From positions 1,054,001-1,118,000 of the forward strand of contig OY101115.1 in assembly GCA_956465555.1 (NCBI GenBank): DNA of 64,000 bases, given 5' to 3'. Position 1 is the stretch's first letter; each line of letters starts with the position of its first letter. Position numbers and translations under genes: made by a program. The DNA is from Nitzschia sp. pyKryTriq1. Taxonomy: Eukaryota; Bacillariophyta; Bacillariophyceae; Bacillariales; Bacillariaceae. Shown here piece by piece: positions 1 through 64,000 of this stretch. The notes below the pieces were generated by a model. That model was not told the DNA's origin. It searched no databases and saw nothing but the letters and a program-made list of their open reading frames with translations.

Positions 1-3000
1 GACGGATTCTCTATCATCCGATGAGGACGATGATGAATGGGAAGATGAGGAAGAGTAAACATAGACTTTGCTGTTGCACTGATATTCCTTACCTATCATC
101 AGGTGAAATACGTCTTTCGTAGAAGCCTCCTGTTTAACACCTGTCGCCGCAAGAAATGGGCTGAAGTCGACGACGTGAAAGAGGGATTCAGTAACGGAGT
201 CTCCTGTGTCCTCCTCGCTCTTAAAAAACACTACGTTCGGCCGAAACCATGCAACTTCTCCATTCACGGTTGATGGGATGAAGTCTTCGTTCTCTAGCCG
301 GGTCAACAAAGGTGTCTGAATCTCAGCTGTCCGCGTCGAAAGATATTGAAAGATATCAGAGAATGCGACGAGGATCTTTTGTGCCACGATCGTGCGATCC
401 GGCATGGGGGTCTTGCGGAGGGTTTCTTTTGCTGTGGCAACAAGCATGAGAAGCTGCTGAATCAATGCACCAGGATCGGGCTCCTTGACACATTGAAAAA
501 TGTTTCCAAAGATTTTTCCTGTATTGCCCAAGTCTGGGTCGATGACAGGAAAGCCCATGACGGAACAGCGCTCTTCTGAGCAACATGTTAGCACGGAATA
601 CATTCCTTTCTTCCTCTCACCATCGAGGGGAGAAAGCTTCACACAAGGCACAAAGTTGAGTTTCAACCGCTCCGCCCTACCAATTCGTGTGTACGCATTC
701 TGGTAGGATCCCCCCGATCCGAGCCGTTTGCTGACAAACTCGAGGCATTTGATCCGCATCTTCTCGTCGTCGACCTGCTCAGCAATGTATTTTAGAATCT
801 CTGTCAACGGCGGAAGAACTTTCATACCTAGCCCGACCAGGAAGCGGCCGCTCTGGGAACGTTCTGTAATTTCGTCCTGTGATGGCCATTGAAGAAGTCG
901 CAGAAATGGAAAGACTCGCAATTCTCGATCGGGCAAGTAGAGCTCGTGGGGGGCGAACATTCTGCTCACGTCATTCTCACAGGGTAAGTATTGCGTAGTC
1001 TTGAGCTTTGACATATCCTTTGGAGTCAAAGTTGCCGTGCGCAAGTATTCAACGAGTGGCTTTGGGTCACTGCTCCATTTCAAAGTTTCAAGATTAGAAA
1101 AGAGAAAGTCAATTGCAACAGATCTCCGGACCCCAAGTGCAACAAGAAATTCATCGGTGATGCCCAAATGCTTGAGGGTCTGGGATACCTTGTGAAAGTT
1201 CCCAATACCATCGAAGGCTTCCAATTCCGCGGAGTAGAGGTATAGATTAGAAGGACAATCAGCACAGTATGCTGTCGGGATATTGGAATCAAAAGGAATA
1301 CAGCGACGGTCCTTGAAGACCGACTGACAGAAGCCCCCAAAGATGGACTGTTCATGAGCAGGCCGCTGAGCAAATTCAAGACTCAATGTTGATAGCACTT
1401 GCAGGCGAAGCTTCTCATCTTCCGGTTGGCCACCATTCATGCATTGATGGTGACTAATGAATTCGATCCAGATCTCAACAGGCAACGGCTCGAACCAAGC
1501 TCGAAGAGAGGAATCGGTGAGCGTTCTCATACTGACGCTGTCTTGGATCGGCTTTGGAATGATTGAGTCCGGCATTGGTAGAGTGTCGATGGAGAAACCA
1601 CTTGCTGTGCGTATTTTGTCCTTGTCGAGGTAGAACAGAAAGTCTCTGAGCTTGAACACTGGAATAGACTCGCTGTCCGCCTTGTATTGCATGAAGAATT
1701 GGATGTTTTCTTTGATCTGAAGCGACCTTGAGGTGGAAATATTATGACCATGGATTTTGCTGTATCTAACCCACCACTTGAGGAAGCGAATCAGTTGTTC
1801 TTCCTCCAAAACGTCTTGTGCAAGTTTGTTGGACAGGTCATGTAGGTTCAGGGGTTGGCATTGGGCGATCACATTGTGATACTCCTCAGCATTGTCGTAG
1901 ACAATAGACCGTACCACATTGTCTTTGCAAAAGGCCTCCATCCCTTTGTATGGAAGACGGGCGACATCACCCGCAACGACACCACTTCTTGTCAAGACGG
2001 GGGGTGCTTTTTCTGGCAAGCACCGAGAGAAGCCTTGAGCAAGCGCAGTTCCAACGGTGGCATCCGGAGTCGACTGGCGAGGGCAAAAGGATTGCATCAA
2101 CAGAATGGCTTGATTCTCTTCGGCGCACAACGGCCGTGGATCTCGAGGATGAATTAGCTCCCCACCATCATCCACAAATTCTTCCACTTTGTTCACAACC
2201 TTGACGATAGTCTTCTTTACTCCCTTTGCCATGTACTTGGCAAATCCCCAGACCCGTGAACTCTTACTATTTCCCTCATCTGCCTCGGTAGACACAGTTT
2301 GATCCGCCGTGGTCACAGTATCGTCGTCATTATCGTCGCTCGCCGTGGAACTGGTAGCAACATTCTTCTTTTTCTTTTCTTCTTCTTCCTTTAGCAATTT
2401 TTCTTCGAGCTTGGTTCGATCCACCGAACCTTTCGCGTATTCGACACCCAAGACAGACATGCCGTGCTCCAAGGTCAAGCGCATCAGAATACCCGAAAAC
2501 TCCAAGAGCTCAAGATTGAAGAGACGCAACGTTTGATCTTGTAGATCCATAGCTTCACGTTCCACTGTGGGGACAAACGGGGCGGCGAGATGTGCGGCAA
2601 GTCCGGTAGTTTGTGATGTCCGAAATCCAATAAAGATCCTTCCCTCTCCAATGCGTGGGGAAAAGCTTTGAACGATCTTGTAGGCTTTGTTTCGCTTGTG
2701 GTGGGAAGAGCCACCATCCTCAATTTGTTGTTGACCATTCAGAAATATTTGGACTTCCACTTTGGAAGGAGGTTTCTATCATGCGAGGCACCGAGAAGAG
2801 CTGGTCAGAAACAATGACCGGCACGTCGAATGCTTTCATGCATCACTATGGAATAGAAAAATGAAGGTACATGCAGTACGTGTATGAATATTACTCACCT
2901 TTTTAGTGACACGCTCCATCCGTTTTGTCATGTTGGCAGGGATTTTCGTCTTGGCTACGGCCGACAGATATCTCGCCATGACGGCAGCTGTGTCGCCATC

Positions 3001-4110
3001 CAAAGTGACCTGTACATGATAAAAGGACTCAAGCAAAGAATTTTCATCTTTGAGGCTAAAAAGCCCATTCGGACTTGCTGTCAAAGCTCCATCAGACTTC
3101 CACCAGCTTGAATTCTTTTGAATCTGAACCACAGATGGTTCCTGAAGCTGTGTCTTGGTGATCGTCATTCGGCTAGTGTTGTCGACAAAGACTCGAATCT
3201 CCCGCAGACACTTTGTGAATGTCAAAGACGCGCACAAAAACTCTCCAAACTCTTGCAGGTCCGGCAAGGGGTACGGGTCTCTGGAAGGTAGTATAAAGGA
3301 GGTCCAGCCTTCATGATTTTTGCCATTGTCGTTGTCTACCGTTTTGGTCCACAGCGCATCGCCCTTCCAAACAAACGCAAGGGCCTGATTTCCACTCAAC
3401 ACCAACGGCTCCTCGCAGATACTGAACATGGTGTAGGCACCGACACCAAAGGCCCCGATCTTGCTTTCGTCCGGATTTCCTTCGGCTATTTTCTTTAGCC
3501 GAGCCCAATCTTGAGGCCGAAATGGAGCTCCATTGTTGCGATATTGCACCGAAGTGACAATCTTACGCCTCGTCGTCATTGTCGTCGCCGCCGTTGTGAC
3601 AGCCATGGTGCCGTTCATGTCGGCATTTTGATTGTTTGTGCTGTTGCTGGTGGTGGTCGTAAAGTAAATTTCGGCATGTGTGGCTTCGGCATCATTGGAA
3701 TTCTGTAACAGTTCACGATAGACGGCTCCCGCACTAGCGTAACGAGCGAGAATTTTGTCAATCAAGGCACGTTGATTCACTTCGACGCGTTCTTCGTTGC
3801 CGGTATCGACATTGGCACGAACTGTGTCGTACAGCGACATTCTTCGAATACAGTACGAATGTGTTTTCTGCTTGGTGCTGTAGCTGCTGCTGCTGCTGAC
3901 TGTCCTGTTACTGTGACTTGCCGATCCCTCTCCAATTGCATTAATGATAATGTTCAACTTGAAAAAATAGGAAGGCACTCCCAGACTCCGATGGTACCGG
4001 TATGTGGAGATGAGAGGTTGCAAGTAGTTTGGAAGTTGTTGGAAGGCGCAGCGTTTGATGTTGAATGTTCGTGAAAGAAACAGAAACGCCCGTTCCACCG
4101 CTTTCGTCAT
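1..4110 (-). CDS. GHKL (Hsp90-like) ATPase-domain protein of the fungal DUF3684 / sacsin-like type, 3' end beyond the window
   Basis: Two exons are visible: 4110-2899 and 2775 running off base 1, with a 123-bp GT-AG intron (2898-2776) that joins frames exactly (T-K-K | K-P-P-S-K-V-E-V). The N-terminal third has the GHKL nucleotide-binding fold: RELLQNSNDAEA (Glu/Asn of the N box) and a glycine loop IGAFGVGAYTMFS. The rest resembles the long C-terminal region of fungal DUF3684 proteins, including FDGIGNFHKVSQTLKHLGI and KPLVEYLRTATLTPKDM. Homologues begin near the motif EERVEVNQRALIDKIL, so the true start may be the ATG at 3840 (MSLYDTV) rather than 4110; the extra 90 residues have no acidic targeting logic I can name. 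The family is thought to be chaperone-like; the exact role is unknown. At the extreme left a Ser-rich stretch is either coding or past a donor (GTAAGG) near base 90. Confidence 0.8.
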
Positions 4111-4456
4111 TGCCCAGGGTCGTGTTGGTCGTTCTGACCGTTGCAGGCAGCGCGCGCAGCTTGTATCGCGTCAGTGCATACCGTTAGAGGCTTGCCGGAC
4201 CGACTGGTCGTGATCCAAACGGACAATCTCGAGCATCTACCGGACGTCTTATCTGCGAGAAGAAAGTCTACTTGTACCGGTCACCGGTAGCGTACAAGTA
4301 TCGTACCCTGTACTTCTTGTCCAAGAAATGGCAGTGAGGTCGACGACGACCCTCTACTAGCTACAGTACGAGTAGGAGCACCTTAAAGTATCTACCGGTA
4401 TAGTATTCTCTTTTAGCTAGCTTAATAAATTGCTTGCATTTTATTTAAAAGAAAAA
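4111..4456. other. Intergenic, upstream of the GHKL ATPase gene
   Basis: This 346-bp stretch separates the 5' end of the GHKL gene from the 3' end of the AFG3 gene, both on the minus strand. It holds two or three GTAC/TACCGG palindromic words (near 4270-4320 and 4390-4405) and an AT-rich patch near 4410-4450 that would be the AFG3 3' UTR. I see no gene in it. Confidence 0.5.
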
Positions 4457-7182
4457 TTAGGCAAGCCCGGGAGTCAAGCCGCCGTCATTGCTATTACCCA
4501 GTTCGTCTTCTGCGGCCTTGTCTTCGTCCTTCTTTGCTTCTTCTGATTTAACTTTGGGGTTTCGATCATATCGGGCACTAACATACTCGTCATATTGCTT
4601 GTCACCCCGGAAAGGACGATCACCAATGAGATCGATCATGTCATCGTGAGTAATAGTTTCCTTTTCGATCAGCAACTTGGCGACACTCTCCACTTGATCC
4701 TTCCGTTCACGGATCAACTCTAATGTTCTTTGGTAGGCAGCTTCAACAATGGCGCGGGCCTCATCGTCCATGGCTTCAGCAGTCGCGTCCGAGTAAGGTT
4801 TGTCTCCCATCTTGTCGTCGTCTCGTGGATACGCCAACTGACCAACTCGTGAGTTCATACCGTACGTTTGGATGGTGCTGTACACCAGCTGTGTAACACG
4901 ACGAAGATCGTCAGATGCTCCTGTTGTGACACGACCAAAGAAAACTTCTTCGGCCGCCCGTCCAGCCAAGGCCATGCACACAATATCCATAATTTGATCC
5001 TGACTTCGCAAGAAAACTTCCTTGGGCAAATATTGTGCAAATCCAAGCGCCCCACTCGCTCGAGGAATGATAGTGACCTTTAGCAGAGGATCGGCATGCT
5101 CCAAAAACCATCCAGCAACTGCGTGGCCAGCTTCGTGGTGGGCAACAATTTGGCGGTCATGTTCGCTCATAATCTTATTGCTTTCCAAACCTCCAATGAT
5201 TCGATCGGTCGCCTTTTCGAAATCATCAATGGTCACAGTTTCTCCTTTGCGCCGTGCTGCTACAATTGCCGCTTCGTTACACAGATTGGCAATGTCAGCT
5301 CCAGCGAATCCAGGCGTTAGTCCAGCAAGACGTCCGGCAATATCTTCCACTGAGCCATCCAGTGTGATTCCTTTCAGATGAACATTGAAAATTTCCTTTC
5401 GTCCTTGTAGATCTGGCTTGTCCACAGTGATTTGACGGTCGAAACGGCCTGGACGGGTAAGGGCTTGATCCAAAATATCGACTCGGTTGGTACCGGCCAG
5501 TACCACAACCCCAGTGGAGGGGCTGAAACCATCCATCTCCACCAGCAATTGATTGAGTGTATTTTCCCGCTCATCATTTCCGCCAGAAAACCCTCCCCTA
5601 CCGCGTTGACGTCCAACAGCATCAATCTCATCAATAAATACAATGCACGGAGCAGCTTCTCGAGCTTCTTTGAATAGATCCCGAACACGAGATGGTCCCA
5701 CACCCACAAACATTTCTGTTGAAAAGAAAACGAGTCAACATATTGGGTGAGTGACAGAAAGACTCATAGAACTAAAAACTATCGCTGTGCCACTTGAAGC
5801 GTACCAATAAAGTCGGATCCTGAAATGGAAAAGAAGGGCACTCCTGCTTCCCCAGCTACAGCCTTGGCCAACAAGGTCTTTCCGGTACCAGGAGGACCAC
5901 ATAGGAGAGCTCCCTTTGGAATCTTGGCTCCTAGCTTGGTAAACCGTGATGAATCTTTCAAAAATTCCACAAATTCCATCACTTCTTGCTTGGCCTGTTG
6001 ACAGCCAGCCACGTGCGTAAAGTCCACGTCGACGGATTCGGGGTTGATCTTTTTCGCATTGGATTTTCCAACCTGAAAAATTCCTCCCATCCCCCCAGGA
6101 CCACCAGCTCCACCACCACCCGCACCAGCTCCACCCATCATACCACGTGAGTAGTAGTACAAGATACCCATCAAGGCCAGCATGGGTGTAGCCTTGATGA
6201 ATTCGACCAACAAATTGATTTCATTCACATACTGAACCGGCACCCATTCACGGGGATGGATATGGGCCTGTGCTTTCGATAGCTTTTCTTCAAACGATTC
6301 AATACTTCCGATATAAAAATGATATGAGGGCGTTTGAGAAGCAGATCGAACCGCGGAAGGATCACTGCCATCCGCGGTTGCATCGGAACTGGCTCGATCG
6401 AACTCCATCACCGTGCCATCATCGTCATGAACTTCCATTACTTGTTTTCCTCTGGAGTCCATCGAAAAGTCCGACGACACCATCTTGGCGTTCGATGATG
6501 ACAGAGACGGAATGCCTTTGGATCCTGGATGTAAAACGACCCGAGCCAAAGAATTGTTAACTACCACGATCTTTTCCACTTGCCCCGACTCCAGCAAATA
6601 ATTTCGAAAGTCCACAAAGGTAATCTCCTTGCCGTTTCGTGTGGCTGATCCTTCGTCTCCATCCAAAAACCGTCGCGCAGCCATGACCATGAGGAGCATG
6701 GCTATCAATGCCGGGATGTTCTGCGGATCGGGTTCTTCCGAAGGCGGCGGAACGCCTCCGCGTTTCTGTTGCTTCTTTCCGTTGGACTGAAAGGTGTTGT
6801 TATTGCTCTTGCTCTTCTTGGTTGATTTCGTTGCTGCAGTCTCGCCTTCTACTTCCTTACCGTCTCCTTTGTCCTTGGGGAAGAAATTCTCAAAACCCTT
6901 GGGGACCTTGGTCCACCAATTGGAAAGCATGGACGTGCTGCTGCTGCTGCTGGCAAAGAGAGGGCTACTCCACCAGTCATTACTGCTGGCATAGGGAGAC
7001 GCAGTTGTTGTTTCTTCCTGCGAACGTTTAATATTCAACCATTCTTCAATTGGAATAGCGCGGACAGTCTCGACGGGAGGTCCCCTTGAACGACCATTGG
7101 GATAATTCGCGACGGACCGTCTCGATAACCCAGAGGGTGTTCGGCGTTTCAAGTGTGTTAATAACAAACGGGCCGTTGTCAT
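4457..7182 (-). CDS. AFG3: Mitochondrial m-AAA protease, AFG3/FtsH family
   Basis: Membrane-bound ATP-dependent zinc protease of the mitochondrial inner membrane, which degrades unassembled membrane proteins and processes precursors. Exons 7182-5805 and 5715-4457, with an 89-bp intron right after the Walker A region (GSDFI|E). The predicted protein is 878 aa. The chosen start (7182, [14 protein letters not shown]) gives an Arg-rich, acid-free N-terminus typical of a mitochondrial presequence; an in-frame ATG at 7338 would add 52 residues. Domains in order: presequence, Lys/Ser-rich linker, transmembrane segment 1 ([15 protein letters not shown]), intermembrane FtsH_ext domain, transmembrane segment 2 ([18 protein letters not shown]), a Gly/Ala-rich stretch, Walker A GPPGTGKT near residue 430, Walker [13 protein letters not shown], the second region of homology [19 protein letters not shown], and the zinc site HHEAGH near residue 653. 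Two membrane spans point to the m-AAA rather than the i-AAA type. The acidic C-terminal tail is DEDKAAEDE-rich. Confidence 0.95.
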
Positions 7183-8137
7183 GGTCGGTCGATCTAATGG
7201 ACTAGTAGTAGTGAAAAATACAACAACGATCTTCCGGGCTTGCCTTTCGAGAGGAACGATTGCAACGATGGCTATTGCTTGTGATCTACAGATCGAAACA
7301 ACAATAATGATACTCGTTTGAAAGGAACAGCTGCGCACTGCGCCGACTACTTCACGAGTGCAATTCTTTGTTCCTTGAGGTTGGGTGCGTTGTTGTCGTT
7401 GTTGTGGAAAAGAAGGTGATTGACGCAGACCGAAACCTGTCTCTCATCACGCTATGATTTGTTGTGATGCGATGCGATGTGATTGGATGTTTACTTATGG
7501 ATTGAATGTCACATAGGTATGGTGTCATATACATCACAAAGCATACTGATACGTACCGACGCGAAAGAAAATTAATTATGCTCATCAATTATTCCGCAAA
7601 TGACTGAATCAATGGTCATAATTATGCCATGAGGCATAGAACTTCTTGTTGGGCTTCATTGCTTCACTGCACTACTGTACTGTATTGCGCGCGGTCTTTC
7701 AAACACGTTTTCTTCTCATCACACGACCACAACAAACAAGACCGGCGAACGTGAAATCGCCGTCACAAGTTCTTTTCGGTCTTTTTAGGGGTCGTGTGTA
7801 GAAATCCTACGAGTAAATACTTCGTTCCCTCTCGGTGCTTGCCACCACCTCGCTCGAGCTGACCGCGCCGAGCCAAGAATTTCACGAGTACAAGTACTGG
7901 TACCGGTACCGAACCTCGACTTCTCGAGGAGTCGTCGTCGTCTCGAGAATTCGTTTCAAGAAAGTGGGAAACAACATTGTCACACCTTCCACATTCCAAA
8001 TTCTTTGCTTCGGGTTCAACTTTGCTCCTTCTTCCGTGGAGGAAATAAGGCATCAGCAACCTCCAACCACAATAAGCCTCCCCCTACATCCAATAACAGA
8101 CAGACAGTAGCAAAGCATAACGAAGCAAAAAACAACC
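7183..8137. other. Divergent intergenic region (AFG3 / unknown gene)
   Basis: Bidirectional promoter region between the minus-strand AFG3 gene and the plus-strand gene at 8138. It contains a GTAC-palindrome cluster at about 7888-7915 (GTACTGGTACCGGTACC) and AT-rich DNA near 7560-7625. I see no convincing gene. Confidence 0.5.
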
Positions 8138-8878
8138 ATGATGCCCAAAAAAGAAGAAAGTGTCGACTCGACAATAGCCAGCCTCCAGTACCTCTCGATG
8201 TGGGAAGCGGAAGAGGAGTCGTCCTCCCCTCTCATGGACCAGACAAATTCATCGATGAGCTCCTCTGAGCACTCGTTGACATTTTCGTTGAAATCTCCTG
8301 GACGACAGTCGCCACCTATATCTCCAAGCCGAATCCTCAGCGGCAGTGACCATAGGGGTGCAAGTAATAATAACAAGAGGATAGTCGGAGGGGTGTACGA
8401 GCTCAAGAATGCCCACGACGCTCTCACAGGTTCGATATCAGCAGTGATCAACTTCCTCTTAACTTCCGGTGTTCCGAAACCAGCCTGCGATCAATTGCGC
8501 AAGAACTTGGAAATGGGTCGTTACTTTGCCGTGATGAATCGAGTGCAAGATTATGTTCACTGCTTGCCATCATCGTCAGAAGACGAAATCATGGCCAAAA
8601 TCCATCTGTCCGTCACAGCCTGGGAAGCTCTATGTCGACTCAAGACAATCGAATACAAAAGAGCGTACAAATTTTGCTTCAATTTGCGATATGAATTCAA
8701 GGGAACGCCACAAGAGATCAAGTCGGCGGTGGATCAGCAAGTCAAACTTGCCGAGCAATGTACTGCGTGCCAGAAAAAGTTGTATTTGGTGCAAAAGTGG
8801 CAACGTCATTTATTGAACAAAATGAAGCGATCGGCCATGATCGAACCAGAGGGATACAAACCGATTCGATGTCTGTAG
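8138..8878 (+). CDS. Protein of unknown function, 246 aa, Ser-rich N-terminus
   Basis: Intronless. The first 80 residues are Ser/Pro-rich and probably disordered (repeated SPS and SSS). From about residue 85 (VYELKNAHDALTGSISAV) the protein is predicted to be helical, with alternating hydrophobic positions and Leu/Ala/Glu/Lys-rich segments (AKIHLSVTAWEALCRLKTIEYKRAYKF), and it ends basic (HLLNKMKRS...GYKPIRCL). Two Cys lie close together in EQCTACQKK, but there is no complete zinc-binding set. I do not recognise a family. The start ATG-ATG at 8138 is the first in the frame and is preceded by an A-rich stretch (AAGCAAAAAACAACC). Uniform codon use and 246 clean codons support a real gene. Confidence 0.65.
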   Translation: MMPKKEESVDSTIASLQYLSMWEAEEESSSPLMDQTNSSMSSSEHSLTFSLKSPGRQSPPISPSRILSGSDHRGASNNNKRIVGGVYELKNAHDALTGSISAVINFLLTSGVPKPACDQLRKNLEMGRYFAVMNRVQDYVHCLPSSSEDEIMAKIHLSVTAWEALCRLKTIEYKRAYKFCFNLRYEFKGTPQEIKSAVDQQVKLAEQCTACQKKLYLVQKWQRHLLNKMKRSAMIEPEGYKPIRCL

Positions 8879-9114
8879 CAATTGTGTTATTAGTTACTCT
8901 GACTCTGACTCTTCGATGGTTTGGCTACTACTCGTATGAGTAGTTTGTAGAACCTAACTATGCATGATCTAGCCGTTTCCGCTGCACAAGGTAGCGCGAT
9001 ACTGTGATTTCAATCCATGCCACCAGAGAAGAATCATCGGCCGAGCACGGCCTACAAGCCCAAAGACTCAAAAGGTGGTCCATTCTAGATACATCAAAAT
9101 TTTGAAAGTTGACT

Positions 9115-9702
9115 CTAGCTGCTACAGTCTACAAGGGAGGGAGCATGAAGCCCGCGATGCAATTGAATTCGTTCAAGCCGCCCTCTCCGAGATGTTTGCA
9201 TCTTGCCCCCAGCAGAAAAAGAAAGTGCACCTGCAGATGATGATATCCTCGTAGCGGAATCTGAGGCTGAATTGTCGTGGGAATGCTGGTGATTAAAAAG
9301 CGCCGCGTCCTGATCTTGGACCCCCCGTATATTCGCTTTTCTTTGGCCCGAGGCGGTAAATCTGCGATAGACGCGGGCAATTTCGTCTGGGTCGTCGAGA
9401 CCCTCGGCCATCTGAATGGTTTGGACACACTGGACTGCATAACAAGCCCTGCGTTTAGTTTCCTGAGATTCAAAATAACATTCCAATCCTCTCAGGCAGT
9501 TATCTCCATCGTTCTCGTCGTCTACCCCTCCAAAGCGCAGATCGCCTGGCCCGAGCGAAGAAACTATATCTCGGCATTTTTGTCGGATGGATTCCAGTTC
9601 ACTTGGCGTGTACCACATTGCTTCCTTGTCAGCAGGCGTTAATGGACCGGTGTTGCGAATTTTGCGAATGCCGACGCGGGGAAAGAAAGATACTTGCTTC
9701 AT
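9115..9702 (-). CDS. Diatom-type uncharacterised protein, 195 aa (WYTPSELESIRQKCRDI)
   Basis: Single exon. The N-terminus (KQVSFFPRVGIRKIRNTGPLT) leads to the segment MWYTPSELESIRQKCRDIV, then NCLRGLECYFESQETKRRACYAVQCVQTIQ and EIARVYRRFTASGQRKA. From general knowledge, small proteins with this W-Y-[ST]-x3-[EY]...R-G-L-E layout are a large lineage-specific family of unknown function in diatoms, usually alpha-helical; I am recalling the pattern and have not searched for it. The last 50 residues are His/Ser-rich and low in complexity. No signal peptide or membrane segment is visible, so it is probably cytosolic or nuclear. Confidence 0.65.
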   Translation of the reverse strand: MKQVSFFPRVGIRKIRNTGPLTPADKEAMWYTPSELESIRQKCRDIVSSLGPGDLRFGGVDDENDGDNCLRGLECYFESQETKRRACYAVQCVQTIQMAEGLDDPDEIARVYRRFTASGQRKANIRGVQDQDAALFNHQHSHDNSASDSATRISSSAGALSFSAGGKMQTSRRGRLERIQLHRGLHAPSLVDCSS

Positions 9703-10284
9703 TTTCGGCGTTGGGAGTGATTGTGAGAGTGGAGGTTGCGTTGGACTTCACTCGTTGGGTTGGACTCTAGTAGTAGAGAGTGTATGGCGAGAGTTTGATG
9801 GTGGTGAAAGTCAATCGCATTTTCTCTTCGCAATCGTGGATCGTGGTTCTTCATTATTGCCTTTTTGCCACGAATGACGAACGAACGAATGAAACGGCGC
9901 ACGAGCGCGCGAGATCGACGTCGTCATCAACTAAATTTGGCTGGTGTGCTCTTCTTTTTATCCTTTGAAGTCGGAAGTCGCGTATCTTTGATGACTGTGA
10001 CACTCCATCCCGCCGTCTTGAATGAAGAATCTATCGGATGTTGCAGCTCGGTGATGTCAAAGCGCAACGACTCCCTTACGTACCGGTAGGGACTACTGTA
10101 CTGGCAGCCCCATCATCCCGCCCAAGCATGGGCAAGAGAGCTCCCTATAACAACGTAGGCAACACATCAAAAAGCCCTCCCTCTCTTTCAAGAGGAATCA
10201 TCTACTGCTACCCAACCGTCACTAGCAGATTTATCATTGCAGAACTTGCTGAATTTATCTCAGTCAATCTACATTCTTTCTAAG
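9703..10284. other. Divergent intergenic region with GTAC words
   Basis: Lies between the minus-strand gene ending upstream at 9702 and the plus-strand plastid gene at 10285. It includes a TACGTACCGGTAGGGACTAC cluster near 10077-10098. The final 40 bases are pyrimidine/A-rich leader before the ATG. No gene seen. Confidence 0.45.
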
Positions 10285-11848
10285 ATGAAAATTTCTGCCG
10301 CTGCCGTCGCTTCTCTTGCCTGTGTCCAGTGCTCTTCGGCCTTTGTAGGTCCACAATTCGCCAATAACGCTCTGCGGGCTTCTAAACTAAACTTGCACGG
10401 GGATTCTGATGGAGAAATTCGAGGATGGGTTGGCTCTGCATCGGCCGTTGTCGCTGGTTTGGCATTTGCTTCTCAAGCTGCCGGGGCATCGGTAGATCTC
10501 CCTGTACAGATGTCACCTGCCATCGAGGTAATGAATGGTACGTAAGAGGACTCGCTAGAAAGTTTGTGGTTACAGTACCAAAAACAAATATGTAGTTAAG
10601 CTCACAACTGTCTCAACGAATGCACAAACGTGATTTACAGCTGGACGACAATTTGGACAAGTAGAGTCCACCAGTGTGAGCTCAATTTCGGCCAGTAGTC
10701 TTTACCTTTCGGCGACGGAATACTTGGATTTTTCAATGCCATCATATGGTTCGGCTGTAGAGAGCACGTCGAAGCCAAAGGCAGAGGCCCCTACGTTCGG
10801 AAGCCCCTTTGGCGACTTTGACTTTGGTGCGAAGAAGGATGAAGCTCCCGCTGAACAGAAGTCAGAAGTTAAGTCCGAAGATAGTAAGGCTGCTGCAGAG
10901 GAGGCGAAAAAGGATGCCGTTGAAGCCAAGAAGGCGGACAAGGAGGCAGCCGAAAAGAAGAAGGCAGATGAGAAGGCTGCAAAAGAAGCAGCCAAGGCAA
11001 AGGAGGCCGAAGAGAAGGCAGCTGCAGAGGCCAAGAAAGCTGAGAAAGAAGCTCGTCGCTTAGCCGAAGTGGAAAAGCAAAAAGCGGCTGTCGAACGCGC
11101 AAAGGAGGCCGCCGCAAAGGAGGCTGCAGCGGTATGTTTCTGAGCCTTTTTTATATTGTCACAATCTGTTTGTCTCTCTGACTTTTCGTGTTTGCCCGTT
11201 CTCCTAGGCACCTGCACCAGCACCCGCACCCGCTCCGGTGTCAGTCCCCGACAAAGTCGACATCAAGATCCCCGAATTCAAGGCCCCAGACGTGAAGCTG
11301 GATATTCCCGAGTTCAAGGCCCCCGATATGAAGATGCCCGATATGAAGATGCCCGATGTTAAGATGCCCGATGTTAAGATGCCATCCTTCTCTATGCCAA
11401 AGATTGACTTGCCAGATATGCCAAAGATTGACATGCCAGAGATGCCGAAATCTACAGGTGCACCTGCCATTTCGGCTCCGAAGTTTGACATACCCAAAGC
11501 ACCCAGCATCTCAATGCCAAAGATCGATGTCAGAACTGAGGAGGATGCTAACGTGGAGCCACAAGAAGTTCGAGACGAAAGGGCACGGGACGCAAGAGCA
11601 GTATTCAAGGAGGCTGACGAGAAGGCCAAGGTAAGATCTGCTCCGATTTTAAACAGCATTTCGTGCATTGAGGCTCACCATTGTGTTCGTGTGATTCTAC
11701 TTCACAGGATTTGGAGGCAAAAGCGGCGCAGCTACGACAAGCGGCAAACGAAAAGAAAAAGCTGGCAGTGGAAGCAAAGGATGAGGCATGCAAGACACGT
11801 ATTGGTGGGAAGATTCTGTGCATTCGTCCTTTCAACTCGGGATACTAA
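10285..11848 (+). CDS. Plastid-targeted Ala/Lys/Glu-rich protein with M-P-D-x-K-M-P repeats
   Basis: Four exons join in frame: 10285-10537, 10641-11131, 11208-11630 and 11708-11848 (435 aa). Residues 1-19 form a signal peptide followed by SSAFVGP, a diatom plastid-import motif with Phe at the cleavage site; a hydrophobic stretch (VVAGLAFASQAAGASV) could be a thylakoid-type or second targeting segment. Exon 2 encodes about 90 residues of charged A-E-K repeats, predicted to be a long helix or coiled coil. Exon 3 starts with an (AP)n hinge, then repeats of I-P-E-F-K-A-P-D and M-K-M-P-D, then P-K-I-D-[LMV]-P. The repeats recall the short V-x-M-P-K-x-D modules of animal AHNAK in style only; homology is not claimed. 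The last exon returns to A-K-Q-rich helix and ends in KTRIGGKILCIRPFNSGY. Function unknown; the design suggests a structural or scaffold protein inside the plastid. Confidence 0.75.
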
Positions 11849-12244
11849 ATTTAATAGCGAAACACAAATATACACCATGGTGCTCAGCAAAACCGATAAG
11901 AATGATATCCGAGAGGAGAGAGAAGAAAGGACCGTGCGTGTTGAAAATCCGTGTGTTGGTAACAAACAAGCGATGTCTATGATGGTTGGGGCAAGGCGGC
12001 GATCCACGGTCACTCATACCTAAGTCGATGACTTTCAGACAAAAGTATTTTTGTTACCATTGTATCATATTTGTCATTACTAGGGCCCTACCGATATGTC
12101 TACTACTCCTACTTATAAACACACAACATGATAGCTAGTACCGGTACGAACTATGTCCGACGAACTTGTACCTCCAGAAAAAGAGTACAAAAATTGCAAA
12201 GACAACAGATTTGGCTACACCACTATGAAAGCACCACGGCGTTT
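11849..12244. other. Convergent 3' intergenic region
   Basis: Separates the 3' ends of the plus-strand repeat-protein gene and the minus-strand FCP gene. It contains a TAGTACCGGTACGAAC word near 12134-12150 and otherwise AT-rich UTR-like sequence. No gene seen. Confidence 0.45.
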
Positions 12245-13029
12245 CTACGAGAAAATTTTAGTCTCCCAAAGCGCAGTACCCTTTGGATATGGAAGGTGTG
12301 AGAAATGGCACATTATGCAATGTTGCGGGAAAGGAGAGTCTTCAATATTCGCACTTACATGGATGTTCTCCGACGCAAACATGCCCAGAATTCCCAACAT
12401 TGCCAAACGCCCGTTCTGGACCTCAATATTCAGAGCTCTCAATTGCTTTGAGGATTCATCGTCCATAGCAACTCCAAAGTATCCAGTACCGAAGTCACCA
12501 GGCTTTTTCCCAGCTCGTTGCTTGACCAAAACTTCATGAGCTCCGATCAGGACTGCCAGCTGGACCCATCCCAGCAATGGAACAACATCAAGAGCGGCCA
12601 AACCATTTGGTACGTCCGAAAAAGAAAGATTCTCCGAGGGCGACAGAAAGCCTTGGAATCGATAATTCTCTTGTACAAGCATACCCAAGGTAGCAGCCAT
12701 GGCGATTCGACCGTGCTTCAACTCAACACCGCGGTAGTGATAGAAATTTTTTTCAGGGGTGCCATACGGTCCCTTTGCGATCAAACCGAGAGGACTGAAG
12801 CAATGATGTGAGGAAGGAATGTATAGCCCACGGTCCCAAAATAGGCGGTAGGGGATACTTTAAAACTCGAATTTGTGGTGACTTACTCGAAATAGCCGAT
12901 GGGGGGCAAAACACCAACCTCTTTCTCAACAGGTTTCGCATCGAGGGCCGAGGTCTTTGGTTGAGTGGGGGCGGGGGCAAAGGCTGAAACCGAAGCCAGA
13001 GTAATGGCAAATGGAAGCAATCGTACCAT
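12245..13029 (-). CDS. Fucoxanthin chlorophyll a/c-binding protein (LHC family)
   Basis: Light-harvesting antenna protein of the plastid thylakoid. Exon 1 is 13029-12887 and begins MVRLLPFAITLASVSAFAP, a signal peptide plus the plastid motif VSAFAP; intron 12886-12795; exon 2 continues in frame as F-D-P-L-G-L-I-A-K. LHC signatures are present: helix 1 VELKHGRIAMAATLGMLVQ with the chlorophyll-ligand E..HGR.AM, and helix 3 LNIEVQNGRLAMLGILGMFASE. Helix 2 is the AALDVVPLLGWVQLAVLIGAHE stretch. Near the C-terminus a second GT-AG pair (GTAAGT at 12358, AG at 12282-12281) bounds a 78-bp stop-free segment: if it is spliced the end reads E-N-I-H-G-T-A-L-W-E-T-K-I-F-S, otherwise 26 extra residues with three Cys are added. 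The spliced form looks more like an FCP end. Confidence 0.92.
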
Positions 13030-13862
13030 GGTGAGCTAATGAATGCAATACTAAAAGCAGTAATGTTGATCTTGTAAGAGAGTACCCGTGCGATAGGAAG
13101 AATTGTCGTCGGTCGTCGGCAGCAGCATAGGATCATCGACACACATCAAAATGTTGCGGCGGAGGAAGGAAGAAGGTCGGCAACACGCAACACGCACTTC
13201 GCGAGGGGGGCCACCTACGCGCGAGAAGCGCCTTCAACTTGGCGATCTTTCCCTACTAGAATATCACATAACTTCCGACGCAGTCCAGACGATGGTGATG
13301 ATTCTTTGACCTTGTTTGCCGAAGTTTGCCCGGCGGCCACAACAACAAGACGGGCGAGTGAGAACGCCTTACGCGTGGCAGTCACAGAAGACAGACAGTA
13401 GGATAGACGGACGGACGGACGGACACTGTCTGTGCGTGCGGTCGGTGCATCCCTCAACCCTCAATCCCTGCCGTACCCGCTATCCTCTATGGTAGTAGAG
13501 ACTTCGTACCAGTAGGTACCTACCGGTACCGTACTTGTAGTCTACCAGGTACAGTACAGTACTGACTGTGAGATGTCTTTTCTGCTCTCTACTACTAGTA
13601 GAGCAGTACTTGTTTAAAATGGAACTGAGCTAGTGTACCTCTAGTAGAATCAAAAAATTGTCATATGCTAGAAGATCCCGTGTTGGCTGGTGACCTTCGT
13701 CACTCCTTCTCCTGTCATCCACTGGCAGTCCACGCACCGTACTACTTTGGACGATGATCTTGGGTACTTCGCATCACACTCGTGCAATGATCATGACCTA
13801 CTCCTCAAACCAGTATGCCTTTGGCTGTAAAATGGCATTGATTCCTGGGCTTTTCAAGATGA
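13030..13862. other. Intergenic, FCP promoter side, with GTAC-palindrome cluster
   Basis: Upstream of the FCP gene and downstream of the MFS gene. A dense cluster of GTAC palindromes and CTACTAGTAG-type words lies at 13495-13640. The (GGAC)n-like run near 13405-13425 is a short tandem repeat. No gene seen. Confidence 0.45.
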
Positions 13863-15242
13863 CTATTCAGTCTTTTCTTTGGTATCTGTTGCATGTTTTG
13901 AGCGGGAAGACAATTTTGCTTTGTATATTGCAAAGATACAGGCCGCAAATAGGTACGCGAAGAATCCGAATTCAAAAATCTTGGCCGTCCCGAAGCTTGC
14001 TTGTATTTGACCACCTAGGATGGCACCAGTGGATCTACCAATACCGTTATATGCGCCATTTAGCAACAGCAACATAGTTGCTCGTGCTCCGTCGGGTGAT
14101 ATATCACTGGCGTAGACCGTCGAGGTACTCCAAAAACATCCAAACGTCACGCCGCGAATTGCCTCACCAACATAGGCATAAATTGCATTGTCCATAACGT
14201 TATAAAGTCCAAAGCGGAATGATACTGTCAGTAGACTAAAAAGTATGACTCGTTCCGGTCCCAAGAATGAGCTTATGGGACCGGAGTACCAGAACATCAA
14301 GGCTCCGGCCCCACTTGAGAATACCCGGCTGGCACCGATGTTTGCCCCGCTGGCACCAACCTCTCGAAAACGAGCATAAGTGAAATTGTCGGCAATGCCT
14401 CCAGCGACTCCCATGGCAAATACAACTACAAAAAAGAAAACGGCCTCGAGGTTTTGGGCCACGGAACGTAGAACTTCATAGGAAGTGAGTTTCTTCGTTT
14501 GCGGTTCCAAAGTCTCGGTCTTCCTCTCCACATTCTTCCTGGCATCACTGTTGCGGTTGTCAACCTGCAGACATCTAACGGCGATGATCACCGGAATATG
14601 TAACATGGCATGAACAAAAAAGAGAAGACGGAATCCGTGTAAACCCTTCAAGAATTTATACAAGATCCCGAAAATTGTTGTCTGTTGGGTGAGTTCATCG
14701 GGTTCAACTTCATCAATAGGATCGAAATCAACAAAGTAGCCCGCTACGCCCGTTCCCAGTCCAGAACCAATGAGGCCCCATAACCGCATTTTCCCAAATT
14801 CTGAGCGGTCATTCATTTGTTGTAAAACTAACGAATCGACGATTGAGCGAACTGGAGCCCCAAAAAATGCCTTGACACAAACTAGAGCCATCAAGACATA
14901 AGGATCATTCACCATGCCCACTAAAACTTTCCCCAGTACAGAGATGGTGATAGTCGTATAAAGAATGGTGTAGGGGGCTTGTAGGGTATCGGATAACACC
15001 CCCCAGAATGGACCGACGAGAAATGATGTGAAAGGCGTTATTGATCCTATCAAGCCACCTATCGCCCCTCTGTGACCCAACGACTCGTAATACATCGGCA
15101 TAAAAGGTAGCAAGAATCCATCGGCGGTATAGTATGCGAGGTAAAGCACTCGTATTAAGACCAACGTTCTCCATTCGTCGTCGTTTACGTTGACCTGTTC
15201 GTTCTTCTCCGTTATAAGAGCATCCTGCACAGGTTTTCTCAT
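13863..15242 (-). CDS. MFS transporter, MFS_1-like / MFSD6 type (copy A of a tandem pair)
   Basis: Integral membrane transporter, 459 aa, no introns. The N-terminal core LVLIRVLYLAYYTADGFLLP...YYESLGHRG and GPFWGVLSDTLQAP match the MFS_1-like family (relatives of MFSD6 and the LacY/NupG group). About 12 hydrophobic segments are visible, with a charged cytoplasmic loop (DNRNSDARKNVERKTETLEPQTKK) in the middle. The second half has GVAGGIADNFTYARFREVGASG and RGVTFGCFWSTSTVYASDISPDG. The substrate cannot be told from sequence. It ends in a basic tail (KLSSRSKHATDTKEKTE). A paralogue of the same strand lies 806 bp upstream (16049-17836); the two share the motif pattern throughout. No plastid or mitochondrial presequence is visible, so the plasma membrane or an endomembrane is likely. 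Confidence 0.88.
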   Translation of the reverse strand: MRKPVQDALITEKNEQVNVNDDEWRTLVLIRVLYLAYYTADGFLLPFMPMYYESLGHRGAIGGLIGSITPFTSFLVGPFWGVLSDTLQAPYTILYTTITISVLGKVLVGMVNDPYVLMALVCVKAFFGAPVRSIVDSLVLQQMNDRSEFGKMRLWGLIGSGLGTGVAGYFVDFDPIDEVEPDELTQQTTIFGILYKFLKGLHGFRLLFFVHAMLHIPVIIAVRCLQVDNRNSDARKNVERKTETLEPQTKKLTSYEVLRSVAQNLEAVFFFVVVFAMGVAGGIADNFTYARFREVGASGANIGASRVFSSGAGALMFWYSGPISSFLGPERVILFSLLTVSFRFGLYNVMDNAIYAYVGEAIRGVTFGCFWSTSTVYASDISPDGARATMLLLLNGAYNGIGRSTGAILGGQIQASFGTAKIFEFGFFAYLFAACIFAIYKAKLSSRSKHATDTKEKTE

Positions 15243-16048
15243 TTTCAGAATTTTGACAGTGGTTCTGATGATATTATGTGCTGATGAGGAGTTTATTTTA
15301 TTGAAGCCAAGGATAATCGATCCAGATATTCAGTGGCTAGCGATATGCCGGTACAGTATGAGTAGATGGTGCGTGGCTCGAGCAGCGAGAAGAATGCTTT
15401 GTGATGATGTCAAATTATTCAAATGATGAATGACGATGGAACGAAGAAGGCATCAAGATTCGATGGCATCAAGATTGATTCTTCTTCTTCGTCGCGTGGA
15501 GAAGGCCGGCTACTGTACACGCTACACGTTTCAGTTTTTAATAATAACGGTTCCCGCTTTGACTGATTCGACCTGAGTAATTTTTCGAAATTTTGAAATG
15601 GTACTCATTATGTTGTACTGTCGACTTGCTACTTGTATTGTTATGTTGTTCTAGTAGAAGCATCGACACATTGAAATACACTATTGTAGACGAAGAGATC
15701 CTACTTATAACTGTAGTACTAACGTAGACTACTTCGTCAACAGTCGAACAATTATGGATTACAAATGGCTCTCTTACAAAAAGAGTCCAGAGTTTCAATA
15801 GTCAGTCTGTGGAGGTGGTTGTCTCGTACACGAATAGCTGAAGGCGACTCACTGCTAGTAGACTGAAATTGCAGCCGCGTTGTAACGGCCTGTCGACAAT
15901 TCAATCAGTTACGCCGTTTACCGACGTACTTCTGACCAGTGGTCGTGCCACTTTTCCTGACACGGCGTAAAGAAGGAAAGTGCAGGTGGTGGTCAACCGT
16001 TCACATGGAATCAATCAATCCGCTGAGAATTTTCAAACAAACATCCTA
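15243..16048. other. Intergenic spacer between the tandem MFS paralogues
   Basis: AT-rich, about 800 bp, promoter of copy A and 3' flank of copy B. It contains several CTACTAG/GTAGTAC words (15640-15735 and 15855-15870). No gene or recognisable mobile element seen. Confidence 0.45.
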
Positions 16049-17836
16049 TCATTCGGTATGTTGCTTTTTCTTTGGTACGATGGGCTGTGGATTTTTGAAA
16101 TTGCTCTCTTTGCGAATGCGTAGGTAACCGATGACCAGGACTACAAAACATAAATCACAAACCCCGGAATACAGAAAAGTCTGGACTGTTCCAAACTTTG
16201 ACTGCAACTTGCCTCCGACAATCGCACCTAATGATTGTCCCAAACCTCCATACATGGCATTCAAAAACATTAACTGAAAGCGAAAACGTGAGGAATCCCG
16301 AAATCACTGTAGAATGAAAGTGTCACGACGGATGGTTCTTCTTACCATAGTAGCGCCCAATCCTGGCGGTGCTATTCGACTGGCATAGATTGTACATGTG
16401 CTCCAGAATGCTGCAAATGTAACCCCTCTCAAGGCCTCAGCTGGAAGCCCCTGAAGAGGATTGCGCATCATGGCATAAATGACAAATCGAGCCACGTAGC
16501 TTATCAGACTCAGCACAATGACCCGGTCGGCACCCAACATTTCCGTCAGAGGCCCAGAGAACCAAAACATGGGAGCGCCTGCGATACTCGAAACCAATCG
16601 ACTCAATCCCATATCCTTGCCCGTACCACCCACCTCACGGATCCGAACATAAGCAAAATTCTCAATAATTCCACTGGACACTCCGACCACAAACACCAAG
16701 AAAAAGAAAAGCACGGCATCGCTGTCGTGAAATAGGACAGAGATACCGTTCCACACACCACTCGAAATTTCCTTTTCTTTTGTTTCAGAAACGTCGCCTT
16801 CCTGAGCAGCCACAGCAGCCGATTCGATTGCCTTTTCCCGTTCTTTCTCGTCATGGAGTTTATGGAATGCTCGAATACAAATCCACGTCGGGATGGACAG
16901 GCAAGCGTACGTCAGAAACAGGAGCTTGTAACCAGTGAGACTTTGCCAGAAGTTGTCAAGTTTCTCCAGTACCGAATGACCAGCGTTATGATGATAGGGG
17001 CGGTGTTTGCTCTTGCTGAGCAGAATGCCAACTCCACTAGACCCAAGGCCAAAACCAAGCTGTCCCCATAATCGGAGCCGTCCGTAGTGTGATCGATCAT
17101 TCAAGTGACTCATAACCATGGAATCCAATAGCGACTTGACGGGTGCATTGACGAAGGCCGTGACAAATACCATGACCATAATGTACGTTGGATTGTGTTT
17201 CCAAGCGACGAGGAGTTGGGCCACCAACGACACTATAAATGTAAAGTAGAGGACCGTGAAGGGGCTTCCAGATTGGTCAGAGACGATCCCCCAGAATGGT
17301 GCCACGAGGAATGTAGTGAATGGCTTGATGGCACCTAACATTCCAATGACCTGTCCGCCATGTCCGAGGGAGTGATAATACACCGGCAGATATGGTAAGA
17401 GTGATCCCAGGGATCCATAGTAAGTGATGAAAAGAAGTCGTATCAGCATCAGGATTCTGGGATCGTCCTTTTTCTTTTCCACAATCGCCTCTTCTGGAGG
17501 AGGTGCAATGGTCGTTTCGGTGGGAGGTGGTGGAGGTGGGGGTGGCGTCACCGGTTCCAACTTGGGCTGCATGTTATCTGCATTCATTGTCAGTTGGCCA
17601 CCTCGTTTCCCCAGTAAACTGCTATAGTATCCACCAGGTAGCTTCTGATGGAAACGAAAATGTCGCCTTATACTTGCAGAAGATGACGCCTCCGCATGTA
17701 CGAGTGAGCTTGATGCTGGATCGAACTCTCTTCTCAAAAGAAACAGCCAGCAAACGAGGACGAGAGTCCCGAGATTGAAGATTCTTGTTCGACAGCCCAT
17801 CGGGCACTGCCGCCGACACCGCCCCGTTGCTGTCAT
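16049..17836 (-). CDS. MFS transporter, MFS_1-like / MFSD6 type (copy B of a tandem pair)
   Basis: Two exons, 17836-16346 and 16273-16049, with a 72-bp intron (16345-16274) joining G-A-T-M | L-M-F-L-N-A; 571 aa. The N-terminus is longer than copy A: a hydrophobic signal anchor (FNLGTLVLVCWLFLL), a Ser-rich spacer and an eight-Pro run (PPPPPPPP). The transporter core then aligns by eye with copy A: LMLIRLLFITYYGSLGSLLPYLPVYYHSLGHGG, APFWGIVSDQSGSP, RLRLWGQLGFGLG, EALRGVTFAAFWSTCTIYASRIAP. The intron sits at a position where copy A has uninterrupted coding sequence (A-T-M-L-L-L-L-N-G). Substrate unknown. The extra N-terminal segment may direct it to another membrane than copy A. Confidence 0.88.
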
Positions 17837-17972
17837 CTTTCTCCTGGGCCGTTTGTAGTATTCGCCGTACGAACGTGTGATAATATGACGGCAAAGCAGA
17901 GTACACTTTGCACCTCAAACAAAACTGCTTTGTGTTGCCTTTCGGTCGTGTTGATGGGTAAATAATGATGGG

Positions 17973-18005
<33 letters not shown>

Positions 18006-18652
18006 CGGTGGATGAGATTGGAGATTGATTTCTACAGTATGATGTCTCCCTCTTGTATTATTAGCGTGCCGCGTGCCCTCGATGATTCTTTGCACTTCGC
18101 GCGCACCTTTGGCGCTTGCTTCTCATCATCGCTCGTCGTCCGTTGAGGCGCCTTCTCTCTTCGCTGCTTCCAACACGTGGAACCAAGCCAAGATGAAAGA
18201 GATGATGATGATTATTATTATTCGTCTTTGCTTCGCCCGTCACATAGTGTGGCGACCCTGATGGCGACCAGACCATGCATTAACCATCCCGCCCGCCCGC
18301 ATTTACCGCGCTCTGCTGTACTGTACCAGTACAACAGGACTCGTGGTCTACCGGTACGAGTACCAGGTACCGGTAGTCTACTCTACAAGTACCAGTACAT
18401 CGCCCCCATCGATCGGCGTTCGGCGTTGGCGTTGCATCTTTTTGCTCTTATTACTTGCTCTTGGCAGGCTCTTGGCCCTTGGCCTTCGGCGCCTCCTTGC
18501 TCTCTTTCCAGCATTTTGATTATTTTGTTTCACACTTCAGAAAACGTAGCAGTGTTCAGTATCTCAACCGAAAGCTGCAGACCTGTCGTCGCTACAAACA
18601 GTCGACGTATTTATAGACGAAGTCCGAAAAGTCGACGTTTGAAGAAAAAATT
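17837..18652. other. Divergent intergenic region with TTGA microsatellite and GTAC cluster
   Basis: Promoter region of MFS copy B (minus) and the LYR gene (plus). It contains a tandem (TTGA)n run at 17973-18003, ATT triplet repeats near 18207-18222, and a GTAC/TACCGG palindrome cluster at 18312-18400. No gene seen. Confidence 0.5.
17973..18003. repeat. (TTGA)n microsatellite
   Basis: About eight perfect copies of the tetranucleotide TTGA in tandem, in intergenic DNA. Confidence 0.9.
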
Positions 18653-19127
18653 ATGGCAGGGCCCATGAACCGAACATCTTTGGAGGTGAGTACCGGTACC
18701 GGTACGTACAGTATGTGCAGGTAGGAAGTAGGCTGCATTCTCTGGACGCGGCGATTGTGGGTTTTCCGTATTTTGGCGGTACGATGATGATCCAAGAGCT
18801 TACGTATTATTTCATTGATTGTCGCACTATTGCTACGTGTAGTTATTTCGAGATTGCATGAGATTGGTCCGCCATTTGGCTCCAGGCTACTCTCCCAAAG
18901 CGCGCGCCCTTCGGCACACCGTCCGATCTCAATTCGACGCCCACCGTCAAGAAACGGATCCCGTCAAAGTCGAAAACCTCAAGGCCAACGCTGTCCGAGC
19001 ACTCTCTAATTATATGTTGTATCAGTCGGCTCAGAAAGATACGCAGCTGCAACAAGCGATGAAGGAACAAGTGGATACTGTGAAACGAGAAGCAAAAGAT
19101 ATCGGCAACAAAAAAGGCAAAAATTGA
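18653..19127 (+). CDS. LYR-motif-like small protein (complex 1 LYR family)
   Basis: Two exons: a 33-bp first exon (18653-18685, MAGPMNRTSLE) and 18843-19127, intron 157 bp; 105 aa. The join gives S-L-E-L-F-R-D-C-M-R-L-V-R-H, in which L-F-R takes the place of the L-Y-R tripeptide that names this family, followed by the usual layout of ...R.LR..VR.QF and a K-V-x-L-K-A-x-A-V-R-A-L helix. LYR proteins are small, mostly mitochondrial helpers that bind acyl carrier protein and assist assembly of respiratory complexes or delivery of Fe-S clusters; which member this is cannot be told. The C-terminus is Lys-rich (KDIGNKKGKN). The intron carries two TACCGG palindromic words next to the donor. Without the first exon the LFR motif would be lost, which supports the model. 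Confidence 0.65.
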
Positions 19128-19889
19128 CGCAGAAGAAGAATGATCGAACGTACAGTATTTTGGCGGAGACTACGAGTACTGTACTTGACCGGGAGTGTCC
19201 AGCATACCATTCGTCAATATATCGCCGCGAGCTAGCTACTTCTTGGAAACAAACGGTCGTGCCCAAGTTCAGTCAGTCAGTCAAACATTGATGCAATGCA
19301 ATGACATCATGTTGCTTTATTTTCTGTCGGTGAACATCAGAGAAAGCAAACGAAGAAGCATTGTAGGTAGGATGGTGAAAATTCGTCCGGTACTCTACTC
19401 AGGACATCATTCCAGTAGCATCCAGCTATGCTTGTGAAATTCCTCCGATGTCACGAACACAAAATAAATGAATCACTGTAAAGCATATTGACCAGAAAGA
19501 GATTTGTAGACTACGAACATTGGTTTGTATTCTGTATTCTAGTGATCTTTGCCACTCCGGTGTATCGCTACCGTACTGTACCAGTAGGTACCGTACTGGT
19601 ACGAATAATTGTAGTTTGTAGTTTGGTTTGACGACAAGTCAGAGGAGTCAAACACACTGTCAAAAGTCGTCGCATGTGCTCCTTCCAAGGATTCCTGACG
19701 AAGCGCGAGGAGGCTCCAAATTTTCACTCGAAGTTGTCGAAGACGAATTTTAGCACTACTAGCGTTCCGCCGCGCAGAGCTCATCCCACATCCCCGGCTC
19801 TTGACAATGGCGATGGGCGGCACGGCACGTTGGATTTGATCATTTTCATCATTATCTCATCTTCCCCTGACCTACCATACTTTTCCACC
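19128..19889. other. Intergenic, upstream of proteasome beta gene
   Basis: About 760 bp between two plus-strand genes. A GTAC cluster (CCGTACTGTACCAGTAGGTACC) lies near 19570-19605 and a CAGTCAGTCAGTCA repeat near 19270-19284. An open frame continues upstream of the chosen PSMB1 start to 19674, but it has no family features. No further gene seen. Confidence 0.45.
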
Positions 19890-20666
19890 ATGATCGAATT
19901 TCCCACCAGCAAACCCTTCCGCTCCAGTGGACCATCTGTGATTCCGCAGGGTGGAATCTCCAATTCAGAAGGCTCCGTTGTATTGGGCAAGATCGATCAC
20001 GGAGTAACAGAAAACCCCTACGAGCGCCGTTTCAGCCCCTATGACTTCAACGGAGGTACCTGCGTCGCCATCGCTGGAAAGGACTATGCTGTCATCGCTG
20101 CTGACACCCGTCTCAGCTCTGGGTACGAGATTTTGTCTCGAAATATGAGCAAGCTGCACAAGTTGACGGACAAGTGCATCCTTGGTAGCGCCGGGTGCAA
20201 AACAGATGTGGATCAGTTGCGCAGCGTCTTGGATATCAAGATGAAAGTGTACCAGCACAACCACCAGAAGACCATGTCAACTCCTGCGGCAGCACAAATG
20301 CTGGGAAATCAGCTCTATTACAAGCGTTTCTTCCCCTACTACGCCTTCAATGTGTTTGGCGGTATTGATGAAGAGGGCAAGGGAGCCATCTACTCTTACG
20401 ATGCCATCGGCAGTTTCGAGCGAACATCTGTTACCGCGACAGGAAGTGGTCAAGCTTACATCATTCCGCTGTTGGATAATGTCATCACTCATAGAAACCG
20501 TACCGATGCAAAGCGAGACTTGCCCAAGGAAGAAGTCGTGGAACTAGTCAAGGATGCTTTCATCTCGTGCGGGGAGCGAGATATCTACACGGGTGACCAG
20601 GTGGAGATTGCTGTCATTACCAAAGACGGAATCGACATCCAAACCTTCAATCTCAAGGCAGACTAG
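19890..20666 (+). CDS. PSMB1: 20S proteasome subunit beta type-1 (beta-6)
   Basis: Non-catalytic beta subunit of the 20S proteasome core. Intronless, 258 aa (yeast and human homologues are about 240). Conserved features: [77 protein letters not shown] and [11 protein letters not shown], all typical of beta-6. The residue after the GG is Thr as in catalytic subunits, but the flanking sequence ([10 protein letters not shown]) is that of beta-6, which is not processed into an active site. The start at 19890 ([13 protein letters not shown] preceded by CCACC) was chosen over the ATG at 19674 because the upstream extension has no homologue I know of. Confidence 0.95.
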
Positions 20667-21071
20667 ATAATCCTACCATATTATAGTGGTAACCACTATG
20701 TCACCCTTTCATTCTTTTAGAAACTATTTACCGAGAACGACTTGGCATCTCTATGGATTCTAAGTTCATTTCTTCCGAGCTGACTGATCCCTTCTCACTT
20801 TATTGTGTCGTGGAACGGACGAAGTCTTCCCTTCTCTATCCGCATCAACTTGAAATTGTCTAGTAGCTAGCTAGCTGCTGAGTACGGTAGTAGTCGTGGC
20901 AGAGTAGTGAAAGATTGATCATTTCCTTGACATGGTTCTTTTAATATTACATTAGTACATAAATTCGTAACGCGATAAATGAGAAGCTGGACTCGTTTCT
21001 TCCGCGTGGTCTCTGTTGTGGTCGTTCCGTCCATCCCTGTCATTATTTTCTCCCATAGCTCAGTTTTGTGA
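20667..21071. other. Convergent 3' intergenic region
   Basis: About 400 bp between the 3' ends of PSMB1 and the NhaC gene. It contains GCTAGCTAGCTAGCTG near 20865. No gene seen. Confidence 0.4.
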
Positions 21072-24000
21072 TCATTCTTCGTCTGCACCAGATGCATACG
21101 TTGTCTCCTCGTCGTCGATGGCATTACCGAGCCACTGCAGGACATTGTTACGCAAACCTTGTTGGGTTTCTTCAAGATCTTTCTGGACTTCGGAAGCTGT
21201 GGCTGGTAGAGTGGTATTCGTAGTAGGTTCCTTAGAAGTCGACTTTGGGGTAGGAGTGGGTCCTTGACGACTGGGAGATTCCGCTTGAACGGTGGAAGAC
21301 TTCGTTCCTTCGGGTTCGGCAGTTGGCACTGGTTTCTTGGTGCTTCTCGATCTAGTGCTCGGGCTTTTGGTCCTCGATCTAGTGCTTGAGTTTTTGGCTC
21401 TTGATCTAGTGCTTGGGCTTTTGGTTCTCGATCTAGTGCTTGGGCTTTTGGCTCGCGAGCTAGAGCTTTTGGTTCTCCTGCTCGGGCTTGCCGTCCTTGT
21501 CTTCGCTTGCTTGGAAAGACTCCTGTTTGATCGTTGACTTCTCGCGTTTCTTGACGAGCGCGACTTCGATCTAGCACTGTTCGACTCGACAACAGCGGCT
21601 GCTGCTGCTCTTCCTTCATAGGTTTGCCATTCTTCTTCTTCCGACGAAGAAGCGTCGTCTGCAGAGGCGACGCTCTCCTCGTAGTCTTCCATTTGCGTTC
21701 GGATTTGGTGATTCACGCGAGAGTGTTCCTCTGGATCATAAGTAGGTGCTTCTGACGCACTCTCCGTATCCAGTGCCAAGTCTTCCTCGAACTCGATGAT
21801 TTCAATCCCATTGGCCATACAGATGCGCTCCTGGAGATCTTTGAGTCGAGTATTCTTGAAATATCGACCTGATACAAATTGGGATGTGATGAAATCGTAT
21901 TTGCCTTCTTCGTTCAAGATATCCACGCAGTAGAAGCCGACAAACATGCACATCACGAAGAATCCAACGGCGTAACCAATGTAATACGGATATTTTTCGA
22001 ACGCAGAAGGAATATGACCTGCAAGGACACTCAGGAAGGCGACAAACAGAATGTATGGGGATTGCGTCAAGGCGTGATCCCTCAAATCGCATTCAATCAT
22101 GATGCTCGAAAGGATGGAACTTGTCGACAACGGACTGGCATGGTCACCGACAACTGATCCACTGAAAACTGCTCCTACCAACGCGTAGAAAAGTTCTGCA
22201 TTACCCTCTGTCTCAACATATAGCGGAACAGCAAGCAGTGGGAGCACAATTGTTTGCGCGGCTATGGAAGATCCTGTCGTGAGCGCAAGTAGAAATGTAA
22301 CGAAGAAGGCCACAGTCGGAAACATCTCGACTTGTAAATTTCCTTGGTTGATGAGATCGGCAAATAGTCGATCCATCCCGAGATCAAGGAAGAGTGCAGT
22401 TGTGGCCCACGCAAGAGTGAGGGTCATCAACACTGGTGTAACAGTAGCACCGCCCTTGAAAAAGCATTGCGCTCCGTCTTTGAGGGACACAAATGGCTTG
22501 TACTCCGTTTTCACAGGAATCTGTTGCTGTAGTGCAGCCTCGACCTCTTCGATGTCTGGCTCTTCCGTTGACACCACGCATCCGATGAGCCCTGGGTCAC
22601 TTTCCTCGGAAGCACTCGCTTTTAGGCTGTGCAAAATGAAGTCAGCATTTCTTCCCTTGCCTGACTTTCCACCATTCGACGGTCTTCTGTTGTAGGGTGC
22701 ATTCATTGTTCTGAAGGCAGATACCACGCTGTGATTCGGACCATACTCGGTGGCTTCACCGTTCTCTTGAATTTCCACGCGTTGCAAGAAATAGTAGATC
22801 TGAGCGACAACAGCCGCACCAATAGTGCAGTAGATCAACGCAGCCATGAATTCAGAAGCATTGTCCACCGAATCTGGGTCGCTTACAAAGGCAAACGCCA
22901 ACCAAACTGCCACGCTCCAAAAGCCAATCGGTACCCACAGGTTTCGAGCAAGTCGAGGGATTTCTGATTCCGGTCGAGAGATCTTCTCCCGCAAGGTCCA
23001 TTTTGTCACGCCACCAGATTCGATGAAAAGCCAGCGCTCTCTTTCTGCGACAAGCATAGGCCCTAAATCGCGTCTTGATAAAATCAGGAGGGGTACAAGA
23101 CACAACAGGAAGATGGGATAGAATTGGTACTTGATTGATCTCACAAACACCATCCAACCATCATCAGGTACAGTCAGATCATCAAATCCCATATCGACAA
23201 GCTTGTCAAGTTGTGTTTGGATCAAAGCAGAGCCAAATCCAACCCAAGTCGAGAGAGGGTTGATCGCCGCAACGGGCACTCCCGTTGTCTGAATCAAGAA
23301 GGCATATTTCTCAAGCGAGACAGGGAAGAGTCGGAAGTAGGGGGAAACAAGTTCACCAATAAAGATGATGCTTGCGTAGGGATCGAAAAAAAGAATGATA
23401 CCAGCAACGAGTACCATAATCTGACCAAGAATAATGGAATTCGAAAATTGGCTCACTTGTTTGATCACAGCCGAGACGCCCCCGCTTCTGCGAATCATCG
23501 CCGCCAGACCTGCTACACACAGCGAGAAGGTATACCTATGGAATCGGAAGAGAATAAGATCGTGAGCAGGGGTCTTTCGTGCAGGATTGCTGGTCATAAA
23601 GACACGGACATGAAAGTTTTACTTACAGGTATACGTTTTTCTCTTCCGAAGCCACAGTGATAATGTATTTTGTGATAATCGATTTGAAACCCATAATGAA
23701 CGATCCAGTAAACATACACCCTCCAATGAACAATCCAATCATTAGAGTGTAGATGACATGGAGGTCGCTAACGAAACCCAGTACACAAATCACCATCATC
23801 GGAATGGTTGACATCCATTTCTGGAAGGTTTGAACATTAATTGAAACTGAATTGTCAAGCTCTCCATCAATCCAAAATACAACTTCAACTGTTGTCTTTC
23901 CTCTTTCCTTAGAATAGAATGTCCCGGCGTTGATTGATCTGGGCAAGGCAAGTGGATCTTCGGGAAGGGCCAAGTAGCCTTGATAAACCTCTTCTCCATT

Positions 24001-24237
24001 TACAAACGTTTGGTAATGCAGAATCTGGGTGGTGTTTCCACCAAGTCCATCTTTCCAAAGCAATCCATCGATATGCGCATCCGTTGCCTCGTCGAAAAAC
24101 AAGGTAAGGGCGGGCAGTCCAGTTCTGGTGTCACTCAGGGACAGCGACGTGAAGGTTGTATCGATCGTATAAGCAAGTGCTCTGCTTGTGGCTTGTGCCA
24201 AGAACAGGAGTCCCAGGCAGACCTTCATCGCGATCAT
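21072..24237 (-). CDS. NhaC-type Na+/H+ antiporter with lumenal N-domain and Arg/Ser-repeat tail
   Basis: Two exons, 24237-23627 and 23535-21072, with a 91-bp intron (23626-23536) joining K-N-V-Y-L | Y-T-F-S; 1024 aa. The start at 24237 gives a signal peptide (MIAMKVCLGLLFLAQATSRALA); an in-frame ATG at 24387 lacks one. A soluble N-terminal domain of about 140 residues follows, then many membrane spans of the NhaC family: AAMIRRSGGVSAV, LTTGSSIAAQTIVLPLLAVP, GAVFSGSVVGDHASPLSTSS, all characteristic. NhaC proteins exchange Na+ for H+. The last 250 residues are hydrophilic: an acidic stretch (ASADDASSSEEEEWQ) and tandem T-[KR]-S-P-S-T-R-S-R units (about 21330-21480 in DNA), an SR-like tail likely to be phosphorylated. 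Bacterial NhaC has neither the N-domain nor this tail. Confidence 0.88.
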
Positions 24238-25005
24238 GGTCAATAGTTGGAAAGAAAAAGGACGATGTGCCCGATATGGTAATGACAAAGGCACGAAGTA
24301 TGGCGACTTGTTGAGATCTTCGGTGGTGGTTGGAGAGTGTTTGGGATCCCACATCTGCCACCAGTAGTCGCTGAAAAGTGGGGGCAATAGTGGAATTCGA
24401 TCGCCAGATAGTGATCATATCTCGATATACATATTCTAATATTCGTTTATCCTCAGCCTACTTACAGAACGACATGTCTCTTTGAAAGAATTCCATCTAA
24501 GTGACTTAGTCAGATTGCGAGCGCGGCGAACTATCCAGCAGGGCGCGCGTGAGTGAGGGGGAGAAGCACAGACTGTTGTTTTTCCATGCCTTGCATGCTC
24601 GAAATGCCTGCCTGGCGTGCAGAGATTAAATCGAATCCAGCCTAATTAGAGGATATCTGCGCGCCCGTACCGCTTCAGCCGTTGTATTTGAAATTATATT
24701 GAAAGTCCTACATGCACGAAGGGTTTTTATCCAAGCCTTTAAACGGCCATCAACGACCGTATGTAGAGCCCGGTAGGAAAATAACGCCTTCCCACCGACG
24801 TTTGTCCTGCACGGAACGAAGCAGATGCATGCAGGGATCATCGTCCACCGACTGTTTGCATCTGCTGCCGAGACGACGAAAGCTTTCACAACAACATTAC
24901 AAACAGAATAAAAGCTTTGCAGCCACTTCCATTACACGGTACCGTATTGCATTATTCCAATCTATCTGTTGGAAGCAGTAGACAACTCACAAGTAAACAG
25001 GAACA
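24238..25005. other. Divergent intergenic region
   Basis: Promoter region between the NhaC gene (minus) and the His-rich gene (plus). AT-rich near 24415-24460, GC-rich (GCGCGCG words) near 24515-24560. One GGTACCGTA word near 24938. No gene seen. Confidence 0.4.
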
Positions 25006-26323
25006 ATGAGCAACATGTACGATCACCACAACATGCCTCCACCGGGATACCATCACCGGCCTCACCATCATCATGTGGGTCCTCCCCATTCCCACCCGCA
25101 TCCTCATCACATGCACCACCATATGATGGGGAATCGTCCCCCCCTTGCCACCAAGCAGGTCCACTCCAACGTGCAGCCTTTCGAGCAACACCCTCACCAC
25201 TGGGTGAAGCCAGTGACACACGTGCATGCAGCAGTGCCCCAGCCGCAACCTCACCCCAGACAACAATCGGCACCTCCTGCGCAGCCAATTCGCTTGCAGT
25301 ATGATGCTGTTTCGACCCCCAACGTGACGAAGCCACAGCAACCATTGTCCGCCAAGCGCCAAGTGAAAACTCCCATCACACTGTGTTTCGAGCGAATGTT
25401 GGGTGCAGGTAAGAACCAAAGTTGCAAAATCGCAACACCGATTTTGAAGAACAACCATTTCCTGACTTTTTCATTTCGTTTCTTTTCAGCTGAGGTTCTT
25501 GAGAGGAGCGATGAAGACGAAGATAGCGTAGATCCTGCTCCGCCCAAGAGGAGCAAGCTCTCACACAAGTGGGACCTTGAAAGTGTTAAAGAAGAAGCTG
25601 CGCCTCCAATGAAGAAGGCGATGCGTCGTCTCAGTGATCCTCGACACAACAGCCCAGCACCAAAGCGACGTTATGATCCCAACGATCCCTTTGATAGAAT
25701 CTTGCATGATGAGGAGCTGTACAAAAAGCTCGTTCTGAACATGGCTTTGCAGCGTCAACCAAAAGACAACCCAACTAAAGAAGACGCAGAGCCACCTTCT
25801 AGAGTCATCCTTGAGGGATTCTACTGGAAGGAGTATCCTGAATGCGAGCAAATTCTTTACGACTCCATGCCCGCGTACTATGAATTGTCCACTCAACAGC
25901 GCCAGTCTAAACACCAGCAAGCATTCAACAATGATTTGGTTAAGAATGTGAGAAAGGTTGCCGACGAGAGTGGATATGAGTTTGATGCCTTCTTCACCGA
26001 TAAGAAACTACGCGACAGAATCCGATGCTTTTTCAAGGTAAGTCTAGCAAACGACTGACTCCTGCTCTATGAAAAGCTGCAACATCACTGATCCTGACCA
26101 TTGTCTTTTCCTTCTACTTTAGACTCACTTGCAAAACGCAAAGAAGCGTCTCACGACCATGCAAAAGCATTCGAATTCGCTTGAACAAAAGGCGACCCTC
26201 CAAGCGTTGATCCAGGCAGTCGAGTCCTCGGATTACTCCACTGGTCCGAGCGTTGACAAGAACAATGAGCGGAATGAGTCTAGCGCAGAAAGCTTTCGTA
26301 AGCGACGCCGCTCGTTAGATTAA
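25006..26323 (+). CDS. His-rich, probably nuclear diatom protein of unknown function, 383 aa
   Basis: Three exons, 25006-25408, 25490-26037 and 26123-26323. Residues 1-75 are extremely His/Pro-rich (HHHH runs, [10 protein letters not shown]). The middle has basic clusters that could be nuclear signals ([25 protein letters not shown]). The best-defined domain is at about residues 225-330: a segment [21 protein letters not shown] followed by [25 protein letters not shown] and the helix [14 protein letters not shown] recall this F-Y-W...Y-P...L-Y-D-S-M plus Q-R-Q-S-K-x-Q-Q-A-F-N-N pattern from uncharacterised diatom proteins, from memory only. The C-terminus is basic (FRKRRRSLD). The first intron is 81 bp, divisible by three and stop-free, so retention would add 27 residues without a frame break. 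Confidence 0.75.
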
Positions 26324-27029
26324 ATTGGCGCCGTTTTGCTCCGCTGATTCTGGCCAACACAAGGACGCGTATTATCTCTTTGATGCACCAACTGCAGGAG
26401 ACGCCCTCTTGCCGCCCATCCAACTACCCACAGGGAAAGCACGTCTTACCACACACAACTTTCTATATAACGATATAACCACATCATTTTGCATTATATT
26501 CATATACATGTTTCGTCAGTACAGATATTGGATGATTTCGGCCTTGCACAAAAGGCTCCACCTCTTGTAGAAGAAGTGCTCCCATGGGACCGGGATTATA
26601 TATCTAAAATTAGTCGTCGTCGTCCTGTGCGGTACAACTCTAGCACGGACTATATGTACATCATGTTCAAAGCGGCAAACTGCTTTTTCTAGACTGTCGA
26701 TTCGATGTACAGTACCAGTACCGGTACCAATTTTCCACTCTTCCATCCGTAGACGAGGGACCACAATCAATCACTCCTTTCAACGGCAAGCCCTCATTCA
26801 ACAAAGATTTTTCTGCAAGAGCCGAAGCTAATCAATCTCCAATATATAGCTTCTACAAAATAACGTATAGAGAGTACTCTATCGATATATTCTTCTATGG
26901 TGCAATTGTAACACGCCTTCAAAGTGTGTTGCTTGATGCGGTGGGAATGTTAATGTTGAAATCTCGATGCTGCACAAAACTTATTCCGAATGGTTTCCGT
27001 GTCCCTTAAATAAGAGTGGAAGAGTCTTA
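26324..27029. other. Convergent 3' intergenic region
   Basis: About 700 bp between the 3' ends of the His-rich gene and the cyclin gene; AT-rich with a GTACAGTACCAGTACCGGTACC word near 26708-26729. No gene seen. Confidence 0.4.
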
Positions 27030-28103
27030 TTAAACCCTGGTCGGTCTCGACGGCTCATAATATACAGTTGTTGGGACCAGTCTTGAAAAGCCACTAGGGC
27101 TAGCAGCTTGAGGCGAAATACTGCTGCAGAATCGGCTGTTGCCGCCGCCGTCCCCAGCCAGACCTTCGTAGAGCCGGATTCTTATATCACGGAATTTGTC
27201 GTCACAATCAACCTGAACGGCTGTTGAAAGGATTTCAAGAGTAAGACGTTGCATGGCCGTAGTCATGTTCAGATTGTCAAACGAATTGATCAAGGCCGCC
27301 AGTGCAATCATGGAAGACTTGATGTCTATCAAGTCCACGTCGCTGACTGCGATTTCCGTCTGGTACTTCGCAAGTTCTAGAGCTACGTCTCGCATCTCAT
27401 TGTTTACAATATACTCAGGTATCAGGTCCAGCAAGTACTTCGAAAACGCCAGTGCTGTCGGAGGGTTCATCATGAACCCTAGGGAATCCAACATCGATTC
27501 CTCCATTTCTTCGATCTCCCTCGCCTCGAAGGCTCCTCGGCTCAATTTCGCCACAAGCCCGGAGTCCATTGCTTCATGCTCATGAATCTTCACGCTACTG
27601 TAGAAGCATACCATCGAAGCAAGTTGAAATTGACTACGATCCGTGTACAGTTCGTGGTCAGTATCCTTGGATGCGATGAATCGATCCAAACAGGACAGAG
27701 CAGTAGCCACCGTCTCTCGTTTGTAGCCGCAGAAGTCACTTATTTGGTAGCACCACTCGGCCATGCGGAATCGACATTCGGGATCTATGGGTTCGAGTTC
27801 AAAAGTCTCCACGATGGTGTCTACATCCATTGCATCGGCGTCAGCGTGGCTCCTCGGCGAACCATTCTTGGCTTGGCGATTTCGTACAAGATCTTGCCGA
27901 CGAAAGTAATTCTCGACTCTATAATGCGCCTCCTCTTGTTGCCGCATCGCCCTGATCGTGTCCAAGGAGGAAGAAGAAGAAGACGAAGACTCATCTTCTT
28001 CCGCCACCGTCAGTTCACCGTACTGTCTTCTCGGCCCACCCACGGTGGATACAATATTGTGGCACACGTTCGATTGAACCATCTTTCTCGTTCCCTCGTT
28101 CAC
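27030..28103 (-). CDS. Diatom-specific cyclin (dsCYC type)
   Basis: Intronless, 357 aa. The cyclin N-box is at about residues 105-240: FRMAEWCYQISDFCGYKRETVATALSCLDRF, then LASMVCFYSSVKIHE and the conserved REIEEMEESMLDSLGFMMNPPTALAF. This WCYQ.SDFCGY signature and the MNPPT box mark the expanded diatom-specific cyclin group, which couples cell-cycle re-entry to light and nutrients; the cyclin partner would be a CDK. The N-terminal region is acidic/Ser-rich ([24 protein letters not shown]), and Y-R-V-E-N-Y-F is typical of the family. An alternative start eight codons downstream (28079, MVQSNVCHN) is possible. No destruction box that I can identify. Confidence 0.88.
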   Translation of the reverse strand: MNEGTRKMVQSNVCHNIVSTVGGPRRQYGELTVAEEDESSSSSSSSLDTIRAMRQQEEAHYRVENYFRRQDLVRNRQAKNGSPRSHADADAMDVDTIVETFELEPIDPECRFRMAEWCYQISDFCGYKRETVATALSCLDRFIASKDTDHELYTDRSQFQLASMVCFYSSVKIHEHEAMDSGLVAKLSRGAFEAREIEEMEESMLDSLGFMMNPPTALAFSKYLLDLIPEYIVNNEMRDVALELAKYQTEIAVSDVDLIDIKSSMIALAALINSFDNLNMTTAMQRLTLEILSTAVQVDCDDKFRDIRIRLYEGLAGDGGGNSRFCSSISPQAASPSGFSRLVPTTVYYEPSRPTRV

Positions 28104-28965
28104 GGGTCACTTCTTGATCTACAATGGGCCTCTAGAGCTAGTGCGATATCGGTGCTAATGCTGTTGCAAGTTGACAGAGAGAGAAAGAGAGACTCGATGT
28201 TGTTGCTATCAGATTCCACACTTGTACTTGTTTTGATCACTTTGTGGTCGCTCTTATCTTTCGCCCATCGTTGGAAGTGGTAAAACGACTTCCCGCTTCT
28301 CACGGTGAGCGAATGTTGTACGAAGGGAGAAAAATCCTGAAAGATCTTCACGTTCCGTGATTTTACAGCATGTGGCGGCGATCGCTGAAAGTTCTGCTTC
28401 CGAGCTCGGCGTGCTCGCAATGGAATAATAATCAATCGTGATAACTAGGCACTGTACAGTCCAGCACAAAGCGTCGTGACTCCTTTTGTCGTGACTGACC
28501 ACACCGTTACAAGTAATGGTACGAGTACAGTAACGCACTTGGCACTTCGACGACGACGACTACCGGTACCAGGTACAGTACGAAGAGTACCGGTACTCCT
28601 AGCACGTCGTCGCACGAGTGAATCCGTCGGTCTGTCCGTCATCCTTCTGATCTCGGTTCTCGCGCTCAAAATCTCGTGGTGGTCGGCCTTCGAAAGTTCA
28701 CAGTAGAGAGAGCGAAATTGCGGATGGCGATGGTTTTTGCTGACTGTTGACGTCTTGTGATGCCACCCATTCTGAATCCCAAACAAGCACACAAACTATC
28801 CGTCATAGACGATTGCCGAATAGGTAAGAGACTTTTGCTGCCACAGAGACCATGTTGTCTACTGCCCTCCAGCTCTTTCTCCCTTTTTGTTCCAGCTTTC
28901 TCATCATTCGCTCGTTTCTTGTTGACCGTATTCGTAGTGTAAGAAAGCATTCTGCCCCGACAAAA
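28104..28965. other. Divergent intergenic region with GTAC cluster
   Basis: Promoter region between the cyclin gene (minus) and the carboxypeptidase gene (plus). GTAC/TACCGG palindromes cluster at 28518-28605. The last 110 bp include an in-frame extension to an ATG at 28852 and a possible intron-like GTAAGAG near 28822; the true 5' end of the carboxypeptidase mRNA cannot be fixed. Confidence 0.45.
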
Positions 28966-30363
28966 ATGGTCACAATTAGTATTTCCGACACCTATGATGG
29001 TGGCAACGTCAAGTTTATCCGTCAGCAACACAACGAAAATGATTCCAGGATCATCGACGTGATTCTTCACATCAAACCCGACGTGTACACGGAACTAGAG
29101 AAGATTGGTCACATGCAATATTTCTCGTTCCGAGCTTCCATCAGCGGCCTGGACAAGGACAGCTTCCAGCCCACGCAAAAGATCAAGTACATTCTGGAGA
29201 ATGCTGAGGCAGTAAGTTATCCAGAAGCGTGGCCCAGGAGCACGGTGTGCTATTCCACCAATGTGGAAGACCCGGATAGTTGGAAGAGAAACCAGGACAC
29301 TTTCTACATGGATGGAAAACTTACTTGGGAGCACGAGCATACTCGGAATGGCAGTGTCTACTTCAGCTACTTCCCTCCCTATTCGTATTCTCGCCATTTG
29401 GGATTGATTGCTCGATGTAGTGAGTACGCAAATGTGGAGAGTCTTGGCCAGAGTTTGGAAGGCAGAGAGATGGAATGCATTTCTGTTGGAGAAGGAAATA
29501 GGACTTGCTGGATTATCCATCGTCAACATCCAGGCGAGACCATGGCAGAACATTATGCCGAGGGACTTCTGACTCGTTTGCTCGGTCTAGATACCAACGG
29601 AGAGGTTGACGATCAGGTGAAGCGTGTCCTCAAAATGTACAAGTTTTACATTGTCCCCTGTATGTGTCCTGATGGTGCCGTTCGTGGGCACCTTCGTACC
29701 AATGCAGCTGGAGCGAACTTGAACCGAGAATGGACTACCAAACGATTTTATGAAGCTCCCAGGTTGGATCGCTCTCCCGAGGTATATTGCGTTTTGAATA
29801 AGATGGATGAAACTGGCGTAGACTTATTCTTGGATGTCCACGGAGACGAAGAGATGCCGTACAACTTTCTTTCGGGAGCTGAGATGATCCCTCACTGGAA
29901 CAAACGCATGGAAAGTTTGCATGGAGCATTCTGCGCTTCCTACTCCCGGTCTAATTCTGACATGCAACAGAAGTATGGTTACCCGCCAGCAACTTCCCGC
30001 GAGACTGCGTTGGAGTACATGAATGTTGCTACCAATCAAGTCTCCAATCGATTCAACTGTTTGGGGATGACTTTGGAAATGCCATTTAAAGATTGCCTCT
30101 CGAACTCAGACCCGGACTACGGCTGGACTCCTGCTCGCTCTCGAAAATTGGGTGCTTCTGTTTTGGACCCCGTGGAATACATTCACCAGTATTTGCGAGA
30201 TGACTCGGACTTTTGGACTCGACTCCCTGCGGAGGATGCCTACATCCCGCCCACGAACGATTATCATGGAGAGCTGAAAGGACTGGATGACTTTATCCCC
30301 TTGTCCAGACGTTTCTACTCTGATGTGCACGAGTCCCATAAACCTGCTGAAGAACGAGGATAA
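28966..30363 (+). CDS. Zinc carboxypeptidase, M14 family (cytosolic carboxypeptidase-like)
   Basis: Metallopeptidase that removes C-terminal residues; this subgroup resembles bacterial M14 enzymes that start with an I-S-x-x-F/Y-D-x-G-N-[IV] motif, as here (TISISDTYDGGNVKFI). No introns from 28966; 465 aa. Catalytic elements: the zinc motif H-P-G-E (RQHPGETMAEHYAEGL), PCMCPDGAVRGHLRTNAAGANLNREW (substrate-binding Arg and N-R-x-W), the third zinc ligand in LDVHGDEEMPYNF, and a final T-L-E-M-P-F-K-D that carries the catalytic Glu. A start at 28852 would add a hydrophobic segment that might be a signal peptide (LSTALQLFLPFCSSFLIIRSF), so secretion is possible; the 28966 start matches bacterial relatives in length. 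Confidence 0.88.
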   Translation: MVTISISDTYDGGNVKFIRQQHNENDSRIIDVILHIKPDVYTELEKIGHMQYFSFRASISGLDKDSFQPTQKIKYILENAEAVSYPEAWPRSTVCYSTNVEDPDSWKRNQDTFYMDGKLTWEHEHTRNGSVYFSYFPPYSYSRHLGLIARCSEYANVESLGQSLEGREMECISVGEGNRTCWIIHRQHPGETMAEHYAEGLLTRLLGLDTNGEVDDQVKRVLKMYKFYIVPCMCPDGAVRGHLRTNAAGANLNREWTTKRFYEAPRLDRSPEVYCVLNKMDETGVDLFLDVHGDEEMPYNFLSGAEMIPHWNKRMESLHGAFCASYSRSNSDMQQKYGYPPATSRETALEYMNVATNQVSNRFNCLGMTLEMPFKDCLSNSDPDYGWTPARSRKLGASVLDPVEYIHQYLRDDSDFWTRLPAEDAYIPPTNDYHGELKGLDDFIPLSRRFYSDVHESHKPAEERG

Positions 30364-30445
30364 AGCGACGATCACTATAGTTGTCTGTCTAATGGGACTC
30401 TCTATGACGGATTTAACGATATTTATGAATTCATTTTTACAACAG

Positions 30446-31057
30446 CTACCATTCCAAGTCTTCTGGGCGGACGGGGTGATCCAAAGGTATCACGCTCTCT
30501 TTGTTCTTATCTCGAGGCAGGGCTTTGCGCATATCCAGAGCATCTTCCGGTAATTCCCCAGAATAATAATCTAAAACTCTCCGGTAGGTCACATAGCCGA
30601 ATTTCGAGTACATCTCTTGTGCCAAGCGATTCGACTTTCGAACAAATAGGTCTACAAAGTATGCTGAATAAGTGTGGATACAAAGACTTTCAAAGTCATC
30701 CATCAATGATTTGGCCATTCCCAAGCGACGATACGCTGGGGCAACAGTCACGGCGGAAACATGCCCATGCCATAGTTTCCCTTCACCTTCCGCTTTCCCA
30801 AGGATATACCCCATGAGACCACCGTTGGGAGCTTCAGCAACCAGGAAGGATTCGGGCCAACGTGACATGTAGGACAAGTACTGAAAGAACAGAGCCATGA
30901 AGACCAATGATAAGCCAGGATAATCTCAAACAAGAAGACGAATCACATCGGATTGGAGACTTACGAATGACATGTTGTAGGTTTCTGTCAGCACGTCCAA
31001 ATTGATGTTGTTGAATTTCAACAGGTCATCCATGGTGAATTCACGTAAGGTCGTCAT
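30446..31057 (-). CDS. NAA20: N-terminal acetyltransferase B catalytic subunit
   Basis: GNAT acetyltransferase that acetylates proteins starting Met-Asp/Glu/Asn/Gln co-translationally. Exons 31057-30965 and 30880-30446 with an 84-bp intron (30964-30881) joining Y-N-M-S-F | Y-L-S-Y-M; 175 aa, against 178 in human. Conserved: MTTLREFTMDDLLKFNNINLD at the N-terminus, YLSYMSRWPESF, GYILGKAEG, HGHVSAVTVAPAYRRLGMAKSLM (acetyl-CoA Q/R-x-x-G-x-G/A loop), and the C-terminal VDLFVRKSN..A..MY.K.GY. The in-frame ATG at 31138 is less likely than 31057 because the family begins with M-T-T-[LI]-R. The 3' end lies 82 bp from the carboxypeptidase stop (convergent). Confidence 0.95.
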
Positions 31058-32355
31058 CTCGATGATTGATTGATTCCTCACTCTTTCTTCGTTTTTGGCT
31101 CGTGATGGAAGTATCTTGCTGAGGTCCCTTCTTGACAACGTTGTGTTGAAAACAAGTTAGGGTGAGTGGTGTGTGGTGTGAATTGTGAATTGCAGCAGTA
31201 AAAAATAGGGAAAATATCCAGCGTTGTCAACAAGCGACAACTCAACAGGGAGCTGGGGGAATTCGGTACTTTGGGGCTTATTAATTCGGTTTACAACTCG
31301 GGGAAAGCCCCCGATTTGTGCGACCACTTTGACCAATACGAACACTCAGACCCGAGTGTTGAGTCAGGGGTAAATAAGACTCCTGTGTTGAGTGATGTCT
31401 GGCGAGGTGGTACCGGTACTACGGACGATGATGATTCCATCCGATGGTCCGGTCGGCCGAGTGGATCATGATCCTGGAGCTGATTTTCCGCAAGTGTACC
31501 GGTACCGGTATAGTGGTTTGGGAACCACTACCAGTTTTTGGTCTGATAAGTCGTACGAGTTACGAATATTTCGTTTCCAATATTATGAGCTATTTTATCT
31601 CTATACTTTCTGCTTTTATGAATGTTCGAGATGGCCCCATGGGTCTGTTACACATGGTTTCCATGGGCCTTTAACTCGTGCTTCGTTGGGCCCAGAGCTC
31701 TTGATCTACTGGACGTATAGTCCTCGGTCTCGTAACAGTATTGAGTAACGAGTCGAGTCCTGTATCGTCCGTACGTCGCTCGTTGTACGTCATCATCCGA
31801 ACGTTTCTCAACAAGCGTCGAGTTCCGAGTCGTATCAGTCCATTGTTCATTGAATATTCGGATGAAATCGAGAAACTCTACCGGCCGGTGTCGGCAGACT
31901 ACTACTCTGGAGAGCAAGAGACTTCAGAGATATCCTTCTATCACCAGTAACCCACAATCTGATCTATTGCAGCAAAGCTACGCTTTCTTCAAAGATTCCT
32001 TCTCATGCTGATTTTCATTCTTCTTGGCTCCAGTCTTGTTGCTGATGATTCTCAGGAGGAGCAGAAAGATGCACCACTGCACTCAGAACGAAGTACTGGT
32101 ACTGCTTACTCTAGCCTATACAAACGCCAGATCGCAGCGACTGTCCTCACCTCAAGCGTGACTATAATGGACTATCATACGAAAAATATATATGCATGTA
32201 ATACTCTACTACTCACTCGTACTAGCTACTACTAATGATACAAGTTCCTCTAATATTTTATGAGTCTTATTCTATACATGCCAAGAACAAGTTATAGCCA
32301 GGGGGTGACAGCATTTCATATCGACCATCTTCGGCTCACTTTGTATTTATTTCAA
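31058..32355. other. Long intergenic region, no convincing gene
   Basis: About 1.3 kb between NAA20 and the SECIS-bearing 3' UTR. It has TACCGG words at 31411-31425 and 31495-31515, a palindromic CACTCAGACCCGAGTGTTGAGT near 31343-31365, and short open frames with no family features or consistent codon use. The right-hand end is presumably the tail of the 3' UTR of the selenoprotein-like gene. Confidence 0.4.
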
Positions 32356-32430
32356 GTCTGTACTTCCTGTTTCACCAACGCACGCGAGCTATGAGGCTGT
32401 TTGTGCATTGGGTCATTACGGAAGCAAAGA
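32356..32430 (-). promoter_or_regulatory. SECIS-like element in the 3' UTR of the gene at 32601-33527
   Basis: Read on the minus strand this folds as a eukaryotic selenocysteine insertion element. Lower helix: GCUUCC (32425-32420) with GGAAGU (32367-32362). Core: AUGA at 32416-32413 opposite UGAA at 32374-32371, which can form the tandem G-A / A-G quartet. Upper helix: a 9-bp pairing of CCAAUGCAC (32411-32403) with GUGCGUUGG (32383-32375), one pair being G-U. The unpaired AA follows directly at 32402-32401, ten bases after the AUGA. The 19-base apical part can form a 3-bp mini-helix (AGC/GCU), as in form II. It begins about 185 bases after the stop codon. Confidence 0.7.
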
Positions 32431-32600
32431 AAGGAAAGCATGCCCTTTTTGAAGCGGTACCTTCGATCCAGGCAAGTACAATATGTAAATCAAGAGAAGG
32501 CGATGCTGCTTTTTCATTTCGATTCCAGGACAGTCCTCGTATAGTCTGACTGTCTGTCTGTCTGTGAGAGCATTCAGTGAACAACATCGTGTTGGTTCTA

Positions 32601-33527
32601 CTATTCTCGGTCAGAGGACGAGAAACCATTCAGCTCCCGGTGAACATTGTCGTATTTCCCCTTCATTTTCCATGTGCACTTTCCGTTGTGGCATATGCTT
32701 CGCAGTTCCTCGTCACTAGATACTTCTGGGAGCGACGACGACCCATCGTCTTCCGACGCTCCTCCTCCATTCATTCGTTCCGTTTCCCTTCGCGCTAGCT
32801 CCTTTGCTTTACGCATCGACCACTGACCAAAAGGTTCCCACCCAGTGCGCTCTCCGTGTAACTCAATCTTCTCTCGGCGTATTTCAGAGTGACATCGACA
32901 CCCAAACATTCGCTCCACTTTTACCACTTTTCCAGCGGGTCCATCAACAATTGAAAACGCAAACGGCGCGTACTTCTTCTTGCAGACTGCCACTCCAATC
33001 GTCTCACGCCCACACCACAGGCCTTCCCCCCATCGCTCGTTGATGGATTGAATCGCCATACTTTGCGTATCTGTAGAAGCCGATCGCGAAAACATACTTC
33101 CTCCATACATTTCACCACCAATTCCAACAGGATAGCCGCAAACGAATCCCAGAGGTACCCTGAAAAGTGATTGTACAAATAATGTGAGAAAACAGTCAAA
33201 AGTATAAAAGTGATGAGAATGAATTCAACAATCATTCACTCCAAGACTTGATGATTCGATGGTGCCAAACTAACACGAAGCCTAACGCCATCGATCGCCA
33301 GCCACGACCCACCACGACCGACTACACGCAACGCAAATCACTTACCGCCCTGGAATAGCGCTTGCAGCAACTTTGGATCAGTCAGAGGGAAGGATGCCGT
33401 AGTCTTCCCCATAGATTCGCTGCTCGTCTCTCTTGAGAGCTAGCTTCCGCTTGGATCGACGAAGGCCCCCATGTCCCTTGGTGAGGCCTTCCATTACGGT
33501 GGACTTTCGCTTACTTCGTCGTCTCAT
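32601..33527 (-). CDS. Candidate selenoprotein of unknown family (in-frame TGA at codon 50)
   Basis: Exon 1 is 33527-33346, intron 33345-33160 (GTAAGT...TTTTCAG, 186 bp), exon 2 33159-32601. The frames join exactly (I-P-G-R-V-P-L-G-F-V-C-G-Y-P-V) and give 247 codons including the final TAG, interrupted only by TGA at 33380-33378 (I-L-P-S-D-TGA-S-K-V-A-A). With the SECIS-like hairpin in the 3' UTR the simplest reading is that TGA encodes selenocysteine. Visible parts: a basic N-terminus (RRRSKRKS, RRSKRKLALKRDE), the Sec region, a Gly-rich stretch PVGIGGEMYGGSMFS, then WGEGLWCGRETIGVAVCKKK, FGCRCHSEIRRE, and an acidic/Ser C-terminus with ICHNGKC. No known selenoprotein family is recognised, and the Sec is not in a CxxU motif. 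Alternatives: a nonsense mutation, or translation from the ATG at 33110 that skips the TGA. Confidence 0.6.
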
Positions 33528-34333
33528 GATGGTGTGACGCTGATAGAAAAATGACCTGTAGTGTACGAGTACGAATGAATAGAGCTATGTACAGTAAACT
33601 TCGTCCAAGGTCCAAGCACGGCGCATCACGGTACTGCGTCTCCGAGAAGTTCGGATCACCGCCACACTTTCCAACCGAGACAAAGGAGAAGGAATAATCC
33701 ACGAATTTCGAGGACCTGGTACTTTGTCCACGCAGGGACTCCGTAGAGGGGGAATCGTGTGTCTCATTTGCGATTTTTTTAGTTCCGAGAGCGATGCTGC
33801 GTGCGAGGGAGACGTGGACCTTTTCTGTTGACGGCGGCCGGCGCGCGGAGGCATCAGCATCAATCAATCGATCATCATCGATCGCGCCAAATAAAAACCA
33901 ACGAGGATGGACGGAGAGCGAGAGTGGATGATGATGATGTGGCGTCAAAACATGCGAATTACATTATTATTTTAAAAGTACTGCAGACGTCAGCACTGCT
34001 GGGATTGGAGGCAGATGATTTTTTGAGATTGTACCAATTGCTCCCATTTTGAATTTGAAGCGTGAGAGGGGGGCGAGGATCAGTACTGGGACGTACCTGT
34101 ACCCTGCGGTACCCCTGGTACTGTACGAGTGTACCGGTGCGGGACTGTTTATGTACAGTATGTACTGTGGTCCAACAATATTTGTCTAATCTACGTAGCA
34201 GGGTAGCACGTAGTCTACCAGTAGTAAGATAAAAACTTCAAAACTGTAGGTCTCTACTAGTTGAGAGTAGCTAGCTTGATCTCGCAATGTACTCGAAGTA
34301 CAGGATAGGAGTAGTATTCTACATTCTTTTTTA
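33528..34333. other. Intergenic region upstream of the candidate selenoprotein gene
   Basis: About 800 bp; GTAC-type words at 34090-34140 (GTACCTGTACCCTGCGGTACC and relatives) and around 33562-33600, CATCATCATC-type runs near 33855-33945. A CCGGCGCGCGG GC patch lies near 33836-33848. No gene seen. Confidence 0.4.
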
Positions 34334-35794
34334 CTACCGGCAGCCACACCACTCGGTTCCACTTTGCAACTGAACAACTTCGGGACATATTTGCAGCAAT
34401 ACGTAGCTCATTCGGATACGATCTCGTTTCCATTCTGCTTGCTGACGAAAAGTTGGCTCGGCCAAACAACTGTGGACCTGATCTGCTGGATGATCTATGT
34501 ACAGCGGAGAAGAGGCTATGCTCAAGGTTCGTGCTGTTTCTGCAGCGACTAGCATGAAAGGATACAAACCGCTCACGGGGTCTGGTAAACGCAAAGATTC
34601 TGGGTATAAACGAATCATTTTGAACAACGATGTCTCATCAATACGACCACTTTCCAATGCGTAGTGCAGAGGCAATCGCCCTTGGTGGTCTTCCACCGTC
34701 ACGCTTTCCGGATATTCGTCGAGCAAGAGCTCGACTACAGACTTGAGTCGTTCAGCACCAGCGCGGTCAAAATGAGGCGGCACAAAGCGGTGCGTCACTG
34801 GTGGCATTTGTACAGCATGATGTATGGGTAGCATGCCCTGTTCGTCGAGGGTATAGACGTCCCCTGTAATGTTGAAAAGGGACTTATACTTAGGGTACAA
34901 AGCCAGTCGCAGAAGGAGAGGCGGGCATCGTGGAGCGGCGCATATCTCGTGGAGAGAGCATCCGTGAGGTTCACTGGAACAAGAAATACTCTGAGTTGAG
35001 CTCAATGCTCTGATCATCAATAATGAGTACAAAAGGTATTGCTCTGGAGCGATAACCGTCATCCACGACATCCCGTCGTTGACGTAGTCAATATTCTTGT
35101 CGCCCTTTTCCATTGAGATGGCCCATCGAAATCGTAGAACATTTTTCCACAGTAGAGAAAGAGGATTGTCTCCGTGTTTATCGTCTATCGAAACGATATT
35201 CGGGTCGGCCCTTAGGAGCATCTTCAGGACTTCTTTTTGAATGGTCATGTTATGGCCACACATGACATGCAGTGGATAAGATCCTCCTGCCATTGCAACG
35301 GATGCAAGGTGACGCCCTTCCCGTTTACTCTTCGGATCTTGACTTTCCATCAGCATAGCCACGATCGATTCGACATGCCAGGAATTTCGATAGATTGCCA
35401 TATGCAATGCCGTCACTCCTTTGCCATTCTGCTGCTCCAATGATGTTGGTACTGGCATAGTAGTAAATTCGTCGGCAATCCTTGACGACATCATCCCCAG
35501 CACTTCACCTTTACTGCAGTCGACAAAAGCATGGTGCCTCTCAAGTAAGGCCAAATAGTTTTTGATGGCTGTAGAAGGTGCATGCATGGCAAGCATTCGA
35601 TGTAGTGACGTGTCGCCATGACAGTCGTTCCCGTCCGCGCGATCCAAGAAATAAAACGTTGATAGCTGCGCCGCATCGTCAGTTCGATCGAATTTTCCTA
35701 TTGACAGATCATCTTCCTTATTCCAATCCAGAGATGGAAATTGGCGACTGGCCGACTTGATAATGCGGGACAGCTCCCGGTCAACTTCGTCCAT
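34334..35794 (-). CDS. Ankyrin-repeat protein, 486 aa
   Basis: Single exon. An N-terminal segment (MDEVDRELSRIIKSASRQFPSLDW) is followed by ankyrin-type repeats whose sequence signature is H/Y-x-x-L/C plus P-L-H: GDTSLHRMLAMH, GVTALHMAIYRN, SYPLHVMCGHN, DNPLSLLWKN, CSLHEICAAP, MLPIHHAVQMP and GRLPLHYALESG. These repeats, with spacing wider than the canonical 33 residues, are common in large diatom ankyrin families of unknown role; they mediate protein-protein contact. The C-terminal part (GLYPFMLVAAETARTLSIAS...FEVLQICPEVVQLQ) is helical and may hold a last degenerate repeat. No transmembrane segment or signal peptide is visible. Confidence 0.85.
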   Translation of the reverse strand: MDEVDRELSRIIKSASRQFPSLDWNKEDDLSIGKFDRTDDAAQLSTFYFLDRADGNDCHGDTSLHRMLAMHAPSTAIKNYLALLERHHAFVDCSKGEVLGMMSSRIADEFTTMPVPTSLEQQNGKGVTALHMAIYRNSWHVESIVAMLMESQDPKSKREGRHLASVAMAGGSYPLHVMCGHNMTIQKEVLKMLLRADPNIVSIDDKHGDNPLSLLWKNVLRFRWAISMEKGDKNIDYVNDGMSWMTVIAPEQYLLYSLLMIRALSSTQSISCSSEPHGCSLHEICAAPRCPPLLLRLALYPKYKSLFNITGDVYTLDEQGMLPIHHAVQMPPVTHRFVPPHFDRAGAERLKSVVELLLDEYPESVTVEDHQGRLPLHYALESGRIDETSLFKMIRLYPESLRLPDPVSGLYPFMLVAAETARTLSIASSPLYIDHPADQVHSCLAEPTFRQQAEWKRDRIRMSYVLLQICPEVVQLQSGTEWCGCR

Positions 35795-36361
35795 TTCTGC
35801 AATTCGTTCTCACTTTTCTCAAGTTGCTCTAGAGTTCTGATGGACGTCTAGCAGAGGGGTACTGTAGAGTATAGCTCACTTGACTTTATGAGCAAAGAAC
35901 TTTCAAGACAGTGTTTTCGAAGTTGGACTTCTTGATTCTCCAAAGCAAGTGTCAATGGATATTTCCGTTTCGAGGGAATGTCTCGAGAAGGACGACAAGA
36001 ATAGGAAGCCCGACAGATATGTTTCCACTTTTATCGTCATCATCGATCATCCTGTTGTTGACATCATCAACATCAATGCAGAAAGTGAGAAATTGTGAAA
36101 GCACCGATGACGACATCATCCCATGAGAATTCCAACCTACGTCACATTTTTTTAATTATAATTATTCATCGCGCGTATCTACAGTTTGTATTGCTACTTT
36201 TATCGCATATGAATGACGTTATTTAAGGGACACTCCTAAAAATGCTGTCACTTACTATTATGTTATACACTACTGGATGGGTGCACTCTACGTACAGTAG
36301 TACTGTACCTGGCTGGTACTGTACCAGTAACCATACCGTGGTCTGTACACGCCCCGCCTGG

Positions 36362-36470
36362 GGTGGTAGTCTCTCTACTACTAGGTAGTAGAGAGCTCTC
36401 TCTCTACTATCTCTAGTAGTAGTAGCTACTACAGAGTAGAGTAGTCTACTACTAGTAGACAGTAGACAGG
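36362..36470. repeat. CTACTAG / CTAGTAG palindromic simple-sequence patch
   Basis: Low-complexity DNA built from CTACT, AGTAG and CTCTCT words in both orientations, able to pair with itself at many registers. Confidence 0.8.
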
Positions 36471-36555
36471 ACGATTACTTACCCCCGCACATTCGGTACC
36501 GTATGTCAAGCCATCACTCGATCACAAGTTTTCATCGAGGATCTCTACTAGCGAT

Positions 36556-36590
36556 TCTCTCTCTCTCTCTCTCTCTCTAGCTAGCTAGTA
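36556..36590. repeat. (TC)n dinucleotide run followed by TAGC repeats
   Basis: About 11 TC units (36556-36578) that run straight into three TAGC tetranucleotide units. Confidence 0.9.
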
Positions 36591-36862
36591 GAGAAGCTCG
36601 AGCTATGAGAAGTAGCTAGTACTAGAGGTGCTAGTACTGGTACCTTCTTCAGACGACTGCTGCGTCTCACCTTCTCCGAGCCCAATCTGCTGTCCCTCGC
36701 TGAAGGTGCGACAGTAGATAGTACTATAAATCGCTAGGACATACAACCAATGTGGTGGTCGAAGCTGTGCAATGTTGCAGGTTTCAAAGTTCCGTGTGAT
36801 AGATGATGGTAGACCACTGACAACAAAAACTGATCATTCTAATTCTGGCGGTCTCTATTACG

Positions 36863-37654
36863 CTAGCCAAAGGCACCTTCGATCGGCGGCGTAGGGGGCG
36901 ACTGTCCCACTGAACCTGCTTCTAGAGCTTCTCTCAAAACCACCAACGTAAGTGTCCCCACCCGCATAGACTGTAGAAGGATAGCTCGGTCCATCTCAGA
37001 AAGATCACTTGCAGTAGTGATACTGTTATCGTCTTTCATCAAGTCCTCCACTGATATCGTCAAGGTTTCGTCCATCTTGTACATCTTTGCCATTCGATCA
37101 ATAAAAGGACCGTATTTTTCTCTAAGTTCGGTAGGGATGGAATCGGACACGGCCGTCTTTTGGACAGTCGGATGATCTATCGTCAACAAAGTCAAATATA
37201 CGAGCGAACACCACGTGTACCTTAGGTTTATTTCTTCGGGCATCAAAGGGCGATTCGCTGTTTCATTCGGGCACTCGGATAAGGCTTTTTGGACGACATC
37301 AATAGGAAATCCGAATTGGTAGCTGGACATGGCGGCGGCAATAAACATTTTCAAAACGTCCACGTAGCCACTGCTGAGTTGCATGCACGCATGGACGAAC
37401 GAGACTTCCAGGACTTGAGCAACTCCATCCGGCGTGGTTGTGTCTGGTAGAGTATAGTTCGTTCCGTCGTACAATTGTGGAGTGCTTGCATGTAGCTTCA
37501 TATTCCATGTTGAAGGAAAAAATGTAGACCGGCAAGTACTGTCCTGAACACGATGGCGCTGATGGTGATTTCTGCTCACCAAGAAGCAATGGCACTTGTT
37601 TATTGCAGCCAAGAACAGAACCAGAATGGAACAAAAATTCATTATTTTCATCAT
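36863..37654 (-). CDS. Unknown protein with signal peptide, possibly plastid-targeted, 263 aa
   Basis: Intronless. The N-terminus (MNFCSILVLFLAAINKCHC|FLVSRN) is a good signal peptide followed by Phe at the predicted cleavage site and a basic, Ser/His-rich stretch with no acidic residues for 25 positions, the layout of a diatom plastid presequence. The mature part starts near LHASTPQLYDGTNY and is helical: VLEVSFVHACMQLSSGYVDVLKMFIAAAMSSYQFGFPIDVVQKAL, LRYTWCSLVYLTLLTIDHP, LREKYGPFIDRMAKMYKMDETL. The C-terminus is Pro/Gly-rich (PPTPPIEGAFG). No known domain. No membrane span in the mature part is long enough to be certain. Confidence 0.65.
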   Translation of the reverse strand: MMKIMNFCSILVLFLAAINKCHCFLVSRNHHQRHRVQDSTCRSTFFPSTWNMKLHASTPQLYDGTNYTLPDTTTPDGVAQVLEVSFVHACMQLSSGYVDVLKMFIAAAMSSYQFGFPIDVVQKALSECPNETANRPLMPEEINLRYTWCSLVYLTLLTIDHPTVQKTAVSDSIPTELREKYGPFIDRMAKMYKMDETLTISVEDLMKDDNSITTASDLSEMDRAILLQSMRVGTLTLVVLREALEAGSVGQSPPTPPIEGAFG

Positions 37655-38361
37655 CGTCGCCGTCGCTTTGATTTTCTTTTGTTTTCTTGTTCTTCTCTGA
37701 GATTTTTATTGGTCGGTGCCGCTCTTTTGACTATGTGAAAGGAAAAACAAAGAGGAAGATTATATGATGACGATGAAGGAATGAATGAATGAATGCAGGA
37801 ATGGACGACTCCTCTCAGACCGACCGACGAGGAGAGTGCATGTTTTGTGGTTTGTAGTTTGTGGATCTTTGGTAAATGTATGTCCGCCATCCGTTCTGCA
37901 CGGTCGGCTGGCGCGAATCCGGCGCGCCACCCAATCTACAGTACTAAAAAATCGTCATTTTGGCAACAACAAAAAAGGGGAGAGAAGATGATGCATGCAA
38001 CAACACGATGGCGGATGACCTGCGTGCGCGATGAATGGGCGAAGACGACGCGACGGGCGACGGGCGATGTGATGGGATCGATCGCGAAGAATCATCATGG
38101 AGCCAACGGCAAACACATCAGTTCTCCGTCAGCCGCCAAGAGAAATACTCCTACCGGTACCATACTGTAGTGTTTCCATTGCAACTATATAAAGGACCGC
38201 ACTCTTCCGTCAAGCTAAAGCAACCAAGTCCATCTCATCGATCGAAACAAACGGCCGAATACTAAAATTTCCGAGCTAGAACGCCGCAAGTGGATCTTTT
38301 TTCAATCCAAAACTACTACTGAAGTAAACTACTGGTACTGTACAAGAAATCTGTCGACGCC
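37655..38361. other. Divergent intergenic region
   Basis: Promoter region of the unknown plastid-type gene (minus) and the CorC-type transporter gene (plus). It contains a GAATGAATGAATG tract near 37779-37791, one CCTACCGGTACCATACTGTAG word near 38150-38170, and a possible TATA-like TATATAAAGG at 38186-38195. No gene seen. Confidence 0.45.
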
Positions 38362-40716
38362 ATGGGGACGATACGTATCAACGCAGTAGTGCTCCTTCCG
38401 CTTATATTGGCTGTCGCTTTCCAGCGTGCCGATGGATTCGGTGTCTCGAGCAGCAGAAGCATATTTTCAAAGAGGAGTGCGAGCCCCAGAGTGCAACACA
38501 TTCCCATTACTCCAACAACAACAACAACAACAACAACAACGTGTACACCTATTTCGGATTCTACCTTCCAATCTTCGAGGAACAATCATTGCGGGGAGTC
38601 ATTCAGGAAGAGCCGCTGGTATTCAAGACTGAACCCTATTTCCAAGATTAGAAAAGCAGGGAAAGGGCAGCCTCGATTCCCAGGGGCGAAGACTAGTAAA
38701 CGTGCTATGTTTATCGGCGCGGCATCGATGTTGGTGACATTAGTGGCTAGGCCGACTGTGGCGTTGGCAATGGGAGGGGGTATGGGCCCGAAAGGACCAG
38801 TGGCTCCGATGCAAAGGTAGGTTTGGAATGAATCGGGTGAAGAGTCCTATTCTCGGCTGGACATTGATCACTCATTTGCTGATTTCTTCTTCCCTTCGAC
38901 CACCACAGAAAACAGATGTTGTCACTCGCTGGACTCTTCGTCGCCTTATTTGTAGCTCTAGCACTTTTGCACGCGGCGGAGATTGCAATTACTACTCTTT
39001 ATCCCTGGAAAGTTCGAGAATTTGCTGAAGACGAAGAAAAGCAGGGGAAACCGGGTACATTTAAGATTCTCAACGAAGATATCACCAGAGTTTTGACCAC
39101 CATCCTCGTCGCTTCAACGGCGTGTTCCATTTTCGCTACCACCGTATTTACCCACCTTGTCGCTGCTTCATTTGGTTCAAAGGGGGAGCGATATGGTGCT
39201 CTGGCTTTGACGGCTCTGACGTTGTTTTTTGTAGAATTGCTGCCCAAATCAATCGGAGTGACAAACGCTGAGGGTGTTGCTCGAGTTATGACTCCGCCAA
39301 TCAATGTCATGTCGACGGTGGTCAGTCCTCTTGGAATTTCACTGAGTTGGCTGGCAAAGAAGGTTTTGACACTTCTTGGCCTCAACGATAAGGACTCTGG
39401 AGACAGCATCTCAGACTCACAGCTTCGTTTGATTGTAACCGGGGCCAGGGACTCCGGAACCATCGATCACGGCGAACAGGAAATGATTCAAGGTGTTCTT
39501 GATCTGCAGAATCAACGAGTCAAAGAAATAATGAGGCCACGTGTCGAAGTTGTTGCTGTTCCCAAAGATATGAGCGTTGCTTCAGTTCTCGGCGTTGTTC
39601 GCGAAAGTGGTTATAGCCGTATTCCCGTATACGACGGAGAAATCGACAATATCGTTGGTATTGTGTTGGCGAAGAGTGTGCTGGACTTCTTCGTGAAAGG
39701 TGTTCTAGTGGATGAGGATGTTATTCGCAAGATTCGACCCAATGCCGCAGATGCAGACTCAGACGACGATGACGTAGGAAAGGACGTGAGCAAACTTTAC
39801 TCAGCAGAAGACATTCCAGTGAAGAAATCTCGCTCCGGTGACGGCGACCAATATGTTAAGCCTTTGACTGGTCAGGAGTTGACCTCGCGCATGGAGAGGT
39901 CGATCAGTGATGCAGGACTGATCGAATCTTGCTATTTTGTTCCTGAAACGGCCAATGGTTGGTCCGTACTGCAAGAAATGAGAAAGAGACGAGTTCATAT
40001 GGCAGTTGTCGTGGACGAGTACGGAGGAACCGAAGGCTTGGTGTCGCTTGAGGATATTGTGGAAGAAGTTGTCGGGGAAATCTACGACGAAGACGATGTA
40101 AGTTCCCATGTGTTTCTCGTTCACTGTCCATATACGTAATGATGGCGCGTCTGACTTTTTTTTGTAGGATGAAGAGTTTGATTTCTCTGAGGATTCGATC
40201 GCACTGCAAGAAGACGGATCGTTTATCATCAGAGGCGATGCCGACCTCGACGATTGCGATGCCATCCTCAGCCTGAAGCTCGAAGAAGCAGAAACGGCGC
40301 TGAAAGATTTTGCGACTCTGAGTGGATTCTTATGCATGTGTTCTGGAGAGATCCCGCATATTGGAGACTTCGTCATGTGCAGAGGCTGGTGCTTCGAGAT
40401 CCTACATGCAGATGACAAGAGGATTTTGCAGGTGAAGGTGGAACGTCTCGTGGGTGGCTTCACAGACGGATCGGACGACGAGGACGAAGACAATGGTGGT
40501 CCGCTCAGGGCTTTCTTGAAGAGAAATTTGGGCGGCGAAGAGAACGTAGATGGCGGTGTAAATGGGGCATCGGAGTCTGATGTTGACGAGGAGCTAGAAC
40601 GCGCCCGTGCTGAAAACAATGAAGCGGCTCGGGAGGTGGAGCGAATGGTAGAAACGAGCAGAACCAAAGTAGAACTCACCTCTGAAGCTTTATCGAAAGC
40701 AGACAAGGCAACGTGA
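38362..40716 (+). CDS. CorC/HlyC-type (DUF21 + CBS) ion transporter, CNNM/MGR-like
   Basis: Three exons, 38362-38816, 38909-40097 and 40168-40716, all joining in frame (P-M-Q-R-K-Q-M and E-D-D | D-E-E-F); 730 aa. An N-terminal signal peptide (INAVVLLPLILAVAFQRADG) followed by F-G-V-S-S and a Ser/Arg-rich, basic region suggests plastid import. Then the DUF21 membrane domain (MLSLAGLFVALFVALALLHAAEIAITTLYPWK, IFATTVFTHLVAASF, ALTALTLFFVELLPKSIGVTNAE), the CBS pair starting IMRPRVEVVAVPKDMSVASV and including YSRIPVYDGEIDNIVGIV, a second half HMAVVVDEYGGTEGLVSLEDIVEEVVGEIYDE, and the C-terminal CorC_HlyC domain. Plant chloroplast relatives (MGR8/MGR9) move Mg2+, and bacterial CorC exports Mg2+/Co2+, so Mg2+ handling is the likely role. 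A Thr tract is encoded by the ACA repeat at 38514-38540. The tail is an acidic and Glu/Ala-rich helix. Confidence 0.88.
38514..38540. repeat. (ACA)n run inside the transporter coding sequence
   Basis: About nine ACA units encode a polythreonine stretch (PITP followed by T repeats) in the presequence of the CorC-type protein; being a triplet repeat it can change length without a frameshift. Confidence 0.85.
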
Positions 40717-40902
40717 GTCGCAACTAATCCAGTAATTCTAAAAAAAGAGAACAAGAACAATTCGCAGTAGTACGCTGGTTTACTAGTTAGGTTGATCGGG
40801 TCAAGCACAGACCTCGAAACAACACTTTAGCTAAGGAATCGAAAGGGTATGTGAATACCCACCCTTTCATAATGATCGTAGAGCTGGTTTGTTGCTGCGG
40901 CT

Positions 40903-43647
40903 CTAGACAGAGTCTTCCCTTGCGCTCTCGCCAGCTTCGGTCTGAATCCCCGCTTCTGTTTTGGATGGAGTTGCCGCGGCACTGGGGGCCTTCGCACCCG
41001 CTGCAGCAGTCGTCACTCCAACGCCCTTTTGTGCTAGCGGAGAAGATTGTGAAGGCGAAGAAGTCCGATTTGGCGAATATCCGCTGTATGCGCCGTAGCC
41101 ATAGCCAAAGTTTGCTTGTGGTGACATCATGAACTGAGTGGCCGGTGAGGGGGGCACATAGCCCGCCTCACCATTGCCGTAGTAGCCATAGGAGGGATAT
41201 TGCTGCCGAAGTAGTAGAGGCTGTGCGCTCACAGAAGCGTTGTTCGCATCTTCGACCGTTTCTGGTCCCCTACCTTCCGGTGATGAATGCAGCGTTCGAG
41301 ACGGAGTCTGTGGTGCACCCATACCTTGGGGGCTGGCAATACCCATCATAGCGAGAGTTGTGTGATCTAGATGACCCCAGAAGGGAGAGGCGGGGCTGTA
41401 CTTGTACGGCGTGTGTTCCCCGTCGAGTTGCGTCTGTGGCGTCGGCTGCTCACCAAAATGAGTGTTGGGAGGATAGGATGCCATCTGTCCCCCGTCAACC
41501 GCAAGAGAACTTGGCGTCCCTGGATCCGTCGGGGCGGCACCTGCTTCAGGCTGGATTGCGCCACCTTGGCCCTGACCATCCCATGCTGCCCTGCCAAAGT
41601 GTTCCGAAGCATATACTTCTGGTGTGTAGTCGGGCTGCATTACCGGATTGTAGACACCCGGCTGCATGGGCGGTGGTTGGTGGTACATGCCAGGATGGGG
41701 TTGAAAGTACTGTGGGTGATGCATAGCACCAGGGTACATATTCATATCATAGGGTTGTGGGGGAAAGCTTTCCCCAGAAATACCAGATTGCTCACTGTGA
41801 TCATCGCCATAGTGATACATTGGGTGTTGGTGCCAGCCGCCATACCATTGAGGATGCTGTGGAGGGTAACCCCAGTGAGGCCGCCGCAAATTAGCTGGTG
41901 AGGGGCCGCCATTGACTACGACAGGTCCACGAGACGCCGAGGAAGCGCCATTTTGACGAGGATACGTGGGAGGTGGGCCCTAAAAGGCAAAAAAGAAAAA
42001 TGTTGAGATCATGTAAGATGATGCGTGTAGGAGAAAATTGAGTCAGCGAGGAAAGTCTTACCGAAGAATGTTGCGCCGCTCCATTTTTCTTGGACTTTAC
42101 TTCTGGTGTTTGGTGAGTGGTTTTATTTGATGTATCCTTGCCCGTTCGACGTTCGTTCTCTGAACCGTTACCTGCCATTTGGGCTCTTGCAGAGGCCATA
42201 GCGCGGAGGTATTGCTCATCGATTTGACTTCGAAGAAGCGGGCTGTCGACATCGCCGGGCTCTGAGAGAGGCCGGAGCTTTAGCTGCGATACAAGCGATC
42301 GCAGAGTTTTTTCAGAATCAGGACTTGTATCTGTCCAGCCGGTGAAATGCTCTAAGCATTCCATCCATCTATCTGAATCAAACAAGGAGATCGACGCAAG
42401 GTGGTCCGATACTGCGCACACTTCTTCTCGCAAGAAAACTGCTACGGGTGAGACAGAAGTCTTGACGTCGACGCCGTTGCGTTTGAGCTTCTTGATGCAT
42501 CGAGCCAGAAACTTGTGATAATGAATCAGGGGCCAAAGATATCTGTTTTGAGAGCAAAGGCAACATGTGAGTATGGAGATTCGGTTTCAGGAGAAACAAT
42601 TGCATACGACGACGAAGCGTAGACTTACCTCCACCTTTTGTTGTGACTCTTTGGTTCAATCCAAGGATTTTTGCCACTCTTGGCCTCCCACCAACTCCGT
42701 GAAGGCTTCCAGAGTTGCGTCCGACTGCCGTTAGAAAGGGATGCCAGCGGGTTCTCGTAGTCTCGTTCGCCTATCGCTTGGAGAAAGGTCGGGGGGCAAG
42801 CATTGATGGATCTCGACTCGTCGTTGACACGAGAATCAATTGTATCGAGTAACCATCTTTCTTCGTCGACCAAGGCGGCATTGATCATAGAGCTAGATGA
42901 AGTCAACGGCTCCTTTGGGTGACCATTCACGGCCACAACGAGGGGGTCGTATTCTTCGTGCAGATCTTCCGGGTTTCGATTGTACCCAGAATCATCCAAC
43001 GAGGCCATCGTTGAGGCTTCCTTGTTGATGTCGTGGATCACAGCGTAGAAAGAAACTCGATCAACCAGGGCATCAGACAACTCCCGCTTCAAGTCCTCAT
43101 GAAGGGAAAAGTGGGGTAGCCCCGATTCTTCTTTGGAAGGAGGAGTTGAAGCGTTGGTTTGGGCGGAGCTAGGCTCCATGGAAGACTCCTCTGCCAGTTC
43201 GTTGGTGAAATCAGCAACTCCAGTAGGCGAGAAGACGCTCGCTGTAGCTTGTTTCTTTGTAGCCTGTTTGAGAACTGGCGTATCTCCGGCGGCGGTGGAG
43301 GGTTCGATGTACAGCTCTTCAAAGGCTTCCGTGAGATTCCGCCGCGGGATTGCACTCGATTCTGTCGCTCTGAAGGTAGGATCTTCCATAGATCCCCCAA
43401 CCGGGACACAGCCAACCAAACTATCGGAGGAGCTTCGAGACATGCTCTGTAATGGGCTTGATGACAACGTCCGAAGAATCGCAGGGTCCACAGAATGGTC
43501 AAATTTCTCTGGCAGCAACGACAGAGAGGTACTACCGGATATCGGTCGGAAGCAATTGTGATCCGATGCTTGATCTGAGCCCACTAAGCGACCAGTGGAT
43601 AGAAAATGGGACCATGAGTCCATGTCGTCGTTTGCGCAAGGTTCCAT
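40903..43647 (-). CDS. Large diatom protein of unknown function (SWWEAKSGKNPW domain; Pro/Gln/Tyr-rich C-terminus)
   Basis: Three exons, 43647-42629, 42542-42062 and 41979-40903, in frame across both introns (K-R-W-R | Y-L-W-P-L and Q-H-S-S | G-P-P-P-T); 858 aa from the ATG at 43647 (MEPCANDDMDSW). Residues 1-320 are Ser/Asp-rich and probably disordered. Then comes a compact, highly basic and aromatic block: RSWWEAKSGKNPWIEPK, SHNKRWRYLWPLIHYHKF, LARCIKKLKRNGVDVKTS, VSPVAVFLREEVCAVSDHLA, which looks like a folded domain; I recall nearly identical blocks in other diatom proteins but have not searched. The C-terminal 360 residues are rich in P, Q, Y, H and G (QPHPGMYHQPPPMQPG), prion-like in composition. 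Such architecture fits an RNA-granule, coactivator or scaffold protein. No catalytic motif is visible. Confidence 0.8.
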
Positions 43648-45242
43648 GATGTTGAGAAAAACAAATTGGAAGGAGTACACGTAGCGTGGTCAATGAAAGG
43701 GATGGAGGTGGTTGAAGAAGAAGTGTCCCACGTTGATGAACAACAGAGGAAGATGTTGTGTATTTTTGGTGGGGGCCCACGTTGGACAGATACAGGTACG
43801 TAGGAATAACGTGGAAATAGTACCGCGCGCGCCGGCAATTTCAGAATTTGAATTGAGGCCGATGAATCCCACCAAGAAGCGATAAAACGCACGAGCGTTG
43901 ATAGTTCCAAGAGTTACCGGAAAACGTAAAAAATTGGGTTGTCATCGATTGGAATGTTCCACGAGTCCCACAAGAAGGATATGATGCAGTAGCAATTGCC
44001 AAACCAGAGAAAAGGGTAAAAAATAAGGTTTCGTTGTGTGAGAATGGTCGATGAAAATACCCGTAGTGCTAACGATACAGCGCTGAATTTCGCAACCAAA
44101 AGCAGTCGAAAAGTCACTTCCTCCAGCTGGAGCGGTGCCCGTTGATGCCAACAAACGAACCCTTGTAATGAAAAGTACAGTAGTCTCTGCGTTCGTTTCC
44201 GTGATGGAAGTTGCTGATCAACTTTCGACGACAAAGTCAAGCCGCCATGGTCGTTTTCGGTCTCAGACTCCGAGACTGAACAGTGGTTCGAGGCAGGAGC
44301 GGCCGGCGTGGGTGTCCTTCTAAGTAACGTGCCCAAATAATTTCGAAATTAGGGATCACTTAGAGCTTTTCAACGTCTGCAGGCTAAGTAAAAGCCAAAA
44401 GACGTTGAAGATATGGCGCGGAAGTCTGTCCGGCACCCCACTGATTATCAGACCTCTCAGACATCGACACACGATGATGCAAACGACCATGGCGCAAGAA
44501 TTGCGGGGCATGCTCGAACGAACAACAATCAACAGGGTAATCGATGAGATAATTGAAGAAACTTACAGCTAGTCTTATCGATTGTCGGTTTTTCCTTCAT
44601 TGCAGGATCATTTTCTACAGGTATTCTCGCCATGATGAAGGTTGTGTTTCAGAATGGAGGATGACGGTCGATGGTGAACGATATGATGTGATAATGTAGC
44701 GTCGTTAGTCGTTCGTTTGGCTGACTTTTTATTTGTTTGTCGGTGGGAATTGCGCTCGCCGGCGCGGCCACCGCCAAAAAAGATGAGCGTTTCGGCAAAA
44801 ATTGTCCATTCAACAAAACTTCATGCATGAATAAAATCATTCCTCTAAATACTCTGCTCATGGATATTTATTTCGATATGTGACACGTGTCCCAGCTCCT
44901 TGCTTGCTATGATGCCAAGAATAAATATGGGTCATGCTGGCGCTCAAGTCAAGTCGCGTTCTACGTGCGATTCTCCTCATTCTTCGTGTTCCCATCATGT
45001 GGGTCGTTGTTTTATTATGTGTGGTCCCCCCCCTACCGGTATCTGTGCCATGTGTGCCATGTACCGGTAGAGCATGCATGGGGTCCCAGTACCTGGTAGT
45101 GTACCAGGTACCGGCGTACCGGTACCAGGTACCGGTACTGCAGTACCTGGTACCGTACCTGGAACATCCAAGGGTGCGGGTCACCGCGCACTAACGTGGA
45201 ACTCGCTTTACGGGCACGCTTGGACAATGCTCTTTCGCGCTA
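43648..45242. other. Long intergenic region with possible exon and dense GTAC palindromes at its right end
   Basis: About 1.6 kb with no gene I can establish. A minus-strand open stretch at 44336-43914 and a short minus-strand ATG exon at 44632-44575 (MARIPVENDPAMKEKP, followed by GTAAGT) might be parts of a small spliced gene, but their phases do not fit one another. GC-rich CGGGCGCG-type words near 44755-44770. The right end (45031-45165) is the densest palindrome cluster in the window. Confidence 0.4.
45031..45165. repeat. Dense GTAC / TACCGGTA palindrome cluster
   Basis: About 135 bp made almost wholly of TACCGGTA, GGTACC, CCTGGTA and GTACCAGG words in both orientations, the strongest of many such clusters in the window (others near 7900, 13530, 18350, 18690, 19585, 26718, 28580, 31500, 34110, 36320, 47800, 53975 and 55600). 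Confidence 0.85.
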
Positions 45243-45265
45243 GCCACGCTCCGTGGCAAAGCCCG

Positions 45266-45440
45266 CTTGGCCTGGGCCAAGATTCTTGGCCTAGGCCAAG
45301 AATTCTTGGCCTGGGCCAAGACTTCTTGGCCTGGGCCAAGGCTTCTTGGCCTACTCTTGGCCCAGGCCAAGAATTCTTGGCCTGGGCCAAGATTTCTTGG
45401 CCTAGTCTTGGCCCAAGGCCTACCCCCTTTCTGTACCCCC
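45266..45440. repeat. Left arm: 20-bp palindromic-unit array
   Basis: About seven copies of CTTGGCC[TC][GA]GGCCAAG with a 4-nt spacer (AATT, ACTT, GCTT, ATTT), followed at 45419-45440 by GGCCTACCCCCTTTCTGTAC. Each unit is self-complementary, so the array can fold into a comb of hairpins or a long cruciform. Confidence 0.85.
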
Positions 45441-45789
45441 AAAAGAGTAAACAGACTAGTCGTCGAATTTCAAACATCGCATCAGCGCATCAGCGCTCAT
45501 CATCCCATTTCATCATCGCTCATTGAACAAATCCAAGATCTCTCGCATCGATTCATTCTTCAATTTTCTCTTTTCTTCCCACCTACCATGGCATCTCTCA
45601 CTCGAGGTGTCGCTTGTTTTGTGGCGACATCTCATCATCATCTCATCTTGGCAATGGGATGTCGGCCGAACGGCTTTACTGTGTTGGCAGACGTCAATAG
45701 GAGACACCAGAAATCGTAACCATTCGCAAGAGCCCGCGTTCAGCTTCAATTATGGAAACATAGCCCAATCGTTGCTCACTGAAATTATC

Positions 45790-46502
45790 ATGTCAGGCAG
45801 AGGTAGAGGCCGCGGCCGTGGGGGGGCGAGCTCCGCCCTCGGGAGCACGGCTCTTGTTGCAGCGATCAGCTCAAGAAGCTGGTCTAGATGCCGGGAATCT
45901 GCGCAGCTTGCAAGACATTACCAAGCCTCTACTATTCCCGGATTTTGAATGGCATTCGAGCGGCCAGAAGGGTCATGATCCAACGCCTTCGTCGTTGCAA
46001 CCAGCTCAGTCCCTCATCCAAACGAGCCACGGCTCCCAACATTTATCTGATCAACAAGAGCCGCGAAATGCATCATCGCTTCCAGGATTCTCCTTTCTAT
46101 GTCCGACCGTCGCAAGAAGTTGACGTGGTCCGATACAACAAACGTCCGCGCCCTTTGGAACCAGATGTCCATGTAGCGGAGAGCATCGGCAAGACTGCCG
46201 ATCCGCGGTACCTTCCCGAAGAACTTTTGCCTGACAAGCTTGTTGCTTTGCCCTTGGCTTCTTCTCACAAAGTTGGTGAATTAGGCGAGGATGGGACTCC
46301 GAAGCGAGCGTTGACGCTGGAAGAACTGGCAGCGGAGGAGCAACGAAAGAAAGCAACTGGGGAGGAAGGAGAGGAGGGGGAACTCAGTGACACAGCAGAA
46401 ATCGAGGAGGAAGATGAAGAAGAGGTCGCCGATTACACGACAAACTATTACGCCAGTGATGATGAGAGTGATGGAGGCGACGGAGACGAAGCCGTCTTTT
46501 AA
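45790..46502 (+). pseudogene. RNA polymerase III subunit RPC7-like gene copy, frameshifted
   Basis: The N-terminus MSGRGRGRGRGGASSALG, a middle piece with RLLLQRSAQEAGLDAGNLRS and KPLLFPDFEWHSSG, then YLINKSREMHHRFQDSPFYVRP and an acidic tail ending DESDGGDGDEAVF are all of RPC7/C31 type: Arg-Gly-rich start, L-F-P-D-x-x-W block and an acidic end in AVF/AAF. The three parts lie in three different frames, with changes near 45842 and 45970, and I see no GT-AG introns to account for them. RPC7 is a small subunit of the Pol III initiation subcomplex. The copy lies inside the foldback-like segment, which suggests that it is a captured or duplicated copy and that an intact gene lies elsewhere. Two sequencing indels in a working gene would look the same. 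Confidence 0.65.
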
Positions 46503-46768
46503 ATGATTGGTTCGTAGAGATATGCTCAGTTTTTGAAGCCGTAAAAATGTCTCCATTAGAGGTTTTTAGTCGCTACGATCTCTTTCTTCTCAGTACGTAT
46601 GCGTACCCGGTAGTATAAAGTCCCGACGAACATCGTACACATTAGTGGTTGTTAGTAAGGAAAAACAACAACGAAGGGTCGTATTTTGAATAGTAATCTA
46701 CTCCGTAGTAGTCTACTACAAGAACGCGGACATCTCAGACACGACTCTCGCCACTAGCAATCGATCAC

Positions 46769-47479
46769 CTACTTCCCTCCAAACGCAACAGCGCGAAGCT
46801 CATCCTTTTGTTTCTTTTTCTTTTGACTGTTGCCTCCGTTGGGTTGTTCTGATTGGCCGCCGCCTGTTGCTTGCTTTGCTTGGCCATGAATTTCGTCGCA
46901 CTCCCTCCCTGTGGGCCTTGATTGGCGGCTGCCACTGCCACGGACCCTGGTGAGGCCTTGGCTCGGACCACAGTAGCGGCTCCGGTACCACCCCATCTTC
47001 TTCTTGGAACCCATTACAGCAGGAGCTAGGCGGGCAGGCATGGCAGGGAAGTTGTTGGTCCTAGTTGCTGGCGACGACCTCACAGTGGGGGGTTGCGCGA
47101 CCCTGCTGATAGCAGGGCCACTTCCACCCCATGATGAAGTGCCAGCGACGGCAAGATTGGGTCGCGTGGCCGCCGGTTTCTTTTCCGCAAATTGTTGTCG
47201 CCGGACGCTGTTCATGTATTGCAGGGCATGTTCAGAAGCTTGGGAATTCGGGCAGGATTCCAACAGCGACGGTAAGAAGGACCAAAAGTCTGGATCAGCA
47301 TAGCCCCGATCGAACAGGGCTGCGGATTGATCGACATAGCCCTCAGGGGAGAGACTACTTTCAGCAAAGTCTTTGGTGAGTCGTTTGAGCTGTTTGAATT
47401 TGTTTGGTCCAAGCGATGCTTTGATTTCTTCGACCGTCGCCTTGGCCGACACCGCCGATATCGATGGGGCTTGTAACAA
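46769..47479 (-). pseudogene. C-terminal fragment of a ZNF598/Hel2-like E3 ubiquitin ligase
   Basis: The reading frame 47479-46769 (no proper ATG; it begins in mid-frame at LQAPSISAVSA) has the C-terminal helical domain of ZNF598/Hel2, the ribosome-collision E3 ligase: VEEIKASLGPNKFKQLKRL, FAESSLSPEGYVDQSAALF, DPDFWSFLPSLLESCPNSQA. The RING and zinc-finger regions are absent: upstream lie a 55-bp palindrome and the right repeat arm. Near 46990 the sequence changes frame into GAATVVRAKASPGSVAVAAA-like sequence and returns near 46840 to GGNSQKKKKQKDELRAVAFGGK, so two compensating frame changes are probable. It is convergent with the RPC7-like copy, 266 bp apart. This looks like a truncated host gene copy, not a functional ligase. 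Confidence 0.6.
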
Positions 47480-47498
47480 ATTAGATATGCACGTATGC

Positions 47499-47553
47499 TC
47501 TGTTGGTCCGAATCAGAGAACCATATGGTTCTCTGGTCCGAATGACCAACAGA
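47499..47553. repeat. 55-bp imperfect palindrome
   Basis: A perfect 22-nt inverted repeat (47514-47535, CAGAGAACCAT and its complement) lies between 10-bp outer arms TCTGTTGGTC (47499-47508) and GACCAACAGA (47544-47553), with the shared GTCCGAAT word on both sides. It sits just inside the right arm of the foldback-like segment and has the form of a tiny MITE or extrusion hairpin. Confidence 0.85.
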
Positions 47554-47565
47554 TTTTTTTAAAAA

Positions 47566-47667
47566 ATGGGGGGGGAAGCACAGAGAAGGGGGGCTCTAGG
47601 CCAAGAATTCTTGGCCCAGGCCAAGATGTCTTGGCCTGGGCCAAGAATTCTTGGCCCAGGCCAAGAA
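47566..47667. repeat. Right arm: 20-bp palindromic-unit array, inverted
   Basis: Starts with a G-run (GGGGGGGGAAGCACAGAGAAGGGG) then CTCTAGGCC, followed by about four CTTGGCC[TC][GA]GGCCAAG units with 4-nt spacers. Reverse-complemented, the order (array, GGCCTA, C-run with CTGT) is that of the left arm. Confidence 0.85.
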
Positions 47668-47681
47668 CCGTGGGCCACGCT

Positions 47682-48362
47682 GAGAAGCAGACACCGCGGT
47701 TTCGATTTAACGCGCTTTTGAGTTCAGTGGAGGAAGGTGGAGCGCGCGTGATCGCTCGATCCTTGGATGTTCCTGTACGGCGTACAGGTACGGTATCTTA
47801 CCAGTACATACCCAGTACAAGTACCGGTAGAGAATGTGTGTCTCTGAAGCCGATGAGCAGTCGAGGGAGTCGTCGTCCATGGTCTGTTCGCCGCCTCGTT
47901 GCCCGCTGGTTAGTCGTATTAGTCTATCTGGATTTGCAAACCGCTCTGTGTTGAGTGTCGCTGCCATGCATACCCTCTCCATCCTTGAGCGTTTTTCTTC
48001 TTTCGCGATGACGCACTAAAGGCGAAGATGAAAATGACGACGATCCTCATAAAACAAGATGCGGCGATGATGCTTGTCCCTCAACCAGCTTCATCTTCCC
48101 GCACGTACCTGTACTCTTCTCCACCGAAGTAATCGAAGGCTGAAAGACCAAGCATCAAGTCAGCTGAGACCTACGACTGAGTGTCTATACATTACATGTA
48201 ACCCACTGTACCTACCTCTGTGGACTTGCTGGAGATTCGTTTTTCGAGAAAAGCTGAGACGAGCTTGCTCCCGAAAGAATTCCTTTGCCTCTCTTCGGCG
48301 GACAGATTATCTGAAATCTGGTGCGAGCACCAGTACTTCAGAAAAGGCTTCTTATTTCGGCC
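47682..48362. other. Intergenic, between the foldback-like segment and an MFS gene
   Basis: About 680 bp; GTAC cluster at 47775-47830 (TACCAGTACATACCCAGTACAAGTACCGG). An in-frame extension of the MFS gene reaches an ATG at 48321. No other gene seen. Confidence 0.4.
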
Positions 48363-50138
48363 ATGTTTCCGGCTCGCACGACAAACCTGATTCAGCGATT
48401 AGTAATCCAGCCGGTGATTAGGAAACGACCGAGGCCTTGGGGTGCTTGCTATGCATCGTCTGTACAAGCCCAAAGCAAACAAGACGAAGCATCGAGGGGA
48501 TTGAGTATCGGTCATGCTGATATCGATGCGAAGCAAGTATATCAATACTTGAACTTAGAGTCATTCACCGACGAGGAGTTCAAATCTGTCTTTAGATCAA
48601 TTCAACTTTCCAAGGAGGAAACGTCGTTGCCTGGCGAGCCTGACGATTTGATGATCACGCCAACTTCCTTGGCAGCATTTCTGGAGGGAAGAATCGAGAA
48701 CCTGGAAGCCGTCAACAGCTATAGAAGTGAATATGATGAAGTGTTTACGGCGTCTCTCAGAAAGCAGTTTGCAGCGGTGGAGGCAAAACGATGTTGGGAG
48801 TTTTTTCTGCAAAATAATTCTGACATTCAGAAGGGGGCCATGTCAAATGAGGAGTTTTGCTCGGTCATGAAGACAGCTGCGTCGTCTCTAGACACGAAAC
48901 GAATATGGCCTTTGACCCTCTCCATGGTTTTAGTTGGCTCTTCCGTAGGCGTCGTGACGCCTGCGATGCCATTTGTGGTGCAGAATCTTGGGCTAACTGC
49001 GGGCCAGTATGGGATTGTTGTTAGCGCCTTCGCCCTATCGAAAATGACTGGCAATATTCCAAGTGCTGTCCTGGTAGAAAGGCATGGTAGAAAACCGTAC
49101 TTGGTTTACTCAATGGCTGCAATCGCCGTTGGTGTTGGGGGTATTGGTTTGGCCAGTTCGTTTGAGCAGCTCTACCTCTGTCGGCTTGCAACTGGAATGG
49201 GCGTCGCCAGCTTGAGTGCCGCTGTCACGATGACGGTGACAGATATTTCAACCCCTTTGAACCGTGCCTCGTCTTTCGCGCCAGTGATGTCAGCGTTCTC
49301 TGCCGGTACAGCGCTTGGGCCAGCCCTCGGCGGGATCCTCTGCGACCAAATTGGAATTAACCCAACATTCTACGTTGTCGGTGTTTCGTATTTTGGCCTT
49401 GCCGCAGTTAACAATTACCTTTTGAATGAAACCCAGCCTAAAGCGATGATATTCCCTTGGCAGAAGCCACCCGAATCCGCAGAGCATCCACCTACGATTC
49501 GTGAATCGTTCCAATCGGCCCTTGGACAGTGGGTCCCCCTTCTTTCCATGTCACCGGTGCGGAACGTCTGCATCATGAATGGATTTTATTGGATGGGTCT
49601 CGCAGGATCACAAATGACATTGTTGCCTCTTATTTTGACAAACCCTGATGGCTTAGCAATGACTGCAACCAGCGTTGGTCAAGTATACATGGGTATGAGC
49701 ATCGTCCAGGTCCTGGGCAATCCAGTGCTTGCGAAAGTTGTTGATCGCGTTGGCAAAGTCCCAGGCATTGTAGGTGGTTGCACATTGATCTCTTCAGCGA
49801 TGGCTGCTCTTCCTTTTTGTTCCGAACGCTACGAAATGGCAGGTGTGTTGGGCGTATGGGCAGTCGGCTCGTCTCTCTTATCCACGGCACCTATTTCGTA
49901 TGTTTCAGATAAGGTGGACGACAAAAAGCGAGCTCAAGCCATTGCACTGCTTCGAACTTCTGGGGATGTAGGTTTCTTGGTCGGGGCTTCGAGTATGGGT
50001 GCTCTCGCCGACTGGATGGGGAGCTTGGAAGTTGCCATGCAATCAAGTTCAGGGATACTTTTTGCTGCCACGGGCTGGTTTGCACTGCGCAACATCCTGA
50101 GCGCACAACTGGACAAAGGGAGCAAAACTTCTGCGTGA
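48363..50138 (+). CDS. MFS transporter with long soluble N-terminal domain, possibly mitochondrial or plastid
   Basis: No introns; 591 aa from 48363 (MFPARTTNLIQRLVIQPVIRKRPRPWG), a start with an Arg-rich, acid-free N-terminus that could be an organelle presequence. Residues 35-170 are soluble, with IDAKQVYQYLNLESFTDEEFKSVF, ITPTSLAAFLEGRIENLEAV and a helical Glu/Lys-rich stretch; no complete EF-hand is present. The MFS core follows from WPLTLSMVLVGSSVGVVTPAMPFVV, with the signature loop LVERHGRKPYLVYS (motif A) and the second-half counterpart KVVDRVGKVPGIVG. About 12 hydrophobic segments are visible. The family looks like drug:proton-type MFS_1; the substrate is unknown. An upstream in-frame ATG at 48321 adds MRAPVLQKRLLISA. 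Confidence 0.85.
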   Translation: MFPARTTNLIQRLVIQPVIRKRPRPWGACYASSVQAQSKQDEASRGLSIGHADIDAKQVYQYLNLESFTDEEFKSVFRSIQLSKEETSLPGEPDDLMITPTSLAAFLEGRIENLEAVNSYRSEYDEVFTASLRKQFAAVEAKRCWEFFLQNNSDIQKGAMSNEEFCSVMKTAASSLDTKRIWPLTLSMVLVGSSVGVVTPAMPFVVQNLGLTAGQYGIVVSAFALSKMTGNIPSAVLVERHGRKPYLVYSMAAIAVGVGGIGLASSFEQLYLCRLATGMGVASLSAAVTMTVTDISTPLNRASSFAPVMSAFSAGTALGPALGGILCDQIGINPTFYVVGVSYFGLAAVNNYLLNETQPKAMIFPWQKPPESAEHPPTIRESFQSALGQWVPLLSMSPVRNVCIMNGFYWMGLAGSQMTLLPLILTNPDGLAMTATSVGQVYMGMSIVQVLGNPVLAKVVDRVGKVPGIVGGCTLISSAMAALPFCSERYEMAGVLGVWAVGSSLLSTAPISYVSDKVDDKKRAQAIALLRTSGDVGFLVGASSMGALADWMGSLEVAMQSSSGILFAATGWFALRNILSAQLDKGSKTSA

Positions 50139-50515
50139 ATAGACGACTCTAGGTCTAATACCATAGCTCGAGTAGGTGAACGCCATTGCAAAATTGCCCA
50201 CTAGTAGAGGGTAGTCTTGAGTACAACAGTACTTCTAGACATTCGGAACGAAAACCATTACGAAACTTGAATGAAAAAGAGGAATGAGTCGGATGGATCA
50301 AAGATCGCTATGTACCGGTACGTGCATGCAAACGCGTGTATTACACATACCGCATTGCTTTTCCGATTTCCGATGTCGGACTGAGGACTGGGGTTTGTTT
50401 TCTGCTCTCGGGCGATGTGCATGCACCTGACCTACAGTACCTTATACCACGTTTTCAGTTGATAAGGGGTTGGCCGTTATCGTAGATATCGTAAGAGCCG
50501 AATGGTGTTTGAGTA
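50139..50515. other. Intergenic, promoter of the ADAL gene
   Basis: About 380 bp between two plus-strand genes; TGTACCGGTACGTGCATG word near 50312. No gene seen. Confidence 0.4.
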
Positions 50516-51900
50516 ATGAGCGTTCCTCGGCTGCAGTACGACGGAAGCGACGGAGGGGGATTGCACCTTGAGGACATGAGAAAATTGCCAAAAGTCGAGC
50601 TTCATGCCCACCTCAATGGGTGCATTCGAGAAACAACACTGTTCGAGCTGGCTAAGGTACGAGGAGTCACATTAAATGAGCACCATTTTTCGGAGCAGCC
50701 GATCGTTGGGGGAGACCATTCAATGTACAATGTACGGCCGAGATCCCTCCAGGATTGCTTCGAGATGTTTGCCGAGATACCCAAGTGCGTGGATGACCTC
50801 GCTTCATTGTCAAGAATCACCACCGAGGCCCTTGAAGACTTCGCAGAACATCAGGTTGCGTACCTAGAACTACGGTCTACGCCAAAAAATCTGCTGGTTA
50901 CGTCGGGTGGAATGGAACAGGCCGACAAAAGAATCTACTGCAAAACCATCTTGGAATGCATGCAGAATTTTGAGAAGAAAGAATTACTTCGATTCGAGTC
51001 GGAGGTTGCCACCAAGAGATCTACTTTGCCCCGGCTGCCCATGGTATGTCGCTTCATTGTGGCGATTGACCGTTCTGGATCTACTGACGATGCCGAAGAA
51101 CATGTTGATCTGGCCGAATTTCTGCGAAACGAATTTGGTGACTTTGTCGTTGGGGTCGATCTAGGTGGAAACCCAACGAAGGTAGGTTGATGGTGGACTC
51201 TTGCTTCGATTTCTATCTGTGGCGAGCCACGACTTTGATTCTCATGAATTCTTTCCCTCACTTTAGAAGCGCTTCCATGAATTTCGTGGGGCTTTTGAAC
51301 GAGCTCGCCAACGTGGATTAAGTGTGACTTTGCATTGTGGTAAGGTGAATCATCGGCCTCGCGACAGTTCCAATCAACATTTTGTGCGACGATGGCAACT
51401 CACCTCTTGTGTGTGTTGCAGGTGAGGTCCCATGCGAGGACCATACTTCAAATAATGAGGACGCCTATCTTGAGGCAAAAGCGATTTTAGACTTCGGTCC
51501 GGATCGACTAGGTCATGCACTCTTGTTACCTCCATCACTCCAACAGACCCTACTCGTTAAAAAGATCCCGGTCGAGTCCTGTCCCACAAGCAATGTGATG
51601 ACCTTGGAGTTGGCCAAATGTTATTCGGGTAGTCTTCTGGAGGGGCTCAAATCCCATCCACAGCTATCTAGTTGGATAAAAAAGTCTCACCCTTTCTCAA
51701 TAGGCACGGACGACCCTGGTGTCTTCCACACAAATGCTACCAAGGAACTGATGTTAGTACAAAAGGCTTTCGACTTGGAGGCAAAAGATACTTGCAAGAT
51801 TGTGCTGGACTCTATGGATCATGCATTTTGCAACAACGAGACTCGCAAACTGGTTAAGGGGCGAATCAATCAAAGACTTGAACAGCTTTCAAAACAGTAA
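50516..51900 (+). CDS. ADAL: Adenosine deaminase-like protein (N6-methyl-AMP deaminase, ADAL type)
   Basis: Zn-dependent amidohydrolase-fold deaminase; ADAL relatives clear N6-methyl-AMP from RNA breakdown. Exons 50516-51181, 51267-51339 and 51422-51900; introns 85 and 82 bp; 405 aa. Metal and catalytic motifs: LPKVELHAHLNG (HxH), VTLHCGE (His and catalytic Glu), DRLGHAL (His) and IGTDDPGVF (Asp pair). LPKVELHAHLNG-x-I followed by the P-R-S-L-Q-D-C-F-x-M-F stretch is more like ADAL than classical adenosine deaminase. The intron-1 acceptor reads TTTAGAAG, so two tandem AGs (51266 or 51269) give N-P-T-K with or without one extra Lys. No targeting peptide is visible, so it is probably cytosolic. 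Confidence 0.92.
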
Positions 51901-52195
51901 AATCATCGTGATATTACTAGATTTTTAAAATAATCATATTCGTGCAAATTGATCTTGAGAGGTGCACCGGTACAATCGTAAGGGGCGACAGGTGAGAAAT
52001 CGTGTCAGCCGAAGTGACAGATTGTGGAATTCAAATAGTTGATGGGCTGCAGTTGTATCTTGTCCAAAGAATTGAATTTGCCGCGGAGCCAAATTATATG
52101 GCGATGTAATATTAGTGATTGAATGTCGTGCAAATCTTCTAGGACTTCCTTCCCTGGTCGTTCACGCAGTTTGTCTTGGTTTGGGATCATGTTTC

Positions 52196-53269
52196 TCAGT
52201 CCTCAACTGTGGACCGATTCTCTGTGCATTGCCTGCCTTCCAGCCACTTGAGAAACTTTGAGTTGTCTTCAAATCCATCGACCGTTATTGAGAGCGCGTC
52301 TACTGGGATACCATACGACATGAGCCCATATCGACACTCGACATGGCTTCCCTCGTGGTCACGGGCCCTCATCCTTGATTTCTTCCCCAGAAAAACGGCA
52401 ATCACACCCCAAACCGTGCGAAAACGAACGTCGTCAAAGCAATAATGGTACCCAACAAGTCTAGTTGGAATAGCCTTCAGCAAATCAAAGGAACTTTTCA
52501 ACCCCGTCCGGTCGAAGTCTCCAGCACAATATGGTCCAAGATTGTAGCTGATCTCCACGGTATCACAAATGTTGTTGCCCGATTCCTCGACTAGAACCAT
52601 CAATAGATACCACATGCATCGAAGCTATCCTCAAAGAAAAATTAGAATATACCAGCAACAAAGACAGCACCTTTCGCGGTGTTTACGTACCACATTATTG
52701 ACTTCCTTGTACTTCCACTTTCGGTGGTTGCTAAATATGACGTGCCGACCACCTCGGTCCTTTTCTGGAACGACTTGAAAACCACCCGAGCCCATGAAAT
52801 CCAAATCGTCCTCTGATAGGTCATCCAGAGTGATCTTCTTATCGATTTTGTCGGGGCCGAAGAGTTCGAGCTTTTTCTCCAGGTGTCTCACGAGACTGTT
52901 GGTGGCTTGTTTCACATCGAAGGAATCTACACGTAAGAACTGCAACCTAAACGCCTCATTTTCGAAGAAGGAAGGAAAACGGTCCCGAACAAGTTGCAGA
53001 GATGTCTTCTTTTCTACGCGGTCAAGCAAGAGTTTATCCATCCTATCCAGGCCGTCACGCACTATGTGAGGGGTTTCGTACACTGGATCCTCGATGCCAT
53101 AAATGTCCCTCAGCACTCTTTCCTTCTCTTTGTCTGGGAGTCGATTGAATTCACGCCGCGAGCATCCATCTTCATCGTGAAAGTCGCAGCGAGCCGGTGA
53201 CTGACAGAACAAGGGATCAGGGCGGTCATTCACGACATGAATCTCCGTAATTGAAGCTGCGCGCTTCAT
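52196..53269 (-). CDS. CRAL-TRIO-like lipid-binding domain protein, 335 aa
   Basis: Exons 53269-52691 and 52624-52196 (intron 66 bp, joining E-V-N-N-V | L-R-C-M-W-Y). The start at 53269 (MKRAASITEIHVVN) was preferred to 53329. The N-terminal part has a CRAL-TRIO-N-like helix set (LLDRVEKKTSLQLVRDRFPSFFENEAFRLQFLRVDSFDVKQATNSLVRHL), then the lipid-pocket core FQVVPEKDRGGRHVIFSNHRKW, a CMWYLLMVLVEE strand/helix and DVRFRTVWGVIAVFLGKKSRMRARDHEGSHVECRYGLMSYGIP. The DRGGRHV block is the SEC14/CRAL-TRIO ligand-gate signature, and this layout is common in diatoms with unknown lipid ligands. The domain is clearer than the exact function. No signal peptide is visible. Confidence 0.75.
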
Positions 53270-54230
53270 TGTGGAAAAAACTGGAATTATGGAATGCTTT
53301 CTTCCACACCAACCGTCCCACGTCTCCAAGCCCCCTGATTGGCAAGGGTCTCCCCTCAGACTGCGGTTCTAGAGTGGGCTCTGGGGGGACAAAGCTACCA
53401 CTACTCTCTAGAGAGTTTACTTCTTGGAATTGTGGTTTGCCATCGGGGTGGGGGTGGAGGGTGAAACACAAAACACAACAAACAACAACCTCATACCGTA
53501 CCAGTGTACCTCATGCTCCATTCTCGCGGTCAACAAGCAAGCCGCACGCAAGCAAGAAAAAAAGTTCCCATCATAACCGTCAGCTCCTTTTTGTTGTCAC
53601 AAAGCAGCTGGACCTGACAGATGGCTGTGTCGCAGAGCTTCGCCTTTTCCAAGTACTTAATCGTCCGTTGACGGAAAATGGATCGGACAATCTACAGTAG
53701 CATCGACGGAATGTTCTTATTTAAAATGTTCTCCTCGATGACGTTGTGTTCTTCATTGGATGTTTGAATTGCGTTTGGTTGCGGAGAATGAGTACGTGGT
53801 TTTTGGTGTGACGCGACGAAAGAGGAACTCCGGACCCCTTTTCTTTTAGATATCCCCCTAATCATTCCAATCACACCCCTGATAATCCCCTTTTTCTTTC
53901 CACCGACCGACCCTCCACGTGGTGTTCTTCAATTCATTCATTCGTTCGTCAGTAGCATTAGACTACCGGTACCGTACCAGGTACCGGTACGTACAGTAGT
54001 GATGAGATGGGGTGATGGGTGATGATCTTCGTTCATGATGCTTCATCCTGCCTGCTTCCAAGCTAGCAAGATGGAAGTGTATCACACATCACATCACATC
54101 ACATCACATCACACGACACACAACAAACCTCGATCGCTGCTTGTTGCCATCGTATCATCCCATCGTCTACTACTGGACCATAATATTATTTCAGGAAGCA
54201 CCTTTTACGTTCTCCACCAAGTATCGAACG
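53270..54230. other. Divergent intergenic region, EF-Ts promoter
   Basis: About 960 bp. GTAC cluster at 53963-53998 and a CATCA-unit tandem run at 54084-54113 just upstream of the EF-Ts start. Short open frames exist on both strands with no family features. No gene seen. Confidence 0.45.
54084..54113. repeat. (CATCA)n minisatellite in EF-Ts 5' flank
   Basis: Five to six copies of CACAT/CATCA in tandem, within 150 bp of the EF-Ts start codon. Confidence 0.85.
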
Positions 54231-55223
54231 ATGAAATTTGCTTTGGCCATCTTCTTGGGCGCAATGGCTTCGGCCTCTGCCTTCGCTCCACTATCTCCTG
54301 TATTTACTGGAAAGAGTGCTTCTGCCACTCCCACCAGTCTTTTTATGGGCGAGATTACCCCCAAGACCATCAAGGAACTTCGAGAGAATACGGGCGCTGG
54401 TATGATGGACTGTAAGAAAGCACTGATTGAGTCGGATGGAGACCAAGAGGCTGCCGCCGAATTTCTTCGCAAGAAAGGATTGGCCCAGGCCGACAAGAAG
54501 GCAAGCCGAATTGCTGCCGAAGGAAAGATAGTTGTTTGTACCGAGGGCAATAAAGCCGTGATGGTAGAGGTCAACTGTGAGACCGACTTTGTGGCGAAAG
54601 ATGATAGCTTCCTAGGCTTTTGCGATAAGGTTGCAGGCGCAGCCATCGGCGTTGAAGGCGACAACGTCGAGTCCCTCATGTCAACCGAGGTCGGCGGGGA
54701 AACTCTCGAAAGCAGCCGTCAAGCGATGGTGTCAAAGATTGGAGAAAATATCCAAGTGCGTCGTATGGCTTCTCGTGGGGGGGAAGGATCGACTGTCGGT
54801 GCATATGTTCACATGAACCGCATCGGAGTCCTTGTTGAACTTGAAGGCGGCGACGAGTCTTTGTGCACTGACCTGGGCATGCACATCGCTGCGATGAACC
54901 CTCCTTTCGCAGTTCCCGAAGATGTACCTGCAGATGTTTTGGACAAAGAGCGCCAAATTCTTACAGACCAGGCCTTGGAATCTGGCAAGCCTGCCGAGAT
55001 TGTGGAAAAGATGGTAGAGGGTCGCATCCGTAAATATTTGGAGGAAATTTGCCTTGTCAGTCAAAACTTTGTGAAAGATAGTGGTATAACGGTTGGAAAG
55101 TACTTGGAAAATAATGGTGCCAAGATGATTGGGTTCTCTCGCATTGTCGTCGGCGAGGGTATCGAGAAGAAGGAAGATGATTTTGCCGCCGAGGTGGCAA
55201 AGATGGCTGGTGGATCAAGCTAG
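54231..55223 (+). CDS. tsf: Plastid translation elongation factor Ts
   Basis: Exchanges GDP for GTP on EF-Tu during plastid protein synthesis. No introns; 330 aa. The start at 54231 gives a signal peptide MKFALAIFLGAMASASAFAP, with the diatom plastid motif ASAFAP, and then a short Ser/Thr-rich transit segment. Mature domain: ITPKTIKELRENTGAGMMDCKKALIE (UBA-like EF-Tu-binding N-domain, TGAGMMDCKKAL), ADKKASRIAAEGKIVV, the family hallmark EVNCETDFVAKDD, and two core repeats (VGAYVHMNRIGVLVELEGGD and the AMNPPF/VSQNFVKDSGITVGKYL region). In-frame upstream ATGs at 54141 and nearby lack the import signal. The nuclear location fits gene transfer from the plastid ancestor. Confidence 0.96.
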   Translation: MKFALAIFLGAMASASAFAPLSPVFTGKSASATPTSLFMGEITPKTIKELRENTGAGMMDCKKALIESDGDQEAAAEFLRKKGLAQADKKASRIAAEGKIVVCTEGNKAVMVEVNCETDFVAKDDSFLGFCDKVAGAAIGVEGDNVESLMSTEVGGETLESSRQAMVSKIGENIQVRRMASRGGEGSTVGAYVHMNRIGVLVELEGGDESLCTDLGMHIAAMNPPFAVPEDVPADVLDKERQILTDQALESGKPAEIVEKMVEGRIRKYLEEICLVSQNFVKDSGITVGKYLENNGAKMIGFSRIVVGEGIEKKEDDFAAEVAKMAGGSS

Positions 55224-55926
55224 ACATTACGATCATACCATCTAGATGAGTATATTTGTGTTTGCTGTGTGCAGAAAAAAGATAGTCAGTACTAGATGGC
55301 AGTACAAAGATCCACAGAAAGAAATGTTTGATTTGCTACTCTAGAGGAATCTTGAGGGGACAGTTCGTTCTCTCCCTCGAACTATCGAACGAAGGAATGT
55401 ATCGCTCAGCAGGATACTAACTGACTGTGATCTTACTCGCTCCATACTCTACTAGAGCTGTACTATGAATATCTTTCTCGAGAGAGAGAGATGAGCTACT
55501 CTTCTGAATGAGTACTTGTACAGGTCTACTAAATATTATGTACGGGTAATGGGGGCCTAATCTAGAGTAGAGTGGGTATACCGGTAGGTAGTACCGGTAC
55601 CGGTAGTCTGTGTACAGTACATACTCTCGTAAGGTACGGTATAATATCATAAAAAGGCGGGTGTACTTCCGTGTTGCACGTTCTCATATGAATTTATTCG
55701 TGTCTGTATAAAACAATAACTCTTTGGATTTCCGCTCACGTTTTCCCGCCGACAAATCCGATGAATGGATAGGATCGCGTCGTACCACAACGAACGAATG
55801 GGTCATCATCATCGGCAACAACGACGACGACCACATGCATGAAGAGGTTTGTTTCAAGTCCCCTTTCATCTCATTTTTTATTCTCACCTTGATTTGTAAG
55901 CATACCAGGAAATTTCAAGTTTAACC
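55224..55926. other. Intergenic, EF-Ts / adenosine kinase
   Basis: About 700 bp between two plus-strand genes; GTAC cluster at 55575-55640 (ATACCGGTAGGTAGTACCGG and relatives). A CGAGAGAGAGAGATG run lies near 55477. No gene seen. Confidence 0.4.
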
Positions 55927-57050
55927 ATGACGAAATTCGTAGGTACGTTGTGACGAGGCGGATTGAGCATTACAATTCTTGCAGTATTCGTCGCCCTCGA
56001 ACCGTCGACCAATGCTGTTGTCCTTTTTTGTCTGCAGGAACATTGATGGGAATGGGAAACCCTTTGCTCGATATTTCTGCCGAAGTCGGACAAGATTTGT
56101 TGGACAAATACGATGTGCAACTTGACTCGGCCATCTTGGCTGAAGAGAAGCACCAACCGCTTTTCAAGGAACTTATCGAAAATTACAGCCCACAATACAT
56201 CGCCGGTGGTGCCACCCAAAATACTATTCGCGTTGCCCAATGGATGATGCAAAAGCCTGGCCAGACTGCATTCATGGGTTGTGTTGGAGCCGATCCCTAT
56301 GCGAAGCAACTCGAGGAGTGTGCTACTTCTGATGGAGTACTTGTCCACTACATGAAAGATGAGAAAGTGCCCACTGGAACTTGTGCTGCTTTGATCAAGG
56401 ATGGCGAGCGTGCTTTGGTGACGAATCTGGACGCCGCCAACAACTTCAAACCGACCCACCTCGAAACTGAGCAGGCGAAAGAAATTATTGCTGCTGCTAA
56501 GGTTTACTACAGTGCTGGTTTCTTCTTGACTGTGTCGGTCGAGAGTTTGGTTCAAGTTGCGGAACAATTCCTTGCTGAGAAGAAGACTTTTTGCCTGAAT
56601 CTTTCTGCTCCCTTCATTGTTGATTTTTTCGGAGACCAGCTTTCCACTGCCATGGAGTATGCCGATTTCTTGTTCGGAAACGAAAGCGAAGCTGCTGCCT
56701 ATGGAAAGAAGCACGGCTTGGGTGAAGACTTGAAGGCAATTGCATTGGCCGTTGCCGCCTTGCCAAAGAAGGATGCTTCGCGCCCACGAACGGTCGTCTT
56801 CACGCAAGGTTCTCAATCAACCATCGTCGTGTGTGATGGAAAAGTGATCGAATATGCTGTTGATCCCTTGCCCAAGGAACAACTCGTCGACACGAATGGG
56901 GCCGGTGATGCTTTCGTCGGTGGTTTCCTTGCTGAACTCATTGAAGGCAAGGGAATGGAGGATTGCGTGAAGGCTGGACACTGGGCCGCCCGTTACATCA
57001 TCCAACAATCTGGTACCCAACTGGGAAAGACTTGCGATTACAAGGCTTAG
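55927..57050 (+). CDS. ADK: Adenosine kinase (PfkB family)
   Basis: Phosphorylates adenosine to AMP with ATP. Exon 1 is only 16 bp (55927-55942, MTKFV), intron 95 bp (55943-56037), exon 2 56038-57050; 342 aa. The ribokinase fold is clear: GMGNPLLDISAEVG at the N-terminus (substrate-site G-N-P-L-L-D), SPQYIAGGATQNTIRVAQWM (PfkB signature 1), TQGSQSTIV, and DTNGAGDAFVGGFLAELI (PfkB signature 2, with the catalytic Asp and anion hole). The start codon in a 16-bp exon followed by GTACGT is unusual, but the join G-T-L-M-G-M-G is exactly that of other adenosine kinases. Together with the ADAL gene 4 kb upstream it belongs to purine salvage; the genes are separate. Confidence 0.95.
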
Positions 57051-57122
57051 ATTTTATTCAGTTACACTAGGCTACGTTTTAGCAGCGTCTTCCAACGACT
57101 AAATTATTTCTCGACAATACAG

Positions 57123-57830
57123 TTACAAGCATGTGATGTGGATTGGGTTGGACCCAAAGTGATCGGCGACTTCTCCGCCGTACAATGCTTTGTTGACTAT
57201 CCATTCCGCCAGGTCCTTACGATCAGTTTTCATTGTAGGACATTTCTTGGTACCGTCAAACAGAATGGTCTTTCCTGTTGAGTCGTTCTCTGTCAAAGCT
57301 GTGGGACGAACGATCATAGTCCTGTTTTTCATTGCAGACAGAAAGGCCTCCTCTTGGCCATCATGATCCCTGAGGACGTGGCGCAAGTGGAATTCAATCA
57401 TTTTCCCGATGCCATATCCTGCAATGATACGCGATTCGCCGGCTCCAACGCTGGAAACAACCAGGACATTGACATTCACGAAGCTGGGTTTGCTAAGAAC
57501 CTCCACGAGCGCCTTGGCAGATGAAGTGCGAATATCGTTCTTCTTTACGCTGTCACCATTCCCGATAGCCACAATCACAAGTTCTGCCTTGGATGCAGTG
57601 ACTGCACGTTGGAGGTCCTTTGGATCTCTTGCGTTGCCTTGAATGATTTCGTCACATAGTGCTCGCGTTTCCTGGTCGAATTTTCCGGCGTCGCGGCAGA
57701 ATGCAAAGATCTTGGGCTTGTTGCTGTTGTTGTTGGGCGAGGAGGCGGTGACAGCACCAGCAAGCTGTTGAATGATGTTCACTCCAGTGCGTCCAGTAGC
57801 ACCGACAATAAGAACAGATTGAGGATTCAT
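57123..57830 (-). CDS. NAD(P)-binding Rossmann protein, NmrA/SDR-like
   Basis: No introns, 235 aa. N-terminal nucleotide-binding motif VLIVGATGRTGVNIIQQLAG (G-A-T-G-x-T-G), then F-A-F-C-R-D-A-G-K-F, a segment QGNARDPKDLQRAV in which N-A-R-D-P-x-D-L fits the NmrA/atypical SDR group, and KAELVIVAIGNGDS. The C-terminal half has VLVVSSVGAGESR, H-x-D-G-Q-E-E-A-F-L and VRPTALTENDSTGKT, as in NAD(P)-binding reductase-like proteins such as BLVRB/HTATIP2 relatives. The classical SDR catalytic Tyr-x3-Lys is not present, so the enzyme activity is uncertain. Its 3' end faces the adenosine kinase 3' end (72 bp apart). Confidence 0.85.
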   Translation of the reverse strand: MNPQSVLIVGATGRTGVNIIQQLAGAVTASSPNNNSNKPKIFAFCRDAGKFDQETRALCDEIIQGNARDPKDLQRAVTASKAELVIVAIGNGDSVKKNDIRTSSAKALVEVLSKPSFVNVNVLVVSSVGAGESRIIAGYGIGKMIEFHLRHVLRDHDGQEEAFLSAMKNRTMIVRPTALTENDSTGKTILFDGTKKCPTMKTDRKDLAEWIVNKALYGGEVADHFGSNPIHITCL

Positions 57831-58480
57831 TGCGATTGATTTCTTCTTTGGCTTTTTTTAAGGTTGGATTGCTGTTGTCGTTGTATTTCGACCTTGTCCT
57901 CGATTTTGATTTTGTGAGCAGACGACGATAGTCCTCATCTTGTTCTACTAGAAGAGTATTCCTATATTGTGTTTTGTTCTTCCTTGATCCAGTTCGCCAC
58001 GATTTGGATGTAGTAGGAGAAGTGCTAAAAGAAATCTTTTGGATCTTGGTTCTCTCTGCTAAATAATAGCTTTCGTGGATCCTTCATCGCACCGACCACC
58101 ACCACGGAGTTCTATTTTTGGTAGAGTGAGTCCCGCAGAAATGGGTTTGGCACTTTCTCTTCCCGCGCGTAATTTGATTGATTGATGATTGATTCATTCG
58201 ATCGATTCTTGCTGTTTGGGGGTTTTGGTTTTGGGGGTTTCGGGTTTATTGGGCGGGAAACAAAAATCAGATCGCGACGATGATGATGATGATGATGATG
58301 AACGATGATGGGACCCGCCCGCATATCATCAGAGAGACGACTAGTCGATAGTCGATCGCAAGTAAGCGATGCTTATTACACTGGCTCCGAGCCTTGGAAC
58401 TCTTGTTATATCTGCGGAAAGCCGCCTCGTACTGTCCGTTTCTATGAATTTTTATGGTTATTAGCTGCGAACCCAGAGAG
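57831..58480. other. Divergent intergenic region with GAT repeat
   Basis: About 650 bp, promoter of the NAD(P)-binding gene and the sulfotransferase-like gene. Contains TTTTGGGGGTTT-type words near 58218-58247 and a GAT triplet run at 58277-58301. No gene seen. Confidence 0.4.
58277..58301. repeat. (GAT)n triplet run
   Basis: About eight GAT units in intergenic DNA, 5' of the sulfotransferase-like gene. Confidence 0.85.
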
Positions 58481-59803
58481 ATGCCGCCCATAAAAAATGG
58501 TGGCCTCAAACTGGTGATTTTTATCATCGTTATCAACCTCTTTTTCGTCGCGCAATATTCTTGGAACTTGGAAATCGGTTCTTCCACCACCGATCGTGAC
58601 ATTGGTGACTCATTGTCTCCTGAAAACCAGACCGCAAGCCCACTTCTTCCTTGGAATATCACAGAATCCAAACGGTTGAATATTTTTCATGGCAAAATTG
58701 ATACGATTCGACTTCTCGGCGAACGACACTCGGGAACGACCTACCTGACGAGATATCTTCAGAGATGTTTCCCTCAACAGAATGTGAACGATTGTCTGGT
58801 GCGAAAGAAACACTGGTTTCAGCCTTCTCCAGATGCGATCCTACGAGCAGCAAAAACGGTGGACAGAGAAAGCTTAGCGGAAGCCACCGACTTTCGAAGA
58901 TTCGTCCCGGGCTGCAGAACCTGGTGGGATATTGCACAGCAATCACATCCGAGAAGCATTTTTCAAACGAGTATTGTCCTGCTCGTAGTACGGAATCCGT
59001 ACCAATGGATTGAAGCAATGAGACTGCGGCCATGGCATTGGCCAAACCACTTGAGGATAATTCCGAAGAATGAAACTACCATCGCTACAATGAAATATGA
59101 TCCAAACAAAAAAGAAGCATCCAGGCGTAGGCTTCAACGACAAAGACAAGATCAAATACCGCAAAAAAGGAGTGTTGGTGGTACACGCAAAGGAGAAAAA
59201 GTCGGTGATACTTTCCCTGGCTCTGTGCGTATCCAAAAATCTTTCGTAGAATATGAGGTTTTAGATTGGAGAGACTTCATTCAAGCCCCTATGCGATTGT
59301 TGGACGAAGACACAAGAGCGGCCACCACTGCCAAGATTTGCCAGAAAGGATTTCCCAAAGGAACCGTTTCCCCCTGTATTGGAAATCATTCCTATGTGCC
59401 TCCAACTGTCAGCCACATACCGCGTGCTTTTCTTCGCAACTTGCCGTTTGCAGTGAACGACGCATTTTATGAGCTCCAGCTCGATACAAAGCCTTTTGAC
59501 AGTCCATTGGCTCTCCGAAATGCAAAGATTCGGAACCTTCTGAATTTAGGTCAAGCCTGGGACCTGGGAGGTTTCGCTGTGATCAAGTACGAGGACATTC
59601 TTGGTGGGTCTGACCACAACAGCACGAATTTGCGTTCACTGGTCGAGCAGATCGCTCAGGTTCTGGGTATCGAAAGTCAGTGTCCACCACACCAGTCACT
59701 GGCCAAGGCACCCTATGTCTTGCCAGAAGAATTCGCCAAGTGGGTTGGGGATCACACGGACTGGGAAGTGGAAAGTCGTCTAGGATACACTCGTGTAGAC
59801 TGA
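58481..59803 (+). CDS. Type II membrane sulfotransferase-like protein
   Basis: No introns, 440 aa. The start at 58481 gives a short cytoplasmic tail (PPIKNGGLK) and a signal anchor (LVIFIIVINLFFVAQYSW), i.e. a Golgi-type type II membrane protein. A P-loop-like 5'-phosphosulfate motif LLGERHSGTTYLTRYLQ is followed by VLLVVRNPYQWIEAMRLRPWHW (3'-phosphate-binding strand with R-N-P-Y), and AVIKYEDILGG near the C-terminus. These are the usual marks of the PAPS-dependent sulfotransferase fold; diatoms carry many proteins of this kind for sulfated polysaccharides. A basic, Lys/Arg/Gln-rich linker (KKEASRRRLQRQRQDQIPQKR) lies in the middle. Donor and acceptor substrates cannot be told. Three N-x-[ST] sites in the stalk suggest glycosylation. 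Confidence 0.8.
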   Translation: MPPIKNGGLKLVIFIIVINLFFVAQYSWNLEIGSSTTDRDIGDSLSPENQTASPLLPWNITESKRLNIFHGKIDTIRLLGERHSGTTYLTRYLQRCFPQQNVNDCLVRKKHWFQPSPDAILRAAKTVDRESLAEATDFRRFVPGCRTWWDIAQQSHPRSIFQTSIVLLVVRNPYQWIEAMRLRPWHWPNHLRIIPKNETTIATMKYDPNKKEASRRRLQRQRQDQIPQKRSVGGTRKGEKVGDTFPGSVRIQKSFVEYEVLDWRDFIQAPMRLLDEDTRAATTAKICQKGFPKGTVSPCIGNHSYVPPTVSHIPRAFLRNLPFAVNDAFYELQLDTKPFDSPLALRNAKIRNLLNLGQAWDLGGFAVIKYEDILGGSDHNSTNLRSLVEQIAQVLGIESQCPPHQSLAKAPYVLPEEFAKWVGDHTDWEVESRLGYTRVD

Positions 59804-59865
59804 AAACTTTCTCATCATAGCTACCCGTAGAATGCATCTCCTAGAATAGTCTTCGTAATTCAGAT

Positions 59866-61024
59866 CTACCTGGTTGCTAAATGTTCTCCCTGAAGAATTT
59901 CAAGTAGAGCATCATGAACCTTTCCGTTGCTCGAAACCAAACTTCGGGTCCGCAAAGTATAGTCGTGACCCTCCAAATCAGTCACCCTCCCCCCGGCTTC
60001 CTGTACAATCAGTGCCCCGGCAGCAATATCCCATGCACATTCGTCGGGCGTCCAATACGCTGTGAGACGACCATTTGCCACCCATGGCAGCATTACTGCG
60101 GAAGAACCCAGCATTCGAATAGTCCGCACTGCAGGCATGAGAGGCTGAATGGCTTTGACGCACTGCTCCAAACTTTCTTGTCCAGCAGGGCTTTCCATAC
60201 CCACCGTCGCATCACCAAGAATCTCCTCTTGTCCCACTTGAATCGATTCCCCATTCAAAAATGCTCCCTTTCCTCGAATGGCTGAGAACAGCTCGTTGTT
60301 GTGTGGATCGTACAAGACTCCAATCATTACCTCTCCTTCGTAGGCTACAGCTATGCTAGGCATGTTGAGTGGGATTCCACTGGCAAAGTTGGTAGTTCCA
60401 TCAATCGGATCCACAATCCAAAGCCAAGGCGATTTGGTACTCGTCAATTTTTCCTCCAGGGCAGCAATAGCCGATTCTATTCCCGCCTCAACCTGTTCTT
60501 CTCCTAGAAAGTTGTGATTAGGGTATGAAGCTTGAACCGTCTCTCTGGTTACCTAAAAGGGAAGTGCGAAGGAGAGAGAAAGAATAATCATGGATGAGCA
60601 AGCAAGCGATTGGCTAATGCAATTGGCGGCCGAAATAATAATAATTCGTTTTGTAGGACTGTATGAGACACACCTTTTCGCACATGGGATCCACGAGTGT
60701 CAGCAAATCCCGACTGGTCGACTTGGTTTCTACCACATCTGCCCCATCGGCATGTTTCAGAATAATCTCTCCTGCCTTTTTGGAGGCATCGACTGCGACC
60801 AGAAAAATTTGCTGCAAACTTTGGTCATCAGGCAAGCTGCTCGCTTGTGCTTGTCGTACTAATACTATCCGAGCAGATCTCCTCCTCCTCCTCCTCCTCC
60901 CGTTCGTCGTCGTCATCGTCGTCGTCGTGATGCCGCAAAAGGCAAACGCCAATCTGGTGGAAGACGACAAGGGCAGAACCACCCAAAGTATAATCTGATA
61001 CCAGAGGGGAAGAATCTTAAACAT
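59866..61024 (-). CDS. Inositol monophosphatase-family protein
   Basis: Mg2+-dependent, Li+-sensitive phosphatase family (inositol monophosphatase or a related sugar/nucleotide phosphatase). Exons 61024-60674 and 60552-59866, intron 121 bp (60673-60553), joining C-E-K | V-T-R-E; 345 aa. Motifs: the metal-site Glu in [27 protein letters not shown] (D-P-[IL]-D-G-T) and the C-terminal [19 protein letters not shown] (W-D-x-A-A-G...G-G). The N-terminus has a hydrophobic signal ([18 protein letters not shown]) followed by AFAFCG and a poly-Arg run (RRRRRRRS), so entry into the ER and possibly the plastid is likely, although the motif is imperfect. The 3' end faces the sulfotransferase 3' end, 62 bp away. 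Confidence 0.92.
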
Positions 61025-61295
61025 TATATCTGACTCAATAAAGTTTCAATGCCAAACAAAATGAAGTCGCCGTTTTGGATGGGATGTGTTGGATGCAATC
61101 CGTAAAAAGAAGAAAGTCACCGCATACCGCATACTGCCGCATACTGTAATAACTATCCAAAGATTTGCCGTTTGCCGCCGCGACAATCTATATCCGATCT
61201 ATTACGGCAGCAGCTAATAATAATATCTTCTCTAATATGACGTCCCGGCAGGTCCCGGATGCGGTCCCGGGTCGGGTCCGTCACGGCGAGGTGAC

Positions 61296-61326
<31 letters not shown>

Positions 61327-61329
61327 GTA
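61025..61329. other. Intergenic flank before the Copia element, with poly-A tract
   Basis: Between the start of the IMPase gene and the retroelement. It contains CCCGG-rich words (CCCGGCAGGTCCCGGATGCGG near 61243-61263), direct CGCATACCGCATACTGCCGCATACTG repeats near 61121-61147, and the A tract at 61296-61324. No gene seen. Confidence 0.45.
61296..61324. repeat. Poly-A tract, 29 A
   Basis: An unbroken run of 29 A on the plus strand immediately upstream of the Copia-type sequence. Confidence 0.9.
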
Positions 61330-63830
61330 GAGTAGAAGTGCTCATAATTTTAGTAAGCGGACATTACGCTAAAGAGACACGAGAGTTTGTAACACGCTTC
61401 GAAGCGAAAGGTTAAGACGAACCTCGTTTGAAGCAACGTTTCGCTACTGAAATTGATCAACAGATAAGAGCTTGAACACAGAGCTAAGGTAAGAGAGCTG
61501 AGTGGAAATTGTGTCTACCAGTTACTCGAGATATTGTGAGAAGCGAAAGGTCGCTATCACGGATAAAAGAAGACAAGGCGAATCAGCAAGGGGCTTACAA
61601 CGACAATGAGTAAGGTTGAAGACAAGGCGATTCGCGTCATCACGTTCAGTGGAAAACAGTCTGAATGGGCCGTATGGGAGGCGAAGTTCCTCGCCAAGGC
61701 GAACCGAAAGGGATTCAAGAAAGTCTTGTTGGGCCAAGAAAGGGCGCCAAAGGATGACGAGTCGATTGATGAATCGACCGATGAAGGTAAAGAATCCAAG
61801 CGAACTCGTGAGGCTAATGAGACAGCCTACGAAGAGATGTTGTTAAGTATCGACGGAACCTCGAAGACAGGACGTGTTGCTTTTAACATTGTGAAACTAA
61901 GTAAGACGAAAGACCTCAAGGAAGGAGATTCGCATCTGGCCTGGACGAAGTTGCGTAATAAATATGCCACGAAAAGTGCGCCATCTCTTTTGGCAATGAA
62001 GAAGGAATTTACGAACTCGCGACTTGTCAACAAGAAAGACGACCCCGACGAATGGGTTACTGAACTGGAAGACTTGAGAGTGCAAATGGAAGATCAAGGT
62101 TCCACCATGGAGGATATGGAGTTTATGATGCATATTCTGAACAACCTGCCAAAGGAATACGAGATCACGCAATCGAAACTCGAAGACAAGCTTGAGATCG
62201 ACGAGTTGACGATTGACAAAATTCGAACTGAACTGAACCTCAAGTACAAACGAATGTTCCCAAAAGGAGGACAATCGTCAGGAGATGACAATGAAGATAC
62301 CGCGCTATTCAGCGGCGGATTCAAGGGAAAATGCAACAACTGCGGAAAAACCGGACACAAGCGTCAAAACTGCCCGGATAATAAGCACAGCGGTGGCGGC
62401 GGAGGCGGTAAATTCCAAGGCAATTGTAATCATTGCGGAAAGAAGGGCCATAAAGAAGTAAATTGTTGGTCTAAACATGGAAAACCGGACAAGGCGAATA
62501 TTGGGTCGGACGGAAAGAATGATAAAGCGGAAATCGTACTCACTGCCACCCAACCCCATGATTTCGCAATCGGAAATGATGAATACGGTCTTAGCGGAAG
62601 AGAAATCAAGATGACCAACGATACCTGGATCGGCGATAGCGGAGCATCTTGTCATATGACGAACGATTCCACAGGAATGTTCGATACCACAGAAATTGAT
62701 GAAGAAATCACCATCGGAAACGGAAAACCGATGAAAGCGACTCGCGTCGGAAAAATCAAGGTCGACGTGATACAGAAGAACGGTAAAACAGAGCGGATCA
62801 CAGTGACAAACGTGAAGCTCGTTCCCGAACTTTATTTCAAGTTATTCAGTATTACTGCAGCTTTGGACAAAGGTTTCAAGATTGGAAACGACGGTCGGAT
62901 TATTTACCTCGAAAAAGGAGACTTTCATCTCGCATTCGACAAAATATTCACGACAAAGACTGGATATTTGCTTGGAGTCGACATGATTCAACAGTCGAAC
63001 GAAATGGCTCAAGCAAATTTGATGACCGGAAATTCGATTGATATCAATGAATTCCACAAGATATTGGGTCACCCGTACGAAGAATCGGTGCGACAGACCG
63101 CGAAGTCGCTAGGATTGAAAGCGACTGGAAAGTTCATTAAATGCGAGGATTGTGCCGTATCGAAGGCACGCCGCAAGAAATTGAATAAAGAGACTGTGAA
63201 ACGAAGCAACAGGAAGGGAGATCGCATGTTCCTGGATATCTCGTCGATCAAAGCCGAGAGTTTCAGTATGAAGAAATTTTGGCTGCTTTTGGTCGACGAT
63301 AACACTGATTGTTGCTTCAGTTTCTTTCTAACCGCGAAAAGCGAATTGAGCGAGACTGTGAGACAGTTTATTAAAGACGTCAAGGCACAACATGGCATCG
63401 AAGTCAAGACAATTCGATGCGACAATGCTGGCGAAAACAAGGCATTAGAAGCGGACTGCAAGAAAGACGGACTCGGAATTTCGTTCGAGTTTACTGCGTC
63501 AGATACCCCGCAACAAAATGGCCGAGTTGAAAGAAAGTTTGCTTCTCTCTATGGAAGAGTGAGAGCAATGTTAAACGGTGCCAGAGTCACCAAAGACTTG
63601 CGTGGGAAATTGTGGGCGGAAGGTGCAAACACTGCGACCGACAACGAAAATATCATCGTTGCAGAAGGAGAATCCGAAAGCGCATACAAGAAATTTCATG
63701 GCACGGACCCCAAATATGCTCGTTATTTAAGGAAGTTTGGTGAGATCGCAATTGTGACGGATCACACTAAAATCAAGGGCAAGATTGAAGATCGAGGCAA
63801 ACCATGCCTGTTGTAGTAAAAAACCAGTAA
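61330..63830 (+). mobile_element. Incomplete Copia-type (CoDi-like) retroelement: gag-protease-integrase
   Basis: A 736-codon reading frame (61606-63816) encodes, in order: a gag-like region with WEAKFLAKANRKGFK, two CCHC zinc knuckles (CNNCGKTGHKRQNC and CNHCGKKGHKEVNC), an aspartic protease (GDSGASCHM), the GAG-pre-integrase zinc region (HKILGHPYEESVRQ...CEDCAVSKARR), and the integrase core with D-I-S-S and a DNAGE block plus the Q-Q-N-G-R-V-E-R motif. Gag followed by protease then integrase is the order of the Copia superfamily, and diatom genomes carry the CoDi group. Reverse transcriptase and RNase H are not found in the window and I could not identify a pair of LTRs, so the element looks broken, with about one break. 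The open frame suggests it is relatively young. Confidence 0.9.
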
Positions 63831-64000
63831 ACTAATCCTCGCTACTACTACTAGAGTAGAGTACTCTCCTCCTCCACCACCAGCAGCACCAGCAGCACTC
63901 TCTCTACTACTCTCTAGAGACGAGACAGAAGTTATTCCAGTACAGAGAGGAAAAGGGGATGCAATGAGAAGTCGTCGTCGTCTCTCTGCTAGCTACAACT
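63831..64000. repeat. CTACTAC / CTCT-rich simple sequence at the right window edge
   Basis: Low-complexity CTACT, AGAGTAG and CACCAGCAGC words, similar to the patch at 36362-36470. No gene seen. Confidence 0.6.

Follow-up and report, generated by a model that had tools for sequence, protein, structure and literature searches.

Most known selenoprotein families are thioredoxin-fold enzymes, and new eukaryotic families are rare. SELENOH is a nuclear selenoprotein with basic motifs, a CxxU motif and a thioredoxin-like fold. Among the algae, the list published for Thalassiosira pseudonana contains GPx, SelT, TR, SPS2, SelM, SelU, MsrA, PDI, a methyltransferase, a peroxiredoxin and a thioredoxin-like protein (PMC2375036), while the three novel families PDI_e, AhpC_b and SymSEP are thioredoxin-like or AhpC proteins (PMC7539508). 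Algal selenoproteins which, like the candidate described below, have no known function include hypothetical selenoproteins 1-3, assigned in the 2007 table to two Ostreococcus species only and not to T. pseudonana (PMC2375036), and 'Hypo', a family named in an algal survey with no description in the main-text parts examined (PMC7539508).

Analysis of a 64,000-nucleotide stretch of the genome of Nitzschia sp. pyKryTriq1 (the window) leads us to conclude, with high confidence, that a single-copy diatom gene encodes a selenoprotein of 246 residues from an undescribed family, the UGA at codon 50 specifying selenocysteine (Sec) by means of a SECIS element. The gene resembles those of GPx, SelT and SPS2 in having an in-frame UGA, conserved flanks, a Cys homologue and a SECIS in the 3' UTR. 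It differs from them in a protein body without convincing Pfam or PDB-sequence match, and in a U-S-x-V context in place of CxxU or UxxC. In the proposed mechanism, the mRNA would be spliced once, the hairpin of the 3' UTR would recruit the Sec-decoding apparatus, the UGA would be read as Sec by tRNA-Sec(UCA) and translation would terminate at the TAG. Computational support comes from the frame, the conserved flanks, the Cys equivalent, the Sec genes and tRNA, and an AATGAC core like that of predicted control elements; the actual splicing and Sec insertion we infer.

The features of the locus are collected in Table 1. The preliminary description had proposed that two exons join in phase across a GT-AG intron, with the TGA as the sole interruption of 247 codons, and both points were reproduced: the spliced exons give 247 codons including the final TAG, and hence a 246-residue product, with one internal stop. 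The Sec context, P-S-D-U-S-K-V, has no Cys within three residues, forming neither CxxU nor UxxC, which bears out the earlier remark that it is not a CxxU redox motif. When the 169-residue body was searched against its own genome (40.65 Mb, 20 contigs), one match was found.

Table 1. Features of the candidate selenoprotein gene and its hairpin, in positions of the window
Feature	Position	Strand	Details
Exon 1	33346..33527	(-)	182 nt; ATG start, basic N-terminus, two RRSKRK motifs
Exon 1 conserved segment		(-)	YGxDYGILPSD-U-SxVAASAIPGR; N-terminus kept in P0121, P0122, P0132
Sec flanks in exon 1		(-)	Kept additionally in P0123 and P0055
In-frame TGA, codon 50	33378..33380	(-)	Proposed selenocysteine codon
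Intron	33160..33345	(-)	186 nt, GTAAGT...TTTTCAG
Exon 2	32601..33159	(-)	559 nt; conserved body, invariant Cys/His/Trp pattern, TAG end
SECIS-type hairpin, presumed 3' UTR	32362..32425	(-)	AATGAC...TGAA quartet, 9-bp upper helix, AAAC at apical loop
Hairpin lower helix	32425-32420 / 32367-32362	(-)	GCTTCC / GGAAGT
Hairpin quartet	32416-32413 / 32374-32371	(-)	ATGA / TGAA
Hairpin upper helix	32411-32403 / 32383-32375	(-)	9 bp, CCAATGCAC / GTGCGTTGG
Hairpin apical loop	from 32402	(-)	AAAC

The Nitzschia genome makes selenocysteine. Its Sec-decoding machinery includes three tRNA-Sec genes with anticodon TCA (L002, L003 and L004), SepSecS, and an SPS2 which itself has an in-frame TGA (LKG*ACK), whereas a search for EFSec returned matches that were not separable from other GTPases. 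Further TGA codons were found at the active site of three GPx genes (NVASN*G, NVACL*G and NVASM*G) and in frame in a SelT-like gene (CAS*GSK). Two of the tRNA-Sec(UCA) genes are identical and in tandem, with starts 161 bases apart, and the third differs from them by one compensated acceptor-stem pair.

Homologues of the candidate were collected by a protein search with exon 2, which gave 309 proteins at E<=10, 120 of them listed; the listed matches and additions from further protein searches form a set of 136. The organisms named among the matches listed were all diatoms (Nitzschia, Craspedostauros and Seminavis, with Thalassiosira added later), and these few named organisms include both pennate and centric diatoms. 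Five homologues span the TGA column, 23 contain the exon junction (ASAIPxRVPLGF or a close variant) with the Sec column absent, 40 run into VPLGF out of unrelated sequence (RVPLGF in 34 of them), and 68 start within the body. The entry into VPLGF from unrelated sequence would correspond to intron read-in, consistent with an intron ending AG|G. As a counterpoint to the selenoprotein explanation, the Craspedostauros transcriptome protein P0027 reaches RVPLGF from a different N-terminus. In the exon 2 part of a 71-row alignment (A2), C59, C87, H90, W107 and W163 are each present in 71/71 sequences, C156 and C161 each in 69/70, and C7, the Cys of VPLGF.CG, in 45/45.

The encoded peptide shows conservation both before and after the TGA. 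A Cys at the codon-50 position, sought in homologues as suggested beforehand, was found in one of the five spanning sequences: P0055 has GYGVLPSDCSHVAASAIPARVPLGF where the candidate has GEDYGILPSD-TGA-SKVAASAIPGRVPLGF, placing the Cys exactly at the TGA. The other four (P0121, P0122, P0123 and P0132) have Trp at the column (YGILPSDWS), P0123 reading YGILPSDWSHIAASAIPGRVPLGF. Three of these, P0121, P0122 and P0132, share the whole N-terminus (VRRRSKR.[SA]TV.EGLTKAHGGLRRSKRKLALK...YGILPSDWS), and their similarity is lost shortly past the Sec site, as it would be where an exon stops. The Trp of the four homologues is probably a product of gene calling with TGA=W (table 4). The parts of P0121, P0122 and P0132 judged non-coding contain 15 W in 371 residues, an excess with P = 0.0001 to 0.009 if TGG alone is assumed to yield W at 1.25 to 2%, and 0.15 if at 3%, and such gene calling is therefore indicated for these three; P0123 has no W excess (5/257), so for it the composition lends the table-4 explanation no support.

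Homologues starting downstream of the TGA, which had been named beforehand as evidence against a selenoprotein, do occur: in 22 of the 23 junction-class sequences the first residue is the second or third past the Sec column. Starts at this place would be expected if a stop stood at the column itself. One of the 22, P0034, occurs also in transcriptome collections (MMETSP). Two others, P0070 (78%) and P0059 (71%), are the closest relatives of P0055 in the 71-row A2, and the presence of Cys in P0055 against relatives starting past the column suggests a recent Sec/Cys exchange. The remaining junction-class sequence, gene model P0114 of Seminavis, keeps MAKRRSKRKATVLE and jumps to VAASAIP. This public Seminavis robusta model omits the Sec codon, probably owing to an erroneous intron prediction, and all public models carrying organism names among the homologues miss that codon.

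The UGA at codon 50 is very probably decoded as selenocysteine, and three other accounts of it were weighed. Alternative splicing could remove the TGA through an extra intron, with donor GTAAGC at 33514 and acceptor at 33371 or 33350, leaving the frame intact without codon 50; in an enumeration of GT and GC donors these were the options that kept the frame and had a GTAAG donor close to consensus, and the same segment is omitted by P0114. Such an intron would, however, discard RRSKRK...YGxDYGILPSD-x-SxV, a segment whose amino-acid sequence is conserved in P0121, P0122 and P0132 and, in part, also in P0123 and P0055, and this account leaves the hairpin unexplained. P0034, despite its place in transcriptome collections, starts just past the Sec column all the same, and we regard removal of the TGA by splicing as very improbable. 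Much the same judgement applies to the TGA as an ordinary stop which closes a short upstream ORF, with re-initiation further downstream, for instance at the Met at 33110. In the candidate no Met lies between the TGA and 33110, and re-initiation there would lose the 27 intervening residues, which are conserved and include VPLGF.CG with its invariant Cys; moreover, P0055 continues across the site with a Cys, and conservation extends to the peptide encoded upstream of the TGA. In favour of re-initiation, the body-start class makes up 68 of the 136 homologues. Several homologues also have a Met two residues past the Sec column, a possible place to re-initiate, and in these the account is less firmly excluded.

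It is extremely unlikely that the UGA is read as Trp, or that Trp is the family residue and was lost from the Nitzschia copy. Trp does stand at the site in four of the five spanning sequences, and for P0123 the absence of W excess means that composition does not back the table-4 explanation there. Against this stand the W-rich non-coding parts of P0121, P0122 and P0132, the tRNA-Sec(UCA) of the genome, the Cys of one homologue, and the 22 others that begin as if after a stop. The selenoprotein reading is supported by the conservation across the TGA, the Cys of P0055, the post-TGA starts, the Sec machinery and a SECIS core like that predicted for other Sec genes of the genome.

A SECIS layout about 185 bases past the TAG had been described for this gene. 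It proved to be as described, with 184 bases from TAG to ATGA, and the combination of in-frame TGA and SECIS-type hairpin in one gene was confirmed. The hairpin has the ATGA/GA quartet, the upper helix and an apical AA, in the presumed 3' UTR. The 9-bp upper helix formed in all four stretches folded with ViennaRNA, a 261-nt UTR piece among them, and the 66-nt element alone has a folding energy of -23.7 kcal/mol. Among five neighbouring ORFs compared with Pfam, the closest one downstream on the candidate's strand is a GNAT acetyltransferase (30446-30907), which places the hairpin where the 3' UTR of the candidate should be.

A strict SECIS pattern scan of both strands of the window returned two matches, the candidate at 12.7 and another at 6.3. 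The same scan gave 10 matches, the best at 9.6, in a genomic background of 20 stretches of 10 kb elsewhere in the genome (both strands, 400,000 strand-bases), and 112 matches, the best at 10.3, in 4 Mb of order-2 random sequence; the candidate outscores every one of them, more than chance would give. It was blank on eight Rdx/GPx-family loci, five of which have a TGA inside the match, and even with lax thresholds six TGA-containing loci gave no score above 3.8. The strict scan is thus specific but insensitive, since it missed control loci, and a fold-constrained scan was therefore used. The Rfam SECIS_1 model had no match in 32200-33800, and none was reported for the whole genome, where 133 of 718 first-look candidates were scored.

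The fold-constrained scan was based on an [AG]TGA core, with the apical AA/CC requirement on or off, and the 800-nt 3' regions of five of the TGA-containing SPS2, GPx and SelT-like genes served as controls. With AA/CC required, the candidate matched and none of the five control genes did. Once the requirement was dropped, five structured [AG]TGA matches were obtained from four of the control genes, the fifth (L019) having none in its 800-nt region. The core AATGAC is common to all five structured control matches and to the candidate; the control elements are predictions of the present analysis and the core was spotted post hoc. The controls score -33.9, -23.3, -20.4, -18.5 and -7.8, compared with -24.2 for the candidate, and lie 74 to 368 nt from the stop, compared with 184 nt. 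The candidate thus shares a predicted AATGAC SECIS core with four of these selenoprotein genes of its own genome, and differs from the predicted control elements in its apical AA, which they lack.

Within the window the candidate is the only structured AATGAC match on either strand. The background contains 126 occurrences of AATGAC, two of them structured, at -10.7 and -10.0 (400,000 strand-bases); both are stronger than the weakest control match (L018, -7.8), which therefore does not rise above background. When AA/CC is required and any [AG]TGA core allowed, 2 of 54 background matches equal or exceed the energy of the candidate, so that energy by itself does not settle the matter. At L017, a GPx locus that lacks a TGA, a match of -23.1 lies just before the domain. 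Predicted SECIS elements with the AATGAC core and without the usual apical AA were seen at L015 (contig C7), L020, L018 and L041, and at L015 two AATGAC hairpins occur within one 3' region. The core could serve as a search key for further selenoproteins in the Nitzschia genome.

The decoding of UGA proposed here is standard, and it is the protein family that appears to be new, being set apart by the searches and by the published lists, although it may overlap 'Hypo' (PMC7539508). The candidate protein had no convincing Pfam match, no PDB-sequence match and no fold match; it has no recognisable domain. Nothing resembling it stands in the T. pseudonana list (PMC2375036), and a protein of this kind is absent from the selenoprotein lists in the open-licence literature examined. 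Within the Pfam, PDB-sequence and fold searches and the T. pseudonana list, the suggestion of a new family made at the outset is supported (PMC2375036). The candidate would extend the short list of selenium-needing proteins by one new family; it could help to explain why diatoms need selenium, and labelling and knock-out work would have a defined target in it.

As to its role, the protein model is weak near the Sec site. The Cys/His pattern suggests a metal site, and the two RRSKRK motifs may direct the protein to the nucleus. Our guess is a redox function, with the selenol on a flexible segment adjoining a Cys/His-rich, possibly metal-binding core. SELENOH, with its basic motifs and nuclear location, is a loose functional analogue, but it has a CxxU motif and a thioredoxin-like fold, whereas the candidate matches no solved structure. 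A fuller picture, of a diatom-wide nuclear selenoprotein outside the thioredoxin fold, with its selenol beside a Cys/His metal-binding core (C59, C87, H90, C156 and C161 of exon 2) and acting as a selenium- and redox-sensitive regulator, is speculative and unlikely.

An ankyrin-repeat protein, identified with Pfam at 34334-35794 (-), is encoded upstream of the candidate gene and on its strand. The plus strand carries an M14 peptidase of the cytosolic-carboxypeptidase-like type at 28852-30363 (Pfam) and, at 61606-63816, an open frame with Copia-type gag and Pol_BBD, belonging to a retrotransposon.
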